Shown: positions 1 to 64,000 of the stretch, one piece after another | How positions within the stretch are numbered: the stretch's first letter is position 1 | Layout of the letters: each line of letters opens with the position of its first letter | Origin: Oceanipulchritudo coccoides | GTDB lineage: Bacteria > Verrucomicrobiota > Verrucomicrobiia > Opitutales > Oceanipulchritudinaceae | Length of the DNA: 64,000 nt | Assembly: GCF_010500615.1 (NCBI RefSeq) | Contig: NZ_JAAGNX010000001.1 | Span: forward strand, 1-64,000 | Direction of reading: 5' to 3' | Translations under genes and position numbers: made by a program | Notes under the pieces: generated by a model | What the model was told of the DNA's origin: nothing | Database searches by the model: none | What the model saw: the letters and a program-made list of their open reading frames with translations, nothing else

Positions 1-64
1 CGTTAAAGCTGTGGCACGCCTGCGAGCGCTAGCGAGCGGCGTTGCCACCAGCGACTGGTTGTGC
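1..64 (-). other. attC recombination site of an integron cassette (cut by window edge)
   Basis: Read on the minus strand, this stretch has the layout of an attC site. R'' is GCACAAC (64-58), followed by an L'' arm, a short GC-rich loop and an L' arm ending GCTTTAACG at base 1. The R' core must lie just outside the window. The arms GCTGGTGGCAACGCC and GGCGTGCCACAGC pair except for two unpaired bases on one side, matching the extrahelical bases that set strand choice in known attC sites. The L' end resembles the GCTTGAACG of aadA-type attC sites. The site overlaps the 3' end of the cassette gene at 29-265. The partner integrase at 456-1778 supports the call. Confidence 0.8.
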
Positions 65-265
65 CCCTTTCACTTTCTCTCGGTTCTTGTTCATTTTCTC
101 GATTACAAAAAACGGCATAACAAGAAGCAGCAGAAACAAAATTACTGCACCGAAAAGTTTTCCGTAGGAGAAATCTTCATCTTGCAGGGAAACAAGTATA
201 AATCCTGGCGTGGCCAGGAGAAGAATAACCAGAACCGGAAAAGTAAAACTTTTTGCTTTCTTCAT
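29..265 (-). CDS. Small two-helix membrane protein carried on the first integron cassette
   Basis: A 78-residue protein of unknown function. Two hydrophobic segments are visible (about residues 8-26 and 35-54), separated by a short acidic loop and followed by a basic tail, so an inner-membrane location is likely. An AGGTG ribosome-binding site sits about 9 bases before the ATG. The gene starts 30 bases inside the cassette boundary at 300/301 and points away from the integrase, as cassette genes normally do. Its last dozen or so codons, and the stop, lie inside the attC hairpin, so its C-terminus is set by the recombination site. I recognise no family, and toxin, immunity or phage-defence roles are all unproven. 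Confidence 0.7.
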   Translation of the reverse strand: MKKAKSFTFPVLVILLLATPGFILVSLQDEDFSYGKLFGAVILFLLLLVMPFFVIEKMNKNREKVKGAQPVAGGNAAR

Positions 266-294
266 TTATTTCGCACCTGTTATCTCGATATTCT

Positions 295-455
295 GCACAA
301 CAGTATAAATGTCCCGACGGCCTGTCAGGATATCTTCGAGGAGGATTAAGTCCTTATAACATGAGGGGCAACTGTTTTTTACTAGTTTGTGTGCTTATTT
401 TTTATCAAAGGTGACGCTTGGCCCGAGCGGGTGTTTGATTTTTTGTTATGCTCCC
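295..455. other. attI region of the integron, with cassette junction at 300/301
   Basis: The interval between the integrase start and the first cassette should hold attI. The boundary heptamer at 301-295, read on the minus strand, is GTTGTGC. It is the exact reverse complement of the R'' heptamer GCACAAC in the attC at 64-58. This is expected because the R' left at the attI junction belonged to the same circular cassette. It fits GTTRRRY except at one base. The AT-rich remainder (about 150 bp) has no convincing gene and is a normal attI-plus-promoter length. The outer limits of attI cannot be read from sequence alone. Confidence 0.65.
379..408 (-). promoter_or_regulatory. Candidate leftward cassette promoter (Pc-like)
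   Basis: On the minus strand TTGATA and TAGTAA are separated by 18 bases, pointing at the cassette gene about 110 bases downstream. Both boxes match sigma-70 consensus only partly. Integrons usually place the cassette promoter between the start of intI and attI, which is the main reason to list it. Confidence 0.25.
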
Positions 456-1778
456 ATGAAGTCAGCAAAAACAGAGGTTGTTAGGAGCGCGGAACAGCGG
501 GTGCATTTTCCAGATTGGAAATCAGCGCTCCGGGTGATCAAGGACGAGCGTGAGCGAAGGAGTGTGGAGATCATCCTGAACTGGTATCTGGGCTGGTGTA
601 AACGGAACGGGCGTTTCGCCTCGATCGAGACGGCCGCCCTGTTCCTGGAGGAGATCATCGAGGAGCGGCGTCCGGAGGAGTGGGTGCTTTCGGGCTGGAA
701 ACGGGGCCTGCGGTGGTTTTTCAGCAGGGCGCGTGGGCAGGCTTCCGTGGAAGTGGCTCGCGCGCAGGTCCCGAGGGAAAGGGTCTCCGGGGAGGCTCCG
801 GAAAGTCATGATCCGGTGGATTCCATCGAAAATCCGTGGGAGCGCCGGCTTGCCGAGACACTGCGCCGGGAGGATCGCATGCTGCGGACGGAGCAGGCTT
901 ACCGTGCTTGGTTGAAGCGTTATCTGGCCTGGCTTGGCGAGCGGGACCCAACCGGACAACCGAGTGTTTTTGCGTCAGGCTTCCTTGAGCATCTGGCGGT
1001 GAGGGAGATGGTCGCCCACAGCACGCAGCGCCAGGCGTTGAACGCCTTGGTTTATTTCTACAAGAAAGTCCTTCAGCTCGACCTTGGGGAGCTGGAGTTT
1101 GTGCGGTCGCCACGGCGTCGTAGACTCCCCGTGGTCCTCAGCCGGGAGGAAATTTCCCGGCTTTTGGGCCATATGAGCGGAACCCCGCTGCTCATGGCAC
1201 AGCTCGCCTACGGAGGGGGGCTGAGGGTCTCCGAGCTCGTGCGCCTGCGGGTCAAGGATATGGATCTTGACCGCTTGCAAATCCATGTCCGCTCAGGAAA
1301 GGGCGACAAGGATCGGGTGACCACGCTTTCCGAACAGATCCTTCCGTTCCTGCGACAACATTTGGACCGGTTGGTCTTCCTGCACAAGGAGGATCAGGAG
1401 GCCCGAATACCGGGCGTCTTCCTGCCCGGAGCCCTTGAGCGGAAATATCCGTCGGCAGGCAGCCAAATCCAGTGGCAGTGGCTCTTCCCGACCACCAACC
1501 TGCAGCGGGATCCCCGTTCGGGGCTGATGCGGCGGCACCATGTTACACCCGGGGCCTTCCAGAAGGCCATTTCCCGCGCGACAAGCGCTGCCTCGCTGAA
1601 CAAGCGAGTCACCCCGCATGCCCTGCGGCACTCCTTTGCCACGCATCTGCTCGAGTCGGGAACTGACATCCGCACAGTCCAGGATTTACTCGGCCACGCG
1701 TCGGTTGAGACAACCCAGATCTACCTGCATGTGATGCAGAAGCCGGGCCTTGGCGTCCGCAGCCCTCTTGATGGATGA
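456..1778 (+). CDS. intI: Integron integrase (IntI-type tyrosine recombinase)
   Basis: A 440-residue site-specific recombinase for attI x attC and attC x attC exchange. Counted from the ATG at 456, the catalytic residues are R257 (GGGLRVSEL), K282 (GKGDKDR), H388 and R391 (HALRHSF), H414 (LLGHAS) and Y423 (TQIYLHV). Between the K and H-x-x-R boxes is the extra block ALERKYPSAGSQ...WQWLFP, diagnostic of IntI rather than XerC/D. About 120 residues precede the core-binding domain, longer than class 1 IntI1. The frame opens at 387 with a TTG, but the extra residues look non-coding, so ATG 456 was chosen although no strong ribosome site is seen. The cassette and attC on its left complete the platform. 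Confidence 0.92.
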   Translation: MKSAKTEVVRSAEQRVHFPDWKSALRVIKDERERRSVEIILNWYLGWCKRNGRFASIETAALFLEEIIEERRPEEWVLSGWKRGLRWFFSRARGQASVEVARAQVPRERVSGEAPESHDPVDSIENPWERRLAETLRREDRMLRTEQAYRAWLKRYLAWLGERDPTGQPSVFASGFLEHLAVREMVAHSTQRQALNALVYFYKKVLQLDLGELEFVRSPRRRRLPVVLSREEISRLLGHMSGTPLLMAQLAYGGGLRVSELVRLRVKDMDLDRLQIHVRSGKGDKDRVTTLSEQILPFLRQHLDRLVFLHKEDQEARIPGVFLPGALERKYPSAGSQIQWQWLFPTTNLQRDPRSGLMRRHHVTPGAFQKAISRATSAASLNKRVTPHALRHSFATHLLESGTDIRTVQDLLGHASVETTQIYLHVMQKPGLGVRSPLDG

Positions 1779-1787
1779 GGGCTCCTG

Positions 1788-1810
1788 CCCGGCAAGCCGG
1801 GTCTCTTCTT
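1788..1810 (+). terminator. Possible terminator after the integrase
   Basis: CCCGGC and GCCGGG form a perfect 6-bp stem around two central bases (1788-1801), followed by the T-rich run TCTCTTCTT. The very small loop and interrupted T tract make this a weak intrinsic terminator. Confidence 0.4.
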
Positions 1811-1843
1811 GCCAACCAGCCCCCTTGCCTTAAATGATGGGGA

Positions 1844-3457
1844 ATGCGATTTCTTTCCTTTTTCGGGCTCTTCTTTACGGGAGCGCTGCTGCTTTCAACA
1901 GGTTGTAGCCGGCAAACGGATACAACCACCAGCGAAGGGCCGGCCACCTTCATCTTCGCCCGCGGGGCCGATGCCCAGAAGTTGGACCCAGCCGATGTGG
2001 ACGACGGCGAATCGGTCAATACGATGGCCCAGATCTTCGAGGGCCTGATCGGCTTCAAGCCGGGCTCGCTCGAGGTCGAGCCACGGCTCGCCAAGAGCTA
2101 CGTAATTTCCGACGATGGCCTGAGCTACACCTTTGTCCTGCGCGAGGGCGTCCGCTTTCACGATGGCACGCCACTCACCGCCGAGTCCGCCCGCTTCAGT
2201 TTCGATCGGCAGATGGATCCGGACCACCCGGCGCATTTTCCCGGTGCCAGTTTCCAATACTGGCAGAATCTCTATTCGGATATCGAGCGGCTTGAATCGG
2301 TTGATGAGATGACGCTCCGGTTTCATCTTTCGCGTCCCAACGCTGGTCTTCTCACGGCTTTCGCCAGCTTCCCGGCATGGTTGGTCAGCCCGGGAGGCTT
2401 TGAGGAATACGGCGACCAGATGGTCTTTCATCCGGTTGGCACGGGCCCTTACCGCTTTGTTTCATGGCGTCCCAACGAAGCCATCATCTTTGAGGCCAAT
2501 CCCGATTATTGGCGGGAACCGGCCGCCGGCTTTGACCGCATGGTCATGCGCTCGATCCCCCTCAACTCGTCCCGTCTTTCCGAGCTGTTGGCCGGTAACA
2601 TCCATGGCCTCGATGGAATCCAGCCCTCGGAATTGGCTGATCTGGAATCCGACACGCGCTTCCAGATCCTTCATGCTCCGGGAATGAACGTCGGTTACCT
2701 GGCCTTCAGTGAGCTTTCCGACCGGGTCAAGGATCCCGACTTGCGGCGTGCCATTGCCATGGCCATCGACCGCGCCAACATCGTGCGCCTTGCCCTCGAT
2801 AACTTTGGCTCGGTCGCCGCCTATCCCGCACCAGCCAGCTTTCTCGGCATTCCCGATGATGATGGTCCCATCAATCACGATCCCTCTGCCGCCAAGGCCC
2901 TGGTCGAGGCACATCCGGAATGGACAGAGTCGCCGCTCACGCTGGCCACCTTCGGCCAGCCGCGGATGTATTTCCCTGATCCGCAGCGCATCGCTTCCCT
3001 GATCCGCAACGACCTCGAAAAGGCCGGTTTCAAAGTCGAAATTATCAACCGCGAATTCAAGAGCCACCTCCACACGACCCGCAAGGGCGACTTCGAGATG
3101 GCTCTCCTTGGCTGGATCGCCGATACGCCCGATCCGGATAACTTTCTCTCCACTTTTTTCCACAGCCGTGCCGCCGTCCCGGGCTCGGCCACCAACATTT
3201 CCTTCTACCGCAATCCTGAAATGGATCAGCTCCTCGACGCGGCGCTTGCCGTCTCAAATCGCGCCGAGCGCGAGGCCCTCTATGCGCGGGTGCTCGAGCT
3301 CTGGGCCCGCGACCTGCCGCTTGTCCCGCTCGTCCAGGGAGACCAGATTACTGTCCTTGACCGCAACATCGGGGGCTATGCCCTGTCGCCCACCGGTAAT
3401 CACTTTTTCGGGCCCGTGTATTGGAATTCTGGTGACATGCCCGCAAATGCTCAATGA
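1844..3457 (+). CDS. Peptide/nickel-type ABC importer, solute-binding lipoprotein (family 5)
   Basis: A 537-residue SBP_bac_5 protein of the DppA/OppA kind, likely binding oligopeptides or a similar ligand outside the inner membrane. The N-terminus is a lipoprotein signal with lipobox STGC and acylated Cys21. The body has the family's usual length and hallmarks: the early V-x-x-ARGADA-x-x-LDP region, RDGVRFHDGTPLTAES-like text near residue 100, and GTGPY-x-F near 200. It overlaps the first permease gene by four bases (ATGA), so the three genes form one transcript. No ATP-binding gene follows. The exact ligand cannot be read from the sequence. Confidence 0.9.
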   Translation: MRFLSFFGLFFTGALLLSTGCSRQTDTTTSEGPATFIFARGADAQKLDPADVDDGESVNTMAQIFEGLIGFKPGSLEVEPRLAKSYVISDDGLSYTFVLREGVRFHDGTPLTAESARFSFDRQMDPDHPAHFPGASFQYWQNLYSDIERLESVDEMTLRFHLSRPNAGLLTAFASFPAWLVSPGGFEEYGDQMVFHPVGTGPYRFVSWRPNEAIIFEANPDYWREPAAGFDRMVMRSIPLNSSRLSELLAGNIHGLDGIQPSELADLESDTRFQILHAPGMNVGYLAFSELSDRVKDPDLRRAIAMAIDRANIVRLALDNFGSVAAYPAPASFLGIPDDDGPINHDPSAAKALVEAHPEWTESPLTLATFGQPRMYFPDPQRIASLIRNDLEKAGFKVEIINREFKSHLHTTRKGDFEMALLGWIADTPDPDNFLSTFFHSRAAVPGSATNISFYRNPEMDQLLDAALAVSNRAEREALYARVLELWARDLPLVPLVQGDQITVLDRNIGGYALSPTGNHFFGPVYWNSGDMPANAQ

Positions 3458-4509
3458 GTGACGCTGTTCAAGAGCCGGCCCAGGCCGTGAAGCAATCCCG
3501 GGCGCGCCTCCTGCTTGTGGAAATCCGGCGCTTCGTCCTTATTTTTCTCGCGGCAAGTTTCTTCCTCTTCCTCGCCCTCGAGTCCATGCCGGAGGATCCG
3601 GTAAGCCTGAGGGTCAAGAATCCCGACCCGGAGCGCATTGCGGAAATACGCGACAGCCTCGGACTCAACGACCCGTGGCTCACCCGCTATGTCCGCGGGG
3701 TGGGGGACTTCCTCACACTCGATTGGGGCGAGAGCCTGATCAGCGGGCGTCCGGTTGCCGGGGAGGTGGCCCGCTATCTTCCTGCAACCCTTGAGCTCGC
3801 CGTCCTCGGTATCCTCTTCGGGGTCTCCTTTGGGCTGGCGCTGGTCCTTTCCGCTCACGCCACCGGCTGGACATGGCTCCTCCAGCCAGTCCGGGGCATG
3901 GGCGCCCTCGGGCTCACGGTTCCCATTTTCTGGATTGGCATCCTCTTTGTGCTTGTTTTCTCAGTACAGCTGGGATGGCTCCCGGTCGGGGGGAGGTTTG
4001 ATTTTGCCTACGAGGCACCGCGGATCACGGGCTTTCTCCTTCTTGATAGTCTCCTTGTCTGGGACTTACACGCCTTCTGGATCGCCTGCCGTCATCTGGT
4101 TCTCCCCGTCCTCACCCTGGGGCTCTATCCGGCCGCCGTCGTTGCCGGGACGCTAGAGGCCCGGCTCGGGGAAAGCTTTCTTGAACGGCTGGTCACGGCC
4201 CTCAAGTCGCGCGGGTTTTCCCCGGCGAGGGTCTGGGGGCGCCATGTCCTGCGCCTGGTCAGCGGTCCGGTCGTCACGGTCATCGGCACGCAGGCCGGTG
4301 CTTTGCTCGGTGGCGCTGTTCTGACTGAGACAGTCTATTCATGGCCCGGGATGGGGCGCTTCCTCGTCGATGGCGTGCTCAATCGCGATCTCTTTGTCAT
4401 CCAGCACGGGCTCCTTCTGGTGGTTGTCCTCGCCCTCTGCATTGTCACGGTTTCCGATCTGATCGCAACGCGCCTTGATCACCAACTCCAGAACCGGGAG
4501 GATTCGTGA
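3454..4509 (+). CDS. ABC importer permease, DppB/OppB type
   Basis: A 351-residue inner-membrane permease with about six hydrophobic segments. Residues 1-33 are a polar N-terminal extension. A first helix (about 26-45) is followed by a periplasmic loop containing DSLGLNDPW-L-RY and DWGES, both typical of DppB/OppB. The conserved cytoplasmic loop that contacts the ATPase lies near residues 245-290 (ALKSRGFSPARVWGRHVLR), followed by GALLGGAVLTETVYSWPGMG, a strong family signature. Its start overlaps the binding-protein stop, and its stop overlaps the next permease start. Confidence 0.92.
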   Translation: MSDAVQEPAQAVKQSRARLLLVEIRRFVLIFLAASFFLFLALESMPEDPVSLRVKNPDPERIAEIRDSLGLNDPWLTRYVRGVGDFLTLDWGESLISGRPVAGEVARYLPATLELAVLGILFGVSFGLALVLSAHATGWTWLLQPVRGMGALGLTVPIFWIGILFVLVFSVQLGWLPVGGRFDFAYEAPRITGFLLLDSLLVWDLHAFWIACRHLVLPVLTLGLYPAAVVAGTLEARLGESFLERLVTALKSRGFSPARVWGRHVLRLVSGPVVTVIGTQAGALLGGAVLTETVYSWPGMGRFLVDGVLNRDLFVIQHGLLLVVVLALCIVTVSDLIATRLDHQLQNREDS

Positions 4510-5291
4510 AGGCACTCATTTCACTGAGACGGCTTCCCGATGCATGGGCCAGCTTCATCCTCGTCTTCGCCCTTTCGGGTCTTCTGTTCACTCCCTATCC
4601 GTCGCGCGAGCAGGCCTTCCGGGATCGTGCCCTCGAAGGGCCTTCCTGGGCTCATCCGCTCGGGATCGACGGGCTCGGACGCGACTTTTTCAGCCGGCTC
4701 TGGGAAGGGTCCGGGCACACTGTTGCCCTCGCCGTCATCGCCTTGCTGATCACTCTCGGGGTCGCCGCCCTGCTTGTCTCCATTGAGCGGATTTTTCCCA
4801 ATTCGATCGGACGCTTTGTCCGGATGGGTGTGGGGCTCTGGGTCGCGTTTCCGGTTATCTTTATCGGGTTGCTCCTCCTTGTCTTTCTCAATCCATCCCC
4901 CTTCACGCTGGTGCTTGCCGTCGGCTTCGGTAACCTGGCCTTTGCTTTCCGCCAACTCAGGGTTTTCTGGATGGCCACCCGGAATGCCCTTTATGTCCAG
5001 TCCAGCGAGGTGCTGGGCTCCCGTGGCTGGGCGCTTTTCCGCTGGGCTATTTGGCCCAATCTGGTCCCGGATATCTTCGCCCTTGCCCGGCTTCTCTTTG
5101 CCATGAGCGCCCTCGAGCTTAGCGGGCTTGCCTTCCTCGGCTTGATCGGTGACCCGGATTTTGCCGAGCTCGGAGCCATTTTAAAACAGAATCAGCCTTA
5201 TCTCTATCAGGCGCCCGCGCTTGCCATCCTCCCCGGTGCCATCCTCAGCCTTATTCTCCTCAGCGTCCACCTCTCCCGGTTTCACCGCTGA
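4506..5291 (+). CDS. ABC importer permease, DppC/OppC type
   Basis: A 261-residue second permease, somewhat short for DppC (usually about 290-300). It begins at a GTG that overlaps the previous stop (GTGA). The family motif HPLGIDGLGRDFFSRLWEG, close to the usual H-x-LGTD-x-x-GRD-x-x-S-R, is present near residues 54-72. The EAA-like loop is near 162-185 (SSEVLGSRGWALFRWAIWPN). The N-terminal helix is trimmed to a minimum. It completes the importer channel, but the two usual ATPases (DppD/DppF) are not adjacent. The next gene is on the opposite strand, so ATPases encoded elsewhere must serve it if it works. Confidence 0.87.
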   Translation: MKALISLRRLPDAWASFILVFALSGLLFTPYPSREQAFRDRALEGPSWAHPLGIDGLGRDFFSRLWEGSGHTVALAVIALLITLGVAALLVSIERIFPNSIGRFVRMGVGLWVAFPVIFIGLLLLVFLNPSPFTLVLAVGFGNLAFAFRQLRVFWMATRNALYVQSSEVLGSRGWALFRWAIWPNLVPDIFALARLLFAMSALELSGLAFLGLIGDPDFAELGAILKQNQPYLYQAPALAILPGAILSLILLSVHLSRFHR

Positions 5292-5300
5292 CGGGGCAAA

Positions 5301-6290
5301 TCATGAGGATGACCGCAGCGTGTGGATGACAATTTCCGGCGGGCAATTATAGCGCACGGGGACATGGCAGGAGCCAGTGCCGGTCGAGGTGTAGCCGATC
5401 ATTGATCCGCGCCGCCAGAGTCCCCTGAACAGGGGTGTCGGAATCCGTTCCATGGAAAGCAGGGCGTGTCCGCCCGGCAGGCAGATTTGTCCGCCATGGG
5501 TGTGCCCGCTCAGGACAAGGCAAAATCCGTTTTCATCCGCTTCCGGGGCCACCTGTGGGCTGTGGCTGAGAAGAATCCGCGGAATGCCAGCCCGACAACC
5601 AGAGGCGGCCTTATTCACATCGTCGGTGCGGAAGAAGAAGGGGTCATCCACGCCCGCCAGGGAAAATTCTGCCGGACCATTCCCAATCTGCACCGCCTCA
5701 TTGATCAAAATCGGCAGGCCCATTTTCTCAAGGGAAGCCGCGAGGGGCAGGGTGTCATGATTCCCCAGAACCCCGTAGATCCCGTGGGTGGGATTGCCTA
5801 CCAGCTTGAGGATTTCCTCCAGTTTTTCCAACGCCCCCGAGGGATGCTGCCCAGCGCCTTCCCAGTAGTCACCAGTGATCACCGCGAGATCGCATTCCAC
5901 TGAGGGGATTAATCTCCGCAATACCGGCTGGAGCGCGGGATCCAGATCAATATGCAGGTCGGTGATCTGGAGAATCCGGAATCCGTCCAAGGCCGCTGGC
6001 CATCTGGCTGGATGATGCTCAAGTTCCCGGATCCGGACATCAAGAAAGTTCCGGTGGCCGCGGGCGTACAAGCCCACCGCCTTTAACCCCCAGCGCAGGA
6101 AGCGGTAATGAAACGGGAGGTGGATGCCATCCTCATCCGCTGAGCCGATCATCTTCTCCCGCCGCCTGTGCTCAAGCTGCCACCGCTTTTCCACCCATTC
6201 CGGGTCCCAATGACCGGGAAATTCAGAACGATCCATATCGTGTAACAGGCGTCCCGCCTGTTCATCATCCTCTGGCACGGGCAATTTCAT
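5301..6290 (-). CDS. Calcineurin-like metallophosphoesterase
   Basis: A 329-residue two-metal phosphoesterase of the YkuE/YaeI type. All five metal-site motifs are present in order: TDLHID (about 122), VITGDYW (about 149), VLGNHDT (about 185), LLSHSP (about 253) and SGHTHGGQ (about 269). An unusual N-terminal 90 residues carry charged, non-catalytic sequence and no clear signal peptide. The GHTHGGQICLPGG ending is shared with enzymes that hydrolyse membrane-linked or nucleotide phosphoesters, so the substrate is open. It is convergent with the ABC permease genes, with only nine bases between the stops. Confidence 0.88.
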   Translation of the reverse strand: MKLPVPEDDEQAGRLLHDMDRSEFPGHWDPEWVEKRWQLEHRRREKMIGSADEDGIHLPFHYRFLRWGLKAVGLYARGHRNFLDVRIRELEHHPARWPAALDGFRILQITDLHIDLDPALQPVLRRLIPSVECDLAVITGDYWEGAGQHPSGALEKLEEILKLVGNPTHGIYGVLGNHDTLPLAASLEKMGLPILINEAVQIGNGPAEFSLAGVDDPFFFRTDDVNKAASGCRAGIPRILLSHSPQVAPEADENGFCLVLSGHTHGGQICLPGGHALLSMERIPTPLFRGLWRRGSMIGYTSTGTGSCHVPVRYNCPPEIVIHTLRSSS

Positions 6291-6404
6291 TCATCTCCAG
6301 CTTACTGCCCCTAACCGCTTCCGCGCAAGGCTGGAGCCGCCAGAACAATTCGCCCGCACTGCTCCCTTGACTTGTGACCCGGTCCCTTCAATTTGGCCAA
6401 TCTC

Positions 6405-6983
6405 ATGAGTAAGGATAAACCAGATCGTCTGGCCATTGATGGAGAGGGCTGCCGGGTGGCGATTATCGCCGCACGTTACAATTTCCAAATGGTGAACACG
6501 CTCCTTGAGTCGGTGTTGCAGACGCTCGATACCTGCGGGGTGCGCCAAGAGGATGTGGAGACCTTCCGGGTCCCGGGATCCAATGAGATTCCCCACGCCG
6601 CTTCCATGATCGCCAAGACGGGTGCCTTTGATGTCATCATCGGCCTCGGTCTGGTCATTGCCGGAGAAACCGACCACCACACCATCATTACCCATGCCAC
6701 CGCCAGTGCGCTCCAGTCAGTCGGGGTCCGTTTTGAGGTTCCGGTGATCAACGGGATCATCTCCGTCTCCAATGAAAAGCAGGCCGCCGACCGGATTAGC
6801 GGCGAGCTCGACCGCGGAAGCGAATTTGCCTATGCCGCACTCGAAATGGCTCAGCTGAATAACCTTCTCCAAAAGCGGATTTTTGACGAGGATGCCAATC
6901 TCGTCCTTGATGACCTTGATTGGCTCGACGACCTTGACCAAGCTGCTGATGATGATGATGAATCGGAGGACTGGAAGAAATGA
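6405..6983 (+). CDS. ribH: 6,7-dimethyl-8-ribityllumazine synthase
   Basis: Catalyses the penultimate step of riboflavin synthesis, joining the ribityl-aminopyrimidine to dihydroxybutanone phosphate. The 192-residue product has AARYN near residue 21, VPGSNEIP near 60 (usually VPGAFEIP) and VIAGETDHH near 86, which carries the catalytic histidine region. After the normal end of the fold, a tail of about 35 residues is very acidic (LDDLDWLDDL followed by an Asp/Glu run). The frame also opens with a TTG at 6393, but the ATG at 6405 gives the more normal N-terminus. Its 3' end overlaps nusB by four bases, the common ribH-nusB pairing. Confidence 0.93.
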   Translation: MSKDKPDRLAIDGEGCRVAIIAARYNFQMVNTLLESVLQTLDTCGVRQEDVETFRVPGSNEIPHAASMIAKTGAFDVIIGLGLVIAGETDHHTIITHATASALQSVGVRFEVPVINGIISVSNEKQAADRISGELDRGSEFAYAALEMAQLNNLLQKRIFDEDANLVLDDLDWLDDLDQAADDDDESEDWKK

Positions 6984-7414
6984 GTACCCGACGGGATAAT
7001 CGAGTTGCGGCCATGCAGTTCCTGTATCAGTGGTCCTTGAATTCCGCCGATGATCTGGGGGCAGAGTTAATCTTGTTCTTCAAGGAGATGCCCAAGCCAC
7101 GCGATTATTATGGCTTTGCCGAAGAGCTTATTCACGGTGCCATCACTCATCTGGATGAGATTGACACCATCATCAAAAGCTACCTCCGCAACTGGGACTT
7201 TGACCGGATCGCACGGATAGATCTGGCCATCCTGCGCCTCGCCATCTACGAGATGCTCAAGCGACGCGACATTCCGCCGGTCGTTTCCATCAACGAGGCC
7301 ATCGATCTTTCAAAGGATTATTCCATTCCCGATGCCAAACGCTTTATCAATGGTATCCTTGATCAATACAAACTGACCTTGGACCGGCCCCTGAGGTCCG
7401 CGGCCCGGGATTGA
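6980..7414 (+). CDS. nusB: Transcription antitermination / rRNA processing factor NusB
   Basis: A 144-residue all-helical RNA-binding protein that acts with NusE, NusG and boxA RNA in rRNA transcription. The opening RRDNRVAAMQFLYQW resembles the usual R-x-A-x-QALY start. The C-terminal half has the family text ILRLAIYEML and INEAIDLSK-Y with F-NGILD near residues 85-130, at normal length. It begins inside the end of ribH (ATGA overlap), and its stop shares one base with the ftsY start, so the genes are translationally coupled. Confidence 0.95.
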   Translation: MSTRRDNRVAAMQFLYQWSLNSADDLGAELILFFKEMPKPRDYYGFAEELIHGAITHLDEIDTIIKSYLRNWDFDRIARIDLAILRLAIYEMLKRRDIPPVVSINEAIDLSKDYSIPDAKRFINGILDQYKLTLDRPLRSAARD

Positions 7415-8343
7415 TGAAATCGTTTTTCAGCAAGTTCAAGGAGGGGCTTAAAAAATCCACCCCGACTTTCTACAAGGCATTTGGCAAGGTCGGCGGGCTC
7501 TTCAGCGGCAAGACAATCGATGCCGATACCCTCGATGAGCTCGAGGAGGCCCTCTACATGGCCGACTTCGGCGTTGAGACCACTGAGGAGATTCTTGGCG
7601 CAATCCGTGAGGCCTATCGTGAGAACAAGGAATTGCGCGGGCAGGAGGCGGCCCAAATCGGGACACATGTCCTTGAATCTGTCCTGGAGGGTTCCGAGGG
7701 GCGCATTGAGCCGGGCGCGCACAAGCCCGAGGTCATTGCCCTTATCGGAGTCAATGGTAGTGGAAAAACCACGACAACCGCTAAATTGGCCCATCTCTTC
7801 AAGGAGGATGGGCTCAAGCCGTTGGTCGGGGCCTGCGATACGTTTCGCGCCGCCGCCAATGAACAGGTCCGCACATGGTGCGAGCGGCTCGATGTCGAGC
7901 TGGTTGCCAGCCAGCACGGTGCCGACTCCGCAGCTGTCGCCTACGACGCTTACGCTGCCGCAAAAAGCCGCGGAGCGGATGTCCTGATCCTTGATACCGC
8001 TGGCCGTCTTCACAATAAGGCAAACTTGATGAAGGAGCTGCAGAAGATTCGCCGTGTCCTCCAAAAGCATGATGAGGCGGCTCCACACCACTCGTGGTTG
8101 GTCATTGATGGCAGCATTGGCAGCAATTCAATCGAGCAGGCCCGGGTTTTCCATGAGGCCTTTGGACTTACCGGGATCATCGTCACCAAGCTCGACGGGA
8201 CAAGCCGGGGCGGGGCACTTGTCGGGATTTACCGCGAGCTCAAGCTGCCCATTTACTTTGTTGGACTTGGTGAACAACCGGAGGATTTTCAACCGTTCTC
8301 AATTCATCACTACACGCATGCACTTTTTGGAGTGGAGGATTAA
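7414..8343 (+). CDS. ftsY: Signal recognition particle receptor FtsY
   Basis: A 309-residue SRP GTPase that docks ribosome-SRP complexes at the membrane. The NG domain is complete. The N domain is at about 1-95, then G1 GVNGSGKTTTTAKL (about 111), the DTFRAAANEQ box (about 140), G3 DTAGRLHNKANLM (about 194), and G4 TKLDGTSRGG (about 258). The acidic A domain of E. coli FtsY is missing; instead a short KSFFSKFKEGLKK amphipathic start may bind membrane. The ATG at 7414 overlaps the nusB stop. Confidence 0.96.
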   Translation: MKSFFSKFKEGLKKSTPTFYKAFGKVGGLFSGKTIDADTLDELEEALYMADFGVETTEEILGAIREAYRENKELRGQEAAQIGTHVLESVLEGSEGRIEPGAHKPEVIALIGVNGSGKTTTTAKLAHLFKEDGLKPLVGACDTFRAAANEQVRTWCERLDVELVASQHGADSAAVAYDAYAAAKSRGADVLILDTAGRLHNKANLMKELQKIRRVLQKHDEAAPHHSWLVIDGSIGSNSIEQARVFHEAFGLTGIIVTKLDGTSRGGALVGIYRELKLPIYFVGLGEQPEDFQPFSIHHYTHALFGVED

Positions 8344-8345
8344 TC

Positions 8346-9440
8346 ATGATTCTGGAGTCTCTTGAAGTATCCCTTGCCGAGCGGTCTTATCCGATCCACA
8401 TCGGTCGCGACCTTGGCACGTCCCTGCGGCGGTGTGTCGCTGCTGACCTGGCTGACGGACGTAAGCTTGCTGTGATCACTGACGCCAGCGTGGCGCGTGA
8501 GCAGGCCGCCTTTGTTGAACATGCCTTCGGCGACCTGCCGGTCCTGGTTCTTCCGTCAGGCGAATCGACCAAGGCCTTTCACCATCTTGAGCATTGCGCC
8601 AATTTTCTCGCTGAAGTCGGGCTCGATCGGGGTGGTCGCATCTTCGCCCTTGGGGGTGGCGTCATAGGGGACCTTGCCGGCTTCGCCGCCGCCTCGTTTT
8701 ACCGCGGAATCGGTTTTTACCAGATTCCGACTACGCTCCTCGCCATGGTCGACAGCTCTGTCGGTGGCAAGACGGGTATCAATTTGACTGCTGGCAAGAA
8801 CCTCGTCGGGGCATTTCACCAGCCACTCTGCGTCTTTGCTGATTTGGATACCCTCCTTTCTCTTCCCAAGCGCGAATTCAACGCCGGGATGGCCGAGGTG
8901 ATCAAACACGGGCTTCTGGCCGATGAAGAGCTTTTCACCCTTCTCGAATCCGGCCCGCGGCTGGAGGCCTCCAGCGAGGATCTCCCCGCCATCATCCGGC
9001 GGAATTGCGGCATCAAGGCGGGTGTCGTGAGTGCGGATGAACGTGAGGAATCCGGTCAGGGTGGCCGCGCCCTCCTCAACCTTGGACACACCTTTGGTCA
9101 CGCCATTGAGGCAGTTGCCGGATACGGGACCTACTTGCACGGTGAGGCAATCGCCATCGGTTTGGTCCTTGCCTGCCAGTTTTCTGAACGGCTTGGCAAT
9201 ATTGATTCAGCCACTGTTGATCGGGCTGTCCCCCTTCTGCAGAAATACGATTTGCCAGTCCGCCTGCGGAAGCCCCTGCCGCTCGATTCCCTGCTCGCTG
9301 CCGTCCGCAAGGATAAGAAGTCCCGGGCCGGCAGCCTCCGCTTTGTCGCTTTGGAGAAAATCGGCAAGGCCGTCACCGTCGTAGGAATTGAGCCGGGTCT
9401 GCTCGAGGAGCTCTTTGTTGGCGTTGGAGCGGCACAATAG
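8346..9440 (+). CDS. aroB: 3-dehydroquinate synthase
   Basis: Second step of the shikimate pathway: converts DAHP to 3-dehydroquinate using NAD and a divalent metal. The 364-residue length is standard. Motifs seen are LPSGE-x-TK (about 59), the NAD-binding ALGGGVIGDLAGFAAA (about 100), PTTLLAMVDSSVGGKTGIN (about 128) and the metal-site HGLLAD and LNLGHTFGHAIE (about 244). It begins two bases after the ftsY stop, so it sits at the end of the ribH-nusB-ftsY-aroB run. No terminator with a T tract directly follows. Confidence 0.96.
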   Translation: MILESLEVSLAERSYPIHIGRDLGTSLRRCVAADLADGRKLAVITDASVAREQAAFVEHAFGDLPVLVLPSGESTKAFHHLEHCANFLAEVGLDRGGRIFALGGGVIGDLAGFAAASFYRGIGFYQIPTTLLAMVDSSVGGKTGINLTAGKNLVGAFHQPLCVFADLDTLLSLPKREFNAGMAEVIKHGLLADEELFTLLESGPRLEASSEDLPAIIRRNCGIKAGVVSADEREESGQGGRALLNLGHTFGHAIEAVAGYGTYLHGEAIAIGLVLACQFSERLGNIDSATVDRAVPLLQKYDLPVRLRKPLPLDSLLAAVRKDKKSRAGSLRFVALEKIGKAVTVVGIEPGLLEELFVGVGAAQ

Positions 9441-9659
9441 CAGGTTTGCCCCCAAATAATCGGGACCGGACCTTTTGTCCGTAACCGCCTGCCGTATAGA
9501 TCTGGGTTTTAAAATAATTGTAAAAACGTCCCCATGCGCTTGACGAATTGCCCGATCTGGAGCAATTTTCCCCCAGTTCTTTAAGAATCGTTGTTCATCA
9601 CTTTCCGCTTTCTAACGCGGTGGCTCCGCTCGGAGTCATCTCAAACTGAAAACATAACC
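9441..9659. other. Intergenic leader region before a tiny ORF
   Basis: About 220 bases with no convincing gene. It contains short stems, for example CGGAC-CTTTT-GTCCG near 9470 and CTCCG-CT-CGGAG near 9625-9636. A TTGACG at about 9540 could be a -35 box, but no good -10 box stands 17 bases downstream. Together with the ORF at 9660 and the terminator at 9824, the interval reads like an independent short transcript. Confidence 0.35.
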
Positions 9660-9800
9660 ATGAACAACACGACTAAAAACACACCTAAGGGAGTTAAACC
9701 TCGCCGGGCTCGCACGCTCGCTCCGCTTTCGGAGAAGCTGGCAACCGTTCGCTCATACCCGAGCTTCGGATCCTCGGCACTGACAGGTATCCTCCGATAG
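9660..9800 (+). CDS. Possible 46-residue basic small protein
   Basis: An ATG-initiated frame of 46 codons between aroB and a strong terminator. The product is basic in its first half (KNTPKGVKPRRARTL) and ends SFGSSALTGILR, with no membrane segment or cysteine. No good ribosome-binding site precedes the ATG. The DNA also contains self-complementary stretches such as CTCCGCTTTCGGAG, so a structured noncoding RNA is a real alternative. I know no matching family. Being the only frame between two non-coding stretches and directly before the terminator is what supports it. Confidence 0.4.
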   Translation: MNNTTKNTPKGVKPRRARTLAPLSEKLATVRSYPSFGSSALTGILR

Positions 9801-9823
9801 GTGCTTCAATAGAAAATAACATG

Positions 9824-9855
9824 GGGCGGGAATCCGAAAGGGTTCCCGCCCTTTT
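9824..9855 (+). terminator. Strong intrinsic terminator
   Basis: GGGCGGGAA (9824-9832) pairs perfectly with TTCCCGCCC (9843-9851) around a 10-base loop, followed by TTTT. It ends rightward transcription of the aroB/small-ORF region just before the convergent gene at 9887. Confidence 0.9.
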
Positions 9856-9886
9856 CAGTTTCTGAATTGTCCGCCAACAGCCAAAC

Positions 9887-10768
9887 TCATCCAATTCCCC
9901 TGAGCAGGTGCCGGATCATGCTGGCTGCCTGATCCCCATAGCCACCTCCGAAAATATTGAAGTGGTTGAGGACATGGTAGAGCTGGTACAGGTCCCGCCG
10001 CCGCTCATATCCGGGATCGATGGGCCAGACAGATCCGTAGCCGTCATAAAAGGGTTTTGGAAATCCGCCAAAGAGCTCGGTCATGGCGAGGTCCGTCTCC
10101 CGGTCCCCGAAGTAGCTTGCGGGATCAAATACAACGGGTGTCCCGTCTTCAAGAAAACCGGCGTTGCCCGCCCAGGGATCGCCATGCAGGAGCGACGCCG
10201 TCGGGGAGTACGTATCAAAAAATAAATGTAGTTGCCCGATCAATACGTCCGCATCACTCAACCGGAGACCCTTCTCGCGAGCCCATTGGACCTGTGGCTG
10301 CAGACGGCATTCCGCATAGAACCCTATCCAGTCATTTTTCCATGTGTTGATTTGCCGGGTCGATCCGATCCAATTGTCCTCCTCCCATCCGAAATTTGCC
10401 TGCTGTACATGATGAAGGCGGGCAAGCTCTTTGCCCATGTTTTCCCAGCTTCCAGGATGCGCCCTGCCAATCGGAAGAAATTCGAGAACGAGGGCTGTCA
10501 TGTCATTGGAGCTGCAAACGGCAACAGGTTCCGGCACGCGGATGGTCTTTGTTTTCCCTATGGCTCGTAAAGCTGCTGCCTCCGCCTCGAAGGAGGAACG
10601 GAATGAGGGCCTGTTCTGCTTGATGAAAAAACGCCGTCCATCCGTCCCGGTGAGACACTGGGCATTATGAATACAGCCGCCGCCGAGCGAACTTGTGCCC
10701 TTGATGCGAAAGTCCGAGCCGGTGGCTTTCAAGATGGCTGCCTCGATTTCCTTGTTCATTGCCTCCAT
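9887..10768 (-). CDS. Fructosamine kinase-family protein
   Basis: A 293-residue member of the fructosamine-3-kinase / ketosamine kinase family (aminoglycoside-phosphotransferase fold), which phosphorylates sugar-lysine adducts to start deglycation. Visible are the nucleotide-loop start SSLGGGCIHNAQ (about 26), FIKQN with the conserved lysine (about 48), EFLP hinge (about 96), the catalytic LLHGDPWAGNAG (about 193) and the metal-binding FDPASYFGDRETDLAMTELFGGF (split about 213-235). ATGs at 10768 and 10759 are both possible. It is divergent from the nuclease-like gene at 10820. Confidence 0.9.
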   Translation of the reverse strand: MEAMNKEIEAAILKATGSDFRIKGTSSLGGGCIHNAQCLTGTDGRRFFIKQNRPSFRSSFEAEAAALRAIGKTKTIRVPEPVAVCSSNDMTALVLEFLPIGRAHPGSWENMGKELARLHHVQQANFGWEEDNWIGSTRQINTWKNDWIGFYAECRLQPQVQWAREKGLRLSDADVLIGQLHLFFDTYSPTASLLHGDPWAGNAGFLEDGTPVVFDPASYFGDRETDLAMTELFGGFPKPFYDGYGSVWPIDPGYERRRDLYQLYHVLNHFNIFGGGYGDQAASMIRHLLRGIG

Positions 10769-10819
10769 GAATCAATTCTAAGTGTTGCAGGAACCTCCAT
10801 TCGGGTTAAGAAAAAAGGT

Positions 10820-12301
10820 ATGAGATTTTCTTTTTCTATTCTGGCCTTGGTTATTTTTCTCACAGGCTCGCTCTCCGCCCGCGATTTCACCGTAATGGTT
10901 TATAACGTGGAGAACCTCTTTGATGTCGATGGAGTTGCGCTTTACGGCGACTACCGGCAGGGGGATGAGGGTGAGTATGGCGAGGGCCCGTTGCTCAATA
11001 AACTGGAGGGGATCCGTATCGCGCTCGCCGCCCTCAACAATGGCGACGGACCCGAAATTATCCTTTTCCAGGAGTTTGAGCTCGACCGGACCCCGTATGA
11101 TACACCGTCTGCGGAGGCCTTTCTCAAGGAAACCAAGGGTCAGGATCTGGCGGCGATCCTTGACCAAAGGAGCAACCTTCCCTCGGAGCTGCTTCTGTTG
11201 AAGTATCTCGATGATCACGGGATGGGCCCGTACCACATCGGCCAGCCGGATCCTGTTAAGTCGGAGAGCCATCCCCCGCACAAGAATGTCGTCTTCAGCA
11301 AGTTCCCACTCAACTTTGTTCGTCAACGTGATTCATATAATGCCCGCGACCTCGTCATCGCTGGAATCGATGTGGATGGACATGAATTGATTGTCCTCAA
11401 CAACCATTGGAAATCCGGCGCATCCAATGCCCGTACGGAACCGATCCGCGTGCAGAATGCCCGCGTTGTCAGGGCGGAGCTGGAAGCAATCCTCCTCCGG
11501 AACCCGTCCGCCGATGTCATCATCGCCGGTGACTTTAATTGCTACTACAACCATTCGGCAGTCTTTCAGGATCTTGAGGAAACAGCTGTGAATGATGTCC
11601 TTGGAGCAAACGGGCATGAGGTCCGGATGGTCCAGCAAGGCTCGAAGAACCTGTATAACCTCTGGTTTGAAAGTGATCCCGCTGAACGTGGCTCGGAGGT
11701 CTGGCGAGGTTATTGGGGAACGCTCATGCAGATGGTGATCACGCCGGGTCTCTATGATAACCGGGGCATCCAGTATCTGGACAACAGTTTCGATCGTCTT
11801 GCCATTCCGGGTGAGAATGTCGATACCCGATGGGGCCGGCCGATCTCATGGAGTAACTACGGAGGCGGGGCCGGCTTCTCGGACCACTTGCCGATCTACG
11901 CGCGCTTCCGTTCCATTCCCGGCGAGGGAAGCGACGGGTTTGTGGAATTGGACAATCCTTCCGATGAACCACTTTCTGCCAACCGGCCCAAGATGGATTT
12001 TGCCCGTATGAACCGGATGGCGGTGCCCCGGGTGGGTGTCCTCGTCGCCATGTCCCCGGAAGAGCGAGTCCGCGAAGTGGGGGAGCTCTTTCAGGTCGAT
12101 GCGGAGTTGGTCTCCAATCGTCCGGCCCGTATCCGCATCGGGGATCTTGAGTTGGAAGTCTACAGCCCGATTCGTGACTTGCGTGATCAGATCAATAGCA
12201 TGCAGCCGGGGGATCGATTGCGTTGCTTTGCCGACCTCGATGTCTTTCGCGGTCGCCTGCAGGTTGTCGTCCGGGATCCTTCCTGGATATATCGCGACTG
12301 A
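10820..12301 (+). CDS. Exported endonuclease/exonuclease/phosphatase-family protein with C-terminal extension
   Basis: A 493-residue product with a signal peptide (basic start, then hydrophobic to LSARD at about 20). The exo-endo-phos domain covers about residues 20-360: VMVYNVENLFD, ILFQEFE with the metal-binding Glu, LNNHWKSG, ADVIIAGDFNCYYN and FSDHLPIYARF carry the catalytic Asn, Glu, His and Asp residues. After it come about 120 residues with a short conserved-looking end (GDRLRCFADLDVFRGRLQVVV) that could be an OB-type nucleic-acid fold, suggesting a secreted DNase/RNase. Upstream in-frame codons at 10667-10819 overlap the divergent gene and lack coding character. AAAAAAGG precedes the chosen ATG. 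Confidence 0.85.
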   Translation: MRFSFSILALVIFLTGSLSARDFTVMVYNVENLFDVDGVALYGDYRQGDEGEYGEGPLLNKLEGIRIALAALNNGDGPEIILFQEFELDRTPYDTPSAEAFLKETKGQDLAAILDQRSNLPSELLLLKYLDDHGMGPYHIGQPDPVKSESHPPHKNVVFSKFPLNFVRQRDSYNARDLVIAGIDVDGHELIVLNNHWKSGASNARTEPIRVQNARVVRAELEAILLRNPSADVIIAGDFNCYYNHSAVFQDLEETAVNDVLGANGHEVRMVQQGSKNLYNLWFESDPAERGSEVWRGYWGTLMQMVITPGLYDNRGIQYLDNSFDRLAIPGENVDTRWGRPISWSNYGGGAGFSDHLPIYARFRSIPGEGSDGFVELDNPSDEPLSANRPKMDFARMNRMAVPRVGVLVAMSPEERVREVGELFQVDAELVSNRPARIRIGDLELEVYSPIRDLRDQINSMQPGDRLRCFADLDVFRGRLQVVVRDPSWIYRD

Positions 12302-12307
12302 TCCGCT

Positions 12308-12793
12308 CTACGCGGGGTCCTGCAGTTCTTCCTTCACCTTTTCCAGCAATCCCGCACAGGCGTCCTCGAGAATGTCGAGCACGCGCTCAAAGCCCTGGTC
12401 ACCTCCGTAATAGGGATCGGGCACTTCCGTTTCCGAATGATGGCGGCTGTAGTCGCACATCATCGATAACCGGGCCTTCCCGGCATGAATGGCTTGCATC
12501 GCCTTCAGGTCATTAAGGTTCTCACGATCCATCGCGATGATGTGGTCGAAGTGGTCAAAATCATCCGGCCGTACCTGGCGGGAAATGCTATCCAGTGAGT
12601 AGCCACGTTTAGCCGCGCTCTTGCGCATGCGGGCATCGGCGCGATTGCCGCTGTGGTAGCCAATGGTCCCTGCTGAGTCGCAGAGGATACTTTGCGCGAG
12701 GCCGGCATCTTCCACTTTTGCATGAAAGATGGCCTCTGCTGAGGGCGAGCGGCAGATGTTGCCCATGCAGACGAATAAAACGGATTTTGGCAT
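12308..12793 (-). CDS. Low-molecular-weight protein-tyrosine phosphatase
   Basis: A 161-residue cytoplasmic phosphatase. The P-loop VCMGNICRS provides nucleophile Cys9 and Arg15, and the general acid is Asp126 in VPDPYYGG. Length and fold match the LMW-PTP family rather than arsenate reductase, given the intact DPYY motif. It is convergent with the exported nuclease gene (six bases between ends) and divergent from the ferredoxin. No tyrosine kinase or polysaccharide operon is adjacent, so its substrate is unknown. Confidence 0.93.
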   Translation of the reverse strand: MPKSVLFVCMGNICRSPSAEAIFHAKVEDAGLAQSILCDSAGTIGYHSGNRADARMRKSAAKRGYSLDSISRQVRPDDFDHFDHIIAMDRENLNDLKAMQAIHAGKARLSMMCDYSRHHSETEVPDPYYGGDQGFERVLDILEDACAGLLEKVKEELQDPA

Positions 12794-12917
12794 GATAGTG
12801 TGGGGTTTTGCAGCGCCTCCGGAGTGATCCGGGAACGCTTAGGAGTTGAAAGCCGGTTGTTTTTGCGAATAGTGAACTTATACGCAAGCAGTCGTTGGGC
12901 CAATTAATCAATAAGTT

Positions 12918-13172
12918 ATGAGTAAAGTTACATTCAAGAAAAGTGGAGTTGAAGCAGAGTGGACCGGCGGGCAGGGGAGCCTGCTTGAACTGGCTGAAGC
13001 CAAGGGCATGGAGTTGAACTTTGGTTGTCGGATGGGGCGCTGTACCGCCTGCCAGCAGCCGTTGGTTTCCGGTGAGGTTGATTATCCCGCCGGGCATCAA
13101 GGAACGCCGGAAGACGGCAACATCCTCATGTGCTGCAGCCAGCCAAAGGGTGATGTCGTCATCGATGCCTGA
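12918..13172 (+). CDS. [2Fe-2S] plant-type ferredoxin
   Basis: An 84-residue electron carrier. Cys37, Cys42 and Cys45 (C-x4-C-x2-C) with Cys72 (or Cys73) bind the cluster. The MELNFGCRMGRCTACQ region is close to the ferredoxin domains of oxygenase and Na+-NQR-type reductases. No reductase gene is next to it. A possible promoter (TTGTTT, 16 bases, TATACG, about 12855-12882) lies in the 124-base gap shared with the divergent phosphatase gene. The following rsmE-like gene starts 26 bases after its stop and may be co-transcribed. Confidence 0.9.
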   Translation: MSKVTFKKSGVEAEWTGGQGSLLELAEAKGMELNFGCRMGRCTACQQPLVSGEVDYPAGHQGTPEDGNILMCCSQPKGDVVIDA

Positions 13173-13198
13173 GCAGCGGGCCAAGCCCGATTCCTTTT

Positions 13199-13918
13199 AT
13201 GAACCGAATCCTTTTTGAGGATCAGGCCTCTTCTTACTCGCTTGATCCGAAGGACCCGCGCTTTGAACATGTGCGCGGCGTCCTGCGAATGAAGGCAGGC
13301 GATGTGTTCGATATCGGGGTTGTCAATGGTCCCGCCGGCCGGGCGCGCATTGGCAAACTCTCCAGCACGATGATGGAGGTCGAAGTGGAGTGGGGCGACC
13401 GGCCGCCTTTGCCGCCACCCATTCATCTTCTCGTTGGGATGTGCCGCCCAGCGACTGCCCGCAAGATTCTCACAACCGCCCCAACCCTGGGTGTGCGGGA
13501 GCTGATCTTCAGCCCCTGTGGTCGGTCGGACCCCGCTTATGCCCGCTCCAGCCTCTGGGAAGGTCAGGAATGGCGCGCAAAAATCATCGAGGGCGTGGAA
13601 CAGGCCTTCGACACCTATGTGCCGCCGCTTCGGCTTCCCGCATCACTTGAAGAAGCGGGCGCATTGCTTCCGCGGGAGACTTCCAAACTCGCCCTGGATG
13701 TCTATGAAGGGTCGGAGCGACTCAGTGCCGTTTGCCTACCGCCGGACACGCCCGTTTGCCTGGCTATCGGTCCGGAACGCGGTTGGAATGCCAATGATCG
13801 ATCCCTGCTCGTGGATGCCGGCTTTCAACTGGTCTCCTTGAATGAACGCGTCCTGCGCGTGGAGACTGCCGTCGTCACTGGCCTGGCCCTACTCATGGGC
13901 AGGCTGGGGGTGCTTTGA
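13199..13918 (+). CDS. RsmE-family rRNA methyltransferase, divergent copy
   Basis: A 239-residue SPOUT-fold protein of the RsmE family (16S rRNA m3U1498 methyltransferase). The N-terminal PUA-like part has DPRFEHVRGVLRMKAGD. The knotted SAM site is recognisable as AIGPERGWNANDRSLL followed by LNERVLRVETAVV, where most RsmE proteins have IGPEGG and LG-x-RILR-ETA. A second, more canonical family member lies at 19419-20147. This copy may be specialised for another RNA site, though conserved catalytic text argues that it is active. Confidence 0.85.
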   Translation: MNRILFEDQASSYSLDPKDPRFEHVRGVLRMKAGDVFDIGVVNGPAGRARIGKLSSTMMEVEVEWGDRPPLPPPIHLLVGMCRPATARKILTTAPTLGVRELIFSPCGRSDPAYARSSLWEGQEWRAKIIEGVEQAFDTYVPPLRLPASLEEAGALLPRETSKLALDVYEGSERLSAVCLPPDTPVCLAIGPERGWNANDRSLLVDAGFQLVSLNERVLRVETAVVTGLALLMGRLGVL

Positions 13919-13929
13919 TTACCCACCCA

Positions 13930-13945
13930 TAGTCAAAATTGACTA
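13930..13945. promoter_or_regulatory. Palindromic candidate operator of hicBA
   Basis: TAGTCAA and TTGACTA form a perfect inverted repeat around AA, 64 bases before the hicB start, in an otherwise featureless 90-base gap. The right arm also provides a -35-like TTGACT. HicB antitoxins often repress their own promoter, so this is the natural site, but binding is inferred. Confidence 0.45.
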
Positions 13946-14008
13946 GAGAACTGAATTGGCGGCCGTTCTTTGCATGACAGGATTGCCAACCTAACCGAAT
14001 GCTCCATT

Positions 14009-14224
14009 ATGAATTTCATGAAGTTTACTGTGACTTTGGACCGTGATGAAGATGGAGTCTGGATTTCCGAATGTCCGGCAATTCCAGGCTGCGTCAGCCA
14101 AGGTAAAAATCGCGAGGAAGCTCTGGCCGGCATTCGCGAGGCCATTGCCGCCTGCTTGGAAGTGCGTGCGGAGCAGGGGATGCCCCTGACAGTCGAAACA
14201 AGGCAGGTTCAAGTTACCGTCTAG
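14009..14224 (+). CDS. hicB: HicB-like antitoxin
   Basis: A 71-residue protein with the HicB/UPF0150 partial RNase-H-like fold: F-VTLDRDEDGVWISECPAIPGC followed by S-GKNREEALAGIREAIAA. It would neutralise the neighbouring HicA toxin by binding it. No added helix-turn-helix or ribbon-helix-helix domain is seen after the core, so DNA binding would need the short C-terminal strand. The start could also be the ATG at 14018, and the upstream TTG at 13970 is unlikely. hicB precedes hicA by seven bases. Confidence 0.85.
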   Translation: MNFMKFTVTLDRDEDGVWISECPAIPGCVSQGKNREEALAGIREAIAACLEVRAEQGMPLTVETRQVQVTV

Positions 14225-14231
14225 CGGTCAT

Positions 14232-14456
14232 ATGCCTAAGTTGCCCAACATCAGTGGTCAGGAGGTCGTCAAGACTTTCCAAAAAGATGGGTGGGTGCTT
14301 GCCCGTCAGAAAGGCAGCCACATGGTCCTGATAAAAGACGGTTCCATGGCAACCCTTTCAGTCCCTGACCACAAGGAGGTGGCAAAAGGCACACTGCGTA
14401 GTCTGATCCGCGCCTCCGGGCTCACTGTTGAGGCTTTTCTAAAGATGACAGCTTGA
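14232..14456 (+). CDS. hicA: HicA-like mRNA interferase toxin
   Basis: A 74-residue YcfA/HicA double-stranded-RNA-binding-fold toxin, expected to cleave mRNA. The family's catalytic histidine is in QKGSHMVLIK (His31 here), and VPDHKEVAKGTLRSLIRASGL matches the C-terminal half. Length is typical. It lies directly after hicB, the reverse of the hicA-hicB order in E. coli, but hicB-first modules are common. It stops 30 bases short of the convergent rsmD gene. Confidence 0.87.
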   Translation: MPKLPNISGQEVVKTFQKDGWVLARQKGSHMVLIKDGSMATLSVPDHKEVAKGTLRSLIRASGLTVEAFLKMTA

Positions 14457-14486
14457 AAGCAGCAGGGAATCTCCGGATTTGTCCGG

Positions 14487-15053
14487 TTAGTCCACGGCCT
14501 CGAGAATCGCGATACTCGGTTCATTCGTGCCGCTCTTGCCGATCCGTCGACGGCAGCTCCAGCCAGCTGCGGGAATGGACAAGTCCCCGGGCAATTCGTA
14601 GATGAGCAGTGCCGGACCTTCGGGATTCAGTAACGCACGGGTGAGTTTCATCAATTCGGGCCCGTGACTGCGCGCTAGATCATAAGGAGGATCCATGAAA
14701 ATGAGATTAAAGCGCTCATTGGAATTGAAGCGCAGGACATCCCGGCGAATTACTTTCGTCGATACCCCTTCCGGGTTTCCCAGGCTTTTCATCACCGCCT
14801 GAATGTTCCGGGTGATCGCCTCCACCGCCCGGGGATGTTTCTCCACGAAGATCCCACCTGTCGCTCCGCGGGAGAGGGCTTCCAGTCCATAGCTGCCCGA
14901 TCCGGCAAAGAGGTCCACAAAACGCGCCTTTTCGACCTGTTCTCCCAGACTCGAAAAGACTGCCTCGCGCATGCGATCAGTCGCCGGCCGGACATGCTCC
15001 GCCCGTCCGGTTGTGATCGGAATTCCGCCTGCCTTTCCTCCGGTGATACGCAT
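14487..15053 (-). CDS. rsmD: 16S rRNA (guanine-966-N2) methyltransferase
   Basis: A 188-residue Rossmann-fold SAM-dependent methyltransferase acting on the assembling small subunit. MRITGGKAGG is the family's first strand, followed by RPATDRMREAVFSSLG, the SAM loop VDLFAGSGSYGLEALSRGA and the catalytic MDPPYDL. A TTG start at 15089 would add 12 residues. The ATG at 15053 gives the usual N-terminus and is preferred. It is divergent from the repeat-protein gene at 15179. Confidence 0.92.
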   Translation of the reverse strand: MRITGGKAGGIPITTGRAEHVRPATDRMREAVFSSLGEQVEKARFVDLFAGSGSYGLEALSRGATGGIFVEKHPRAVEAITRNIQAVMKSLGNPEGVSTKVIRRDVLRFNSNERFNLIFMDPPYDLARSHGPELMKLTRALLNPEGPALLIYELPGDLSIPAAGWSCRRRIGKSGTNEPSIAILEAVD

Positions 15054-15178
15054 TTGTCTTGAGGATGCGGGCAAGGGCCGTTCAGGCAAGTGAAGAGAGG
15101 GATTCCGGGAAATTTCTCTTTTGTGTTTCCTTCTGTCTGGAATTCCGTAAACCCGTTATTGCTTAAACCAAACTGTAA

Positions 15179-16582
15179 ATGGGATTTCGAAGACTGATAG
15201 GGACCCTTTCCGGGTTCATTCTGCTTGCCCTGCTTCCACAACTCACCGCCAAGGAACTTAATCTCTGGCCAGCCTTTGTGAAGCAGTGGGATTCCCCGCA
15301 GGCGCGTCTCGACCACGCGGGCAGCCTCGGCCCGATCTTTTCCGTCACCGATCAAGGCGATACCCGGATTCTCAGTATTCGCCCGTTGTGGACGTCCTTC
15401 ACCAACGCGCAGACCGGCAACTCGAGCCGCCACATCCTTTATCCGTTGCTCAACTGGTTCGACAAGGGCGATGTTCAGTACGGCCATGCCTTCAATATCC
15501 TCCAATACCGCCACAACGCTCCCCGCGAGGATACGTTTTTCCAGTTTGTCCCGTTTATTTTTAGCCGGAAGACTCCCGATCCGGAGGAATCCTATTTTGC
15601 CCTCTGGCCGGTTGGGGGTGTCCTTAAGAACCGCTTATCGCGTGACCGGATCACCTTTGCCGCATGGCCTCTCTTTGTCCGGACTCAACGTGATGACGAG
15701 ACCCGCACCCATGTCCCGTATCCGTTTTTGCAGTTTCTCAATGGTCCCCGGAGTCGCGGGTTCGGGCTCTGGCCGCTCTACGGGCACTTCCAGCGCGACA
15801 ACGACTACGATCACACATGGGCCCTCTGGCCGTTCTATTACGACTACAAGGACAAGCTGGATGAGGCGGTTCCCTACGCCCGCTTTGGCGTGCTTCCATT
15901 CTATTCCCGGGAAACTGCCGAGGGATTGAAAAGCGAGACCTTTGTCTGGCCCTTCTTTGGCTACACGCTTGAGAATGAGCCGCGCACAATGTATTCGGAA
16001 AATCGCTACTTTTGGCCGCTTTTTGTCCAGGGCCGGGGCGAGGAACGCTACGTTAATCGCTGGATGCCGTTCTACACGGATGAGCGCAAACCCGGATACC
16101 AGAAGCATTGGTACCTTTGGCCGTTGCTCGAGACAGAGCGCTTTGAACAACCCGGCCTCACCCGCGAACGGACTTCCTTCCTTTATTTCCTCTATCGCGA
16201 TGAACGCCAGTACTTCGCCGACACAAGCGCCCGTCTGACTTTTCTCTGGCCGTTTTTCGGATACTGGAACGATGGGTATGACCGCCGGCAGCTTCAAGTC
16301 CTCGACCCGTTGAGCGTGTTCTTCCCTTCAAATCGCAAGGTCAAGGAGAACTGGACACCGCTCTTTGCGCTCTACCGCTTTGACGAACGCTCGGGTAACG
16401 CCCGGCATTCCGTTCTTTGGGACATGGTCGTCTGGGAAAAGGATCCGGAGGGGCTGAAGGCTATTTACGCCGGGCCGCTCTTTGAATGGGTTGAAGGCAG
16501 CCACTGGGAACTTTTGAAGGGACTCGTTGGGTCCCGGCGCGAGAATGGGGAAACCCGCACGACAACATTCTGGAGGGATTGA
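15179..16582 (+). CDS. Exported protein with ~19-residue W-P-aromatic repeats, function unknown
   Basis: A 467-residue product with a signal peptide ending near LTAKE (residue 24). The mature part is built from a motif like LWP[LF][FY]. Copies begin at about residues 29, 68, 87, 123, 142, 162, 181, 197, 216, 238, 256, 278, 295, 313, 355 and 393. Most gaps are 16-22 residues and the larger ones are about double, so the unit is about 19 residues. Between motifs lie charged turns rich in R, D and E. This suggests a long beta-repeat (propeller, solenoid or barrel) in the periplasm or outer membrane. It precedes mlaE by 51 bases on the same strand, hinting at an envelope lipid role. I recognise no named family. 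Confidence 0.8.
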   Translation: MGFRRLIGTLSGFILLALLPQLTAKELNLWPAFVKQWDSPQARLDHAGSLGPIFSVTDQGDTRILSIRPLWTSFTNAQTGNSSRHILYPLLNWFDKGDVQYGHAFNILQYRHNAPREDTFFQFVPFIFSRKTPDPEESYFALWPVGGVLKNRLSRDRITFAAWPLFVRTQRDDETRTHVPYPFLQFLNGPRSRGFGLWPLYGHFQRDNDYDHTWALWPFYYDYKDKLDEAVPYARFGVLPFYSRETAEGLKSETFVWPFFGYTLENEPRTMYSENRYFWPLFVQGRGEERYVNRWMPFYTDERKPGYQKHWYLWPLLETERFEQPGLTRERTSFLYFLYRDERQYFADTSARLTFLWPFFGYWNDGYDRRQLQVLDPLSVFFPSNRKVKENWTPLFALYRFDERSGNARHSVLWDMVVWEKDPEGLKAIYAGPLFEWVEGSHWELLKGLVGSRRENGETRTTTFWRD

Positions 16583-16633
16583 TTCAATGATTGCGGAGAG
16601 TTTAGTAAGTTTGATCATAAAGGAACGGGTACG

Positions 16634-17386
16634 ATGAAAGCGGTAATGGATCTTTTTGAATGGATTGGTTCAGGGGTGCAAATGTCCCTGAAGACGATCG
16701 GGTTTTTTCCAAACCTTCCCCGCCAGTGGAAGCAACTGGTCGAGCAATGCCTATTCATGGGCTACGCGACCGTGCCACTGGTGGCGATTCTGAGCGTCTT
16801 TATCGGTGCTGTGCTGGCCCTGCAGATCGGCTACAGTATCATGGATTTCGGGGCCAAGCAGTACATCGGGCCGATCGTTGGCCTTTCCATGGTGCGCGAG
16901 TTGTCGCCCGTCATGACGGCTGTCATGGTTACCGGACGTGTCGGCTCCGCTGTGACTGCCGAGCTCGCCTCGATGCGGGTCTACCAGGAGGTTGATGCGT
17001 TGAAGACGATGAACATTCCACCGGAGCGCTTCCTCGTCATGCCAAGGCTGGCGGCGATTCTCCTCGTCATGCCGATTCTTCTCATGGTCTCTGTCGTCAC
17101 CGGATGGATGGGCGGCCAGATTGTCTGCCAGTTTGTGCCGTGGTTGGCCATCACTCCCGACACCTACTACAATTCGCTGAAGGCCATGATGACCCTTGAT
17201 GATGTCACCGACGGCCTCATCAAGGCGGAGCTTTTCGGGATCGGGATTCTTCTGATTTCCAGCCATCTCGGCCTCCGTACTTCCGGCGGACCTCGCGAAA
17301 TCGGGGCGGCGGTGACGCGGGCGGTTGTTGTCTGCATCATTTTTATCCTGATTTTTGACTACTTCATCACCAATATTCTCATATAG
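16634..17386 (+). CDS. mlaE: Phospholipid ABC transporter permease MlaE
   Basis: A 250-residue inner-membrane permease that moves phospholipids between membranes together with MlaF and MlaD. The MlaE/YrbE signature is clear: FIGAVLALQIGY (about 54), SMVRELSPVMTAVMVTGRVGSA (about 85-106), ELASMRVYQEVDAL (about 109) and a C-terminal GGPREIGAAVTRAVV (about 219). The family's usual five to six helices are present. AAGGA lies 12 bases before the ATG. The gene begins the mlaEFD set and no mlaB or mlaC gene is adjacent. Confidence 0.94.
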   Translation: MKAVMDLFEWIGSGVQMSLKTIGFFPNLPRQWKQLVEQCLFMGYATVPLVAILSVFIGAVLALQIGYSIMDFGAKQYIGPIVGLSMVRELSPVMTAVMVTGRVGSAVTAELASMRVYQEVDALKTMNIPPERFLVMPRLAAILLVMPILLMVSVVTGWMGGQIVCQFVPWLAITPDTYYNSLKAMMTLDDVTDGLIKAELFGIGILLISSHLGLRTSGGPREIGAAVTRAVVVCIIFILIFDYFITNILI

Positions 17387-17393
17387 GGCACGC

Positions 17394-18173
17394 ATGGAAT
17401 CCACAGTACAAGTCGAGCCGGTTTCCGTATCGGTGAAGAATCTTTCAAAGTCCTTCGGGACGCAACAGGTCCTGAGGGATGTCTCCTTTGAGGTGAAGCC
17501 GGGTGAGATTTTTGTCCTCATGGGGCCAAGCGGCTCGGGCAAGTCCGTCCTCATGCGGCACTTGATTGGTCTTGAGAAGAGCGACAGCGGGCAAACCCTG
17601 GTCGGCGACGGCGATGCCCAACAGGCTGAAACCCACGAGCGGATTCGCACATCCATGGTCTTTCAGGCTGGGGCCCTTTTCAATTCGATGAAGGTCTATG
17701 ACAACCTCGCCCTCTATCTGCGCGAGCACCGGCTCTACGACGAGGCAACGATTCGGACCAAGGTGGAGTCTGTCATGAAGGCGCTCTCCATCGAGGCCGC
17801 TGGCGACAAAATTCCAGCCCAGTTGTCCGGCGGGATGAAAAAACGGGTCGCTGTCGCCCGGGCCATTATCATGGAGCCCCAGCTTATCCTCTACGATGAG
17901 CCCACTTCCGAGCTTGATCCGATCCTCGCCGCAACCACGACCGAGCTGATCGCCACAATTTCCCGCGAAACCGGCGCAACCAGCATGGTTGTCACCCATG
18001 ACCGCGAGCTGGCCTTGGCCATCGGGGATCATGTCGCCCTTCTCATGGAGGGCGAGCTGGTCTTCGGCGGTACACCCGAGGAGCTTCGCAACAGCACCGA
18101 CCCGGCTGTCCGGGAATTCATGAATCCAAAAATTGATCCAGATAATCCACGCTTTCGCAAACAGGAGAAATAA
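17394..18173 (+). CDS. mlaF: Phospholipid ABC transporter ATP-binding protein MlaF
   Basis: A 259-residue ATPase driving MlaE. Walker A is GPSGSGKSVLMRHL (about 44). The Q-loop follows in SMVFQAGALFNSMKVYDN, with the family's ALFNSM. The signature is LSGGMKKRVAVARA (about 143-156), with Walker B LILYDEPTSELDP and the switch VTHDRELA. The frame extends upstream to 17355 inside mlaE, but the ATG at 17394 with a normal N-terminus is preferred. mlaD follows after two bases. Confidence 0.94.
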   Translation: MESTVQVEPVSVSVKNLSKSFGTQQVLRDVSFEVKPGEIFVLMGPSGSGKSVLMRHLIGLEKSDSGQTLVGDGDAQQAETHERIRTSMVFQAGALFNSMKVYDNLALYLREHRLYDEATIRTKVESVMKALSIEAAGDKIPAQLSGGMKKRVAVARAIIMEPQLILYDEPTSELDPILAATTTELIATISRETGATSMVVTHDRELALAIGDHVALLMEGELVFGGTPEELRNSTDPAVREFMNPKIDPDNPRFRKQEK

Positions 18174-18175
18174 TT

Positions 18176-19159
18176 ATGAACCAAACCTTCCAATCCATTC
18201 GTGTGGGCATTTTCTTTGTCCTCGGAGTCATCCTTATCTATGCGGTCTACACCGTTATTGGCTCGGGTGCCATCAAGAGCGATACGGGCTACACGATCAC
18301 CGCTGAGTTTGACAATATCCGCACCTTGACCCCGGGCTCCGATGTCCGCATGGCGGGTGTCTTCATTGGCCAGGTCACGTCGACCGAGCTGGCCGATGGC
18401 CGTGGGCTTGTCACCCTCCGGGTTGATCCTGAGGTCCAGATCCCTGCCGATTCCGTGGCCAGTATCGCCATGTCCAGCCTGCTCGGACAGAACTATGTCT
18501 CGGTTGATTACGGCGCAGACTCGGCTTTGCTCAGCGGGGGTGACCAGATCCTCACCGACGAGGGAGCTGACTTCAATGAAATCCTCGGAGAGGTCAAAAA
18601 GCTCGGGGAGCGTCTGAATTCAATGGCCGAAAGCTTTTCCGGGCTGGAAGGTGGAGGCATGGGTGAGCTCTTCACCAATCTCAATGAGCTCGTGACCGAC
18701 AACCGCAACCGCTTTGACACGGTCATGGTCAATCTCGAGGAACTCACCACCAAGCTCAATTCGAGCGAGGGAACCCTCGGTAAGTTGATTAATGAAGACG
18801 GTATGTACACCGAGCTCATGTCTGTTGTGGATGATTTTCGAAGCGCTTCAGCCGATATGAAGGACACCCTGGCCAGCGCAAAGGACCTTTTCGCCAAGGT
18901 GGAAGCTGGCGAAGGCACCCTCGGCCGCCTGCTGGTTGATGACACCATCGCCGTCGAGCTCGAGGCGACCATCGCCAACATGAAGTCCTTCTCCGAAAAG
19001 CTCAATTCGGGCGAAGGGACCCTTGGCAAGCTCGTGACCGACGATTCCCTCTACGTCGAGCTCCGCGGAATGCTCAATAAGGCCGACCAGGCCCTTGACA
19101 GTCTTGGGGATTCCGGCCCGATCACCGCTGCCGGTGCGGTTTCCGGGGCCTTGTTCTAA
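18176..19159 (+). CDS. mlaD: MCE-domain lipid transport protein MlaD
   Basis: A 327-residue protein with one N-terminal membrane anchor (about 10-30), then a single MCE domain (about 40-115: F-NIRTL-PGSDVRMAGV-IGQV). It is longer than E. coli MlaD (about 180). Residues 115-327 form a polar, probably helical extension in which an EGTLGKL-x5-Y-EL unit appears at about 198, 246 and 280. MCE proteins with such tails can bridge the periplasm. It is followed by a terminator at 19313, closing the operon. Confidence 0.92.
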   Translation: MNQTFQSIRVGIFFVLGVILIYAVYTVIGSGAIKSDTGYTITAEFDNIRTLTPGSDVRMAGVFIGQVTSTELADGRGLVTLRVDPEVQIPADSVASIAMSSLLGQNYVSVDYGADSALLSGGDQILTDEGADFNEILGEVKKLGERLNSMAESFSGLEGGGMGELFTNLNELVTDNRNRFDTVMVNLEELTTKLNSSEGTLGKLINEDGMYTELMSVVDDFRSASADMKDTLASAKDLFAKVEAGEGTLGRLLVDDTIAVELEATIANMKSFSEKLNSGEGTLGKLVTDDSLYVELRGMLNKADQALDSLGDSGPITAAGAVSGALF

Positions 19160-19312
19160 GCAGTTTCGGCCGGCGAATCCTGACAAAAGGGGTTTTTTCG
19201 GGAAAAAGAGAAAACTTTTTGAACGAAAACCGGAACACCCCCGTCTTAATCTACAGACGCACTTAAACAGTCGTCGTTTTCAGTCTAGTTTGTAGTTTGG
19301 TTAAGCACTTAA

Positions 19313-19348
19313 GCCCCGGTTTCCTTCAAGAAGCCGGGGTTGCTTTTT
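19313..19348 (+). terminator. Intrinsic terminator after mlaD
   Basis: CCCCGG (19314-19319) pairs with CCGGGG (19334-19339), extended by flanking A/T bases, and is followed closely by TTGCTTTTT. It lies about 150 bases after the mlaD stop and 70 bases before the next start, in a 259-base gap with no other gene. Confidence 0.8.
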
Positions 19349-19418
19349 ATGCGGATTGAAAGCCCCAAGAGCCCCCTTTCGGATTGCCAAATCAGCTCCC
19401 AGCACCTTTCTGAAGGGA

Positions 19419-20147
19419 ATGTTGAGGGCATACAGTAGCAGTTGGGACGGGGGCAATGTCCTGCCAAAGCTCGACCGGGAGGAAGTCCACCACCTTGTGC
19501 GGGTGCGCCGTGTGCGAATTGGGGAAATAGTGGAAATCCTCAACGGAAAGGGCCATGTCGGCTCAGCCGAGGTCCTCTCAGTGGATGGCACAAAGCTTGG
19601 CCTGAACCTCCGGGCGATCCGTGAGATCCCGGAATCTCGCCTGCAGGTCCATTTGCTGGTGGCTCTTCCAAAGGGAAAAACCTTTCCCGGCCTTCTTCAC
19701 AAGGCAGTCGAGCTCGGGGTTTCCCGGATCACGCCCTTGGCCACGGAAAATGTCGAAGTGCCTCCCGAGCGCGCTGGGAAAAAACAGGATCGATGGGAAT
19801 CAGTCCTGATCGAGGCCTTGAAGCAATCCGGGAATCCCTGGATGCCACGACTCGATGCTCCCTCCAGTCTTGATAAGGAACTACAGGGACCAGCAGACGC
19901 CGCCCGGATTTGCGCCGCCCTCCAACCCGATGCAAGCCCACTTTGGCAGCTCTTGGGAAATCCGCTCAAGCCCGTGGGGGTGATCCAGGTCTTTGTGGGC
20001 CCGGAAGGGGATTTTTCAGATGCTGAGTACAAACAGTTGCGCGGAGCCGGTTGCCACTTTGTTTCCCTCGGTCCTCTTGTCTTGAAAGTTGAGACCGCCG
20101 CCTCCCTCGTTATGGGTGCTTTGCAGCTCTGGTCACAGGGCGCTTGA
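19419..20147 (+). CDS. rsmE: 16S rRNA (uracil-1498-N3) methyltransferase
   Basis: A 242-residue SPOUT methyltransferase modifying helix 44 of 16S rRNA. It has the normal RsmE text: LDREEVHHLVRVRRVRIGE near residue 18, LPKGKTFPGLLHKAVELGV near 86, IEALKQSGNPWMPRL, and the knot FVGPEGDFSDAEYKQLRGAG followed by LGPLVLKVETAAS. This is the more canonical of two family members in the window (the other is at 13199). The ATG at 19419 is preceded by GAAGGG. The upstream frame from 19356 runs through intergenic sequence after the terminator. Confidence 0.92.
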   Translation: MLRAYSSSWDGGNVLPKLDREEVHHLVRVRRVRIGEIVEILNGKGHVGSAEVLSVDGTKLGLNLRAIREIPESRLQVHLLVALPKGKTFPGLLHKAVELGVSRITPLATENVEVPPERAGKKQDRWESVLIEALKQSGNPWMPRLDAPSSLDKELQGPADAARICAALQPDASPLWQLLGNPLKPVGVIQVFVGPEGDFSDAEYKQLRGAGCHFVSLGPLVLKVETAASLVMGALQLWSQGA

Positions 20148-20250
20148 TGACCTTCCGGCCCCGTCCACAAAAGGGATTCAGGGAAATCGCGGACTTGCCA
20201 CCGCTTTTACTTGTCATGTCAATTTCGGATTTCTAACCTCCGCAGGTACG

Positions 20251-21759
20251 ATGGCTAAGCAAGTAATTTTCAATAATATGGTTCTCCGCGACGGACATCA
20301 GTCGCTCGCGGCGACCCGCATGTCCACCGAGCAAATGCTGCCTGTTCTCAAGCAGCTTGATTCCCTTGGGTTTGGTGCCCTGGAAACATGGGGTGGGGCA
20401 ACCATCGATGCCGGATTGCGCTTTCTCGATGAGTTTCCTTTCGACCGGCTCGACAAGCTCAAGGCCGGAACGCCCAACACGCCCCATATGATGCTCCTGC
20501 GTGGACAGAACATTGTCCAGTATGCCAATTTCCCGGATGATGTGGTGGAGGCCTTTGTGAAAATGTCCGCCAAGCATGGCATGGATATTTTCAGGATTTT
20601 CGACGCCCTCAATGACACCCGAAATATCAAGACAGCCGTCAAGGCGGTGAAAGCTGCCGGGAAGCATGCCCAAGGGGTCATGTGTTATACCACCAGCCCC
20701 GTCCATTCTATTGAATCCTTCCTGAAAATGGGAGAGGAACTTGAGGCAATGGGATGCGATTCCATTTGTGTGAAGGACATGGCCGGCCTGATTCCACCAG
20801 TCTTCGCCTACAAACTGGTCAAGGGGCTCAAGGATCGCTGTAAGATCCCTGTGAATGTGCATACCCACGAAACGGCCGGCCTTGGTGCAAGCACCTACTA
20901 CGCCGCCATCGAGGCCGGGGCTGACATGGTGGATACGTCAATCACACCTTTCGCCAATGGGACCGGCCAGCCCGACACCGTCCGCATGCTAAGCCTTCTC
21001 GAGGACCACCCGCGCAAGCCTGAATACGATATCAAGACGCTTCAGGATTTGAGTGTTCATTTCAAGAAGGTCTATGCTGAGCTCGACAAGTTCACGGCCC
21101 ACAAGAACGAGGTCGTCGATTCCGAGGCACTCATTTATCAGGTTCCGGGCGGGATGCTCAGTAACTTCCGCAATCAGCTCAAGGAGCAGAAGATGGAAGA
21201 CCGCTTCGAAGATGTTTTTGCGGAGATTCCAGTGGTCCGGAAGGCTTTAGGCTGGATTCCGCTGGTTACCCCGACTTCACAGATTGTCGGCGTGCAGGCC
21301 ATGCTGAATGTCAAGTTCGGCCGCTGGAAGAACTTCAGTCCCCAGGCGATGGACATCGCCCTCGGCTACTATGGCCAGACACCCGCTCCGGTCGATCCGG
21401 AGGTCCGGAAAATCGCCGCTGAAAAGAGTGGCAAGGATCCCATTGATTGCCGTCCAGCCGATTTAATTGAGCCCCGCATGGACAAGCTCCGTGAAGAGCT
21501 CAAAAAGGAAGGCCTGCCCAGCGATGACGAGCATTGCGTGATTTGGGCCATGTTCCCGCAGGAGCTTAAAAAGCATTACGAGAACAAATCAAAGCCTGCT
21601 GCAGCACCCGCACCCAAGCAGGAGGTCAAGGCCGCGCCAGCAGCACCTGCTGCGCCAATGGCTGAGTCTGCTCCAGTGCCCGCCGGTTCCCGCAAGGTCC
21701 AGCTCTCCATCAATGGACACGACTATACCGCCATTGTTGAAGAAGTTGTAAGCGAGTAG
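20251..21759 (+). CDS. Carboxyltransferase subunit of pyruvate carboxylase / oxaloacetate decarboxylase, without biotinyl domain
   Basis: A 502-residue PycB/OadA-type protein exchanging CO2 between carboxybiotin and pyruvate/oxaloacetate. The TIM barrel carries LRDGHQSLAATRM (about 10), the lysine-containing CVKDMAGL (about 173), and the metal-binding HTHETAGLG (about 206). The PYC_OADA domain follows to about 460, then an Ala/Pro-rich linker and VQLSINGHDYTAIVEEV. OadA proteins usually continue with a linker and an AMKM-bearing biotinyl domain, but here translation stops and the next gene (opposite strand) is 26 bases away. The biotin carrier must be a separate protein. Start ATG 20251 matches the family; the longer frame is non-coding. 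Confidence 0.92.
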   Translation: MAKQVIFNNMVLRDGHQSLAATRMSTEQMLPVLKQLDSLGFGALETWGGATIDAGLRFLDEFPFDRLDKLKAGTPNTPHMMLLRGQNIVQYANFPDDVVEAFVKMSAKHGMDIFRIFDALNDTRNIKTAVKAVKAAGKHAQGVMCYTTSPVHSIESFLKMGEELEAMGCDSICVKDMAGLIPPVFAYKLVKGLKDRCKIPVNVHTHETAGLGASTYYAAIEAGADMVDTSITPFANGTGQPDTVRMLSLLEDHPRKPEYDIKTLQDLSVHFKKVYAELDKFTAHKNEVVDSEALIYQVPGGMLSNFRNQLKEQKMEDRFEDVFAEIPVVRKALGWIPLVTPTSQIVGVQAMLNVKFGRWKNFSPQAMDIALGYYGQTPAPVDPEVRKIAAEKSGKDPIDCRPADLIEPRMDKLREELKKEGLPSDDEHCVIWAMFPQELKKHYENKSKPAAAPAPKQEVKAAPAAPAAPMAESAPVPAGSRKVQLSINGHDYTAIVEEVVSE

Positions 21760-21785
21760 CCGGGTCCCTTGGGCTTGTCCGGGGA

Positions 21786-22742
21786 TTAGATCACGTCCAT
21801 CAACCAGACCTTCTGTTCGCCGTAGCTCTTCAGGCGAATAGCGAGTGGCTTTACACCGTATTCCTCTACGTCAGGAACATTCCGGGCGATATATGTCTTG
21901 GCGGGCGGGCAAACGCTACAAAGACGGCTGGCCAGATTGATCGGCCGGCCAATGTAGTCGTTATCGATGGAAATCTTACTCGCCAGTCCAAAGCTGACCC
22001 CGGAACCAATGCCCTCCGGCGCCCCGTGCGTGAATTCCGGGCCCTGGACCAGATGTCGCCAGGTCATGGGCATCTGCTTCAGCCCGTCGAGGCAGGTTTC
22101 GATGGCCACTTTGCGGTCCTTGGAAGTGGTTTGCCACACCGCGAGAACACCGTCCCCAAGGAACTTGACCAGATCCGGCGGGTAGCGTTTGAACCCGTTC
22201 CGGACCATGTTATAGAAGGCGGTCATCAGCCCACAGGTGTAGGGCGACTCAATGTCCGGTTGTTCGCAAAAGGAGGAGAAGCTGCGGATATCGATGACGG
22301 ATGCCAGCACTTCGCACGGAAGGCCATACTCGATCTCGGTCGTGTCCTGCTCCTCGAATGAGTAGCCGTTGTAGATAAAATCCTCAAACTGGTAAATCAG
22401 CAGCTTGTTGTCCGTGTCCGCGTAAAAGTGGAGCCCGACCGGCTGGAAGTCGTGTGCTTCCGGCAGGTATTCCATCTTGGCGTTACCGTAATCACCGGGC
22501 TCACTTGCCGGGGAAAGATAATACCGGGCCACATATCGGCGCACTTCCCCCTGATGCAGGGCGATCAAGCGCAGGACCTTCGAAACATCGCTCTCGTTCT
22601 CGCAAATGGGACCGCTGAAGCCGTCAATTGAGTAAATGATGTTCCGGTACTTCGGATGGATGCGCAGGTAATGACTGCAGATATCCCAGAAGTCCCGGAA
22701 ATCGAGCTTGGGAATGGTATAATGACGGTGAATAAGGGCCAT
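21786..22742 (-). CDS. Class III adenylate/guanylate cyclase domain protein
   Basis: A 318-residue soluble protein. The cyclase domain covers about residues 145-318. The metal-binding aspartates are D151 (SVIDIRSF) and D197 (KFLGDGVLAVW), the base-recognising pair is K193 and D262 (NDYIGRPIN), and N269 and R273 (INLASRL) complete the site. All are intact, so cAMP synthesis is plausible. The first 145 residues have no membrane helices and no domain I recognise; they include many aromatic residues and could be a sensor or dimerisation part. No cAMP receptor gene is adjacent. Confidence 0.85.
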   Translation of the reverse strand: MALIHRHYTIPKLDFRDFWDICSHYLRIHPKYRNIIYSIDGFSGPICENESDVSKVLRLIALHQGEVRRYVARYYLSPASEPGDYGNAKMEYLPEAHDFQPVGLHFYADTDNKLLIYQFEDFIYNGYSFEEQDTTEIEYGLPCEVLASVIDIRSFSSFCEQPDIESPYTCGLMTAFYNMVRNGFKRYPPDLVKFLGDGVLAVWQTTSKDRKVAIETCLDGLKQMPMTWRHLVQGPEFTHGAPEGIGSGVSFGLASKISIDNDYIGRPINLASRLCSVCPPAKTYIARNVPDVEEYGVKPLAIRLKSYGEQKVWLMDVI

Positions 22743-22820
22743 TGGCGTTCTTTTCCAATGGCAGATTCACGAATCCTTGCCCGAAGGGCAAGCGAGAAGA
22801 ACAGGCGGCTTGCTTCGATT

Positions 22821-23072
22821 TCAGGAACCGCGTTCCTGTTGAGCCTTCCGGTGCTCCTGCAGGACCAGGCGGAACATGTGCGACGCGATGTAGAATACGC
22901 CTGTCAGGCACAGGGCCGTGAAGCCGGCAAAAAAGTATCCCCACGAGGGATCATCCGTCGGGACAAAAGGAAGGAGCAGACGTGTGAAGCATGCCCAGAA
23001 GACGAGTGCCAGGACAATGCTGAAGCCCACGTATTTCTTCCCGATGTATTCGTTGTAATGATCCTGCGCCAT
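22821..23072 (-). CDS. Small two-helix membrane protein, function unknown
   Basis: An 83-residue protein with hydrophobic segments at about residues 15-35 and 46-68, a short polar loop (PTDDPSWGY), and a charged C-terminal tail (EHRKAQQERGS). No family is recognised. It has coding character and its own start, but no close operon partner: gaps of about 70-80 bases separate it from the cyclase gene (downstream) and the hydrolase gene (upstream). All three are on the same strand. Confidence 0.6.
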   Translation of the reverse strand: MAQDHYNEYIGKKYVGFSIVLALVFWACFTRLLLPFVPTDDPSWGYFFAGFTALCLTGVFYIASHMFRLVLQEHRKAQQERGS

Positions 23073-23143
23073 GGTTTTCGAAAGGTGTGAATTCCTAATC
23101 GCTTGTCAAGGACGAGGAAGAAAGCCCAATCCTGAAGCCAACA

Positions 23144-23773
23144 TCAAAGCGCGCCAACTGCATGCAGCCAGCTTTTCGCGATGAGGCCGTGGCCAGCCGG
23201 GCTTGGGTGCACGCCGTCGCCAGCCCAGTAGGCGGGTGGCTGATGCATCGAGGCGGAGGCGAAAATGCCGTCCAGCGGGACATACAGGGCGTTGAATTCC
23301 CTCGCCAGGTGCCGGACTACATCGATTTTTGGATCAAGATCCTCACGCCAACCGATCCGGTCGGCAGGTACCGGAAGAACAAACGGCTCCATGAGGACCA
23401 GCCGGGTCTCTGGAAGGGCTTCACGCGTTTTTTCCAGAAGGATACGATAGTTCGCTTCATACGTTGCGGCGGTGGTCGGTAGATTGCGATCGTAGCGACG
23501 CCAGACATCGTTGATGCCGATAAAAATGGATAGAATATCCGGCTCAAGGGCGATGCAGTCTTCTTTCCAGCGGTTGACCAGATCCCCGGTTCGATTACCG
23601 GAAATGCCTCGATTGAGGCAGGTGGCCCCAAGGCCGGGATGCAGGGCGGACAGAAATCCGGTCGCCATATTGACGTAGCCATGTCCCAGATCGAATGAAT
23701 TTGCCCGGTCACGCCCGGCGTCAGTGATGCTGTCCCCTTGAAAGAGGATGCGGCTATTTGCTTTGATGATCAT
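23144..23773 (-). CDS. SGNH/GDSL-family hydrolase
   Basis: A 209-residue esterase/acyl-hydrolase, probably acting on carbohydrate or lipid esters. Block I GDSIT gives nucleophile Ser15, block II NRGISGN the Gly, block III FIGINDVW the Asn, and block V WAGDGVHPSPAGH the Asp-His pair. No signal peptide is evident. The absence of neighbouring polysaccharide genes leaves the substrate open. Confidence 0.9.
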   Translation of the reverse strand: MIIKANSRILFQGDSITDAGRDRANSFDLGHGYVNMATGFLSALHPGLGATCLNRGISGNRTGDLVNRWKEDCIALEPDILSIFIGINDVWRRYDRNLPTTAATYEANYRILLEKTREALPETRLVLMEPFVLPVPADRIGWREDLDPKIDVVRHLAREFNALYVPLDGIFASASMHQPPAYWAGDGVHPSPAGHGLIAKSWLHAVGAL

Positions 23774-23859
23774 GATGAGGTGTCGAGGAGCTTCGCTTTT
23801 GAAAAATTTAGACCCAACCGGTTGATGACTTCAACTGAATTTCAGATACAAACTGTTCC

Positions 23860-24750
23860 TCACTTGTTCGTCCGTGCCTCTGCGAACATCCATTGCTGAG
23901 CTAAGCCACCCGCTTTTCCAAAATGGATTCGGGCAAAGGTGGCCAGCTGTACGCGATTCCACTTGGCCAGGTCCGGATACTTCTCCTTGAGAATTTTCTC
24001 AATCCAAGTGTCTACCGGAAAGGCCTCGGCAAATCCGTATCCAAACAACAGAAGGCAATCGGCGACCTTTGGGCCGACTCCGGGGAGTCGCTGCAAGGCG
24101 TCGCTGGCGTCTGCCAGGGGGAGCTGATTTATTGTCCGGAGGAAATCCGGTGATTCGCGGAGGAAGGCAGCTGTCCCGGCAATGTGGGCGGCACGGTAAC
24201 CAAGGGCGCAGGCGCGCAGGTCTGCTTCAGAAACATTAGCCAGCGACTTCCAGTCGGGCAGGGTACTGAGCGGCGTTCCGGGGATTTTTGTCCCGAACCG
24301 GATACTGAGATTGTGCAGCATTGTCCGGATCTGGAGAATCTGCTTGTTGGAGCTACAAATGAAGGCGAGCAGGGTTTCTTCCGCCGGTTGCCGTAGCAGG
24401 CTTAAACTGCTCCAGCGTTGGCGCAGGCTTTCCAGCACGGGATCGGCGTTGCAGGGGAGTTGGTCAATCCATGGCTGGACGCGGTCGATCCCGAGGTAAT
24501 GGAGAATATCATCAGGCGTGGTTTGCGAGGTCAGGCGAGCCGATTCAAGTCGTTGATCATTCAGTCTCAGGGCAACAACATGCGACGCCCACCCACCGAT
24601 CCAGCATTCATTGGTGCAATCCCAAAACCAGCGGAAAGCCTGCCCGCCGATCAGGGTTTCCTTGAGTGTTTCCCCGGTAAAGAAGGGCTCTGGACACAGG
24701 GTCTCCCATGCCGGGAGGCTTACGGCATTTCCCAGAGAAAACTTTTCCAT
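23860..24750 (-). CDS. 8-oxoguanine DNA glycosylase, OGG1 type
   Basis: A 296-residue DNA-repair enzyme removing oxidised guanine and nicking the strand. The N-terminal TATA-like domain (about 20-110, with GGQAFRW) precedes the HhH-GPD domain. The hairpin LPGVGPKVADC carries catalytic Lys228, and Asp247 follows in FPVDTWI. This is the eukaryote/archaea/some-bacteria OGG1 arrangement, as opposed to the more usual bacterial Fpg (MutM). The start overlaps the upstream secreted-protein gene by 31 bases. Confidence 0.92.
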   Translation of the reverse strand: MEKFSLGNAVSLPAWETLCPEPFFTGETLKETLIGGQAFRWFWDCTNECWIGGWASHVVALRLNDQRLESARLTSQTTPDDILHYLGIDRVQPWIDQLPCNADPVLESLRQRWSSLSLLRQPAEETLLAFICSSNKQILQIRTMLHNLSIRFGTKIPGTPLSTLPDWKSLANVSEADLRACALGYRAAHIAGTAAFLRESPDFLRTINQLPLADASDALQRLPGVGPKVADCLLLFGYGFAEAFPVDTWIEKILKEKYPDLAKWNRVQLATFARIHFGKAGGLAQQWMFAEARTNK

Positions 24751-25184
24751 TCTGTCAGGATGGTTCCACTGGAATCCAGTAACTCAATTTTCCAGGCAAG
24801 GGGCTGAACATCTTCGCCGGGCCAGTCTTTGCCAGTCAGGCCGAGATAAAGCCAGTTCTCCAAGTCTCCTCCAGAAAGGTCCCAGTTGTGGACTGAGGAT
24901 TTCTTGTCAGCCGTGGTATACAGGGTCAATCGGGCGACTGCCGGGGAGCCGGATGACATTTTCTCCAGATGCAAAATGAAATACTGTCCGCCTGGTTGAT
25001 CCGGCTGGCTGGCAACGACAGTCCGGAATCCCTGCTCGGAAAGGGGTGCTCCCAGATGATTGCTGAGCGTGCGTATCTCTTCGGCGGCATAGGTCCGGGT
25101 GTAGGCAGTCCCAATTTCCAGGCCTTGGGCAAGTGAGGATGCAAACAAGGCGAGGAGAGTCAGAAGGCTGGATAGTCGCTGCAT
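24720..25184 (-). CDS. Exported protein of unknown function
   Basis: A 154-residue product with a signal peptide (cut near SLAQG, about residue 20). The mature part is a mix of beta strands and contains W/L-rich pieces (WLYLGLTGKDW, WKSFLWEMP) with no cysteine pair or known motif. Its last 10 codons overlap the OGG1 start in another frame, so the two are co-transcribed. Reading ends immediately after WEMP. I recognise no family. Confidence 0.65.
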   Translation of the reverse strand: MQRLSSLLTLLALFASSLAQGLEIGTAYTRTYAAEEIRTLSNHLGAPLSEQGFRTVVASQPDQPGGQYFILHLEKMSSGSPAVARLTLYTTADKKSSVHNWDLSGGDLENWLYLGLTGKDWPGEDVQPLAWKIELLDSSGTILTEWKSFLWEMP

Positions 25185-25230
25185 GGGTCAAAGCTTTCCC
25201 AAATCTGGTCCTGCCGTCAAGACGGAGCGC

Positions 25231-27264
25231 TCACCAGCGTGATCCATATGAGAGTTTCTCATAGTGTTCGCTGGGAATTTCAGAGAGAAAACGGCTTGGC
25301 ATCATCCGCTGCACGCCTCCCCCGCGGGTGGCGTGCATCATCGGAAAGGAGAGATAGAGCTCGTTCATGGCACGGGTGACCGCCACGTAGAAAAGCCGCC
25401 GCTCCTCATCAACGTCTCCCTCCTCAATGGCTCTTTTCAACGGCAACCACTCATCGGCGCAGCTGATCAGGAAGACGACCGGAAACTCAAGGCCCTTGGC
25501 CTGATGAATGGTCGTCATGCGGACCGCTTCATCATCCGGTTCAATATGTTTGTCCGAGGTTTCCGAATTCATGAGGACCAGCTGGGCCAGTAGCTCGGCC
25601 ATGGTTTCAAAGCGTGAGGCAAAGCTGATGATCGACTGGAGATCCTCTTCACGGTTTTCCCAATCTGGATAGACATTCCGGATGTAGTCCCCGTACCAGC
25701 CCTCAAGCATCTGCTCAACCGCCTGGTTCGGGGAGAGTGCTTCCTTCCCTTGTAGAAGGGGACGCACCTCAAGAAAAGTCGCCACCATGCTTTTGAAGTC
25801 GTCCCGGGCGTCGACCGGGATCTTGTTGCTCACTTCATCCGCGGCGAGGGCGGTGAAAAAATCAGGATCGCGCGGATGGGCCTTGTCGAAGAGGTCGCCG
25901 TGGGCCGACTCATGCCCGTCCAGTTGCTTCTTGAGGACCTTGTCCGCCGCCATGCGAACCTTCTTGACGGTGGCGGGTCCAACCTTGGGAAGCAGGCAGA
26001 GCAGCCGCTCGAAGGCGGGCGAATCATCCGGGTTGGAAAGAACCCTCAACTGCGCCACAAAGTCTTTCACGTGCGCTTGTTCGAAAAACCTCAGCCCGCT
26101 TGTAATGATAAAAGGAATACCCCGGCGGGTAAACTCCAGTTGCGCGTCAAGGGCCTGGTAATGGGCGCGGTAGAGGATGGCTATGTTTGAAAGGGGAATT
26201 CCCTCCTCGTAGAGCGCCTCAATCCGCGAGACGAGAAATTGCGCCTGCTGGCGGGTGTCGATGAGCGGAACAACATACGGCCGCATGTTTCCCTTCCGCT
26301 CCGCCACCAATTCCTTCGGGTATCCGGAGTCGCCCGGCTGCATCGCCAGAACGTTGTTGGCCAACTTCAGGATTGGCGGGATGCTGCGGTAATTTGTCAG
26401 GATTTTATAGATACTCGTGCCGGGGTGACGCTCCGGAAAGCTGCGGATGTTCTCGAAAAGCGCGCCGCGCCAAGTATAAATACACTGGGCATCATCGCCC
26501 ACGGCCATGATGTTGTGATGTGCCCCGATGAGGTCGATGATTTCGGCCTGGATGATATTGGTATCCTGGTACTCATCGACGAGGATGTAGGGAAAGTGCT
26601 CTTGGCAGGCCGCCTGCACGTCTTGAAATTCCTGCAGTAGCCGAAGCCAGAGGACAAGAAGGTCATCATAGTCGACAACTTGTTGCTCGCGCTTGGCCGT
26701 GTCGTAGAGCTTCACGAAGCCGTTGATCTGTGCGGAAATGTTCTCATGCCATGGATAGCGCTCCCGGAGCAAGTCAACGAAAGGCTGCCGCGTGTTGCGG
26801 GCATACGAGAGCAGGTTCTGAATGACCTTCGCCTTCGGGTGGTCCTTGTTCTTCAGGAAGGCCTTGTCGGAATCCTTGATGACAGCCGTCATCAGTCCCT
26901 CGGAATCCGACTGGTCCATGATGGTGTAACTCTGGGAGAGCCCGATCAGGCTTCCATATTGCCGCAGGAGCCGGCCCCCGATGGAGTGGAAGGTGCCGCT
27001 CCAGCGAGGTGTCTGGCCAAGCCCGGTCAGCGATTGGACACGCTCGATCATTTCCTTGGCGGCCTTGTTCGTGAAGGTCAGCAACAGTAGCTGGTTGGGG
27101 GAGATATTCTTTTCAAGAAGCAACCATGCCACGCGATAGGTGAGTGTACGCGTCTTGCCGGATCCGGCCCCGGCCAGGACGAGGGCCGGGCCATCCTTGG
27201 CCGTGACGGCGGCGTACTGATCCTTGTTCAGGTCAGCTTCAAAATCTATGGGGGACCAATTCAT
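25231..27264 (-). CDS. UvrD/PcrA/Rep-type ATP-dependent DNA helicase
   Basis: A 677-residue superfamily 1A helicase unwinding 3'-to-5' in repair or replication restart. Motifs in order: I LAGAGSGKTRTL (about 32), Ia TFTNKAAKEMIERV, II VDEYQDTN (about 229), III GDDAQCIYTWRGA, IV TNYRSIPPIL, V TTIHQAKGLEFPVVFL (about 585) and VI VAVTRAMNELYL. It is closest in layout to PcrA/UvrD and lacks the RecB nuclease domain. It ends in a family-typical short tail (YGSRW). Six bases separate it from the upstream O-antigen-ligase-like gene. Confidence 0.93.
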   Translation of the reverse strand: MNWSPIDFEADLNKDQYAAVTAKDGPALVLAGAGSGKTRTLTYRVAWLLLEKNISPNQLLLLTFTNKAAKEMIERVQSLTGLGQTPRWSGTFHSIGGRLLRQYGSLIGLSQSYTIMDQSDSEGLMTAVIKDSDKAFLKNKDHPKAKVIQNLLSYARNTRQPFVDLLRERYPWHENISAQINGFVKLYDTAKREQQVVDYDDLLVLWLRLLQEFQDVQAACQEHFPYILVDEYQDTNIIQAEIIDLIGAHHNIMAVGDDAQCIYTWRGALFENIRSFPERHPGTSIYKILTNYRSIPPILKLANNVLAMQPGDSGYPKELVAERKGNMRPYVVPLIDTRQQAQFLVSRIEALYEEGIPLSNIAILYRAHYQALDAQLEFTRRGIPFIITSGLRFFEQAHVKDFVAQLRVLSNPDDSPAFERLLCLLPKVGPATVKKVRMAADKVLKKQLDGHESAHGDLFDKAHPRDPDFFTALAADEVSNKIPVDARDDFKSMVATFLEVRPLLQGKEALSPNQAVEQMLEGWYGDYIRNVYPDWENREEDLQSIISFASRFETMAELLAQLVLMNSETSDKHIEPDDEAVRMTTIHQAKGLEFPVVFLISCADEWLPLKRAIEEGDVDEERRLFYVAVTRAMNELYLSFPMMHATRGGGVQRMMPSRFLSEIPSEHYEKLSYGSRW

Positions 27265-27270
27265 TTCAGC

Positions 27271-28812
27271 TCAGGGTGCCTGCAAATCCGAGAGTTTGGT
27301 GATCGTGGTGAAGGCAAGGCACCATGCAAGCAGAACAAGGGGAATACGGAAATGAAACTCCACCGCTGCGCCCAGCCAGACCACAAGAACCGTCATCAGG
27401 ATAGTCAGGCCGCCAGCATCCCAGCCACGATACGATCGGATTGCCCGGGAGACCAGCCAGCCAGCGGCCATGAGCGGAAACAGGCATCCGACAATTCCCC
27501 ATTCAATGACATATTCAAGCAAATCCACATGGGCATTCTGAAACCATGTGGTCACCTTGCGGCGCTCACGCTTACCCGTGTAGGGGTTGGGCTTCCATTG
27601 GTTGTGCTCCGTGATAAACTCGGGGTATTTCGCCTTGTAGGGAAAGTGTATGTATCTCCAGCCGCCGGCCCCGTGCCCGTACCAGGGTTTGTCCTTGATC
27701 ATGTCCCAGCCAATCCGGGTCATGAAGTACCGTGCCTCCAGCTCGGGATTTTCCACCAGATTGAAAGTCTCTATCCATTCCTTTTTCTGCCGCTCGAAAA
27801 TGGCCGGGTTGACGACAAATGTCAGGAGCAGGGTTGCCATGAGAGCGACAACGGTAATGGGAAAGGCAATGCCGCGTTTTCCGAAACTGCGAACCAGGAA
27901 GACGCTGCAGATAATCAGGAAGAGAATCCATTGCAGGACAAGAAATCCGATTGCTCCACGGGCCTGGGCCATGAGCGCCGCGAAACTGGCAACGATGCCA
28001 AATCCGAGATAGAGCATCCATGCCCCGCCACCTTTCTTGAACAGGCGAATATCGCGATGCCAGCCTGAGAGAAACAGCCCGAGGCATAATCCATTCACAA
28101 GGATCAGGTAGAAGGCGGCATGGTTTTCATTAACCAGTGTCCCCCAGAATGGAATATCCGCCCGTACTTTTGAGGGAACAGTGGGGAAGATCCCGAGAAT
28201 CCGGTCCAGATCGAGAAAATGCTGGCGGAGGGCAACAATCGCAAAGAGCAGCCCGCTGATTGCCAACCCGTGAAGGAGAAGTCCCACCGAGCGCCGGGTC
28301 ATCAAGCCAGCCCAGGCCGAGCAACAGGCAATCCACGGGATTGTGTAATATATCATCGACCGGACTGGATTGCTTTCCTCAAAAGGGGAGAACAGCCCGG
28401 ATGGCAGCCATGGCACAATCGGCGTCTGTGAGACCAGCTTGGGCTTGGCATCAGGGACGAGCGTCCATTCCCAGGCGAGGTTCCACGATTGGATCCAGAA
28501 ATAGACAAAAAGGCCCAGGCCAAACCAGAACAGCGGCAGCTTCAACAGGGTGAAGACGGGGCTGGGTTGGCCTTGAATTTCCCCACGGTTCCAACGGGGA
28601 AGCAGGAACAATGTCGCCAGCGAGAGGAACAAGGCGGTGATCTCACCCCAGAGCCGCACTCCGCCAAGAGCAAAGGATAGCCAGAGGATGTTTATGAGCA
28701 GCAGCGTGACCAATGCCCATTCCCGGGGCGGGACAGGGGGTCGTCCTTCCTCGCGCCGGGAGCGTTTGGGCTTCCCGGTCAATTTGCGGAATCTCTCTAC
28801 AGCATCGGGCAC
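27271..28812 (-). CDS. O-antigen ligase/polymerase-like membrane protein
   Basis: A 513-residue polytopic inner-membrane protein (about 12 hydrophobic segments) of the Wzy/WaaL group. The large periplasmic loop near residues 375-435 contains GWDMIKDKPWYGHGAGGWR and NAHVDLLEYVIEWG, the H-[NS]-x-x-L-E pattern typical of Wzy_C proteins. A basic, proline-rich start (about 1-30) is cytoplasmic. No other polysaccharide genes surround it. It sits between a copper ATPase and a helicase, so the glycan it handles is unknown. Confidence 0.82.
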   Translation of the reverse strand: MPDAVERFRKLTGKPKRSRREEGRPPVPPREWALVTLLLINILWLSFALGGVRLWGEITALFLSLATLFLLPRWNRGEIQGQPSPVFTLLKLPLFWFGLGLFVYFWIQSWNLAWEWTLVPDAKPKLVSQTPIVPWLPSGLFSPFEESNPVRSMIYYTIPWIACCSAWAGLMTRRSVGLLLHGLAISGLLFAIVALRQHFLDLDRILGIFPTVPSKVRADIPFWGTLVNENHAAFYLILVNGLCLGLFLSGWHRDIRLFKKGGGAWMLYLGFGIVASFAALMAQARGAIGFLVLQWILFLIICSVFLVRSFGKRGIAFPITVVALMATLLLTFVVNPAIFERQKKEWIETFNLVENPELEARYFMTRIGWDMIKDKPWYGHGAGGWRYIHFPYKAKYPEFITEHNQWKPNPYTGKRERRKVTTWFQNAHVDLLEYVIEWGIVGCLFPLMAAGWLVSRAIRSYRGWDAGGLTILMTVLVVWLGAAVEFHFRIPLVLLAWCLAFTTITKLSDLQAP

Positions 28813-28845
28813 AAGTGATCACTCTCGGGAATGGCTTTGTGGGGA

Positions 28846-31248
28846 TCAAGCCTGAAGCTTGCCGGAATTTTTCCGGTAGACCAGCGCCACAATGCTCAAT
28901 GTTGCCAGTGAGCTCAGAGGCATGAGTATCGCCGCCAGAAGGGGATGCATCCGGGCCGCAAGGGCAACGGCAACAACGATCACGTTGTAGCTGACGGCAA
29001 AGACAAAGGCCATCTGTATCGCTCGCTTCCGCAATCGCTGGATCCGGAAGAGATGGAGCAGTCCAGACAGGCTGCGCCCTGTGAAGTAAAAATCCGCCTT
29101 GTCCTGGAGAAGCCCGTGTGGAGTGGCGGGCGTGCCGCGAACCGCGGCTTTGGAAAAGGCAAGGGCGTCATTGGCACCGTCTCCTACATAGAGGGCTTTG
29201 GCATCTCCGATCGATTCCATGAAGGCCGCCTTCTCGTCCGGGGTTTGCTCTCCGATTGCCGCACTCTCCGGAAGATTCAGTTGCCGCGCCATGGCACGGA
29301 CTTTGTCCACCCGGTCACCCGAGAGGATGGTAATCGGGCAGCGCGCGCGAAGTGCCTTGACGGATTCAATCGCATCTTCACGCAGGGCTTCCTTGAAGGA
29401 AAAGGACGCGACAAGTTTCCCGTTGAGACGAAACTCGCAGCCAACATCTGGCAAGGATGCCGGCCCCGCTTGGTCGGTCTTCCATCCCGGGCGTCCAAGG
29501 CTCCATGTCTTGCCAGTGGTTTCCGATTTACCCAGCAAGCCCATCCCGACTTCTTCCGCTGTTTTCAGGTCTTCGGGGACGGTTGCCTCCTCGGCAGGCA
29601 AATTCAGAAAAGCCTCACGCAGGGCACGGCTTACCGGATGTAGCGAGCTCTTCACCATTTCCCGGAGAATGGCCCGGTCTTGGCTCCCGAGTCTTTCAAG
29701 GCGCTCCGGATTTTCCAGCTCGGGGGCCTCGAGGGTCAGGGTGCCTGTCTTGTCGAAGACAATTTGCCGGATCTGCCCGAGCTTGCCGAATAGCTCGGCT
29801 GATCGGACAAATATGCCGAAGGGCCTCAAATGCAGGACTGCCCATTCCTGGGCGAGCGGGTAGGCCACCCCAAGGGCGCACGGGCAGGAGACGACCAGGA
29901 TCGAAAGCGCGACTTGAAGGCCCGTGAGTGGCTCATCTCCGACAAGGGCCCATAAAAGTGCCCCCACGATGGCAAGCAGCAGGACAATTCCGATATAGGA
30001 GCGCAGGATCTTCTCCATGAGCGGATTGCGCTGCTCGGAGGCTTGCGAGCTAAGCAGACGGGAGAGCAGTGAATCCGCGTACGATTGGCGGGCCTTCAGG
30101 AGAATCGGTTCCATTCCGATGTTCTGGGCACCCGATGGGACCCAGTGGCCTTGCTTCATCGTCCGCATCGCTGATTCACCATTGATCCACTCAAGGGAAA
30201 GGGCCGCCTTGTTTGATTCGAGTTCACACAGGACTGGAACCACCTCGCCCGGCAGGGTACGGATTCGTTCACCCGCCTTGAGCAGATCAAGGGATTTAAT
30301 TTCCTCTCCGGAAAGGTCTTCGTTGACCACGTGGACCTCACGCGGGGCCTTGTTCTGACTCAGCAGGCGGTGGCGGTTTCGTTCAAGCGTGCGCTCCTGG
30401 GCCCAGCGTCCGGCCAGCATGAGAAAAATGAAGATCGCGACAAAGTCGAAGTAGAGAAAGCGGGTATCGGCAATGAGCCAACCCAGGATTGAGCCGGCCC
30501 AGGCAACCAGCACCCCGACGGCAATTGGAAAGTCGATGTGGAGCACGCCCTGCATCAGGCCGAGGAAACCTCGCTTGATGAAATAGCTTCCCCCAGCAAG
30601 CAGGCTCAAGGTTGCGAAGAGCAGGCTCAGGAGCTCGAACAAGGGGGCAAGGCTGAATTCAGGATCCATCCCGAGGTAACGGGGCAGGGTGAAGAGCATG
30701 GCATTCAGGGCAAAGGCCCCGCAGACTCCAACTCTTCCCAGAAGGCGTTTGCTTTCATCTTGTGGACGCTTTCCCGGAGGCCCGAAGAGGTAACCGAACT
30801 GCTGGATTTCCCGGGCAAAATCAACCAACCGGAACACGCCCGGTCGCCACTGCAGGCGAACTTGTCCATACTGCGTGTTGATTTCAATACGGACCGATCC
30901 CGGATGCTGCCGGAAAATCTTTTCAATCAGCCACACGCAGCCAACACAGGATATCCCTTCCAGATCGAGGACCATTTCGGCCAGCTTTGGAGAGGCCTTT
31001 TCACAGTCAGCTGCACGGGTCTCCAGCCATGAATAATCCCTTGGTTGCATGGCAGCCGGTGCCACGGGCGCGATCCGGCGGTCGCGCAGATCATAATAAT
31101 GATCAAAGCCCTCCTTGCGGATCAGGTTGGAGACATACTCGCATCCGTTGCAGCAGAATTCGCTGTCGCGTCTTCCCGCCACTGAAAATGGGGTGCCGCA
31201 GTGGATACAGGTCTTGTAGCTTTGCGCGTTCACATTGCAGTGCCGCAA
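28846..31248 (-). CDS. ccoI: cbb3-associated copper-transporting P1B-ATPase (CcoI/FixI type)
   Basis: An 800-residue heavy-metal ATPase that supplies copper for cbb3 oxidase assembly. A cysteine-rich N-terminus (C-x2-C ... CCNGC, about 14-36) precedes an HMA domain with GISCVGC (about 98-104). Then come eight membrane helices with CPC in SCPCALGVAYPL, DKTGTLT phosphorylation site, the HP motif in SSLHPVSRAL, and GDGANDALAFSKA. The A-domain motif is INGESAMRT, where TGE[SP] is normal, an odd change next to an otherwise intact core. It overlaps the TauE-like gene by 19 bases at the end of the cbb3 cluster. Confidence 0.9.
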   Translation of the reverse strand: MRHCNVNAQSYKTCIHCGTPFSVAGRRDSEFCCNGCEYVSNLIRKEGFDHYYDLRDRRIAPVAPAAMQPRDYSWLETRAADCEKASPKLAEMVLDLEGISCVGCVWLIEKIFRQHPGSVRIEINTQYGQVRLQWRPGVFRLVDFAREIQQFGYLFGPPGKRPQDESKRLLGRVGVCGAFALNAMLFTLPRYLGMDPEFSLAPLFELLSLLFATLSLLAGGSYFIKRGFLGLMQGVLHIDFPIAVGVLVAWAGSILGWLIADTRFLYFDFVAIFIFLMLAGRWAQERTLERNRHRLLSQNKAPREVHVVNEDLSGEEIKSLDLLKAGERIRTLPGEVVPVLCELESNKAALSLEWINGESAMRTMKQGHWVPSGAQNIGMEPILLKARQSYADSLLSRLLSSQASEQRNPLMEKILRSYIGIVLLLAIVGALLWALVGDEPLTGLQVALSILVVSCPCALGVAYPLAQEWAVLHLRPFGIFVRSAELFGKLGQIRQIVFDKTGTLTLEAPELENPERLERLGSQDRAILREMVKSSLHPVSRALREAFLNLPAEEATVPEDLKTAEEVGMGLLGKSETTGKTWSLGRPGWKTDQAGPASLPDVGCEFRLNGKLVASFSFKEALREDAIESVKALRARCPITILSGDRVDKVRAMARQLNLPESAAIGEQTPDEKAAFMESIGDAKALYVGDGANDALAFSKAAVRGTPATPHGLLQDKADFYFTGRSLSGLLHLFRIQRLRKRAIQMAFVFAVSYNVIVVAVALAARMHPLLAAILMPLSSLATLSIVALVYRKNSGKLQA

Positions 31249-31934
31249 AAGAGGCCGCCTTGGCCGGTCTCAAAGAAGTACAGTCGAAGCCCCAGTATCA
31301 CGGCCACGATCAGGGCCAGTCCTCGCTGTATCCGGGAAATCGCTACAGGGGAAATTGCCCCCTGCCAGCGGGAAAACGCGGCTTGCACAACCCAGAGGAG
31401 CGGTAGTGTGCCCAATCCGAAGAGGAGCAGGAATTCAGCCCCGCGAATCGGCGACTGCGTCATCAGGGCAAGTCCAAAGACCGCGTACAGGGGACCGCAG
31501 GGAAGAAGTGGTGTCAGGATTCCGACAAGAAGTCCTGATAGCGGGCGCGGAAGGGCTTGTGCACGTTGTTGAAGCCGCATCAGCAACGGGGTCAGGAAAG
31601 CTGGTTTGGGGAAATATTTGTCGATCCGGAAGGCAACCAGAAGAAAGAACATGACCAGCAACCACGGAAGAAAGCGGGATAACGAATGCTGATAGATATC
31701 GACCCAGCCAAGAGCTACCATTCCGAGACCGCCCGCCAGTCCTCCAATCAAGGTGTAGGAAATCAAACGTCCAATCTGGTAGAGGCTGGCCACCGTGGCA
31801 AAAGAGCTGGCCGAGCCGGGCTTTGGTGCTATGTAGCAGGCAAGGGGACCGCACATGCCAGCGCAGTGCAGGCTCGTTACCATGCCCGCGATGAAAGCGG
31901 GCCATGGGCCGGTTATGGAGGAGACCTCGATCAT
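31230..31934 (-). CDS. TauE/SafE-like membrane protein of the cbb3 cluster
   Basis: A 234-residue membrane protein, six or so helices, of the SafE (sulfite exporter/CcdA-like) family repeatedly found beside ccoI. The opening GMVTSLHCAGMCGPLACYI has the C-x3-C pair typical of this group (thought to be involved in copper or thiol handling). GLLVGILTPLLPCGPLYAVFGLA is the mirrored second half. The frame runs upstream to 32132, but the extra part is non-coding; the ATG at 31934 overlaps the preceding stop (ATGA). Confidence 0.87.
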   Translation of the reverse strand: MIEVSSITGPWPAFIAGMVTSLHCAGMCGPLACYIAPKPGSASSFATVASLYQIGRLISYTLIGGLAGGLGMVALGWVDIYQHSLSRFLPWLLVMFFLLVAFRIDKYFPKPAFLTPLLMRLQQRAQALPRPLSGLLVGILTPLLPCGPLYAVFGLALMTQSPIRGAEFLLLFGLGTLPLLWVVQAAFSRWQGAISPVAISRIQRGLALIVAVILGLRLYFFETGQGGLFCGTAM

Positions 31935-32263
31935 TGAGCGGAATGCTGTCTTCCCGATTTCCAAATGACAAGGGACAAGGCCAGCACGACCGCTCCCAGA
32001 ATCATGAAAATCCATACAGCCGGCCAAAGGGCAATATTGGCCGGTTTGCCCTCGGGCAATGCCTTGTAGTAGGCAAAAAACATGACTGGCGGCAGGGCGA
32101 TTGAGCAGGCAAGTGTGAGGAGGGCGATCCATCGCAGGCCCCTTCTCAGCTTGGGAAGCGATTCCTCGTCACAACCGGTCAGGACAATCTTGGCGATGAA
32201 GTAACTGAAGGCAAAAGCCAGACCGCTCTGGAAGAGAAAGAGGAAGATTAGATGAAAAGACAT
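31931..32263 (-). CDS. Small membrane protein in the cbb3 cluster, function unknown
   Basis: A 110-residue protein with three hydrophobic segments (about 3-27, 44-65, 78-101) and a short polar loop CDEESLPKLRRG. No cofactor motif is seen. It sits between the 49-residue protein and the TauE-like protein on the same strand and overlaps the latter by four bases, so a helper role in oxidase assembly or stability is likely but unproven. I recognise no family. Confidence 0.72.
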   Translation of the reverse strand: MSFHLIFLFLFQSGLAFAFSYFIAKIVLTGCDEESLPKLRRGLRWIALLTLACSIALPPVMFFAYYKALPEGKPANIALWPAVWIFMILGAVVLALSLVIWKSGRQHSAQ

Positions 32264-32278
32264 TTCACCGACTATGCC

Positions 32279-32428
32279 CTATGGTTCCTGAATTTCAATC
32301 ACCTCTGGCTGGTTCTTTGAGGCAACGATGATCAAACAGGTCCAGGCGGAGATGAGTATAACAAAAGCGAGGATGACCCAGACCCACAATGAGCGGCTGC
32401 CCGCCTTCTTTTTATGCGCTTCTTGCAT
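32279..32428 (-). CDS. 49-residue single-helix protein in the ccoH position
   Basis: A small gene lying between ccoG and the 110-residue membrane-protein gene, in the slot where ccoG-ccoH-ccoI clusters normally carry ccoH. The product starts MQEAHKKKAGSRSLWVW, has one membrane helix (about 14-36), and ends with a short acidic tail (EVIEIQEP). Full-length CcoH proteins are three times longer, with a periplasmic FixH domain. Here only the helix remains. It reads in the same direction with short gaps to its neighbours. Either a minimal CcoH or an unrelated small protein. Confidence 0.6.
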   Translation of the reverse strand: MQEAHKKKAGSRSLWVWVILAFVILISAWTCLIIVASKNQPEVIEIQEP

Positions 32429-32444
32429 GGCTTGGAGTCTCCCC

Positions 32445-33860
32445 TCAAGGGGTTGCTTTCCGTAGCAGGGCCGGATCCGGCCCCAGGAATTCCACCTCGC
32501 GGATAATTTCCATGCCGCCGGGCTCCGCTTCTATGACAATCTGCAAGGGAAAGGGGCCAATGAAGGTCTCCCGTGGAACTTGCACCACGAATGTCGCGTT
32601 CCTTTCTTCCATCGGCGTGAGAACCAGATTTTCTTCAAAGCCCGACGTTTGAACCGGCACTTCAAGTCCGCTTGCCTGTACGGCTGCGGAAAATGACAAG
32701 TTGCCCGTATCCTTGTTGATCAGGCGGATCTGGTATTGGTTGCGGATGTGGGTATCCGTCACATAAAACGGTGATCCTGGCATCCGCGTGGCCGTTGCCG
32801 AAGCTTGCTCCACAGAGGTGAAGGCAAATCCCGCCACGCCGATTCCCATGAAAAGCAGGGCTGTGTAAAGAATGGTGCGCGGGCGAATCCAGCGGGTTTT
32901 AAAGCCCTGCAGGTTGCGATCCGAAGCGTAGCGGATCAGCCCGCGGGGCCTCTTGACCTTGTCCATGATTTCATCACAGGCATCCATGCAGGCGGAACAA
33001 CCGATGCACTCAAGTTGGAGTCCGTGGCGGATATCAATCCCGGTCGGACAGACCTGGATACAGCGACGACAGCCGATGCAGTCGCCAGCTGATTCGTCCT
33101 TGACCGGTCCCGGTGGATTTCCGCGCTCAAAGTCGTAGGCGACATTATAGGTGTCGTCATCAATCAGCGCTGACTGGAGTCGGCCGTACGGGCAGATGAC
33201 AATACAGAGCTGTTCGCGGAAAAAGGCAAAATTGACGTACATGAGCCCTGTGGCGACGAAGACGAAAACAAAGGCGCCCCAATGCTCAAGTGGGGAGGTG
33301 GTCATCCATTGCCAGAGCTGCGGAATGGAGATGAAGTAGGAGAGGAAGATGTGGGCGATGGCAGACGCCAACAGGAGGAAAAGGCCGTGTTTGAGACCGC
33401 GCTTGAAGAGCTTCACCCCGTCGAAAGGGGCATTGTCCAAGGCCTTGCGCTTGGGTGCATCCCCTTCAATCCACCGCTCCACGCGGCGGAAGACGTGCTC
33501 AAGGAATATGGTCTGTGGGCAGGCCCAGCCGCACCAGACACGCCCGAGAAAGGCTGTTATAAAAAAGAGGAGAAAGGCCAGTCCGGAAACGAAAAAGAAG
33601 AGCAGCCACATGTCCTGGGCAGCCAACGTGATCCCGAAAAGATGGAAGCGCCTGTTCAGGACATCCAAAAAAATCGCCGGATAGCCATTGATTGGAATCC
33701 ATGGGAGGAGGATGTAGATACCGATCAGAAACAAAGCCGAGATGCGCCGCCACCGGGTGAATTGTCCCTTAACATCAGCAGGGTGGATGATGAAACGCGA
33801 GCCGTCCTCATTGATCGAGGTGACTGCGTCCAAGCTGGGCTTCTTGCTCTTGGGCTTCAT
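32445..33860 (-). CDS. ccoG: Cytochrome c oxidase accessory protein CcoG (FixG/RdxA)
   Basis: A 471-residue membrane ferredoxin-like protein that reduces Cu(II) for cbb3 oxidase biogenesis. It has about five membrane helices, a GR-VWCGWACPQTIFLEHVFR motif near 110, and two [4Fe-4S] motifs (CIGCRRCIQVCP and CIGCSACMDACD, about 258-295). A C-terminal immunoglobulin-like FixG_C part occupies the last 110 residues. It lies between ccoP and the ccoH-like gene, as in other cbb3 clusters. Confidence 0.95.
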   Translation of the reverse strand: MKPKSKKPSLDAVTSINEDGSRFIIHPADVKGQFTRWRRISALFLIGIYILLPWIPINGYPAIFLDVLNRRFHLFGITLAAQDMWLLFFFVSGLAFLLFFITAFLGRVWCGWACPQTIFLEHVFRRVERWIEGDAPKRKALDNAPFDGVKLFKRGLKHGLFLLLASAIAHIFLSYFISIPQLWQWMTTSPLEHWGAFVFVFVATGLMYVNFAFFREQLCIVICPYGRLQSALIDDDTYNVAYDFERGNPPGPVKDESAGDCIGCRRCIQVCPTGIDIRHGLQLECIGCSACMDACDEIMDKVKRPRGLIRYASDRNLQGFKTRWIRPRTILYTALLFMGIGVAGFAFTSVEQASATATRMPGSPFYVTDTHIRNQYQIRLINKDTGNLSFSAAVQASGLEVPVQTSGFEENLVLTPMEERNATFVVQVPRETFIGPFPLQIVIEAEPGGMEIIREVEFLGPDPALLRKATP

Positions 33861-33867
33861 TAAATCC

Positions 33868-34443
33868 TCATAACTCCAATGGCGGATTCAGGGTCGGGGC
33901 ATCCGCCATTTCCTGCTCGGTATGGTAGCTCAGGACATAGGCCACGACCTGGCTCACCTTTTGTGCGCCCAGCTCGTTGATCCATGCCTGCATGCCCGCT
34001 TTCTTGTCCGGGGAGCCATTCACGACAATCGAGTAAAGGCTGATGGGTTGGTTGCCCCACTTCCACTCATCGTCGACAAGGTTCACTCCGATGCCGCCCT
34101 TGAGGTCAGCGCCATGGCAGGCAACGCACTTGTCCTTGAAAATCTCGGAGCCCGCACTGACAAAGCCTGCATTGCGGCTCATCTGCCAGAGAGTGTCATT
34201 GGAAATTTCACCCATGGCGGCGAGTCGCACTTCCTCGACCTTCGCCATCTGCGCTTCAACAATGGCGGCGTCGGTCTCCATGACATCCGCATTGTACCAG
34301 GAAAACCAATACATCACAGTCAGGATAACGGCGCCATAAAAGGTCCAGAGCCACCAGTTTGGGAGGCGGTTGTCATATTCCTGAATACCGTCGTAGACGT
34401 GCGGTCTCAGTTTATCGTCTTGTGGATTCTCTTTCTTGCTCAT
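33868..34443 (-). CDS. ccoP: cbb3 oxidase cytochrome c subunit CcoP, one-haem form
   Basis: A 191-residue membrane-anchored cytochrome c passing electrons to CcoNO. The FixP N-terminal domain is clear: YDGIQEYDNRLPNWWLWTFY followed by one helix (about 40-60). Only one haem site is present (CVACH, about 127), while standard CcoP has two C-x2-CH sites and about 300 residues. A methionine ligand lies near residue 160 (KAGMQAW). Starts at 34473 or 34443 are possible; the latter, MSKKEN, was chosen. It overlaps ccoQ. Confidence 0.9.
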   Translation of the reverse strand: MSKKENPQDDKLRPHVYDGIQEYDNRLPNWWLWTFYGAVILTVMYWFSWYNADVMETDAAIVEAQMAKVEEVRLAAMGEISNDTLWQMSRNAGFVSAGSEIFKDKCVACHGADLKGGIGVNLVDDEWKWGNQPISLYSIVVNGSPDKKAGMQAWINELGAQKVSQVVAYVLSYHTEQEMADAPTLNPPLEL

Positions 34444-34618
34444 TGCTCGGTTTTTCCGGGTTTCCGGATTCAAGTGGAAGGTTCGACATGTGCTCCCGGT
34501 CAGCCTTGCTCATGCGCAGGGCACGCCAGCAGAAGTAAAGAAATGCGATGAAGAAGAGGACAAAAGCAATCAGGGTGATGATGGCCTGCCATTCCTCAAA
34601 CTGTACGCGTTTAAACAT
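34412..34618 (-). CDS. ccoQ: cbb3 oxidase small subunit CcoQ
   Basis: A 68-residue single-helix protein (helix about 12-33, ending LYFCWRALR) with a polar C-terminal half. The form and position between ccoNO and ccoP match CcoQ/FixQ, which stabilises the complex. It overlaps the ccoP start by about 30 bases and begins 19 bases downstream of the ccoNO stop. Confidence 0.82.
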   Translation of the reverse strand: MFKRVQFEEWQAIITLIAFVLFFIAFLYFCWRALRMSKADREHMSNLPLESGNPEKPSNEQERESTRR

Positions 34619-34637
34619 GTCCTAAATCAGCATTCAA

Positions 34638-36971
34638 TTATTGATCCAGTCGTGCGGCGGCAAGGGATGCGTCCTCGTAGGTGCCCAGCTTTTGCAGATA
34701 GGCGATCAAAGCGACAATCTGCCGGTCCGGCTCGGTGCTCCGGAAGTTTGCCTCAAGATCGGCCACAATCTCGTTGGCTTGCTCGCTGACCAGCGCGAGG
34801 ACTTCCTCGTCGCTCCAGTCGGGGTAGGGGACTCCGAGGGTCCGCATCGCGGCGACTTTCCCCGGAATACGGCTCCAGTCGACAGACTTTTCCAGCATGG
34901 CTGGATAAGGTGGCATGTTTGAACCCGGGGAAATGTCGGTTGGTTTGTTCATGTGGTCGTAATGCCACACATTTGGCCGCTTTCCGCCCTCCCGTGCCAG
35001 GTCCGGACCGGTCCGCTTGGAACCCCATTGGAAAGGATGGTCATAAATGGACTCTCCAAGCCGTGAATAATCTCCGTAGCGCAGGACATCCGGCATCATC
35101 ATCCGGATTTGCTGGCTGTGGCAATTGTAGCACCCTTCGGAAATATATATATTGCGCCCGGCCAGCTCAAGTGGCGTGTAGGGCACCTGCACCCGGTCCT
35201 CGAGGTTGGCGGCATTCTGCACGACAATTGTCGGAATGATCTGGATCATCCCGCCAATCGCCACGGCGACCAGAACCAATATGGAAAATGGGGCCCAGTT
35301 GCCAAGAAGGCGCTCGTACCAGTCACTCCACTTGGCGGAGGTCGCCTGAAAGTGAACAATGCCAATGAGGCAGAACAGGATCGTGGTGATTATCCCCAGG
35401 AGCAAAAGAAGGTCGTTCCCGAAGAACCACAGGCACATGCCAACAATGACGGCGGAGGAATAGAAAACGGGCCAGTTGAAGATTGTCCCGAGCAGGCCAA
35501 TTGAGCCCTCGAGCTCGCGGGTCTCTTCCTGCTCCTCGACTTCAACCGTGATCGTGCCATTGACCGGTTCCTTCCCGGCGACGGTCTTGTAGATGTTATA
35601 CATCAGCATGACCCAGCCAACCAGATAGAGCGTTCCCCCAATGGCCCGGGTGAGCATCAGCGGGCGGATCGAATTCAGGGTGTCGAGGAAGTTCGGGTAG
35701 GCGAGAACGGTACCATTCTCAACCGCGCCGTTGAGCATCAGGCCCTGAGTGATACCGCTGGCCCACATGGATGCGACGTAGAGGAGGATTCCCACCGTGC
35801 CGATCCAGAAATGCATATTGGCCAGACTCACCGAATAGAGCTTGGTCTTCCAGAGCCGTGGCGCCAGGTAGTAGAACATACCCGCTGCCATGAAGCCGTT
35901 CCAGCCAAGGGTCCCGCTGTGAACATGCCCGATGGTCCAATCCGTGTAGTGGCTCAGATAGTTGACCGCGCGGATCGAAAGGAGCGGACCTTCAAAAGTG
36001 GCCATGCCATAAAATGTCACCCCGGCGGCAAAAAACTTCAGTACGGGGTCCCGCCGGAGCTGGTCCCATGCGCCACGCAGGGTCAGGAGGCCATTGAGCA
36101 TGCCACCCCAGCTGGGTGCCCAAAGCATGAGGGAAAAGAGCATTCCAAGGGCTTGCAGCCAATGCGGGAGCGACGTGTTGAGCAGGTGATGCGGGCCAGC
36201 CCAGATATAAATAAAGACCAGCGACCAGAAGTGGACCACGCTCAGCCGGTAACTGTACACCGGCCGGTTGGCTGCCTTCGGAATGTAGTAATACATGATA
36301 CCGAGGATCGGTGTCGTGAGGAAGAAGGCCACCGCGTTGTGACCGTACCACCACTGGATCAACGCATCCTTCACGCCGCCAAAAATCGGGTAGCTGTGGA
36401 CCAGCGAAGTGGGCAGGGCGAGGTTGTTGACCACGTACAGCATCGCCACCGTGATGATTGTCGCGATGTAGAACCAGATGGCCACGTAGAGGGTCGGCTC
36501 ATTCCGTTTGGCAAGCGTCCAGAAGAAGTTGATTCCGAAAATGACCCAGATCACGGCCACGAGGATATCGAGGGGCCAGATTAACTCAGCGTATTCCTTG
36601 CCTTGGGTCAGTCCCAGCGGGAGCGTGATGGCCGCTCCGACAATAATCACCTGCCAGCCCCAGAAATGGATCTTTGTGAGCAAGTCGTTGGCGGTCCTGA
36701 CTTTGCAAAGTCGCTGGGTCGAGTGATAGATGCCTGCAAAGAGCATGTTCCCCACAAAAGCGAAGATCGCCCCGTTGGTGTGCAGGGGCCGCAGGCGACC
36801 GAAGCTCAGCCACGACATGTTCAGGTTCAGGAACGAGAAGTTGAGCTGGAAGGCAATCAGGACGCCGACCACCATGCCGATCAAACCCCAGAAAATTCCT
36901 GCAAGGACAAATAGTCGCACGTGGTGGTCATCGTATTCGATGACCCGTCTGGTACTAACAGAAGAACTCAT
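34638..36971 (-). CDS. ccoNO: Fused cbb3 oxidase subunits I and II (CcoN-CcoO)
   Basis: A 777-residue fusion of the catalytic subunit and the monohaem cytochrome c subunit of cbb3 oxidase. The CcoN part (about 1-485) has LSFGRLRPLHTNG with His64, WWYGHNAV with His211, the tyrosine-bearing SYRLSVVHFW region, AGPHHLL (His261, His262) and IGHVHSG (His349, His351), the haem b, b3 and CuB ligands. A linker with two added helices (about 500-540) leads to the CcoO part, with a helix (about 560-582) and the haem site EGCYNCHSQQIR (Cys614-His618). Fusions like this are known from some Bacteroidetes and Verrucomicrobia. It begins the oxidase genes and is followed by ccoQ and ccoP. Confidence 0.94.
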   Translation of the reverse strand: MSSSVSTRRVIEYDDHHVRLFVLAGIFWGLIGMVVGVLIAFQLNFSFLNLNMSWLSFGRLRPLHTNGAIFAFVGNMLFAGIYHSTQRLCKVRTANDLLTKIHFWGWQVIIVGAAITLPLGLTQGKEYAELIWPLDILVAVIWVIFGINFFWTLAKRNEPTLYVAIWFYIATIITVAMLYVVNNLALPTSLVHSYPIFGGVKDALIQWWYGHNAVAFFLTTPILGIMYYYIPKAANRPVYSYRLSVVHFWSLVFIYIWAGPHHLLNTSLPHWLQALGMLFSLMLWAPSWGGMLNGLLTLRGAWDQLRRDPVLKFFAAGVTFYGMATFEGPLLSIRAVNYLSHYTDWTIGHVHSGTLGWNGFMAAGMFYYLAPRLWKTKLYSVSLANMHFWIGTVGILLYVASMWASGITQGLMLNGAVENGTVLAYPNFLDTLNSIRPLMLTRAIGGTLYLVGWVMLMYNIYKTVAGKEPVNGTITVEVEEQEETRELEGSIGLLGTIFNWPVFYSSAVIVGMCLWFFGNDLLLLLGIITTILFCLIGIVHFQATSAKWSDWYERLLGNWAPFSILVLVAVAIGGMIQIIPTIVVQNAANLEDRVQVPYTPLELAGRNIYISEGCYNCHSQQIRMMMPDVLRYGDYSRLGESIYDHPFQWGSKRTGPDLAREGGKRPNVWHYDHMNKPTDISPGSNMPPYPAMLEKSVDWSRIPGKVAAMRTLGVPYPDWSDEEVLALVSEQANEIVADLEANFRSTEPDRQIVALIAYLQKLGTYEDASLAAARLDQ

Positions 36972-36988
36972 AATTCACACACTTTGGG

Positions 36989-37144
36989 TTAAGAATCGGA
37001 TCGTGGATCCTCATCTTCGAAAGGAAGAAGCGCATCCTGTTCAGAACTCCTGAATTTTCCGTTCCGGCGCTCCTTGACAAAGAGCAGAATGAACAAGGTC
37101 ACCAGAACGAGGCTAAGGAATATCGTGAGCAGGAGGGCGCTCAT
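36989..37144 (-). CDS. ccoS: CcoS-like cbb3 assembly small protein
   Basis: A 51-residue protein: MSALLLTIFLSLVLVTLF helix at the start, then KERRNGKFRSSEQDALLPF and an acidic end. CcoS proteins are short, with one N-terminal helix, and many have the same F-x2-[DE]-D-x2-PF pattern. It lies 17 bases upstream of ccoNO, so it is first in the cluster, where ccoS is often last. Its role would be copper or haem insertion. Confidence 0.72.
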   Translation of the reverse strand: MSALLLTIFLSLVLVTLFILLFVKERRNGKFRSSEQDALLPFEDEDPRSDS

Positions 37145-37223
37145 GCGCTTTTTATCTGTCGGTTTGGAGGGCCCTGCGTCAACGCAAAATGTCCTTTGAA
37201 AGGGACTTTAAGGGAATTTGTGA

Positions 37224-37976
37224 TCAGGGCCTCTTGCTCGCCTGGTAATAGCGCAACGCCTCGGGCATGGCTTCGGTCAATGTCTCGATGCGCGTTTCGT
37301 AACCGGGGTGTGTTGAAAGGAACTCGGGGAGAGAGGAGCTGCTTGCTTCCGCCATCTTCTTCCAGAACGTGATTGCGGCCCGTGGATCAAACCCCGAACG
37401 GGCTGCGATTATGAGCCCCATGCGGTCGGATTGGGTTTCGTGCGAGCGGCTGTAGGGAAGCATGATGCCGACTTGCGAGCCGATGCCGTAGGCGGCCAGG
37501 GCGAGGGCCCGGTTTTCATCCTCCATCTCGCTGGTTCCGACGGCCACCAGCACCCCGATGCCGCCCCGGATCAATTCCGCGGACATACGCTGGTTGGCGT
37601 GCTTGAGGAGGACGTGGGCAATCTCGTGACCGACAACGGCCGCCAGCTCGTCATCCGAGTCAACCAGCTCGAGGAGTCCCGTGAATACAGCTATTTTCCC
37701 GCCCGGCATGGCAAAGGCATTGGCGGCTTCATCCTCAAGCAGGACGTATTCCCAATCGGCATCCGGCATTTCATCGCCAAGTGTCTGGGCGATACGGCTG
37801 CTCACGCGGTTTACCATGGCCGTGCCCGCAGGATCATTTGAAATCGGAAATTGCTCCTTGATTTTGGAGAACTCGGTCGCCGCCATGCCGGCCAGATAAT
37901 CCTCTGAAAAGAAAGTCGGGCCGGAGGCACAGCCACAAAATGCGACGAGCAGGAACAGGTAAAGAAGGCGCTTCAT
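37224..37976 (-). CDS. M48-family metalloprotease, lipoprotein
   Basis: A 250-residue periplasmic zinc protease of the LoiP/YcaL group. The lipoprotein signal has a likely acylated Cys16 (FCGCAS). The zinc site is GHEIAH (His117, Glu118, His121) with a third ligand in SHETQSDRMG (about 180). The family's PGGKIAVFTGLL precedes it. A role in outer-membrane protein quality control would fit. It follows the HD-domain gene by six bases. Confidence 0.92.
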   Translation of the reverse strand: MKRLLYLFLLVAFCGCASGPTFFSEDYLAGMAATEFSKIKEQFPISNDPAGTAMVNRVSSRIAQTLGDEMPDADWEYVLLEDEAANAFAMPGGKIAVFTGLLELVDSDDELAAVVGHEIAHVLLKHANQRMSAELIRGGIGVLVAVGTSEMEDENRALALAAYGIGSQVGIMLPYSRSHETQSDRMGLIIAARSGFDPRAAITFWKKMAEASSSSLPEFLSTHPGYETRIETLTEAMPEALRYYQASKRP

Positions 37977-37982
37977 GGTCGT

Positions 37983-38846
37983 TTATTCCTCGGATTCGTT
38001 GGGCTGGAGGGCCTCGATATTGGCCTCCGCGTGGATGACATAGACATTGGGACCGTCCGGGTAGGGATTGTTGAGGAATCGATAAACCCCGCCGTAATCA
38101 ATCTTCAGCCTTGGAAGGACAAACTGAAACCAGAAGCCGGGTGTGCTTGAGACAAGGCTGTCCAGATTGGGAAATGGCCGCTCAGTCTGGCTCAATCCGC
38201 GGAGGCGGTCGAATTCTTCAAATTCCTTGTAGAGGGAGGGCAGCTTGTCGAGGTACTGCGGATCGGACATTTGCGCCAGAAAGTCCGCTGTGGCGAGCAT
38301 CTGGGCCAGTGTCTTCTCGGTCGGAGTTGTGTAGGGAATTCCTTCAACGATGGCCCGTGGCCCCGTTGAGGCAATCAGCCGCTGGATGACTGAAATGGCT
38401 TCTTCCGGCCACTGCAGGCTCATCAGGAACCGGCGGGCAATGTGGCAACTGCGATGTTCATGGATGAGCACATACTTGGCTCCGGTTCCACTTGGATCAT
38501 CCGTTTCCTTCAAATAGCCCGTGTCGTGAAGAAGGCAGGAGGCGATCCCCAACAGAAAATCCGCATACACCACCGGCAGATCCGGCTTGTGCATCTTCAG
38601 GGAGGCAAACATGCGCGCCCAGCAGAGCGTTACCTGCAGGGTGTGCTCAAAGTCATGGTAGGCCATGTCACTGGCCTGGTACGGATGGATGTTTCCCTTG
38701 TAAAGCTCCGAAACCGCATCCATGAGCTTGCTGATCCGCTCGAGATCCTGCCCCGGAAAACAATCCCGCGCGATATCCAGAATAGCTGCCTCGACAGCTT
38801 TAGGATCATGCGTGGGAATGGAATCTAGGGAAAATTCAGGAGTCAT
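37983..38846 (-). CDS. HD-domain phosphohydrolase
   Basis: A 287-residue soluble protein with an HD metal site: YHDFEHT (His64, His68), LLHDTGY (His107-Asp108) and HEHRS (His129, His131). This helical arrangement is shared with PDEase_I/HDc phosphodiesterases, so a cyclic-nucleotide or nucleotide monophosphate substrate is likely but not determined. The C-terminal 90 residues carry family-like FDRLRGL and YGGVYRFLNN. It is co-directional with the protease gene and divergent from coaE. Confidence 0.8.
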   Translation of the reverse strand: MTPEFSLDSIPTHDPKAVEAAILDIARDCFPGQDLERISKLMDAVSELYKGNIHPYQASDMAYHDFEHTLQVTLCWARMFASLKMHKPDLPVVYADFLLGIASCLLHDTGYLKETDDPSGTGAKYVLIHEHRSCHIARRFLMSLQWPEEAISVIQRLIASTGPRAIVEGIPYTTPTEKTLAQMLATADFLAQMSDPQYLDKLPSLYKEFEEFDRLRGLSQTERPFPNLDSLVSSTPGFWFQFVLPRLKIDYGGVYRFLNNPYPDGPNVYVIHAEANIEALQPNESEE

Positions 38847-38966
38847 GGTGGAGCAGAAGTGTCGATGAAGATGAGAATTTTCCCTTTGTGGGGCAAATCA
38901 TTTACGCCATGAATTGCATTTTGCTTGAAGGTGCGGGGTTCGCTCGCCACCTGTTTGTGCAGGGCA

Positions 38967-38990
38967 CGGCTCATTTTGAGCCGGGTTTTT
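38967..38990 (+). promoter_or_regulatory. Terminator-like hairpin directly before coaE
   Basis: CGGCTCA (38967-38973) and TGAGCCG (38977-38983) form a perfect 7-bp stem with a TTT loop, followed by GG and five T bases ending three bases before the coaE ATG. As there is no rightward gene upstream, this is better read as an attenuator or translation-blocking structure than as a plain terminator. The rest of the 147-base gap before coaE shows nothing else. Confidence 0.5.
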
Positions 38991-38993
38991 GAC

Positions 38994-39572
38994 ATGATGA
39001 ATATCGGGCTGACAGGTGGAATCGGATGCGGTAAGTCGACTGCATTGGCCTTTTTCAAGGAGGCGGGAGCAACCGTTGTTGAGACGGATGCCATCGTCCG
39101 CCAGCTGCTCGCCTCGGACGCCGGGTTGATCGCTGAAATCGAACAGTCCTTTGGTTCCGGGGTGATCGACAAGGAAGGAAGAGTTGACAGGTCAAGGCTT
39201 GGAGCTAAGGTCTTTCGTAATTCCAAGGCCTTAGCCATTCTGGAATCTCTCGTGCATCCCCGGGTCCGCCAACAGTGGATGCGGGAGCTGGCGAAAAACC
39301 ATCCGGTCCTGATCGTTGAGATCCCTCTTTTGTTTGAAAAGGACCTCCAAGGTTATTTTTCCACAACCCTTTGCGTGAGTAGCTATCCGGAACTTCAATT
39401 TGCACGGCTGAAAGCCAGAGGAATGAGTGAATCACAAATCCAATACCGTAAAGACAGCCAACTCAGCCTGGACGAAAAGATGAGCAGGGCGGACATTATC
39501 CTCCATAATAATGGGTCACCTGAGCATTTGCGAGAACAGGTGGAGCACACCATGCGGCTGCTTCAGCGGTAA
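38994..39572 (+). CDS. coaE: Dephospho-CoA kinase
   Basis: The last step of coenzyme A synthesis: phosphorylates the 3' hydroxyl of dephospho-CoA with ATP. The 192-residue product opens with [17 protein letters not shown], the P-loop, followed by [12 protein letters not shown] with the family's D-A-x-x, [19 protein letters not shown] and [10 protein letters not shown]. Two adjacent ATGs (38994 and 38997) can serve. It begins right after a hairpin, and rho follows after 32 bases. Confidence 0.94.
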
Positions 39573-39604
39573 CGACACAATACCACATCATTCAATCACC
39601 ATTC

Positions 39605-41692
39605 ATGAGCTCCGATCAATCAGACCTCGAGTTCGAGGCACAGCCTCCAGCCAAGAAGAAAACCGCTGCCAAGAAAGTGACCCGCAAGCGGGCCGCCCGT
39701 AAGACGGCAACGAAAAAGACTGCCCGCAAGAAGGTGGAATCCGATGGGAACTCAAGTACGGCGGAGGACAAGAGCTCTTCCTCCCGCGAGCCGGCGTTAT
39801 CCCCACCTCCTGTCGTGAAGGACAAGGATGTACCGGAAGTTTACTCTTCAGATCTTGATACGCCCCCACCCAAGCCAGTTGAGCGCGCCAAGGAAACATC
39901 GGCCCACGAGGAGACCGACCGGAAGCAGAATGACGGTCCCTCCCGACCCTCCAGACAGGGACAGAATTCCTCAAGGGACAAGGATTCGGATGGCCGTGGA
40001 CGGCGCGGGGATAACCGGGGCAATAAAGGGTATCGACAAAAGCCCTACACTCCGGGTAACCAGAAAAAGGGGCCAGGGCCTGGCAATCAGCCTAAGGGCA
40101 AGCGCCGGGACAAGCGCCGTCAGCGCGACGGGGATCGCCGCCCGCGGAAGAAGCGCGAGGGACCTGCCATCCGCGCGGAATGGGGCGAGTTGCCGTCACT
40201 GGAAGCCCTGCAGAAGCTCGAAACCATTGAGGTCCTTGCCACCGAAATCACGGATACTTCCAAGGAGCCGATTTTTCTCGATGACATCTGGACGCAGCCT
40301 TTCCTCGAACTTCGCGAATGGGCCCAGAAGGAATACGATTTGGGCGACCGCACATTTTCCGTGCGTCAGTCCCTTGTGGAGGCCATTCTTGATGCAGCCT
40401 TTGAAAAGAAACAACCCCTTCATTGCCGGGGAATTGTTGAGATTCTTGAAGACGGGACGGCCCTCGTTGTCTATGAAAACGACAACTACCAGATTCGTCC
40501 AGCGAGTGCGTTCCTGCCCAAGGCGCTTGTTCGCAAGTACGCGGTCAAGAAGGGAACGATCATCGAGGCTCAATTTCATCCACGCCGGAAAGCGTTACCT
40601 GATGACGCCATCGACAAACTGAAAAAGGCCGGGCGTGGTAACGAGGAAATCGACGCTATTCCAGATGGGGTTGAAGAGGATCTTGCCGCGGAAGCCCTCG
40701 CTGCCCTTTTCCCGCAGAATGATTACATGCAGGATGCGGAAGCCGAAGAGGAAACCTGTCCATACGTCGTGAAAATCCTTTCCCTCATGGGGCGCGCTCC
40801 CGAGAAGAATATCGAGGTGACGCCCTTTGAGGACTTGATCCCTTATTATCCGACCGAGCGGATCATCCTTGAGACCGAGCCCAAGGTGAAGTGGGACAAC
40901 ACCGCCATGCGGGTGGTTGATCTCCTTACACCAGTCGGCTTGGGACAGCGTGGATTGATCGTCGCCCCGCCGCGCACGGGGAAAACGGTCCTTCAGCAGG
41001 CGATCGCCAACGCCGTGGCCATCAACAAGCCTGAAGCCCATTTGATCATCCTTTTGATCGATGAACGTCCTGAGGAAGTGACGGATTTCCGTCGCCAGAT
41101 CACAACAGGCGAAGTCATTGCATCCACTTTTGATGAAAGCCCGGAGAACCATGTCCATTGCGCTGAGATGGTCATCGAGAAGTCCCGCCGCATGGTTGAG
41201 GACGGACAGCATGTGATCATCCTGCTCGACTCGATCACCCGTCTGGCCCGCGCCTACAACGCGCTTGCCTCCAACAGCGGCAAGATTCTTTCCGGAGGGG
41301 TGGAGGCCAATGCCCTGCAAAAGCCAAAGCGTTTCTTCGGCAGTGCCCGAAATATCGAGGGCGGTGGCTCCCTGACAATCCTGGGAACGGCCCTGGTGGA
41401 AACCGGAAGCCGAATGGATGAAGTCATTTTCGAGGAGTTCAAGGGCACGGGTAACATGGAACTGCACCTTGACCGGGCGCTTTCCGATAAACGTATTTTC
41501 CCAGCCATCGAAATGGCCAAGAGTGGTACCCGTAAGGAGGAATTGCTCTACCATCCCGAGGAAATGGCCAAGGTCTACGGCCTGCGCCGGGCCATGAAGG
41601 GTGTCCCGCCAACCGATGCCATGGAAATGCTCATCACCCGTATCAAGAAAACCACGACGAACATCCAGTTCCTCGTCGGCGTCAATACCTAG
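39605..41692 (+). CDS. rho: Transcription termination factor Rho with long basic N-terminal extension
   Basis: A 695-residue RNA-dependent helicase. Residues 1-190 are low-complexity: first K/A/R/T repeats like histone H1 tails, then a Q/G/R/K-rich stretch. The OB-fold RNA-binding domain lies at about 225-330 ([20 protein letters not shown]). About 70 unusual residues (330-400) separate it from the ATPase, which has Walker [14 protein letters not shown] (about 457), Walker [16 protein letters not shown], the Q-loop region LARAYNAL and R-finger text [11 protein letters not shown]. Standard Rho is about 420 residues. Long basic insertions are known in actinobacterial and other Rho proteins and can broaden RNA binding. 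Confidence 0.95.
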
Positions 41693-41702
41693 GTGCCAGA
41701 TT

Positions 41703-41748
41703 GGAGCCCCGCCTTCGGGCGGGCCAGACCGCCTGATGGCGGGACTCC
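41703..41748. repeat. Extragenic inverted repeat (REP-like) after rho
   Basis: GGAGCCCCGCC (41703-41713) and GGCGGGACTCC (41738-41748) are inverted copies with one mismatch around 24 bases, which themselves hold CCCGCC-TTCG-GGCGGG and CCGCC-TGAT-GGCGG hairpins. There is no T tract, so this is not a plain terminator. The form fits a repetitive extragenic palindrome, but no second copy was recognised in this window. Confidence 0.5.
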
Positions 41749-41809
41749 CCGTATCCATGAATTGACTTTCTCATTGTCGAACCGGACATAAGGCCCCAGT
41801 CTGGTTGGG

Positions 41810-43120
41810 ATGACTCCACAATCAGTTATTCGCCTTAAGCGGGATGGCGGGGAATTACCCGAGGCCGCCATCAAGGAATTTGTTTCCGGAGCGGTAGATG
41901 GCTCCTGGAGCCGCGGACAAATTGGAGCAATGCTGATGGCCTTGTTCCAGAAGGGACTTTCACTTGAGGAAACCCGCGTCCTGCTTGAGCAGATGCTGCA
42001 CTCTGGAGAGGTGCTCGACATGGAGGGTATTGACACGCCTGTCGCAGACAAGCACTCGACGGGTGGAGTCGGGGACAAGATATCCCTCGTCCTTGCACCA
42101 CTTGCCGCCGCCTGCGGATTGGCGGTTCCGATGTTAAGTGGCCGTGGACTGGGGCACACCGGCGGGACACTCGACAAGCTCGAATCAATTCCCGGTTTCA
42201 AGGTTTTCCTGAATTCCCGCGAGTTGCGCAAACAAGTGGAAACGATCGGGTGTGTCATTGCCGGACAGACGGAGAGCATCGTTCCGGCAGACAAAATCCT
42301 GTACGCCATGCGCGATGAGACAAGCACCGTGGAGCACCCGTCCCTCGTTGCCGCCAGCATTCTTTCAAAGAAGCTCGCGGAAGGCTTGGATGCGCTCCTG
42401 TTGGATGTGAAATTCGGAAGAGGGGCCTTCTTCGAGAAATTTGAGGATGCTGAGTTTCTTGCCCAGCTGATGGTGGATCTTGGCAAGGCTGCGGGTTGCC
42501 GCGTAGGAGCTTGGTTGACCTGCATGGATGCCCCGCTCGGCCGTGCTGTGGGGAACGCCGTGGAGGTGGAGGAGTGCATCTCCATTATGAAAGGGGAGGG
42601 CCCCGATCAATTGGCGGACTTCATCTGCGAGCTCGTTGCAGGAATGCTTTTTCTCGCCGGAAAAGACTCCTCACTGGAGTCTGCTCTGGAGCATGCGCGG
42701 GCCCGGTTGGCTGATGGTTCAGCTCTCGATCGCTTCCGCTCCATGGTTGCCATGCAGGGAGGGGATGTGGCGATTATTGAAAGCCCGGAGAAGCTGCCTC
42801 AGGCGCGGGTCATTCATGAAGTGCTCTATGAGGAGTCGAAACCGGCCTGGGTGAGGGATGTTGATGCGCGCAAGGTCGCTGAAATTGTACTTGAGACGGG
42901 CGCCGGACGGCGAAACGCGGATGATGATATCCAGCATGGTTCAGGAATTTCAGGACTTGTCTGTATTGGTGAACGCATCGAGCCTGGGGATCTGCTCGCC
43001 CGGATTCATGCCGAGAACAGCGAGCAGTTGGAGGCGTGGAGCACACAACTTGCTTCTGCAGTTTCCTTTTCGGACGAGCCGGTGGAACCCGCCTCCCTGA
43101 TTATCAAGCAAATTATGTAA
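41810..43120 (+). CDS. deoA: Thymidine/pyrimidine-nucleoside phosphorylase
   Basis: Splits thymidine (or uridine) with phosphate to base and (deoxy)ribose-1-phosphate. The 436-residue length is normal. The phosphate/ribose site is DKHSTGGVGDKISLVLAPL (about 78), followed by LSGRGLGHTGGTLDKLES (about 109), and the base-binding DETSTVEH (about 166). The family's VKFGRGAFF follows, then the C-terminal domain. It opens a three-gene nucleoside salvage operon (pnp after four bases, then upp). Confidence 0.93.
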   Translation: MTPQSVIRLKRDGGELPEAAIKEFVSGAVDGSWSRGQIGAMLMALFQKGLSLEETRVLLEQMLHSGEVLDMEGIDTPVADKHSTGGVGDKISLVLAPLAAACGLAVPMLSGRGLGHTGGTLDKLESIPGFKVFLNSRELRKQVETIGCVIAGQTESIVPADKILYAMRDETSTVEHPSLVAASILSKKLAEGLDALLLDVKFGRGAFFEKFEDAEFLAQLMVDLGKAAGCRVGAWLTCMDAPLGRAVGNAVEVEECISIMKGEGPDQLADFICELVAGMLFLAGKDSSLESALEHARARLADGSALDRFRSMVAMQGGDVAIIESPEKLPQARVIHEVLYEESKPAWVRDVDARKVAEIVLETGAGRRNADDDIQHGSGISGLVCIGERIEPGDLLARIHAENSEQLEAWSTQLASAVSFSDEPVEPASLIIKQIM

Positions 43121-43124
43121 TTGT

Positions 43125-43967
43125 ATGGAAAAAGTCACTACGAAGAAATCAGCCGACTGGATCAGCAGCCGGCTTTCCACTCCGGAACCACCACGCATCC
43201 TGCTCATTCTCGGATCGGGCTGGGGGCCTGTTGTTGAGGACCTCATGGTGATCGAGAAAAGTATTGCCTACAGTGATATTCCCGGATTCCCGGTCAGTAC
43301 AGTTGAGGGACACCACGGAACGCTCCTTCTTGCCCGAATGGGGGATGTTCCGCTTTACGTCATGCAGGGCCGCTTTCATTACTACGAAGGCTATTCCATG
43401 CAGGAAATTACTTTTCCAATTCGGGTCTTTGCACATTTGGGTGTTCGTGGAGTATTCCTGACAAATGCCGCCGGCGGGATTGATCCGGCCTTCCGTCCCG
43501 GCCAGCTGATGGCGATTGAAGATCATATCAATTTCATGGGTGATCATCCTCTTCGCGGCCCCAATGACAATGCTTCCGGTCCGCGTTTTCCAGACATGAC
43601 AGCGGCCTGGGATCCGCGGCTCAGGAATATCCTGATGGAGACAGCAAGCGCCGAGGGAATTCCCCTCCACTCCGGTGTATATCTGGCCGTCAGCGGTCCC
43701 AGCTTTGAGACCCCGGCGGAGGTCCGGGCATTTAGTGGAATGGGTGCCAATGCAGTCGGCATGTCCACCGTTCCGGAGTGTATCGTGGCAAGGCATTGCG
43801 GCCTGCGCGTAACCGGTCTCAGCTGCATCACAAACCTTGCCGCGCATCTGGGCGGCGCTCCGCTGACTCACGAGGAAGTTGCGGAATCTGCCCGCGACTC
43901 ACACGCACATGTCATCGGACTTTTGCGGGGATCCATCCCGTCCATGCATGCACAACTCGGAGAGTAG
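43125..43967 (+). CDS. Purine nucleoside phosphorylase (trimeric class)
   Basis: A 280-residue PNP, class I (PunA-like), cleaving inosine and guanosine and their deoxy forms. Key text is ILGSGWGPVVEDL, PVSTVEGHHGTLL (phosphate site), QGRFHYYEGYSMQE, LTNAAGGIDPAFRPG, GDHPLRGPN, and the substrate-binding VSGPSFETPAE and GMSTVPE with THEEV. It differs from the hexameric DeoD class. It is followed five bases later by upp. Confidence 0.94.
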   Translation: MEKVTTKKSADWISSRLSTPEPPRILLILGSGWGPVVEDLMVIEKSIAYSDIPGFPVSTVEGHHGTLLLARMGDVPLYVMQGRFHYYEGYSMQEITFPIRVFAHLGVRGVFLTNAAGGIDPAFRPGQLMAIEDHINFMGDHPLRGPNDNASGPRFPDMTAAWDPRLRNILMETASAEGIPLHSGVYLAVSGPSFETPAEVRAFSGMGANAVGMSTVPECIVARHCGLRVTGLSCITNLAAHLGGAPLTHEEVAESARDSHAHVIGLLRGSIPSMHAQLGE

Positions 43968-43972
43968 ATATT

Positions 43973-44590
43973 ATGTCCCTTGAAATTATCCAGCATCCAC
44001 TTGCCATTCACGGAATAAACCGCCTTCGGGACCGGGAGACCACACCGCAATCCTTCCGCCGATCGTGTGACCAGGTGACCACTTATCTGGCAATCGCGGC
44101 GACACGGGACCTGCAAATGAAGGAAGTTTCCATGGAAACCCCCATGGAACAGATGCAGGCCCGGGTTGTTGACGAACCCATTGTTGTCGTGGCGATCCTC
44201 CGGGCCGGGGCTGGCATGATCGACAGCGTGGTCCGGCTGCTTCCGGAGGTGTCGGTCGGATACATCGGCTTGGAAAGGAATGAGGAAACTGCTGAGGCGA
44301 GGCGCTACTACTGCAAGTTTCCCCCGGTTCGGGGGAACCGGGTACTCGTCGTGGATCCCATGCTGGCCACAGGCGGATCAGCCGAGCAGGCGATTGAAGC
44401 CGTCTATGAGGCCGGTGCTTCCAGTGTGGATTTTCTTTGTATTGTGGCTGCCCCGGAGGGGGTTCAGCTTCTGGAATCCCGCTTTCCGGATTTACGCATA
44501 TTTGCCGGCGCACTCGACCGGGAACTGGACGAAAACAAGTACATCCGGCCAGGATTGGGCGATTTTGGCGATCGCCTCTATGGCACCTGA
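43973..44590 (+). CDS. upp: Uracil phosphoribosyltransferase
   Basis: A 205-residue type I PRTase turning uracil and PRPP into UMP. Visible are LRAGAGMIDSVVRLLP (about 72), the flexible loop GLERNEETAEARRYYCKFPP, the PRPP motif VVDPMLATGGSAEQAI (about 123) and the uracil site YIRPGLGDFGDRLYGT at the end. The ATG at 43973 fits the family start; the upstream frame from 43778 belongs to the pnp gene. With the two phosphorylases it forms a purine/pyrimidine salvage operon. Confidence 0.95.
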   Translation: MSLEIIQHPLAIHGINRLRDRETTPQSFRRSCDQVTTYLAIAATRDLQMKEVSMETPMEQMQARVVDEPIVVVAILRAGAGMIDSVVRLLPEVSVGYIGLERNEETAEARRYYCKFPPVRGNRVLVVDPMLATGGSAEQAIEAVYEAGASSVDFLCIVAAPEGVQLLESRFPDLRIFAGALDRELDENKYIRPGLGDFGDRLYGT

Positions 44591-44708
44591 TCCATCCCGT
44601 AATAGCCGGGAGGAAGGTTTCCCTTGCCATTTCAATTTGGGTTCAAAATACTCGCGCGTAGCAAAGACACCAAATCGTTACTACAACTACACACAAAAGG
44701 ATATCTCA

Positions 44709-46103
44709 ATGTACCCCAAATTGAATAAACTGACCGTCTGCACGGCAACTCTGGCCACGCTCTTTCTTGGCTCCTACAACCTCTATTCGGCAGGCTTCGC
44801 CCTCCAGGAACACAGCATTTCCGGTCTTGGCGTCGGGTTTGCCAGTGGTGCTGCCGGTGGCTCGGACAATTCCTCCATGTTTTTCAATCCGGCAACGCTC
44901 TCCCTGTACAGCGAACCGGAAATCACTTCCGGGCTGCACTTCATTTTGCCCAATGCAAAATTCAAGAACACCGGTTCGGTGAGCGGCTTTATTCCGGGAG
45001 TCTCCCCGGGCGTACCAACCCAAGGCCCGAACGCCACTTCCGATACGCCGGCGATAGTTCCCAATTTTTTCTATTCCCGTCCGCTCAATGAAGGATGGGC
45101 GATCGGTCTCAGCGTCTCCTCTCCGTATGGCCTCGCCACTGAATATGACGATGGCTGGGTTGGCCGGTACATTGCCTTGGATACGGATCTCCTGACAGTG
45201 AACACAAACCTCGCCCTTTCACACAAGGTTTCCGAGAAGTTTGCCTACGGGTTTGGCTTCAGCCTGATGTACGGCGATGCGCTCCTGAGCAATGCCCTTA
45301 ACTTCGGATTGATTTATCTGAATTCCCTCAACTCGGGAACAATTCCTGCCACCGACCAGACGCTTGCCCTGGCGGCTGATGTGCAATCCAAACTCGGCTC
45401 GGAAGCCTATGACGGAAAACTCAAGCTTGAGGGGGATGACATTGGATACGGGTTTAATTTTGGAATGCTGTTCACTCCGAGCGAGGCAACCCGGATCGGG
45501 GTGCATTATCGATCAAAGGTGAAGCTTACCCTTGATGGGAAAGCCAAGTTTGTTATCCCCTCCGCCTTGGATCCGTTCTTCGGAAGCCTCTTCGTCTCAC
45601 AGGGTGGCAAGGTTGACATCGATTTGCCGGATACCTTCCAGGCAAGTATCTTCCATCAGGTCTCACCGGAGTGGGCGGTCATGGCGGATATCTTCTTTAC
45701 ATGGTGGAGCAAGTTCGACCAGTTGGTCATCCAGTATGAAACGGGCTTCCCAAGCGATTCGGTCATTCCCGAGAACTGGGACGACACCTTCCGTTACAGC
45801 GTGGGCACGACCTACCAGATGAATGACAAGGTGGAGCTTCGCGCCGGTCTGGTTTATGATGAATCAGGCGTGACATCCGACACCTACCGTTCACCCCGTA
45901 TCCCGGATGAAAACCGGGTCTGGATTTCCCTCGGGATGGGTTACAAGGTCAGCGACACGCTCAAGGTCGATGTCGGCTTCGTGCACATTTTTGTCGACGA
46001 CCCGGTCATTGACAATCCGACCCATACGCCCGGCGAATACTTGAAGGGCACCATGGATGCCACGGTCGACATTCTGAGCGTCAGTGGCACCTGGAAGTTC
46101 TAA
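44709..46103 (+). CDS. FadL/OmpP1-family outer-membrane transporter
   Basis: A 464-residue beta-barrel protein for uptake of long-chain fatty acids or other hydrophobic compounds. The signal peptide (about 1-27, ending YSAG) is followed by the hatch region [16 protein letters not shown] and [12 protein letters not shown], which is the FadL N-terminal plug signature. It ends in F (GTWKF), as outer-membrane barrels do. AAGGA stands nine bases before the ATG. Its stop codon overlaps the stop of the convergent nadE gene. In-frame codons from 44280 lie inside upp and are not part of it. Confidence 0.9.
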
Positions 46104-47740
46104 CTCACGTACTTCTGGACAATCGGAATCCGGCGTCCCACGCCGAATGCGAGCGGAGTGATTTTCAGGCCGGGAGCGGCCTGCTTCCGCTTGTATTCGT
46201 TGAGGTCAACCTTTCGGATGACATCGTGGACAACTTCCGGGATAAATCCTGCCTCAATTATTTCGGCGGAGGATTCCCCTTGTTCAATATAGCGCTTCAG
46301 AATTGCATCGAGAATGTGATAAGGCGGGAGTGAATCCTGGTCCTTTTGGTCGGGTCGCAGCTCGGCCGAAGGCTCCTTCTTGATGGTGTTCCAAGGAATC
46401 AACTCCTCGTCACGGTTGATCCAGTGCGAGAGCGCGTACACGCGCGTCTTGGGCAGATCAGAAATAACGGCCAGTCCACCCGCCATGTCGCCGTAAAGCG
46501 TACAATATCCGACCGCAATCTCGCTCTTGTTCCCGGTTGTCAGGAGAAGGGCCCCAAATTTATTGGAAACGGCCATGAGTAGCAGGCCGCGCGCACGGGC
46601 CTGGACATTTTCCTCCGTGACATCGGCAGCCATGCCGGTGAACAAGGGTTCCAATGTGGCCATTGCCCCGTCGACAACCTTTTCTATGGGCAAGGTTTGG
46701 TACTGGATGCCGAGATTTTCTGCCAACTGTTTTGCATCGTCCTTACTGTGATCACTTGAAATGGCCGAAGGCAGGCTGATTCCGATGACATTCTCCGGGC
46801 CGAGAGCTTTTGCCGCGAGCGCTGCCGTGAGAGCTGAATCAATCCCGCCACTCAATCCGATAAGGCCTTTTTTAAAGCCGCTTTTATGGGCGTAATCGCG
46901 CAACCCGAGGACCAGCGCATCGTGGATGTCGGCAAGGGAATCCCGCTGGAATTCTCCGTGGACCTCCTTGTTCTCAGCCTTCAGGTCATAGACTTTCAGT
47001 TCCTCTTCAAAAGGGGCCAGGCCACAGAGCAATTCACCCTGTTCGCTCATCACCATCGAGTGGCCGTCGAAGACCAGTTCATCATTTCCTCCCACGGCAT
47101 TCACGTAGACAACCGGTTTTCCTGAGCGGAGGGCCGCTGTCCGGACGATGGCCTGTCGGGTGGGATCCTTTCCATAGTGCCAGGGGCTGGCCGATAAGTT
47201 CAGGATCATGTCGATGTCGGCCTTCTCAAAGAAGCCGACCGGGTCGCAATCGTAGTGGCGGCTTGTCTCGATGATCGGTCCGGTCCAGATGTCCTCACAA
47301 ATGGTGACCCCAAGGCGCCAACCTTTCCAGCTGATGATTGTCGGCTCGCTATCCGACTCAAAGTAACGGTCTTCGTCGAAGACATCGTAGGTGGGCAACA
47401 GGCACTTTTTCGCCACGTGGCGCACCTTTCCCCGCTCACACCATGCCGCCGCATTGAAGAACCGGCGGCCTTTCTCTGATTTATTCACCTCTACATATCC
47501 GATCAGGGCGGGGACGGATCCCACTGTCTCGGCAATCTCCTTCAGGTAACGGATGTTGTCCGAGACAAAACAGGATTTGAACAAGAGGTCACGGGGAGGG
47601 TAGCCGGTCAGCACCAGCTCCGGAAACAAGACCAGCTCAGCACCTGCTTCAACAAGTTTGTCGTAGCTCTCGATGATCCGGGCCTTGTTCCCCTCGAAGT
47701 CACCGACAATCGTGTTGATTTGTGCCAGGCCAATTTTCAT
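46100..47740 (-). CDS. nadE: Glutamine-dependent NAD+ synthetase
   Basis: A 546-residue two-domain enzyme making NAD from deamido-NAD, ATP and glutamine. The N-terminal nitrilase/glutaminase domain (about 1-250) carries the Glu in [14 protein letters not shown], the Lys in [17 protein letters not shown] and the Cys in VTICEDIW. The synthetase domain has [13 protein letters not shown] (about 298), [20 protein letters not shown] and YGDMAGG. The glutamine-dependent form is full length. It lies downstream of tolC on the same strand and shares a stop region with fadL. Confidence 0.95.
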
Positions 47741-47814
47741 TAGGTCTGCTATAATGTTTACTAATCGACATTTGCAAACCGAAAAGTTTAACTTATAGGA
47801 AGTTTTTAATCCCG

Positions 47815-49122
47815 CTATTGCAGGATTGCCCGTACATCCCCCTCGACATAGGCCAGGTTGATCCGGGCCTGCGCATACTGGTATTCGGCCTCGACCAAGG
47901 CATCCTCCGCATCAGCCAGATTGGCTTGGGCATCGACCACATCGCTATTGTCAGCCACCCCTTCCTCAAATCGGATCCGGGAAAGTTCAAATTCCCGCTC
48001 ATTGAGGGCGACGGCCCGGCGAGCCACCTCGACCCGGCGAAACCCGGATTCCATGGTTTGCAAGGCCAAGCGGTAATCCGCCTCGATCTGGGCCGTCAAA
48101 TCCTCGAGCTCGAGCTCCTTTTGCCGCAGGGCGGCGGCGGCGGCGCGCTTTTGGGCATCCAGCCGGAATCCCTCAAAAATGGGCATCGAGAGCCCGATAC
48201 CGACAGCCCACTGTTCCTCCATCGAATCGCTCCATGACTCCGAGGCGAGTCCCCATTCCCCGGTCAGGTCGAGGGATGGGAGCCGGTCCCGCTTGCTGGC
48301 GCGGAGGGCCAGGCTTTCCCGCTCAAGCTCCGTCTGCAAACGGCGGTAATCGGGTCGTTTTTCCAAGACGTCCGCTAGCCCGGACCTGTCATAATCCAGT
48401 TCAGCGAGTTCGATATCGAAGGCTTCCCGGACGAGGTTCAACTGGTTATCCAGTGAAATATTGAGGATGCGCTTCAGGCGCAGCGAGCTATCCATGAGGG
48501 TTGTCTCCTGTTGGAGGCGTGCCAGCTCATTTGTCGCAAGGCGTACTTCCGCGCGGGTCACGTCAAGATCCGTGGCGACCCCGGCATCCTGCTGGTCCCT
48601 GGCAATCCGCAGGAGCAGGCGGTCGCGCTCGAGGTTTGCATCGATCACATCAAGCCGGCGCTGGTTTCGCCAATGCGCGAAGTAGGCCAAGCCGATGGAG
48701 CGAAGCACCTCCTGGACGGTGTTATCCAGCTGAAGCCTGGTCGCTTGAAGGGTCAGTTTGGAAATTTTCCAGTCATCCCAGGTTCGGGTGTTCACAAGCG
48801 AGAGCCTTGCGCGCAACAAGGCATCAAAGCGGTCATTGAAGTAACGCTTTTTTGCGCCCGGCAGGGCTGCGCTGAAAGCATCGACGGTTGGATTCATGGA
48901 TCGCCCCTGTGAGGCTTGGAGACTGACCTGTGGAAGGAGCCCGCTGCGGGCACTGCGAGTGGCCTCTTCCTGCACGACAAGTCCCTGTTCCGACAAGAGA
49001 ATCTGGAAGTTTGCTTCCGGGGCCCGGTCGAGGGCACCCTTCAAGTTCAGATCCACGGTTGCTGCGAGGATAAGGCTGTTTCCACACAAGATGAACAATA
49101 AGAACAAATGTTTCTTGAGCAT
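47815..49122 (-). CDS. TolC-family outer-membrane efflux protein
   Basis: A 435-residue outer-membrane factor. The signal peptide ends near LILAAT (about residue 21). Two coiled-coil OEP units follow, each with long amphipathic helices, for example [25 protein letters not shown] (in two pieces) and [23 protein letters not shown], the classic repeat of the TolC hairpin. No membrane-fusion or pump genes are adjacent, so it may serve several transporters. A preferred start is the ATG at 49122; another lies at 49143. Confidence 0.9.
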
Positions 49123-49248
49123 GATTGTATTTGTGACCAGCAAATCGCTGTTTGCAACAGCTGAGGGACCTTCCCGAATCCATTTCCCGTGGAAGCCGTG
49201 CTTGAAAACAGTGCGCAGCTTGTGCAGGGTCCTCGTTCAATACATTAG

Positions 49249-50091
49249 ATGACTTTTATTACACAACTTCAGTCCTCCTGGGAATCGACGGCCTCCATGG
49301 TTTGTGTTGGTCTGGATCCTCAGATGGATCGGTTGCCGGCATCGATACGGACAGCAGGCAAGCCGTTCCTTGAATTCAACAAACGCATCATCGACGCGAC
49401 GCTCCCCTACGCCTGTGCTTACAAGCCCCAGTTTGCCTATTTTGCGGCCGAGAACCGGCTTGATGAATTGCTGCAAACAATGGATTACCTGCGGGAGGTG
49501 GCTCCGGGACGGATTGTCATCCTCGATGCCAAGCGCGGGGACATTGGCAGTACCGCTGACCAGTATGCGCGGGAAGCGTTTGAATTCTATAAGGCACACG
49601 CTGTCACGGTGAATCCCTACATGGGTGGAGACACCTTGCTTCCTTTCACCCGCTTTGCTGAGAAAGGTGTTGTCGTGCTCTGCAAGACATCCAATCCCGG
49701 CTCGGCGGAGCTGCAGGATCTCATTCTTGAAAATGGGGATCCGCTTTATCTGGAGGTGGCCAAAAGGGCAGCACGGGACTGGAACGCAAATCGCAATCTT
49801 TGCCTGGTCGTTGGAGCAACCTATCCGAAGGAGCTTGCCCGAATTCGGGAATCAGTCGGCGAGATGCCTTTGCTGGTTCCTGGAATTGGTGCCCAGGGCG
49901 GTGATCTTGAAGCAACCCTCCGGGCCGGTTTGCGTGCGGATGGGTGGGGACTCCTTATCAACAGTTCCCGGGGAATTCTTTATGCCTCCTCTGGCGATGA
50001 TTTTGCCGAGGCTGCCGGGGCCGCTGCCAGGGAATTACAAGAGGCCTGCCTGTCCTTCCAAAAAAACATCCTTCAGGAGGCCGCGCAATGA
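49249..50091 (+). CDS. pyrF: Orotidine 5'-phosphate decarboxylase, type 2
   Basis: The last step of UMP synthesis. The 280-residue length and text VGLDPQMDRLP, FNKRIIDAT and KPQFAYFA, with catalytic ILDAKRGDIGSTADQYA, identify the type 2 (longer) OMP decarboxylase also found in many actinobacteria and Myxococcus-like bacteria. KTSNPGSAELQDL and VPGIGAQGGDLE complete the phosphate site. It overlaps the small gene after it by four bases. Confidence 0.94.
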   Translation: MTFITQLQSSWESTASMVCVGLDPQMDRLPASIRTAGKPFLEFNKRIIDATLPYACAYKPQFAYFAAENRLDELLQTMDYLREVAPGRIVILDAKRGDIGSTADQYAREAFEFYKAHAVTVNPYMGGDTLLPFTRFAEKGVVVLCKTSNPGSAELQDLILENGDPLYLEVAKRAARDWNANRNLCLVVGATYPKELARIRESVGEMPLLVPGIGAQGGDLEATLRAGLRADGWGLLINSSRGILYASSGDDFAEAAGAAARELQEACLSFQKNILQEAAQ

Positions 50092-50339
50092 CCTGTTCCC
50101 TCAAATGGTATCGACGCAATGAATTCGGCAAGCGCCAGCAGATTGAGTTCAAACTGATCCGCGAGAAGCCTGAATGGAAAATTCATCGAGAGCGGCATGA
50201 GCCGCGTGAAGTGTATGAGCCCGATGAACAGGATTGGGACGATTTGCTCGATTTCATGGCCCGCCAGCTCAACCGGGGAAAGGTCTATCCAAAGGATTTG
50301 GAGATTGTTCAGCGGCTCAAGGAACGAGCGCTTGAGTAG
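50088..50339 (+). CDS. Small soluble protein overlapping pyrF, function unknown
   Basis: An 83-residue highly charged protein rich in E, R, K and W (REKPEWKIHRERHEPREVY, DEQDWDDLLDFMARQL), ending RLKERALE. The second half looks helical. There are no cysteines or membrane segments. The 4-base overlap with pyrF (ATGA) suggests coupled translation. I know no family; a nucleic-acid- or protein-binding role is possible. It ends three bases from the convergent oxidoreductase gene. Confidence 0.7.
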   Translation: MTCSLKWYRRNEFGKRQQIEFKLIREKPEWKIHRERHEPREVYEPDEQDWDDLLDFMARQLNRGKVYPKDLEIVQRLKERALE

Positions 50340-50341
50340 GC

Positions 50342-51400
50342 TCAGGTAAACCGCGAGACAGCCCACTCGGATGGTGGACTTTTCCCTTCCAGAAGAATGC
50401 GCGCAAGCAGGTTCACTGCCATCGGTGCCTGCAGAACTCCCTTGGATCCCATCGCATTCAGGATAAACCAGTTCGCCTTCTCGGGATGCTGTCCGATGAC
50501 CGGATTGTAATCCTCGACGATCGGTCTTACCCCGGCTACTTGGTCTTGCACATGGAAAGGAATTTGCGTCAATAGATGAAGCCGTTCCTGCAGATCTTCG
50601 GCTCCGTCAAGGGAAGGCCCCCCTTCAAAATTGGACCAGCTGTAGGTGGCTCCGACACGCCAGAGATCCTCCTCGATCGGTTGAACCCAGCAACCCTGGT
50701 TGTAGATGCGATCTCGAGGCAACTCTTCCTCAAAGCGGACAATGAGCATTTCCCCCTTTGCCGGATTGTGTGGGATGAATGACCAATGGGAATTGTTCGC
50801 CACTTGCCAGCCTTCGCAGAAACACAGCACTTCATTTAAACCTGCTTCTTCCGCTTCATTGGGGTCCCACTGTTGCTCAATCAGGCGTCCATCCTTTTTC
50901 AGCCAGTCGCGCATTGCCGAACAGAGTAGCGGCAGATTAGCCCATCCGCCCTGCTTGGTGAGGAAGCTGCCAAAGACGTCGTTTAGGTGCGGAAAAGTGT
51001 TTTCCAAAAACCGTTCCTCGACGAAGGCTTTGCTCTCATGAGAACTCAGGGTCCGCTCAAAGCGGTCAATCTGGGTTGGCTCCGCGAACATGCGCAGGAT
51101 CGGGCAGGGATTCCAGATATCCGTCCCCAGATGTTTCCTGACGAGGGCCATGCTTTGACCAATCTCCGCCAGCAACTCATCGATTCGTTCAGGGGGGCGA
51201 AAATGCCGGCCGGCGAGCGGATTCACGATTCCCGGGGCTACCGGGGAGGCTGTGCCGGGAAGGCTGACATCCTGAACAACGAACGGGATCCCCTTTTCAT
51301 GAAGCGCCAAAGCGAGAAGGCTACCCGTCAGACCTTGCCCGATTATGCGGATCCGGTCGGCGTTTGAGACGATTTCGACTGGCTTGACTGGTGCTTGCAT
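50342..51400 (-). CDS. FAD-dependent oxidoreductase (DAO family)
   Basis: A 352-residue flavoenzyme. The Rossmann motif is IIGQGLTGSLLALALHEKG (about 19-37), followed by VVQD; the DAO domain carries SPVAPGIVNPLAGRHF and the C-terminal AGVRPIVEDYNPVIGQHPEK and GSKGVLQAP. These resemble the C-terminal flavin domain of MnmC and glycine oxidases, and the fixed PGIVNP-LAGR is typical of the MnmC-like branch. The usual MnmC methyltransferase part is absent. Function in tRNA modification or amine oxidation is open. Confidence 0.82.
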   Translation of the reverse strand: MQAPVKPVEIVSNADRIRIIGQGLTGSLLALALHEKGIPFVVQDVSLPGTASPVAPGIVNPLAGRHFRPPERIDELLAEIGQSMALVRKHLGTDIWNPCPILRMFAEPTQIDRFERTLSSHESKAFVEERFLENTFPHLNDVFGSFLTKQGGWANLPLLCSAMRDWLKKDGRLIEQQWDPNEAEEAGLNEVLCFCEGWQVANNSHWSFIPHNPAKGEMLIVRFEEELPRDRIYNQGCWVQPIEEDLWRVGATYSWSNFEGGPSLDGAEDLQERLHLLTQIPFHVQDQVAGVRPIVEDYNPVIGQHPEKANWFILNAMGSKGVLQAPMAVNLLARILLEGKSPPSEWAVSRFT

Positions 51401-51451
51401 TTTGATCGGCCTCTTCTACCCTAAGTCTTAAATTTAACAAAGGATATTTTG

Positions 51452-51889
51452 ATGAAGAGCACTATTCAAGGGATCAAGTCCATGTTTCGACACCCGGATC
51501 TCGGGTTGATGATCATCCGTGCCGCACTGGGGATTATTCTCATGCTTGCCGGATGGAACAAGTTCATGGCGGGTGAGGCCCAACTCCAATGGGTCGGCTC
51601 CAATATGAAATATATCGGGATGGATGTGGGAACCGACACGCTGGCAGCATTGTTCTATGGTGTCCTTGCAGCTGGAACTGAGCTTCTCGGCGGCCTTCTC
51701 CTGATTGCTGGTTGGCTCTTTCGCACCGCTACCGTGCCGCTCATGGGGACCATGTTTATCGCTACGCTCTTCAAATACCAAACAACGGCCGGCGATCTGA
51801 CCCAGTTTGGATACCCGATGATCTTCTTCTTTGTCCTCCTCGGTCTCCTGCTGATTGGCCCCGGTAAATTCAGCTTGCAGCGGGATTAG
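51452..51889 (+). CDS. DoxX-family membrane protein
   Basis: A 145-residue four-helix membrane protein. R-ALGIILMLAGWNKFMAG (near residue 25) and a second cluster G-LAAGTELLGGLLLIAGW (about 75) are the DoxX/DoxD hallmarks. Such proteins are often linked with terminal oxidase or sulfur metabolism and oxidative-stress resistance, but no operon partner is present here. An AAAGGA stands ahead of the ATG. Confidence 0.88.
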   Translation: MKSTIQGIKSMFRHPDLGLMIIRAALGIILMLAGWNKFMAGEAQLQWVGSNMKYIGMDVGTDTLAALFYGVLAAGTELLGGLLLIAGWLFRTATVPLMGTMFIATLFKYQTTAGDLTQFGYPMIFFFVLLGLLLIGPGKFSLQRD

Positions 51890-51926
51890 GACCACTTCGA
51901 AGAAACTGGAATTTGGTCTGGGGCTC

Positions 51927-52370
51927 TCAGGAATTTCCCTCGTACCCGTAGGTCTCGAGCATGGTTTGAACAGCCATGGGAAAAGTCTCGTAGCGGCTCC
52001 CTGAGTCGATGGCTTCTTCGCAGCAATGCAGATAGCCTGCTGCATCCGTCAAACTGGGCCGGTGCGCGGTGCCCCGCAGGTGATCGGCGAATACCTCGAA
52101 TGCCGCAAGCCAATCGTTGAGCGATTCGCCGGATTCATCGATATCGGAAAGGAAGCCTTCCAGGGCAGCTGCCTCATCCGGTTCCCTCGAGAGAAAGAGG
52201 GCCAACTGTCGGGTAGCGCCGGGAGAGGGCAGGGCAACAACAACCCGCTCGAGTACTCCCCGGGGCAGATCCGGCAACGCAGCCAGGGCCTGCAACCATG
52301 AAATGCGCAGGGATTCGGCTCCATGAGCCTTCTTCAAGGCGAACTTTTCGATGAGATCAGATGGATTCAT
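51927..52370 (-). CDS. Soluble protein of unknown function
   Basis: A 147-residue mostly helical protein (SLRISWLQALAALPDL, EVFADHLRGTAHRPSLT) with a CC pair near residue 115 (YLHCCEEAID). No signal peptide, helix-turn-helix or cofactor motif is seen. It is divergent from the P1B ATPase gene, with a 72-base gap, and convergent with doxX. I recognise no family. Sequence composition is like its neighbours. Confidence 0.65.
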   Translation of the reverse strand: MNPSDLIEKFALKKAHGAESLRISWLQALAALPDLPRGVLERVVVALPSPGATRQLALFLSREPDEAAALEGFLSDIDESGESLNDWLAAFEVFADHLRGTAHRPSLTDAAGYLHCCEEAIDSGSRYETFPMAVQTMLETYGYEGNS

Positions 52371-52442
52371 ACGGGGTCCCGGAAGGAAAGAATATTTGCT
52401 ATTTCCGAAACGGCCATGATCCTCGCTGTATCTCTGTGGTCA

Positions 52443-54389
52443 ATGAATAAGGGTAAGGAACGCTGTCTGCCTTGCGAGGCGCCCGGTATATCCGGATTTG
52501 GGTTTCGTATTGGTATTTCCCTTGCACTCTCCGGGCAGGCCATGGTTTTCGGCCTTGGATACAATAATGCACTGGCCTCCGGTGAAGCTCCCTCACCTGA
52601 AAGTACCCTTTACTGGGTGTTGCATGGGTCGCTCATCCTCTCCTCGATAGTGGTCATCGGTCTTCTGGGGGGACCACTCCTGAAGGAAAGTGTGAAGGCC
52701 CTCCGCGATCTGCGCTTCAGTGTCGAGGCCCTGTTTGTCCTCAGTACGGTGGGTGCGCTGGGAGGGTCTCTTATTTCCACGATCACTGGGGAAGGGAGTG
52801 TCTATTACGAGGTCGTTTCTTTGGTTCTCTGCGTGTACGCCATCGGGAAACAGGTCGGGGCGGTCCAGAAAGGGCAACTCGGGGCAGCAGTCTCCTCCTT
52901 TAGAAATGCCTTTGATGTAGCGACTATCCAAATGCCGGACGGTCAACGTGAGCGCCTTCCGGTGTCCCGGTTAAACAATTCACACGTGGTCCTCGTCTCC
53001 CCGGGGGATCCAATTCCGATCGATGCAGTTATCAGCGAGGGCAGTGGTTACATCCGGGAAACTTCCCTGACGGGAGAGCCGGCGCCTGTCTCCAAAAAGG
53101 CGGGCGATGAGGTCCTGGCAGGGACCTGGTCGGTTGACGGCAATTTGAAGTTGGTCCCGAAGCTCGGCCAGCCGCGCACAATTGACCAGATCCTCGAACT
53201 GCTCGAAGCTGCCCCAGCTGCCCCATCCAAATTACAGAAGACAGCTGACCGACTGATGCAGGTCTTTGTTCCCGTGGTCAGCCTGACCTCCCTGGCGACC
53301 TTTTTGGGCTGGTTTTTCGTTTCCTGCGAGCCCTGGTGGGACGCCCTTTTCAATTCCATGGCGGTTCTGCTGGTGGCTTGTCCTTGTGCGCTCGGGTTGG
53401 CCATGCCGGCCGGCATCTGGGCGGGGCTTTTCTACATGAGCCAACGTGGAGTGGTCGGCCGACACGGGCATTTGCTGGATACGCTGGCCGAATGCCAGAC
53501 CGTCATCTTCGACAAAACGGGGACCTTGAGCCATTTTGACTTGAAGGCGGACACGTCCCAGCTCGGGCATGGTGATATGGAGCGCTTCCGGGTCATTGAT
53601 GAAGTGGCCAGTCTAGGCGCGGCCAGCCACCACCCTGTGAGTCAGGCCTTGGCGGAATTGTCGGAGATGCGCCTGGCCGTCAGCGCGGTCCAGGTTTACC
53701 CGGGCGCTGGCATCGGGGGAAACGTCGGGGGTGATTCACTGGTCATCGGCGAGCTGGGCCTGCTGGAGGAAAAAGGAATCCGCCTTCCGGACGAACTGCC
53801 CTCTGGCCATGGCAAGCCGGTGCATGTGGCACGCTCGGGAGTTTATGCCGGTGCGCTTTTCCTCAATGAGGTCCTGCGGGAAGAGGCGGGCGCGACTTTG
53901 CAGGCCCTTCGCGAATTGGGCTGCCGGTGTATGATCTTAAGCGGTGATCCGGGATCCGAGCATGCCGCTATCGGCGATGTGCCGGTTGAGGGAGGGCTGA
54001 GCCCGGAAGCCAAGGCTGAGAGGGTTCTGATGGCCACTGAGGAGGGGGGCGAAGTGCTGTTTGTCGGGGACGGGGTCAACGATGTCCTCGCGATGCAGGC
54101 AAGCCATTCGGCTCTGGCCATTGATCTTGGGGCAGCTCTGGCAACTGAGTTTGCGGATGGATTGCTGGTGGAGGGCCAGATCTCGGCCTTGCCGGGGGCT
54201 ATTCGCCACGCCCGGAAATTGAAGGCTGCCCTGCAGGGGAACCTCCTCTTTGCGCTCTGTTATAATTTGATTGGCATGGGGCTCGCCGCAGGTGGCGTGC
54301 TGCATCCTGTTGTGGCCGCACTCTTGATGGTGGGCTCTTCGGCTGTTGTTTCCTTCCGCGCCTTGAGCGTCGCCAGCCGGGTCTCCTGA
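52443..54389 (+). CDS. Heavy-metal P1B-type ATPase without N-terminal HMA domain
   Basis: A 648-residue metal-exporting (probably copper) ATPase. It has a short start with CLPC in place of the HMA domain, then membrane helices, TGEPAPVSKKAGDEVLAGT (A domain), the ion-binding CPCALGLAMP, DKTGTLSHFDLK phosphorylation site, HP motif SHHPVSQAL and GDGVNDVLAMQASHS. Unlike the CcoI-type ATPase at 28846, it keeps the normal TGE. CPC helix text fits Cu+ transport. ATG 52443 is the preferred start, though an ATG at 52416 is also in frame. The neighbouring gene is divergent. Confidence 0.9.
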   Translation: MNKGKERCLPCEAPGISGFGFRIGISLALSGQAMVFGLGYNNALASGEAPSPESTLYWVLHGSLILSSIVVIGLLGGPLLKESVKALRDLRFSVEALFVLSTVGALGGSLISTITGEGSVYYEVVSLVLCVYAIGKQVGAVQKGQLGAAVSSFRNAFDVATIQMPDGQRERLPVSRLNNSHVVLVSPGDPIPIDAVISEGSGYIRETSLTGEPAPVSKKAGDEVLAGTWSVDGNLKLVPKLGQPRTIDQILELLEAAPAAPSKLQKTADRLMQVFVPVVSLTSLATFLGWFFVSCEPWWDALFNSMAVLLVACPCALGLAMPAGIWAGLFYMSQRGVVGRHGHLLDTLAECQTVIFDKTGTLSHFDLKADTSQLGHGDMERFRVIDEVASLGAASHHPVSQALAELSEMRLAVSAVQVYPGAGIGGNVGGDSLVIGELGLLEEKGIRLPDELPSGHGKPVHVARSGVYAGALFLNEVLREEAGATLQALRELGCRCMILSGDPGSEHAAIGDVPVEGGLSPEAKAERVLMATEEGGEVLFVGDGVNDVLAMQASHSALAIDLGAALATEFADGLLVEGQISALPGAIRHARKLKAALQGNLLFALCYNLIGMGLAAGGVLHPVVAALLMVGSSAVVSFRALSVASRVS

Positions 54390-54571
54390 GCGACCGCCTA
54401 TTAGAATTTATTAGCGGGCTATGGCTCAGGGAAGATTGATTCTAAAAAATTGGTTTGATCCGGAATTTTCTGTTGCCTCCGCATCGTTATCGACCACAAG
54501 GACAGTATTCCTCATGTCAGGCGATTTTGTCGCTTGTTCTCACCGGGGGTCGAATTCTGCTTAATCAGACT

Positions 54572-54757
54572 ATGCCAGATCAAAAAATCCGTCGAAAAAC
54601 TTTTATTACGACCATCGGGGCTGCTGCCTTGGGTTGGGTCGGTCTCCGGGCGGACACGCGTCCGGAAAATCACGCCTTGAAGGCCTCCACTTCCGGAGCC
54701 GAGGGCCGTGCCACCAAGGAGCCACGCGCAGTTCCCTGTGCCGGGCGAACACTCTGA
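54572..54757 (+). CDS. Possible 61-residue exported peptide ahead of the act operon
   Basis: The frame starts MPDQKIRRKTFITTIGAAAL, a basic then hydrophobic start that resembles a Tat or Sec signal (RRKTF is off by one from the usual RR-x-F), and ends in a short polar tail with one cysteine. The product after a signal cut would be only about 35 residues. No ribosome-binding site is clear. It stops 24 bases before actA. Real small exported protein, remnant, or chance frame: not decided. The 180 bases before it contain no other gene and may carry the act promoter. Confidence 0.35.
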   Translation: MPDQKIRRKTFITTIGAAALGWVGLRADTRPENHALKASTSGAEGRATKEPRAVPCAGRTL

Positions 54758-54781
54758 CAACCGATTTAAAGGGCTTAATCA

Positions 54782-55435
54782 ATGGCGAATCTTTTTCCCA
54801 AATGGTCTAACACGGTCCCCTTGCGACTCGTCCTTGCCGTAATGGTGCTAGGCGTGACCGCGGTTGCCGGCGTGACATACTATCTTACACCGAAGTACTC
54901 GCGTGTGGGCTATGCGCCCAAGCAACCTGTTGCCTACAATCACTATCTTCATGCCGAGCAATTGGGGATTGATTGCCGGTACTGCCACTCCTACGTGGAC
55001 GAATCCGGACATGCCAATGTCCCCGATGCCGGAACCTGCATGAATTGCCACAGCCAGGTCAAGAAGGACAGCCCGCTGCTTGAGCCGATCCGGACAAGCT
55101 ACGAGACGGGTGAACCGGTGGAATGGGTCCGCATCCACAAGGTGCCGGACTACGTGTATTTCAATCACGCTGTCCACGTGAACCGGGGTGTCAGCTGTGT
55201 GGAGTGCCATGGCGAGATCAACAAAATGGAAGTGGTCCATCACTCCGAGCCGCTATCAATGGCCTTTTGCCTCGATTGTCACCGGAATCCTGAAGACAAG
55301 ATCCGCCCGCTGGACGAGGTCTACAACTTGAACTGGACACCGGAAAACGAGGCGGCTCATGCCGAATGGGCCAAGGAAGCCGTCATCAACTGGAATGTTA
55401 ACCCTCCGCAAAGCTGCTCAGGCTGTCACCGATGA
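54782..55435 (+). CDS. actA: Alternative complex III subunit ActA, pentahaem cytochrome c
   Basis: A 217-residue periplasmic, membrane-anchored cytochrome (helix about 13-35) receiving electrons from the ActB iron-sulfur protein. Five haem sites are seen: CRYCH, CMNCH, CVECH, CLDCH and CSGCH. This count and the NHYLHAEQLGIDCRYCH and SMAFCLDCHRNPE text match ActA of Rhodothermus and Flavobacterium. Its stop overlaps the actB ATG. Confidence 0.96.
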   Translation: MANLFPKWSNTVPLRLVLAVMVLGVTAVAGVTYYLTPKYSRVGYAPKQPVAYNHYLHAEQLGIDCRYCHSYVDESGHANVPDAGTCMNCHSQVKKDSPLLEPIRTSYETGEPVEWVRIHKVPDYVYFNHAVHVNRGVSCVECHGEINKMEVVHHSEPLSMAFCLDCHRNPEDKIRPLDEVYNLNWTPENEAAHAEWAKEAVINWNVNPPQSCSGCHR

Positions 55436-58400
55436 ATCGCAAATCCAACCAACCTGAACCTGAAAACGCGGACATGACTGGTCCTCACTATTGGCGCAGT
55501 CTCGATGAGCTGGCAGACAAACCAGCCTTCAAGGAATGGCTGCATCGTGAATTTCCGGAAGGAGCTTCCGAAGCGGAGGGCGTCAATCGCCGGAATTTCC
55601 TCAAGATCATGGCCGCTTCCTTTGCCGTAGCCGGTATGGGAGCTGCCGGGTGTCGTCGTCCTGAGCAGTATATTCTTCCGTACAGCAAGCAGCCGGAAGG
55701 GACTATTCCCGGAATCCCGGTCTATTTTACGACCTCCTTTCCCGACGGAAAAGACAACCTCCCGCTGGTTGTGGAGACGCATCAACACCGCCCCACGCAT
55801 ATTGAAGGAAATCGTGATTTTCTTCCCTACGGTGGCGGGATCAGCCGCTTTGCCTCCGCATCGGTCCTGAATTTGTATGATCCCGACCGCATGACCTCGG
55901 CCTACGAGGGAACACGCCGGATCAGCTCCGAGCGTGTGAAGGATATCCTTGCCGGTCTCAGCGCAAAGTTTGGACCAACCAACGGACAGGGCATGGCTAT
56001 TCTAGCCGAGCCATCCACTTCACCGACCCGCCTGCGCCTCAAAAAAGCCATTTTGAAGAAGTATCCCCGCCTTGTCTGGGCGGAATACAGTGCGGTGGAC
56101 CAGGACAATCCTGAGCGTGCGGCCGCCCGCCTTCTTGGAAGGCCAGCCCGACCGCTTTATGATCTGGAGAAGGCCAAGCGCATTCTCAGTGTGGATGCGG
56201 ATTTCCTGAATGACGAACCGGGAAGCGTCGGCTTGGCCCGCTCCTTCAGCCGTACCCGCAAGGTCAAGGACCAGGCGGATGCCAAGAAGATGGCGCGCCT
56301 CTACGTGGCGGAATCCGCTTTCACACTGACCGGGACCATGGGCGATCATCGCCTGCGCCTCTCAACTGGCAATATGACCGCCTTCATGGCAGCGCTTGTT
56401 GCGGAACTGCTCGAACTCACGAACGGGGATCCGCGCATGGCAACATTCCTCCGTGAGCGTTCGTCCGGCTTACCCATTGAGGCCAAGTGGATCCACGAAT
56501 GTGCCCGCGACCTCGTGGATCATCCGGGAAAGAGCGTTGTTGTCCCCGGTACCCACCTGAGCGTGGAAGCCCAGCAACTCGCGATTTATGCAAACCAGCT
56601 ACTCGGTGCACTGGACAAGACCGTCTCCTTCCTTGAACTGCCGGAAGACAGTTCCCTCAGCCTGAGTGAGCTTGCCGGACAGATCAAGAGCGGCTCAATC
56701 GAGAGCCTGCTGGTCATGGGAGGAAATCCCGTCTATGACGCACCGGCTGACTTGGACTGGAAAGCCCTGCAAAAGTCGGTCCCGGAAGTGATTCGCTTCG
56801 GTTACTATTTTGACGAGACCAGCCTTGAGGCCGGGATCAATATTGCCGCAACCCATTTTCTGGAATCCTGGAGCGATGGCCGCACCCTTGACGGAACTTA
56901 TGTGCCGGTTCAACCGATGATCATGCCGCTGTTTGACAGCATGCAGGAGCTGGAGCTCCTCGGGCGGCTCGCCGGTGAGGCCCTGACTGACCCGTACGGC
57001 ATGGTTCTCTCCACGTTTTCGGCTGAATACGCCGGATCGGACAAGGATTTCCAGCGCCTACTGAGCACGGGCTTCCTGCCCGAGTCGGGTTATCGCAAAC
57101 TGAAGCTTTCCCTGAAGCCCGCGACCCTCCGCGAAAACCTCAACGGCACCTCAATCGGTGCCAAGGGCACCAGCGCTTCGAACCTCGAGGTTCGTTTGGT
57201 CGCTGATGCATCAGTTGGGAATGGCTTCTACAACAACAATGGCTGGTTGCAGGAATGTCCTGACCCAATCACCAAGTTGACCTGGGACAATGCCATTTTG
57301 ATCAGCCCGGCCCTCGCCCTCGAGCTGGGTTTTGATACCAAGGCAGGCGATTTCCTGATTGGCGGGGTCGCCAAGAAGTCCTCCAATTTCAAGCGGGGCC
57401 GCGAGGAATCGCGCATTGCTGAGTTGACGGTCGATGGCGTGACTGTCCGTGGCCCGGTTCACATTCAGCCCGGTCTGGATGACTGGACGGTTGTCCTTCC
57501 ACTCGGATATGGCCGCACGCAGGTCGGTCGCGTGGGCAAGGGATCCGGTTTCAGCGCCTATCCGCTCAGCCATTCCGGCTCCGGCGCAGTCCGCACCGGT
57601 GCCAAGATTACTTTGACGGATGAAGGGTTCCGCCTCGCAAACACGCAGGAGCACTGGTCAATGGAAGGCCGGGCCATCCTGCGCGAAGGCAACGTCAAGA
57701 CCTACCTTGAAAACAGCAAGTTTGTCAGCGAGATGGGCATGGAAAGCCACAGTCCGCCGATTTATGGCACGGACAAGGACATGCCGCTGGCCGAAAAGGC
57801 CCTGACAACTCCTCGTGGTGGTTCCGCTTACGAAACCCCTGATTTCGGCGCCCCTCCACCAAATGTCGATGTCTGGAGCGACGAGGATGCCCGCGAGAAA
57901 TTTATTCCCGAACAGCAGTGGGGGATGACGATCGACCTGAATTCCTGCACGGGCTGTAACGCCTGTGTCGTCGCCTGCCAGAGCGAGAATAATATTCCGA
58001 TTGTTGGCAAGGACCAGATCATGCGCGGGCGCGAAATGCACTGGATCCGCCTCGACCGCTATTACAGCACAGGCGATCTGGAAGCCAATCGCCACTCGCT
58101 TCCTTCAGATCCGCAAGCCTCTATCATGCCAGTCGGATGTCTCCATTGTGAGATGGCTCCCTGTGAGCAGGTTTGTCCGGTCAATGCCACCGTGCACGAT
58201 CGCCAGGGCCTCAATGTGATGGCCTACAACCGTTGTGTGGGTACGCGCTATTGCGCGAATAATTGCCCGTACAAGGTGCGCCGCTTTAATTTCTTTGATT
58301 ACAACAAGCGGAGTTCGGAGGATTTCTACAAGGGTCCTGTAGGGACTAATCAATACAAGACCGAGGGGGGTGTCCTGAAGTCCATGCAGAAGAATCCGGA

Positions 58401-58815
58401 CGTCACGGTGCGCATGCGCGGGGTGATGGAAAAGTGCACGTATTGTGTGCAGCGGATTGAGCAGGGCAAGATTGCCCAGCGCGTGAAAGCAAAGGATTCA
58501 AACGATATTCGTGTCCCGGATGGCGTGATCCGCACTGCTTGCCAAGCAGCTTGTCCCTCCGAGGCAATTGTCTTTGGTGACATCACCGACGAAAAGAGCG
58601 CGGTTGCCATGGAGAAGGCCAATGATCGCGATTATGCCCTTCTGGGATACCTGAACACACGCCCGCGGACCACTTACCTGGCCCGTCTGCGCAACCCGAA
58701 CCCGCTCATGCCCGATTACCGGAAAGCCCTCAGCCGCAAGGAATACAAGAGTGCCCAACCGGTGACCGACCACGGGGCTAAGACAACAACGGAGAGCCAT
58801 GACGGCGGCCATTAA
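55432..58815 (+). CDS. actB: Alternative complex III subunit ActB, molybdopterin-type/Fe-S fusion
   Basis: A 1127-residue periplasmic iron-sulfur subunit. Near residue 55 a Tat-type signal occurs (NRRNFLKIMAASFAVAGM). The large central part is a molybdopterin-oxidoreductase-like domain without its cofactor, as in other ActB. The C-terminal 300 residues bear four cluster motifs: CTGCNACVVAC, CLHCEMAPCEQVCP, CVGTRYCANNCP and CTYCVQRIEQGK with CQAACPSEAI. The fused form is that of Bacteroidetes-like complexes. It overlaps actA by four bases, and actC begins 33 bases later. Confidence 0.95.
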   Translation: MNRKSNQPEPENADMTGPHYWRSLDELADKPAFKEWLHREFPEGASEAEGVNRRNFLKIMAASFAVAGMGAAGCRRPEQYILPYSKQPEGTIPGIPVYFTTSFPDGKDNLPLVVETHQHRPTHIEGNRDFLPYGGGISRFASASVLNLYDPDRMTSAYEGTRRISSERVKDILAGLSAKFGPTNGQGMAILAEPSTSPTRLRLKKAILKKYPRLVWAEYSAVDQDNPERAAARLLGRPARPLYDLEKAKRILSVDADFLNDEPGSVGLARSFSRTRKVKDQADAKKMARLYVAESAFTLTGTMGDHRLRLSTGNMTAFMAALVAELLELTNGDPRMATFLRERSSGLPIEAKWIHECARDLVDHPGKSVVVPGTHLSVEAQQLAIYANQLLGALDKTVSFLELPEDSSLSLSELAGQIKSGSIESLLVMGGNPVYDAPADLDWKALQKSVPEVIRFGYYFDETSLEAGINIAATHFLESWSDGRTLDGTYVPVQPMIMPLFDSMQELELLGRLAGEALTDPYGMVLSTFSAEYAGSDKDFQRLLSTGFLPESGYRKLKLSLKPATLRENLNGTSIGAKGTSASNLEVRLVADASVGNGFYNNNGWLQECPDPITKLTWDNAILISPALALELGFDTKAGDFLIGGVAKKSSNFKRGREESRIAELTVDGVTVRGPVHIQPGLDDWTVVLPLGYGRTQVGRVGKGSGFSAYPLSHSGSGAVRTGAKITLTDEGFRLANTQEHWSMEGRAILREGNVKTYLENSKFVSEMGMESHSPPIYGTDKDMPLAEKALTTPRGGSAYETPDFGAPPPNVDVWSDEDAREKFIPEQQWGMTIDLNSCTGCNACVVACQSENNIPIVGKDQIMRGREMHWIRLDRYYSTGDLEANRHSLPSDPQASIMPVGCLHCEMAPCEQVCPVNATVHDRQGLNVMAYNRCVGTRYCANNCPYKVRRFNFFDYNKRSSEDFYKGPVGTNQYKTEGGVLKSMQKNPDVTVRMRGVMEKCTYCVQRIEQGKIAQRVKAKDSNDIRVPDGVIRTACQAACPSEAIVFGDITDEKSAVAMEKANDRDYALLGYLNTRPRTTYLARLRNPNPLMPDYRKALSRKEYKSAQPVTDHGAKTTTESHDGGH

Positions 58816-58848
58816 TTTGATGAATAAACCTTTAAACGGGAAGACGTC

Positions 58849-60345
58849 TTGAGTACGACAACAGATCAACCCTCTCAGGCTACCGAAGCAATGTTTCGGC
58901 CGAGCGTCCTCGAAGAGGTGCGGCCGGCGGACATTCCACGGCGGCAAATCATCGAGAACGACCGTTCCTTCAGCTGGATTACACAGAAGGTGTGTGGCAT
59001 TGTTGAAGGGCGCACCCCGACATGGTGGTGGGTGGCCTTTATCATCTGTGCCCTGATCGCCAGTTTCACCCTCATGGGGCTGATTTATCTGGTCTCCACC
59101 GGTACCGGTGTCTGGGGCTTGCGGAATCCGACCTTCTGGGGCTGGGCCATCGTGAACTTCGTGTTCTGGATTGGTATTGGCCACGCTGGTACATTGATCT
59201 CCGCCATTTTGTGTCTTCTCAAGCAGAAGTGGCGTACATCGATTAACCGGGCGGCCGAGGCCATGACCATCTTCGCGGTTATTTGCGCGGGAATCTTCCC
59301 GCTCTTCCACGTGGGTCGCGTCTGGTTTGGTTGGTGGCTTTTCCCGCTTCCCAATTCCAATGCCATCTGGCCGAATTTTCGTTCGCCGCTTGAGTGGGAC
59401 GTATTCGCGGTCTCGACTTACGGAACAGTCTCGGTCCTTTTCTGGTACATGGGAATGATCCCGGACCTCGCGACGATCCGCGACCGTGTCCCGATGATTT
59501 TCGAGGAGCGCCTTGCGGGTGCCAAGACAGCCCTGCAAAAAACCTTTGAGAAGTTGTACTTCGGGTTCCGGAAATATTTCTATGGCATCCTCGCCATGGG
59601 CTGGCGCGGATCCAACCGCCACTGGAGCAACTACGAAATGGCTTACCTGCTCCTCGCCGGCTTGAGCACGCCGCTCGTGCTTTCCGTGCACACCGTCGTT
59701 TCCTTTGACTTTGCGGTGGCCAACCTTCCCGGATGGCACACTACCATCTTCCCGCCATACTTTGTCGCCGGGGCCATTTTCTCCGGTTTTGGAATGGTAC
59801 TGACCTTGATGTTGCCACTCCGGGCGATCTTCGGACTGCAGGATTTGATCACGCAGTTCCATATTGATTGCATGTGCAAGATCTGTCTCGCGACCGGTTC
59901 CATGGTCGGTTACGCCTACGGGATGGAGTTTTTCATCGCGTGGTATGGCTCCAACCCGTACGAGGGATTTGCCTTCATTAACCGTGCCTTTGGCCCGTAT
60001 GCATGGGCCTACTGGATCATGATTTCCTGCAATGTGATCACCCCGCAGTTCTTCTGGTTCCGCTGGGCGCGCGAGAATCTCTGGCTGGTCTGGATTCTTT
60101 CCTGTTTCATCAACGTTGGAATGTGGTTTGAGCGATTTGTCATTACAGTCACTTCGCTGGCCAATGATTTCCTTCCGTCGAGCTGGGACTACTTCAGCCC
60201 GACCATTGTGGATGTCTTCACTTTCTTCGGGACCTTCGGGCTCTTCGGGGTTCTCTTCCTGCTCTTTATCCGCTTCCTGCCGCTCCTGGCCTTTGCGGAA
60301 ATCAAGTCTGTTTCCAAGCAGGCGGATGTGCACGGTCACCACTAA
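58849..60345 (+). CDS. actC: Alternative complex III subunit ActC, NrfD-like quinol-binding membrane protein
   Basis: A 498-residue membrane protein with about ten helices. It starts with TTG ([10 protein letters not shown], initiator Met), preceded by GGGAAG. The NrfD/PsrC family signs include [21 protein letters not shown] in two pieces and [15 protein letters not shown] (about 105), where His is near the quinol site, with [12 protein letters not shown] and [10 protein letters not shown] next. The ActC C-terminal part is normal. It is followed by actD after 18 bases. Confidence 0.95.
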
Positions 60346-60363
60346 TGCCGGGAATTTTTTAAC

Positions 60364-60906
60364 ATGAGTAAACCATACGGATATATTGCTCTCTTTGAGT
60401 CAGCGCCGGCCATCTACCACGCTGCCCAGAGTGTTCGCGAGGCCGGTTACAAGCGGTGGGATGTTCTCACGCCGTTTCCGGTTCACGGACTGGACGGTGC
60501 GATGGGGCTCAAGCGCTCCAAGGTGCCGGTCTTTACCCTCTGTGGAGGCGTCATCGGGTTTATCACCGGTATGCTGACAGCCTGGTACATGGGACAGTTT
60601 GACTATCCGCTGATTGTCGGCGGCAAGCCCTTCTTCAGTCCGATCTTCCCGTTCCCGGTCGCTTACGAGCTGACCATTCTGCTGGCCGCCTTCGGCACAC
60701 TCGGGGGGATGTTCATTACCAACCAATTGCCGATGCATTACCATCCGGTGATGAACTACGACAAGTTCCGCCACCTGACCGATGACAAGTTTGCCGTCTT
60801 CATTGAGGCGGAGGACGAGTTGTTCTCGGAAACGGGGACCCGTGAATTCCTTGAGAATCTTGGCCCGGCGGAAGTCGCGGCTATTTCCGACGAGGAGGAA
60901 GAATAA
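60364..60906 (+). CDS. actD: Alternative complex III subunit ActD
   Basis: A 180-residue DUF3341-type membrane protein. The N-terminal soluble part (about 1-55: IALFESAPAIYHAAQSVREAGY, in pieces) precedes two helices (about 60-80 and 95-115), with the family's P-HGLD-AMGLKRSKVP and GGKPFFSPIFPFPVAYELTIL (pieces). The acidic tail EEEE is normal. actE begins two bases after its stop. Confidence 0.94.
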   Translation: MSKPYGYIALFESAPAIYHAAQSVREAGYKRWDVLTPFPVHGLDGAMGLKRSKVPVFTLCGGVIGFITGMLTAWYMGQFDYPLIVGGKPFFSPIFPFPVAYELTILLAAFGTLGGMFITNQLPMHYHPVMNYDKFRHLTDDKFAVFIEAEDELFSETGTREFLENLGPAEVAAISDEEEE

Positions 60907-60908
60907 GG

Positions 60909-61568
60909 ATGCGACAGTTTTTTCTCATATACTTTTTCTTGATTGTGCTCGCGCTGACCGTGCTCGGTTTTCGTGGATGCAAATCCACCAAGCCGCCGCT
61001 TGAGATCTTCCCGGACATGGACCGGCAGATGAGATTCTCCGAGCAGGGCAAGACAGGCTTCTTCAGTGACGATCGCATGGACCGGACACCAATTGCCGGA
61101 ACGGTTCCCACGGTTACGGACGAGCAAGCCCCTTACGCTAATCTTGTTCCGGATAATCGCTTCCGTGAGAATGACTATCTCGCTACAGGCAAGCTGGAGG
61201 ATGGGACATTTGGCGATGGCGTGCCGGTGGAAGTCAGCTATGAAGCCATGCAGGAAGGCCAGGAGATTTACAGCATCTATTGTGCGATCTGCCACGGTGA
61301 TTCCGGAAACGGCAAAGGCGTTGTCGCTGCCGAACGCTACGGTTACCCGACGATCGTCAGCCTCCTGCAAACCCGTCTCATCGATTTGCCGGATGGGGAT
61401 ATTTTCAACACCATCACACACGGTAAAAACACGATGGGGCCATACGGGAGCAAAATCCGCGTGGAAGATCGTTGGAAGGTCTTGATGTATGTCCGGGCCC
61501 TGCAACGCGCCGCCTCGGCGACGATTGAAGACGTGCCCGCCGAAAACAGGGGAGAGCTTGGATTATGA
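60909..61568 (+). CDS. actE: Alternative complex III subunit ActE, monohaem cytochrome c
   Basis: A 219-residue cytochrome c attached to the periplasmic face. An N-terminal helix/signal (about 3-22) ends at FRGCKS, where Cys24 could be lipid-modified. The haem site is YCAICHGDSGNGKG (about 124), with an axial Met in KNTMGPYGSKI (about 178). It is the likely electron exit of the complex. The stop overlaps the actF start (ATGA). Confidence 0.94.
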   Translation: MRQFFLIYFFLIVLALTVLGFRGCKSTKPPLEIFPDMDRQMRFSEQGKTGFFSDDRMDRTPIAGTVPTVTDEQAPYANLVPDNRFRENDYLATGKLEDGTFGDGVPVEVSYEAMQEGQEIYSIYCAICHGDSGNGKGVVAAERYGYPTIVSLLQTRLIDLPDGDIFNTITHGKNTMGPYGSKIRVEDRWKVLMYVRALQRAASATIEDVPAENRGELGL

Positions 61569-62869
61569 GCACGAGCAGTGACGTTATTTCAACGCCAGTA
61601 TCGGACGTCGGGATCCGCACACCGGGAAACCGGTCCATGCAATTCCTGATTGCCGGATTGGTCTTCATCGCCTTGTCGGCCATCGGCCTTTTCACCGGAT
61701 CCGAAGCCGATCCCTCCCGCCCCTTTGTCGGTTGGTTAGTCGGGATTTCCTTCTGGCTGTCCATTCTGATCGGGATGCTTTTCCTCATGATGATCTGGTG
61801 GATGTTTGATTCCGGATGGTCGGTTATTATCCGGCGCCAGATGGAGCACGCCATTAGCGCATTTCCTTATCTCGGACTAATCTTCCTTCCTTTGGTTGTC
61901 CTGAGCTTTCTCTCAGCAGGATCTGGCGAAGTGCCGTGGATCTGGATGAACGGGGATGCCCTGGTACCGGGTGGTCATGGGACTGTCTCTGGAGATGTCC
62001 TGTATGTCGCGAAGTCCCCCTTCCTCGACAAGATGTTCTTCGTCGCCCGTTACTTTATTTACTTCGGCGTCTGGACGGTCCTCGCCCTGATGTTCCGCAA
62101 GTGGTCCTTCAACATGGACCGGACAGGTGATCATGCCAATGTCCACCGCTCACGCAAACTGGCCGCGGTGGGATTGTTTATCTGCGCTTTTGCAACCACC
62201 TTTGCGGCGATCGATTGGTTTAAGTCCCTCAATTACCATTGGTTTTCGACAATGTACGGCGTCTGGTTCTTTGCCGCCAGCATGCGCGCCGCGCTCTCGG
62301 CCACGGTCCTTACCATGTTCTACATGGCCAGTCGCGGAGACGGGTTGAAGAATATCATCAAGCCGACGCATTTCTACCTGATGGGCTGCCTCATGCTGGC
62401 CTTCACGATTTTCTGGGCCTACATCAGCTTTTGCCAGTACTTCCTCATCTACAACGCCAACATCCCGGAGGAAACCTTCTGGTACAACATGCGTGAGATG
62501 GGCAACGACGGTTTGAAGAACAGCTGGTGGTGGGTAAGCCTCGGGCTGGTCTTCTTCCACTTTTTTGTGCCGTTCATTTACCTGCTCTGGTACAAGAACA
62601 AATTCGGGACCAAGCTGAAGACAATCGCAGTCTGGATTCTTGTTTTCCACCTGCTCGATCTTTACTGGAACATTGTCCCACAAAAGCTGACCACGGATTC
62701 CCACGGCGGATACACCGTCCGGCAATTCGGAGTGAGCTGGGTTGACGTAACGATGTTCCTCGGGGTTGGTGCCATTGTTGTTTGGGCCTTCCTGAGGTCT
62801 GCCTCAAAGGAACGGCCCATCCCGGTCCGCGATCCGCGAATAGAAGAATCAATTAACTGCCATGAGTAA
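61565..62869 (+). CDS. actF: Alternative complex III subunit ActF
   Basis: A 434-residue membrane protein with about ten helices, paired with ActC in the complex. It has the family's W-SLNYHWFSTMYGVWFFA text (near 215-232), H-WY-MRE-G pattern (WYNMREMGNDG), and a C-terminal DLYWNIVP and GVSWVDVTMFLG. The gene overlaps actE by four bases and the next small gene by eight. Confidence 0.94.
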   Translation: MSTSSDVISTPVSDVGIRTPGNRSMQFLIAGLVFIALSAIGLFTGSEADPSRPFVGWLVGISFWLSILIGMLFLMMIWWMFDSGWSVIIRRQMEHAISAFPYLGLIFLPLVVLSFLSAGSGEVPWIWMNGDALVPGGHGTVSGDVLYVAKSPFLDKMFFVARYFIYFGVWTVLALMFRKWSFNMDRTGDHANVHRSRKLAAVGLFICAFATTFAAIDWFKSLNYHWFSTMYGVWFFAASMRAALSATVLTMFYMASRGDGLKNIIKPTHFYLMGCLMLAFTIFWAYISFCQYFLIYNANIPEETFWYNMREMGNDGLKNSWWWVSLGLVFFHFFVPFIYLLWYKNKFGTKLKTIAVWILVFHLLDLYWNIVPQKLTTDSHGGYTVRQFGVSWVDVTMFLGVGAIVVWAFLRSASKERPIPVRDPRIEESINCHE

Positions 62870-63188
62870 CGCACCAATGGAATCCGAACCATCCGACCGC
62901 AAGGTCCTCATTTCCGCCCTTGGCTGGATTGGCGTCATTTTCTGCTTTTTCCTCGTCGTTGCAGCGGCCTACCTTCCCAACCGCGCTGTCTCCCAGGAGG
63001 AGAAAAACGCGGAGATCCGCTACGAGATCCGCAACGAGGTCCGTGGCGAGCAGGCGCGGCTTGTGGGGTCTTATGAATGGGTCAATCAAGGTGAAGGTGT
63101 TGTCCGTATACCTGTTGACCGTGCCATGAAACTGGCCGTCGAGGAGCTCCGCAGCGAGCAGCAGGCGTCCGGGGAACCCGCGCTCTAA
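62862..63188 (+). CDS. Small membrane protein of the ACIII/oxidase operon
   Basis: A 108-residue protein with one helix (about 15-38) and a charged C-terminal part rich in E and R. The tail reads RIPVDRAMKLAVEELRSEQ, which resembles the small proteins encoded after actF in several ACIII clusters and described as subunits or assembly factors. No cofactor motif. It overlaps actF by eight bases and the next gene by one, so it belongs to the operon. Confidence 0.72.
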   Translation: MSNAPMESEPSDRKVLISALGWIGVIFCFFLVVAAAYLPNRAVSQEEKNAEIRYEIRNEVRGEQARLVGSYEWVNQGEGVVRIPVDRAMKLAVEELRSEQQASGEPAL

Positions 63189-63397
63189 TGGACTGGAGCC
63201 AATACATTCTCATTGGCTTTGGGTTTGCCTGCTTGTTTTTTCTGGCGGCTGCTTTGGCCCTGTACTGGGCCCACAAAAACGGGCAGTTGTCCAACCTTGA
63301 GAAGGGATCCACTTCGATCTTTGACGAGGATGAACCAGTGGGTGAAGTCACCGACAAGTTCCCCCGCAAGAAATCTCGCAAAGTGGCGAAGTCGTAA
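63188..63397 (+). CDS. Small one-helix membrane protein of the ACIII/oxidase operon
   Basis: A 69-residue protein. A hydrophobic helix covers about residues 6-27, followed by an acidic patch (FDEDEPVGE) and a lysine-rich end (KKSRKVAKS). The helix-then-FDEDEP form resembles CcoS-like assembly proteins (the 51-residue protein at 36989 ends similarly), and it lies directly before the C-type oxidase subunit I. A role in that oxidase is likely but unproven. Confidence 0.68.
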   Translation: MDWSQYILIGFGFACLFFLAAALALYWAHKNGQLSNLEKGSTSIFDEDEPVGEVTDKFPRKKSRKVAKS

Positions 63398-63418
63398 CGT
63401 TAATAGTCATTCATACAG

Positions 63419-64000
63419 ATGAGTAGCCCATCCATAATTCAATCAATCGCACCGACGGGTGATGCGAATCTCGAACTCAAGGTCCGCCTTGGCGAGGTCG
63501 ACGACTCGATGCGCCAGCCAGCCATGCTCTTTCTGATCTCGGCTGTCCTCTGGCTCTTGGCTGGCACCTTCCTGGCGATCATCGCCGCCATCAAGGCAAC
63601 GAACCCTGAGTTTCTTGGTGCGACTGAGTGGCTGACCTTTGGCCGGGTGCGCACGGCGCATTTGAACGCCATGATCTATGGATGGGGAAATAATGTCATC
63701 TTTGCGGTGGCGCCCTGGATCATGGGCCGTCTCTCGCGGGCGCGCATTCGCCATACCAACATCCTGCTTGTCGCCGGGGTCTTCTGGAATATTGCCATCA
63801 CTATCGGGATTATCGGAATTTTGAAGGGTGACATGATCGCCGTTGAGTGGTTAGAGATGCCGGCCTACATTACTCCGTTGGTTGCGATTTCCTACGCACT
63901 GGTCGGCGTCTGGGTGATCATTGCCTTTCGCTGGCGCCAGTCTGAACACGTCTATGTTTCCCAGTGGTATTTGCTGGCGGCTTTCTTCTGGCTGCCATGG
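63419..64000 (+). CDS. Haem-copper oxidase subunit I, C-type (cbb3-like), 5' part
   Basis: About 194 residues of a membrane protein that runs off the right edge. The early helices include EWLTFGRVRTAHLNAMIYGWGNN (pieces), equivalent to SFGRLRPLHTN of CcoN, so this His is the low-spin haem b ligand. The following HVYVSQWYLL resembles the next C-type helix. It differs clearly from the CcoN part at 34638, so it is a second oxidase. Because it directly follows actA-F, it probably takes electrons from ACIII. Only the start is present; the copper ligands lie outside the window. Confidence 0.88.
   Translation, partial: MSSPSIIQSIAPTGDANLELKVRLGEVDDSMRQPAMLFLISAVLWLLAGTFLAIIAAIKATNPEFLGATEWLTFGRVRTAHLNAMIYGWGNNVIFAVAPWIMGRLSRARIRHTNILLVAGVFWNIAITIGIIGILKGDMIAVEWLEMPAYITPLVAISYALVGVWVIIAFRWRQSEHVYVSQWYLLAAFFWLPW

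Follow-up and report, generated by a model that had tools for sequence, protein, structure and literature searches.

A small basic gene with a boxA-like leader element downstream of aroB in Oceanipulchritudo coccoides and related Opitutales

The transcription unit between aroB and its terminator

The stretch of DNA analysed here (the window) comprises 64,000 nucleotides of the Oceanipulchritudo coccoides genome, which is available as 3.52 Mb in 52 contigs (G000 below). The interval at 9441-9886 is bordered on its 5' side by aroB (8346-9440, TIGR01357), a member of the upstream gene set ribH, nusB, ftsY and aroB, in which nusB (TIGR01951) lies two genes upstream of aroB. On the downstream side, a fructosamine-kinase gene (PF03881) runs convergently and has its end at 9887. 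The interval is single-copy within its own genome and contains, on the forward strand at 9660-9800, an open reading frame of 46 codons (MNNTTKNTPKGVKPRRARTLAPLSEKLATVRSYPSFGSSALTGILR) with 9 lysine or arginine codons vs. 1 for aspartate or glutamate. The bases preceding the ATG are ctgaaaacataacc, so the frame has no Shine-Dalgarno sequence. An intrinsic terminator on the same strand (9824-9855) consists of a hairpin with arms at 9824-9835 and 9840-9851, followed by TTTT. An earlier note, made from the letters of this DNA, had described exactly such a basic frame of 46 codons without a good ribosome site, placed between aroB and a perfect terminator. These features are all present, and the terminator is real; as its arms are only 92% complementary, "perfect" is slightly too strong a word. 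The terminator scan alone is unremarkable (5 sites vs. 3.1 expected).

Comparison with relatives, among which 15 units of this kind were collected (see below), brought out further signals that the note did not contain: a promoter and boxA-like region at 9540-9582 and a 3' motif at 9808-9820. All of them are on the forward strand. The -35-like hexamer TTGACG is at 9540-9545, and TTGAC is found at similar spacing in 11 of the 15 units, the remaining four having TTGATT, TTGCTT, TTGCAA or TTGCTT in its place. The only -10 candidate, CAATTT at 9563-9568, is weak and was picked out by eye. The boxA-like element AGTTCTTT follows at 9575-9582, probably at or near the start of the transcript. Its seven-base core GTTCTTT is present in 15/15 units and also in the CTGTTCTTTGAAAT element of the organism's own rRNA leader. 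The bases after the core are AAGA, AAAG or AATA in several units, and TATA, ATTA, TCAC, CGAG, CCGC and others elsewhere.

The leader also contains a hairpin at 9621-9638, which is built on the first of two CTCCG...CGGAG stretches (9624-9635) and is supported by leader folding in relatives. Hairpins of differing sequence are found just upstream of the ATG in 13 of the 14 leaders folded; their energy is below the shuffle mean in 13/14, and p<0.05 is reached individually in 3/14. The second CTCCG...CGGAG stretch lies within the frame at 9721-9734. By eye, it has a GC-rich counterpart in G003 and none in the G009 and G002 relatives. Both self-complementary stretches pointed out earlier exist, but the copy within the frame is outside the conserved architecture, and only the leader copy has counterparts in relatives. 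The RNA of 353 bases has a folding z of -3.53, much of which is contributed by the terminator. The AATAGAAAATAAC motif of the 3' untranslated region (9808-9820) is defined by an alignment of six units and by the covariance model R1. An antisense frame of 66 codons at 9694-9894 was rejected as a candidate gene; by eye, neither G002 nor G009 keeps it on the antisense side.

The order of elements in the unit is therefore the TTGAC element, AGTTCTTT, a leader hairpin, an A-rich start, the basic reading frame, AATAGAAAATAAC and a GC-rich terminator. The start regions of the units are A-rich and have no consistent Shine-Dalgarno sequence.

Codon-level constraint, distribution and divergence

In a protein search of 17 genomes of the family, which belongs to the Opitutales (Verrucomicrobiota), strong matches outside the own genome were found in G003, G009 and G002. 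The dN/dS values for the six pairs among these four genes are 0.09-0.35, and third positions change most. Three members of one genus (G005, G012 and G015) encode an identical protein; pairwise comparison of their genes shows 5, 7 and 8 differences, all of them silent. Synonymous rates also exceed non-synonymous ones in G006 vs. G013 and in the pairs among G004, G005 and G008. By these codon statistics, the gene at 9660-9800 is translated, and the gene itself is well supported. A spurious frame in an intergenic region with a terminator could likewise be short and have no database family, but the comparisons of codon change and the 15 units of the same build refute this reading, which we regard as practically negligible.

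The earlier note had left open whether the interval makes a new small protein or a regulatory RNA, and had proposed to look for codon-like and for compensatory changes among relatives. The changes found are of the codon-like kind: they are biased towards synonymous sites, and the homologues are in the same frame, which speaks for the protein. Compensatory change is found in the terminator helix, where both sides have changed in 6 of 11 pairs, as counted in an alignment (A5) that was fitted to this same structure and that includes duplicate rows and one opposite-strand match to the same terminator. What is left of the regulatory RNA is the conservation of non-coding parts of the transcript, namely its boxA-like 5' element, leader hairpin, 3' motif and terminator; nothing points to a separate regulatory RNA, and we do not favour a product that is regulatory RNA alone.

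Scans of 12 members against Pfam and NCBIfam gave nothing credible (one Pfam match, E 0.079, is below the cut-off), and the window protein has no sequence match in the PDB, so a known protein family was rejected. TIGR04137, which we take to be an NCBIfam family of small basic proteins linked to rRNA in Verrucomicrobia and Chlamydiae and to be present in the library used, was not matched by any of these 12 members. An Rfam RNA in the interval was rejected as well, there being no match at the gathering score in the whole window; the small-gene units in the further loci scanned also have no Rfam match. The predicted fold of the protein is not confident (mean pLDDT 59.2, pTM 0.15, one helix at residues 23-32). 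The strongly basic protein of 46 residues thus appears to belong to an undescribed family. Titles and abstract openings, with subscription journals mostly uncovered, yielded no published account of such a small basic gene, of boxA before tmRNA or MISL RNA, or of boxA in Verrucomicrobiota.

The 15 units come from 13 of the 17 family genomes and lie in several gene neighbourhoods. The first four homologues have TTGAC followed by AGTTCTTT and, after the frame, a AATAGAAAATAAC-like stretch with a GC-rich terminator. The divergent G007 member was recovered by a pattern search on the 5' signal, and the G010 member, a protein match at noise level (E 0.019), was proved real by its flanks. As both were chosen partly by the 5' signal, they give no independent support for it. 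R1 was built from the 3' end alone, and with it the best 15 candidates per genome were scored, which makes absences weak. At E <= 0.02 it matched 22 of the 372 genomes of the order (13/17 in the family and 9/355 outside it), and among the best 15 candidates no unit was detected in four of the 17 family genomes. All 26 R1 rows, six of which are training rows, were inspected together with one extra tandem match; the unit G006c comes from a second R1 match. Two in-family rows are not this gene, and both follow TonB_C genes. For nine units, R1 was the route of discovery and the 5' signal played no part; GTTCTTT lies 69-105 bases ahead of the ATG in 9/9 of them, three of the nine being near-identical congeners.

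Ten R1 rows lie outside the family. One of these, G045b (L117:1603-1782, from a distant family), is a basic frame of 59 codons with a similar 3' end and no GTTCTTT; it is possibly a distant relative and is not included among the 15 units. Units occur as tandem pairs in G006 and G013 (L102; L103/L116), with proteins strongly diverged, as after duplication.

The proteins of the units have 41-50 residues, with 8-12 lysines or arginines and 1-3 aspartates or glutamates. Often, an N-terminus rich in Asn and Thr is followed by a middle part rich in Arg and Lys and by an aromatic or hydrophobic C-terminus. The fructosamine-kinase gene adjoins the unit in G000, G003 and G002, and the G009 unit sits between KDO-transferase and glucosaminidase genes. 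The response-regulator genes directly downstream of the G010 and G013 units are 62% identical, which suggests that these two units are probably orthologous and that the small protein has evolved much more rapidly than the adjacent regulator. Profile comparison gives a probability of 73% for the window group with the G007/G010 group, 5% with G004/G005/G008 and 0.4% with G006/G013; of five subgroup pairs compared, four have values of 0.4-11%. Between genera, the proteins are barely alignable and the flanking RNA signals persist. It is from the architecture of the units, rather than from protein similarity, that we infer a single family for all 15.

The protein-profile searches led us to reject a wide distribution, as four strong matches were found in 273 genomes of the order and, with a profile of five rows, five strong matches plus much noise in 372. 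Protein homology search thus fails beyond a few genera, whereas the 5' and 3' RNA signals trace the gene through the family, and genes of this kind are probably missed routinely.

The 3' motif beyond the small gene

The AATAGAAAATAAC-type motif is not private to the small basic gene. Small TonB_C-domain genes in G003 and G006 (L114:1576-1986 and L115:1097-1468) end in such a motif and a terminator. The motif also ends a candidate for a short RNA without a reading frame in two other families of the order (L107, L104, L108 and L110, in G045, G075, G143 and G160). This candidate starts some 60-100 bases ahead of the R1 match and extends to the end of the match. It consists of a hairpin, e.g. CTCTCTTAGGAGAG, followed by GGGGTAA, AATAAAGTAGAAAATAA and a GC hairpin with a purine-rich loop, and the three loci scanned have no Rfam match.

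Such a motif raises the question of whether the transcript has two functions, the protein being made and the main role lying in the RNA, with the 3' motif and terminator acting as a module for regulation to which an Hfq-like chaperone perhaps binds. The RNA signals outlive similarity of the proteins, as the low probabilities between subgroups indicate, and the occurrence of the motif after TonB_C genes and in the frameless RNA candidates of four more distant genomes would fit such a module. Against this, selection clearly constrains the encoded amino acids. Hfq-type RNAs have U runs longer than the 3-5 bases that mostly follow the terminator hairpin here. We also rejected base pairing between the 5' AGUUCUUU and the 3' motif, since own pairs had no advantage over swapped pairs (p 0.27; 13 units). 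A dual-function transcript therefore seems unlikely to us.

The leader element, stable RNAs and a possible role of the protein

The organism's own 16S rRNA leader, the one rRNA leader examined, has a hairpin followed by CTGTTCTTTGAAAT, which is located where the boxA of rRNA is expected. According to PMC7862264, GTTCTTTAAAA serves as boxA in a Legionella CRISPR array, where it raises precursor-crRNA and array transcription about tenfold. PMC5725501 describes E. coli Nus factors acting on boxA outside rRNA, with suhB controlled through boxA; the survey behind that work, as presented there, left out non-coding RNAs and boxA more than 50 nt upstream. The small-gene unit resembles these boxA-led units (rRNA leaders, suhB, CRISPR arrays) in the GTTCTTT core of its leader, which is identical to that of the own rRNA-leader site and of the Legionella boxA, and in the presence of nusB in its genome. 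It differs in that the core lies about where the transcript is expected to start and is followed by a basic frame of 41-50 codons; in the own rRNA leader the core lies, by eye, apparently further in.

The combination TTGAC-N26..36-GTTCTTT has ten matches in the own genome vs. five for the reversed control. They are this gene, an MISL RNA, the tmRNA and seven sites inside frames of 275-833 codons. With a stricter pattern, the family gives 29 matches vs. 19 for the reversed control, namely 9 of this gene, 7 of MISL RNA, 1 of tmRNA and 12 others with no Rfam RNA at the match. Taken alone, the family-wide counts are a modest excess, and their force lies in where the matches fall. A frame of at least 100 codons over a match is weak evidence for coding in this DNA because several true units overlap such frames.

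The tmRNA gene (tag GENEYALAA; L123:1501-1943, C1:1384166 onward) has a TTGAC-spaced AGTTCTTT leader. MISL RNA (RF03079) occurs in 8 of the 17 family genomes, and the 5' element AGTTCTTTGAAAG follows TTGAC in 7 of these 8. These two RNAs (tmRNA is RF00023) share the TTGAC-spaced AGTTCTTT with the small-gene unit but are structured non-coding RNAs, unlike the mRNA of the small gene; the MISL 3' ends also lack the AATAGAAAATAAC motif of the unit.

By combining these observations, it is possible to describe how the unit might work. The explanation which we consider somewhat probable is that of a boxA-led gene of the stable-RNA class for a small basic protein that probably acts on ribosomes or RNA. 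Transcription would start at the TTGAC-type promoter. The GUUCUUU of the leader RNA would then act as boxA and would probably be bound by Nus factors, NusB binding together with S10. The NusB/S10 complex would help the polymerase to reach the terminator at growth-dependent levels similar to those of rRNA. The leader hairpin and the A-rich stretch would expose the start codon, taking the place of a Shine-Dalgarno sequence. The basic peptide of 41-50 residues would be translated and would bind the ribosome or other RNA, and transcription would end at the strong hairpin.

It might be objected that AGTTCTTT merely belongs to the context of a strong promoter and its start site, and that the protein is an ordinary, constitutively made orphan under no Nus control. 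The core has only seven bases and possibly sits at or near the expected start; the variable bases after it could reflect a start-site preference instead of boxA. This reading has to contend with a core that is invariant in all units, that the unit has in common with the rRNA leader, where by eye it lies further downstream, and that is kept in G004 and G008 despite a spacing of 37-38 from TTGAC vs. about 30 elsewhere. We therefore consider it rather unlikely.

The small-gene unit would resemble E. coli suhB in having a leader boxA before a reading frame, and by this analogy Nus factors might hold translation down, the protein being made only when they are scarce. The core, however, is 69-105 nt from the ATG in 14 of the 15 units (39 in G007), too far for simple occlusion, and repression of this kind appears very improbable.

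Under the favoured explanation, in which boxA promotes synthesis of the protein, the transcript opens with a signal used before rRNA and structural RNAs, suggesting that the protein is produced together with the translation machinery. A basic peptide that has no confident fold and would share its expression class with rRNA and tmRNA is best explained as binding RNA or the ribosome. This role, taken by itself, is tentative. Small, basic, lineage-specific proteins associated with ribosomes include bTHX, Sra and bL38. The present protein is similar to these in size, charge and a putative stable-RNA-like expression; it differs in its far faster divergence and in having no NCBIfam or Pfam match, and its ribosome association is putative. 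Such rapid divergence would not be expected of a tightly bound ribosomal protein, which counts against a role on the ribosome.

If boxA drives the gene, the reach of Nus control in these bacteria would include tmRNA together with a large non-coding RNA and a small basic protein, and both MISL RNA and the small protein may then belong to the supply of ribosomes. More speculatively, and with rather little confidence, the family might possess a boxA regulon of rRNA, tmRNA, the large MISL RNA and one mRNA, whose protein would be a fast-evolving part of the translation machinery, specific to this lineage and produced in step with ribosomes. The gene would keep its RNA signals and replace its protein sequence.

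A partnership between MISL RNA and the small protein was rejected, as the former is present in 8 and the latter in 13 of the 17 genomes, six genomes having the gene only and G001 the RNA only. The MISL RNA loci are L060, L061, L062, L056, L041 and L047-L049.

What the first reader, a model, noticed from the sequence alone, without database searches (positions are those of the whole stretch)
15179..16582. Exported protein with a W-P-aromatic motif repeating about every 19 residues
At least 16 copies of a LWP[LF][FY]-like motif occur at residues 29 to 393, with gaps of 16-22 or about twice that. A regular unit of this size with strand-like motifs and charged turns suggests an unusual beta fold. 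It precedes the mlaEFD lipid transporter on the same strand, so it may be an outer-membrane or periplasmic part of the lipid pathway in a genome where mlaA, mlaB and mlaC are not adjacent.
Basis: partly seen in the sequence, partly recalled or inferred. Interest (0 to 1): 0.68.

Follow-up and report, generated by a model that had tools for sequence, protein, structure and literature searches.

The report
Beta-ribbon partner of MlaEFD lipid transporter
In many Verrucomicrobiota, a previously unnamed exported protein built from about 22 stacked beta-hairpins with greasy W-P turns is encoded as the first gene of the MlaEFD lipid-transporter operon and is almost never found where the usual partner proteins MlaA and MlaC occur, so it is probably the part that hands lipids between the transporter and the outer membrane in their place.

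Summary
The 467-aa exported protein at 15179-16582 (+) has a proline-aromatic motif conserved family-wide about every 19 residues. AlphaFold2 (mean pLDDT 94, pTM 0.82) gives an all-beta protein of about 45 strands of about 6 residues, that is about 22 consecutive hairpins with the W-P motifs in hairpin turns. The closest solved shapes are single-layer sheets (CPAP G-box, OspA, MORN). Covariation supports chain reversal at both kinds of turn, so it is not a 22-strand barrel. It matches no Pfam, NCBIfam, PHROG or PDB sequence.

The link to mla is very strong. mlaE follows directly in 80/80 Opitutia loci, and mlaEFD follows in 17/20 loci from other classes of the phylum. The window's genome has no MlaA and no MlaC. 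In 55 relatives the gene (25 genomes) and MlaA+MlaC (12 genomes) never co-occur.

Best reading: a dedicated periplasmic subunit of an alternative Mla system (WP-E-F-D) that replaces MlaA/MlaC and passes phospholipid between MlaD and the outer membrane, perhaps along its hydrophobic edge. Operon membership and architecture are well supported. Lipid conduction, localisation and spanning of the periplasm are inferred. This is a new variant of a known kind of system.

The parts
15179..16582 (+). WP-hairpin-ribbon protein (467 aa), first gene of the mla operon
   Evidence: ORF; AF2 model mean pLDDT 94.2, pTM 0.82; family in 25/55 relatives, 80 loci kept from genome contigs and 134/289 genomes of the phylum
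15179..15250 (+). signal peptide (residues 1-24, cleavage site approximate); no Cys at the predicted site in this protein
   Evidence: hydrophobicity; 71/74 family members have such a core, 8/74 match a loose lipobox pattern, none has a second TM-like segment; helix H2-18 in the model
15254..16300 (+). about 18 consecutive beta-hairpins (residues 26-374) with W/L-P-aromatic turns on one edge and polar or charged turns on the other
   Evidence: DSSP of the AF2 model; covariation across both turn types; hydrophobicity gradient
16301..16372 (+). conserved helical insert in the ribbon (residues 375-398, xPLxVFFPxNxxVxxxWxPLFAL); candidate docking surface
   Evidence: two short helices in the model; conserved in the family alignment
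16373..16567 (+). C-terminal hairpins (residues 399-463)
16634..17386 (+). mlaE, permease (51 bp after the ribbon gene)
   Evidence: PF02405, E 2.8e-69; adjacent in 80/80 loci
17394..18173 (+). mlaF, ATPase (start codon chosen by eye at the ATG of MESTVQVEP)
   Evidence: PF00005, E 3.5e-32
18176..19159 (+). mlaD: TM helix, one MCE domain and about 190 residues of helical extension; no barrel
   Evidence: PF02470, E 2.8e-19; the only MCE protein found in the genome; AF2 model, low confidence outside the MCE domain
19115..19156 (+). conserved C-terminal tail of MlaD (GPITAxGxxxxxLF)
   Evidence: alignment of 57 MlaD: invariant P315, A318, L326, F327
19312..19341 (+). terminator-like hairpin after mlaD
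   Evidence: pattern scan, 12-bp stem; none lies between the ribbon gene and mlaE; pattern match only
15090..15178 (.). divergent intergenic region (rsmD on the other strand), presumed promoter region of the operon
   Evidence: gene layout; no sigma-70-like match found

Best explanation
The gene encodes an exported, non-enzymatic subunit of an alternative Mla lipid-transport system (WP-ribbon, MlaE, MlaF, MlaD) that takes the place of MlaC and MlaA. Shown or well supported by computation: it is the first gene of the mlaEFD operon throughout Opitutia and in other classes of the phylum; it folds as a long stack of about 22 beta-hairpins whose W-P-aromatic turns line up along one edge; and it is nearly mutually exclusive with MlaA and MlaC. 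Inferred: after export by Sec it stays in the periplasm or on the inner face of the outer membrane, contacts the far end of the MlaD hexamer (helical extension and conserved C-terminal tail, possibly through the conserved helical insert at residues 375-398), and its continuous hydrophobic edge receives or guides phospholipid acyl chains between MlaD and the outer membrane. At the roughly 9 A per hairpin of MORN proteins, 22 hairpins would be about 195 A, near the width of a periplasm (own knowledge).
For: mlaE immediately downstream on the same strand in 80/80 loci at 13-238 bp and in 22 of the 25 first-hit loci. mlaE, F and D lie downstream in 17/20 loci from other classes, where the protein is only distantly similar. 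MlaE of the order's ribbon-type operons forms one clade (100/100), separate from the MlaE of MlaA/MlaC-type operons. Own genome: no MlaA, no MlaC, one MCE protein. Mutual exclusion: 0 overlaps of 25 versus 12 among 55 relatives (p=2e-4), 1 overlap of 45 versus 23 among 86 genomes of the order (p=3e-8), 13 overlaps of 124 versus 111 in 289 genomes of the phylum (p=1e-18). Both states occur inside the window's own family and inside one other family, so the exchange probably happened more than once. Architecture: AF2; VIA-align hits CPAP 10.5, OspA 9.2, MORN1 9.2; covariation across W-P turns (p=0.0006 for the strand-distal pairs) and polar turns (0 of 5,000). Residues flanking the W-P turns are 92-93% hydrophobic, while residues 3-5 positions away are 14-33% hydrophobic and 32-53% charged. 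No terminator-like site between the ribbon gene and mlaE.
Against: No direct evidence of lipid binding, localisation, co-transcription or contact with MlaD. In MORN1, the closest well-studied look-alike, the aromatic strip stacks on itself to fill the groove and membrane binding was not found (PMC7725318), so a hydrophobic strip need not carry lipid. Six genomes of the phylum have the ribbon gene together with both MlaA and MlaC, though in all six these lie on different contigs. Fisher p-values ignore relatedness of the genomes. Of the 55 relatives, 18 have neither set. In a few genomes (G024, G028, and loci L144, L147 and L156) the ribbon gene is not next to mlaE.
Confidence: 0.6

Rival explanations
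1. Scaffold or tether: the ribbon is a rigid protein-protein interaction rod (as proposed for MORN repeats) that holds the MlaEFD complex to the outer membrane or to another partner. The W-P-aromatic strip is its structural spine, and lipid passes through the MlaD hexamer only.
For: MORN1 repeats, the closest architecture with a good fit (4.7-5.2 A over 164-168 residues), mediate dimerisation and do not bind membranes (PMC7725318). MlaD keeps a roughly 190-residue helical extension that could form its own tunnel, as modelled for V. parvula MlaD (PMC10665443).
Against: Mutual exclusion with both MlaC (a lipid carrier) and MlaA (a lipid extractor) suggests that it takes over a lipid-handling step rather than a purely mechanical one. 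This is indirect.
Confidence: 0.25
2. Outer-membrane beta-barrel of about 22 long strands, each with a W-P in its middle, acting as the outer-membrane pore or anchor of the system.
For: The pattern of polar ends and hydrophobic middles reads like barrel strands; porin and LptD chains appear among weak VIA hits (Z 5.7-6.9); some members end in aromatic residues.
Against: The model has strands of about 6 residues broken at every W-P. Pairs that reach across the W-P loops covary, which requires a chain reversal there. Near residue-for-residue matches are to single-layer sheets, not barrels. Many members end in Pro/Ala/Ser-rich tails without a terminal strand. A weak covariation signal at pairs 13-16 from polar turns (p=0.007) is unexplained.
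Confidence: 0.05
3. Adjacency without a joint function: the gene sits before mlaEFD for historical reasons and serves another envelope role.
For: A few genomes carry it away from mlaE (loci L017 and L024).
Against: 80/80 and 17/20 adjacency across classes in which these proteins are only distantly similar, near-exclusion with MlaA and MlaC, and matching MlaE clades.
Confidence: 0.08

Closest known systems
Minimal MlaEFD system of Veillonella parvula with a long MlaD that carries a C-terminal outer-membrane barrel (PMC10665443)
   Same: Both have MlaEFD without MlaA and MlaC, and a long MlaD with a helical extension; the missing outer-membrane side is thought to be supplied by a beta-structured element.
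   Different: Here MlaD ends without a barrel (the paper reports no barrel in PVC MlaD), and a separate exported protein of unrelated fold is encoded first in the operon.
Proteobacterial Mla pathway (MlaA, MlaC, MlaFEDB)
   Same: Same inner-membrane permease, ATPase and MCE protein.
   Different: No MlaA or MlaC found in the genome; an added hairpin-ribbon protein instead.
MORN repeat proteins (T. brucei, T. gondii, P. falciparum MORN1; junctophilin)
   Same: Tandem hairpins of two 6-residue strands, about 20-23 residues per repeat, single-layer sheet, aromatic strip along the length.
   Different: No MORN sequence signature (no Pfam MORN match); W-P turns instead of the YxGEW/GxG motifs; exported bacterial protein tied to mlaEFD.
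CPAP/TCP10 G-box and OspA single-layer beta-sheets
   Same: Highest VIA-align Z scores (10.5 and 9.2); free-standing antiparallel single-layer sheet.
   Different: Large rmsd (mostly 6.8-12 A), no sequence similarity, different biology.
TamB/AsmA/LptA bridge-like lipid transporters
   Same: Periplasmic beta-rich proteins with a hydrophobic groove between two membranes (own knowledge).
   Different: No Pfam match for the ribbon protein; the genome has its own separate TamB-family protein.

Membership tests
Mla (MlaEFD) lipid transport system | MlaE permease, MlaF ATPase and MlaD MCE protein encoded together | tested here: met
   PF02405, PF00005 and PF02470 hits in one operon-like run with the ribbon gene
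Mla (MlaEFD) lipid transport system | MlaA and MlaC present, as in the proteobacterial form | tested here: not met
   No PF04333 or PF05494 match in the genome (99% complete), with positive controls in E. coli and Caulobacter
Mla (MlaEFD) lipid transport system | Transport of phospholipid between the membranes | not testable with these tools
   Needs an experiment
Long MlaD with C-terminal outer-membrane barrel (V. parvula type) | C-terminal beta-barrel on MlaD | tested here: not met
   AF2 model of MlaD: TM helix, MCE domain, helices, no barrel; confidence is low beyond the MCE domain
MORN repeat family | MORN sequence motif (Pfam MORN) | tested here: not met
   No Pfam family at E<=1 for P0001 and no MORN match for any of 23 homologues
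MORN repeat family | Tandem hairpins forming a single-layer sheet | tested here: met
   AF2 model and VIA-align; shows architecture only, not membership
Outer-membrane beta-barrel | Membrane-spanning strands of about 9 or more residues in a closed sheet | tested here: not met
   Mean strand length 5.8 residues; reversal at the W-P loops supported by covariation
TamB/AsmA/LptA-type bridge proteins | Sequence or fold match to the family | tested here: inconclusive
   No sequence match. LptC appears at Z 6.6 over 91 residues, within the range that can be a common arrangement; absence of others from the list is not evidence
MlaA or MlaC family | Sequence match to PF04333 or PF05494 | tested here: not met
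   No Pfam match for P0001 or its homologues

The most novel reading that the evidence does not exclude
The protein is a new class of bridge-like lipid-transfer protein: a self-standing, roughly 20-nm ribbon of about 22 W-P hairpins that spans the periplasm and carries phospholipid along its hydrophobic edge between MlaEFD and the outer membrane. It would be evolutionarily unrelated to LptA, TamB/AsmA or VPS13 and would replace the MlaC shuttle and the MlaA extractor.
Probability: 0.28. Interest if true: 0.88.

Novelty: new variant of a known kind. Interest (0 to 1): 0.74.

Why it matters
The Veillonella study (PMC10665443) notes that MlaD of the PVC group lacks the outer-membrane barrel and asks whether missing outer-membrane-side components are replaced by non-homologous proteins. 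This gene is a concrete candidate for a large part of Verrucomicrobiota: a specific protein, adjacent to mlaE in nearly every locus and nearly exclusive with MlaA and MlaC, that can be deleted, purified and tested for lipid. If it carries lipid, it adds a new fold to the short list of proteins that move phospholipids between two membranes.

Tried and rejected
Pfam, NCBIfam, PHROGs, PDB sequence (single and profile) and plasmid searches gave nothing, as did viral contigs. Foldseek against PDB and viral models found no global match (TM at most 0.20 for PDB and 0.23 for viral). A beta-propeller or YD-shell reading was dropped because those Foldseek hits align with rmsd 15-35 A. A 22-strand barrel with mid-strand prolines was considered seriously and is disfavoured by strand lengths, covariation across the W-P loops and near residue-for-residue matches to single-layer sheets. 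A V-shaped groove in which the W-P is only a bend was considered; pairs 3-5 residues either side of the W-P loops still covary (p=0.0006), which favours a full reversal. A periodogram on the single sequence was uninformative. A profile from 23 sequences was too diverse for the search for related loci, so a 10-sequence profile was used. AF2 of MlaD was low-confidence beyond the MCE domain, so how MlaD and the ribbon meet could not be modelled. Model coordinates are not returned, so length, curvature and surface hydrophobicity of the ribbon are inferred from sequence and from MORN dimensions. Genomes outside the phylum were not searched systematically.

Full report
What is there. The window carries, on the + strand, an operon-like run of four genes: an exported 467-aa protein (15179-16582), mlaE (16634-17386, PF02405), mlaF (17394-18173, PF00005) and mlaD (18176-19159, PF02470), followed by a terminator-like hairpin at 19312-19341. 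Upstream lies rsmD on the other strand. Gaps between the genes are 51 bp or less, and no terminator-like site lies between the first gene and mlaE. Co-transcription is therefore likely but not shown.

The repeat. Across 167 homologues 21 proline columns are conserved in at least 80% of sequences. Their gaps are 16-22 or about twice that in 80% of cases, against 22% for random placement. In the single sequence the strict motif occurs 11 times against 0.6 expected.

Fold. With an alignment of 74 homologues AlphaFold2 gives mean pLDDT 94.2 and pTM 0.82. The model has 45 short strands, mean length 5.8 residues, in a continuous meander. Turns alternate between W-P-type loops of 3-5 residues and polar loops of 2-8 residues, so each repeat of about 20 residues is one hairpin. 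One conserved insert with two short helices (residues 375-398) interrupts the stack. Foldseek finds no global match among solved structures (best TM 0.20). The second-look aligner ranks single-layer sheets first: CPAP/TCP10 (Z 10.5), OspA (9.2) and MORN1 of T. brucei and T. gondii (9.2 and 9.1, 4.7-5.0 A over 164-168 residues). Z values of this size can reflect a common arrangement, so this is evidence of architecture, not of kinship. No MORN signature is found.

An independent check of the topology. I computed direct-coupling scores on 165 sequences (effective number 152) and pooled them over all turns. Pairs mirrored about the polar turns covary strongly (0 of 5,000 random placements), and so do pairs mirrored about the W-P loops, including those 3-5 residues into the strands (p=0.0006). 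The second result means that the chain reverses at the W-P loops. It speaks against a barrel of 22 long strands with prolines in their middles, which the sequence alone could suggest. Pairs that bring neighbouring W-P loops together also covary (polar-turn offsets 6-8, 0 of 5,000), as expected if the W-P turns stack side by side along one edge. A weak signal at offsets 13-16 (p=0.007) is unexplained. AlphaFold2 uses related information, so the two are not fully independent.

Surface character. Averaged over the family, positions flanking the W-P loops are 92-93% hydrophobic, while positions 3-5 residues further are 14-33% hydrophobic and 32-53% charged. If every loop is a reversal, all W-P turns lie on the same edge, so the ribbon has one continuous hydrophobic edge and one polar edge. 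MORN1 subunits of 9 hairpins are about 80 A long with a 16-A-deep groove lined by stacked aromatic residues (PMC7725318). At that rise, 22 hairpins would be about 195 A. This length is an estimate, because coordinates of the model were not available to measure.

Distribution and genomic link. The family is found in 25 of 55 relatives and in 134 of 289 sampled genomes of the phylum, including classes other than the window's own where the similarity is remote (best E about 1e-61). In the GTDB species collection the 80 best loci carry Opitutia-type or general Verrucomicrobia titles, apart from one titled only 'bacterium', and in all 80 mlaE follows directly on the same strand. In 17 of 20 loci from other classes mlaE, mlaF and mlaD follow. 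The other three (L144, L147, L156) have no mla gene in the stretch fetched; neighbours of L147 and L156 are mostly cell-wall, prenyltransferase or TPR genes. In two genomes of the order (G024, G028) the ribbon-type mlaE is on another contig.

Replacement of MlaA and MlaC. In the window's genome (99% complete) no MlaA, no MlaC and a single MCE protein were found. Of 55 relatives, 25 have the ribbon gene and 12 have MlaA and MlaC, and no genome has both (Fisher p=2e-4). Over 86 genomes of the order the overlap between ribbon and MlaA is one genome (p=3e-8). Over 289 genomes of the phylum it is 13 of 124 (p=1e-18). These p-values ignore relatedness, but both states occur within the window's own family and within one other family, so there were probably several exchanges. 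In the six genomes with ribbon, MlaA and MlaC, the two sets lie on different contigs. In an MlaE tree the ribbon-type permeases of the order form one clade (100/100), separate from the permeases of MlaA/MlaC-type operons. MlaE, not only the ribbon, therefore differs between the two systems, and the exchange looks like replacement of one operon type by another rather than loss of single genes.

How it most likely works. Shown or well supported: operon membership, export signal, hairpin-ribbon architecture with one hydrophobic edge, near-exclusion with MlaA and MlaC. Inferred: the ribbon acts in the periplasm with MlaD and supplies the lipid hand-over to or from the outer membrane that MlaC and MlaA give in Proteobacteria. 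MlaD of this lineage has a long helical extension without a barrel and a strongly conserved C-terminal tail, a plausible place for contact. Whether lipid runs along the ribbon (conduit) or the ribbon only positions MlaD (scaffold) cannot be decided here. The MORN precedent, where membrane binding was not found (PMC7725318), is a warning. The direction of transport is unknown.

Comparison. The nearest described system is the minimal MlaEFD of Veillonella parvula, in which MlaD itself carries an outer-membrane barrel. The same paper reports that MlaD of the PVC group has no barrel (PMC10665443). No paper found in the searched library describes the ribbon protein, though the library is partial. 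I rate it a new variant of a known kind (an Mla system with a new partner of unusual fold) and not categorically new, because the transporter core is standard and the conduit role is unproved.

Noticed in passing
13199-13918 (+) and 19356-20147 (+): Two RsmE-family 16S rRNA methyltransferase genes (PF04452; 239 and 263 aa) flank the rsmD and WP-mlaEFD region, one on each side; homologues of the first lie at the same place in several relatives.
   Followed up: partly
L227 1250-3463, L228 934-3072 (- strand), L229 1692-4022: In other families of the phylum, mostly without MlaC, MlaA is the N-terminal part of proteins of about 620-880 aa; the three examined are 712-776 aa, with weak C-terminal esterase/alpha-beta-hydrolase similarity in two. 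This might couple lipid extraction to lipid hydrolysis.
   Followed up: partly
19115-19156 (+): MlaD of ribbon-type operons ends in a strongly conserved tail (GPITAVGVVANALF-like) that the MlaD model does not resolve (pLDDT below 50).
   Followed up: partly
13970-14224 (+): HicB-like antitoxin (PF15919, 84 aa); whether a HicA partner lies beside it was not checked.
   Followed up: no
L156 3893-5002 (- strand): A short (about 370-aa) member of the ribbon family in one lineage (genus g144 in the sample) lies next to UbiA, Mur-ligase and TPR genes instead of mlaE; it may be a paralogue with another partner.
   Followed up: partly
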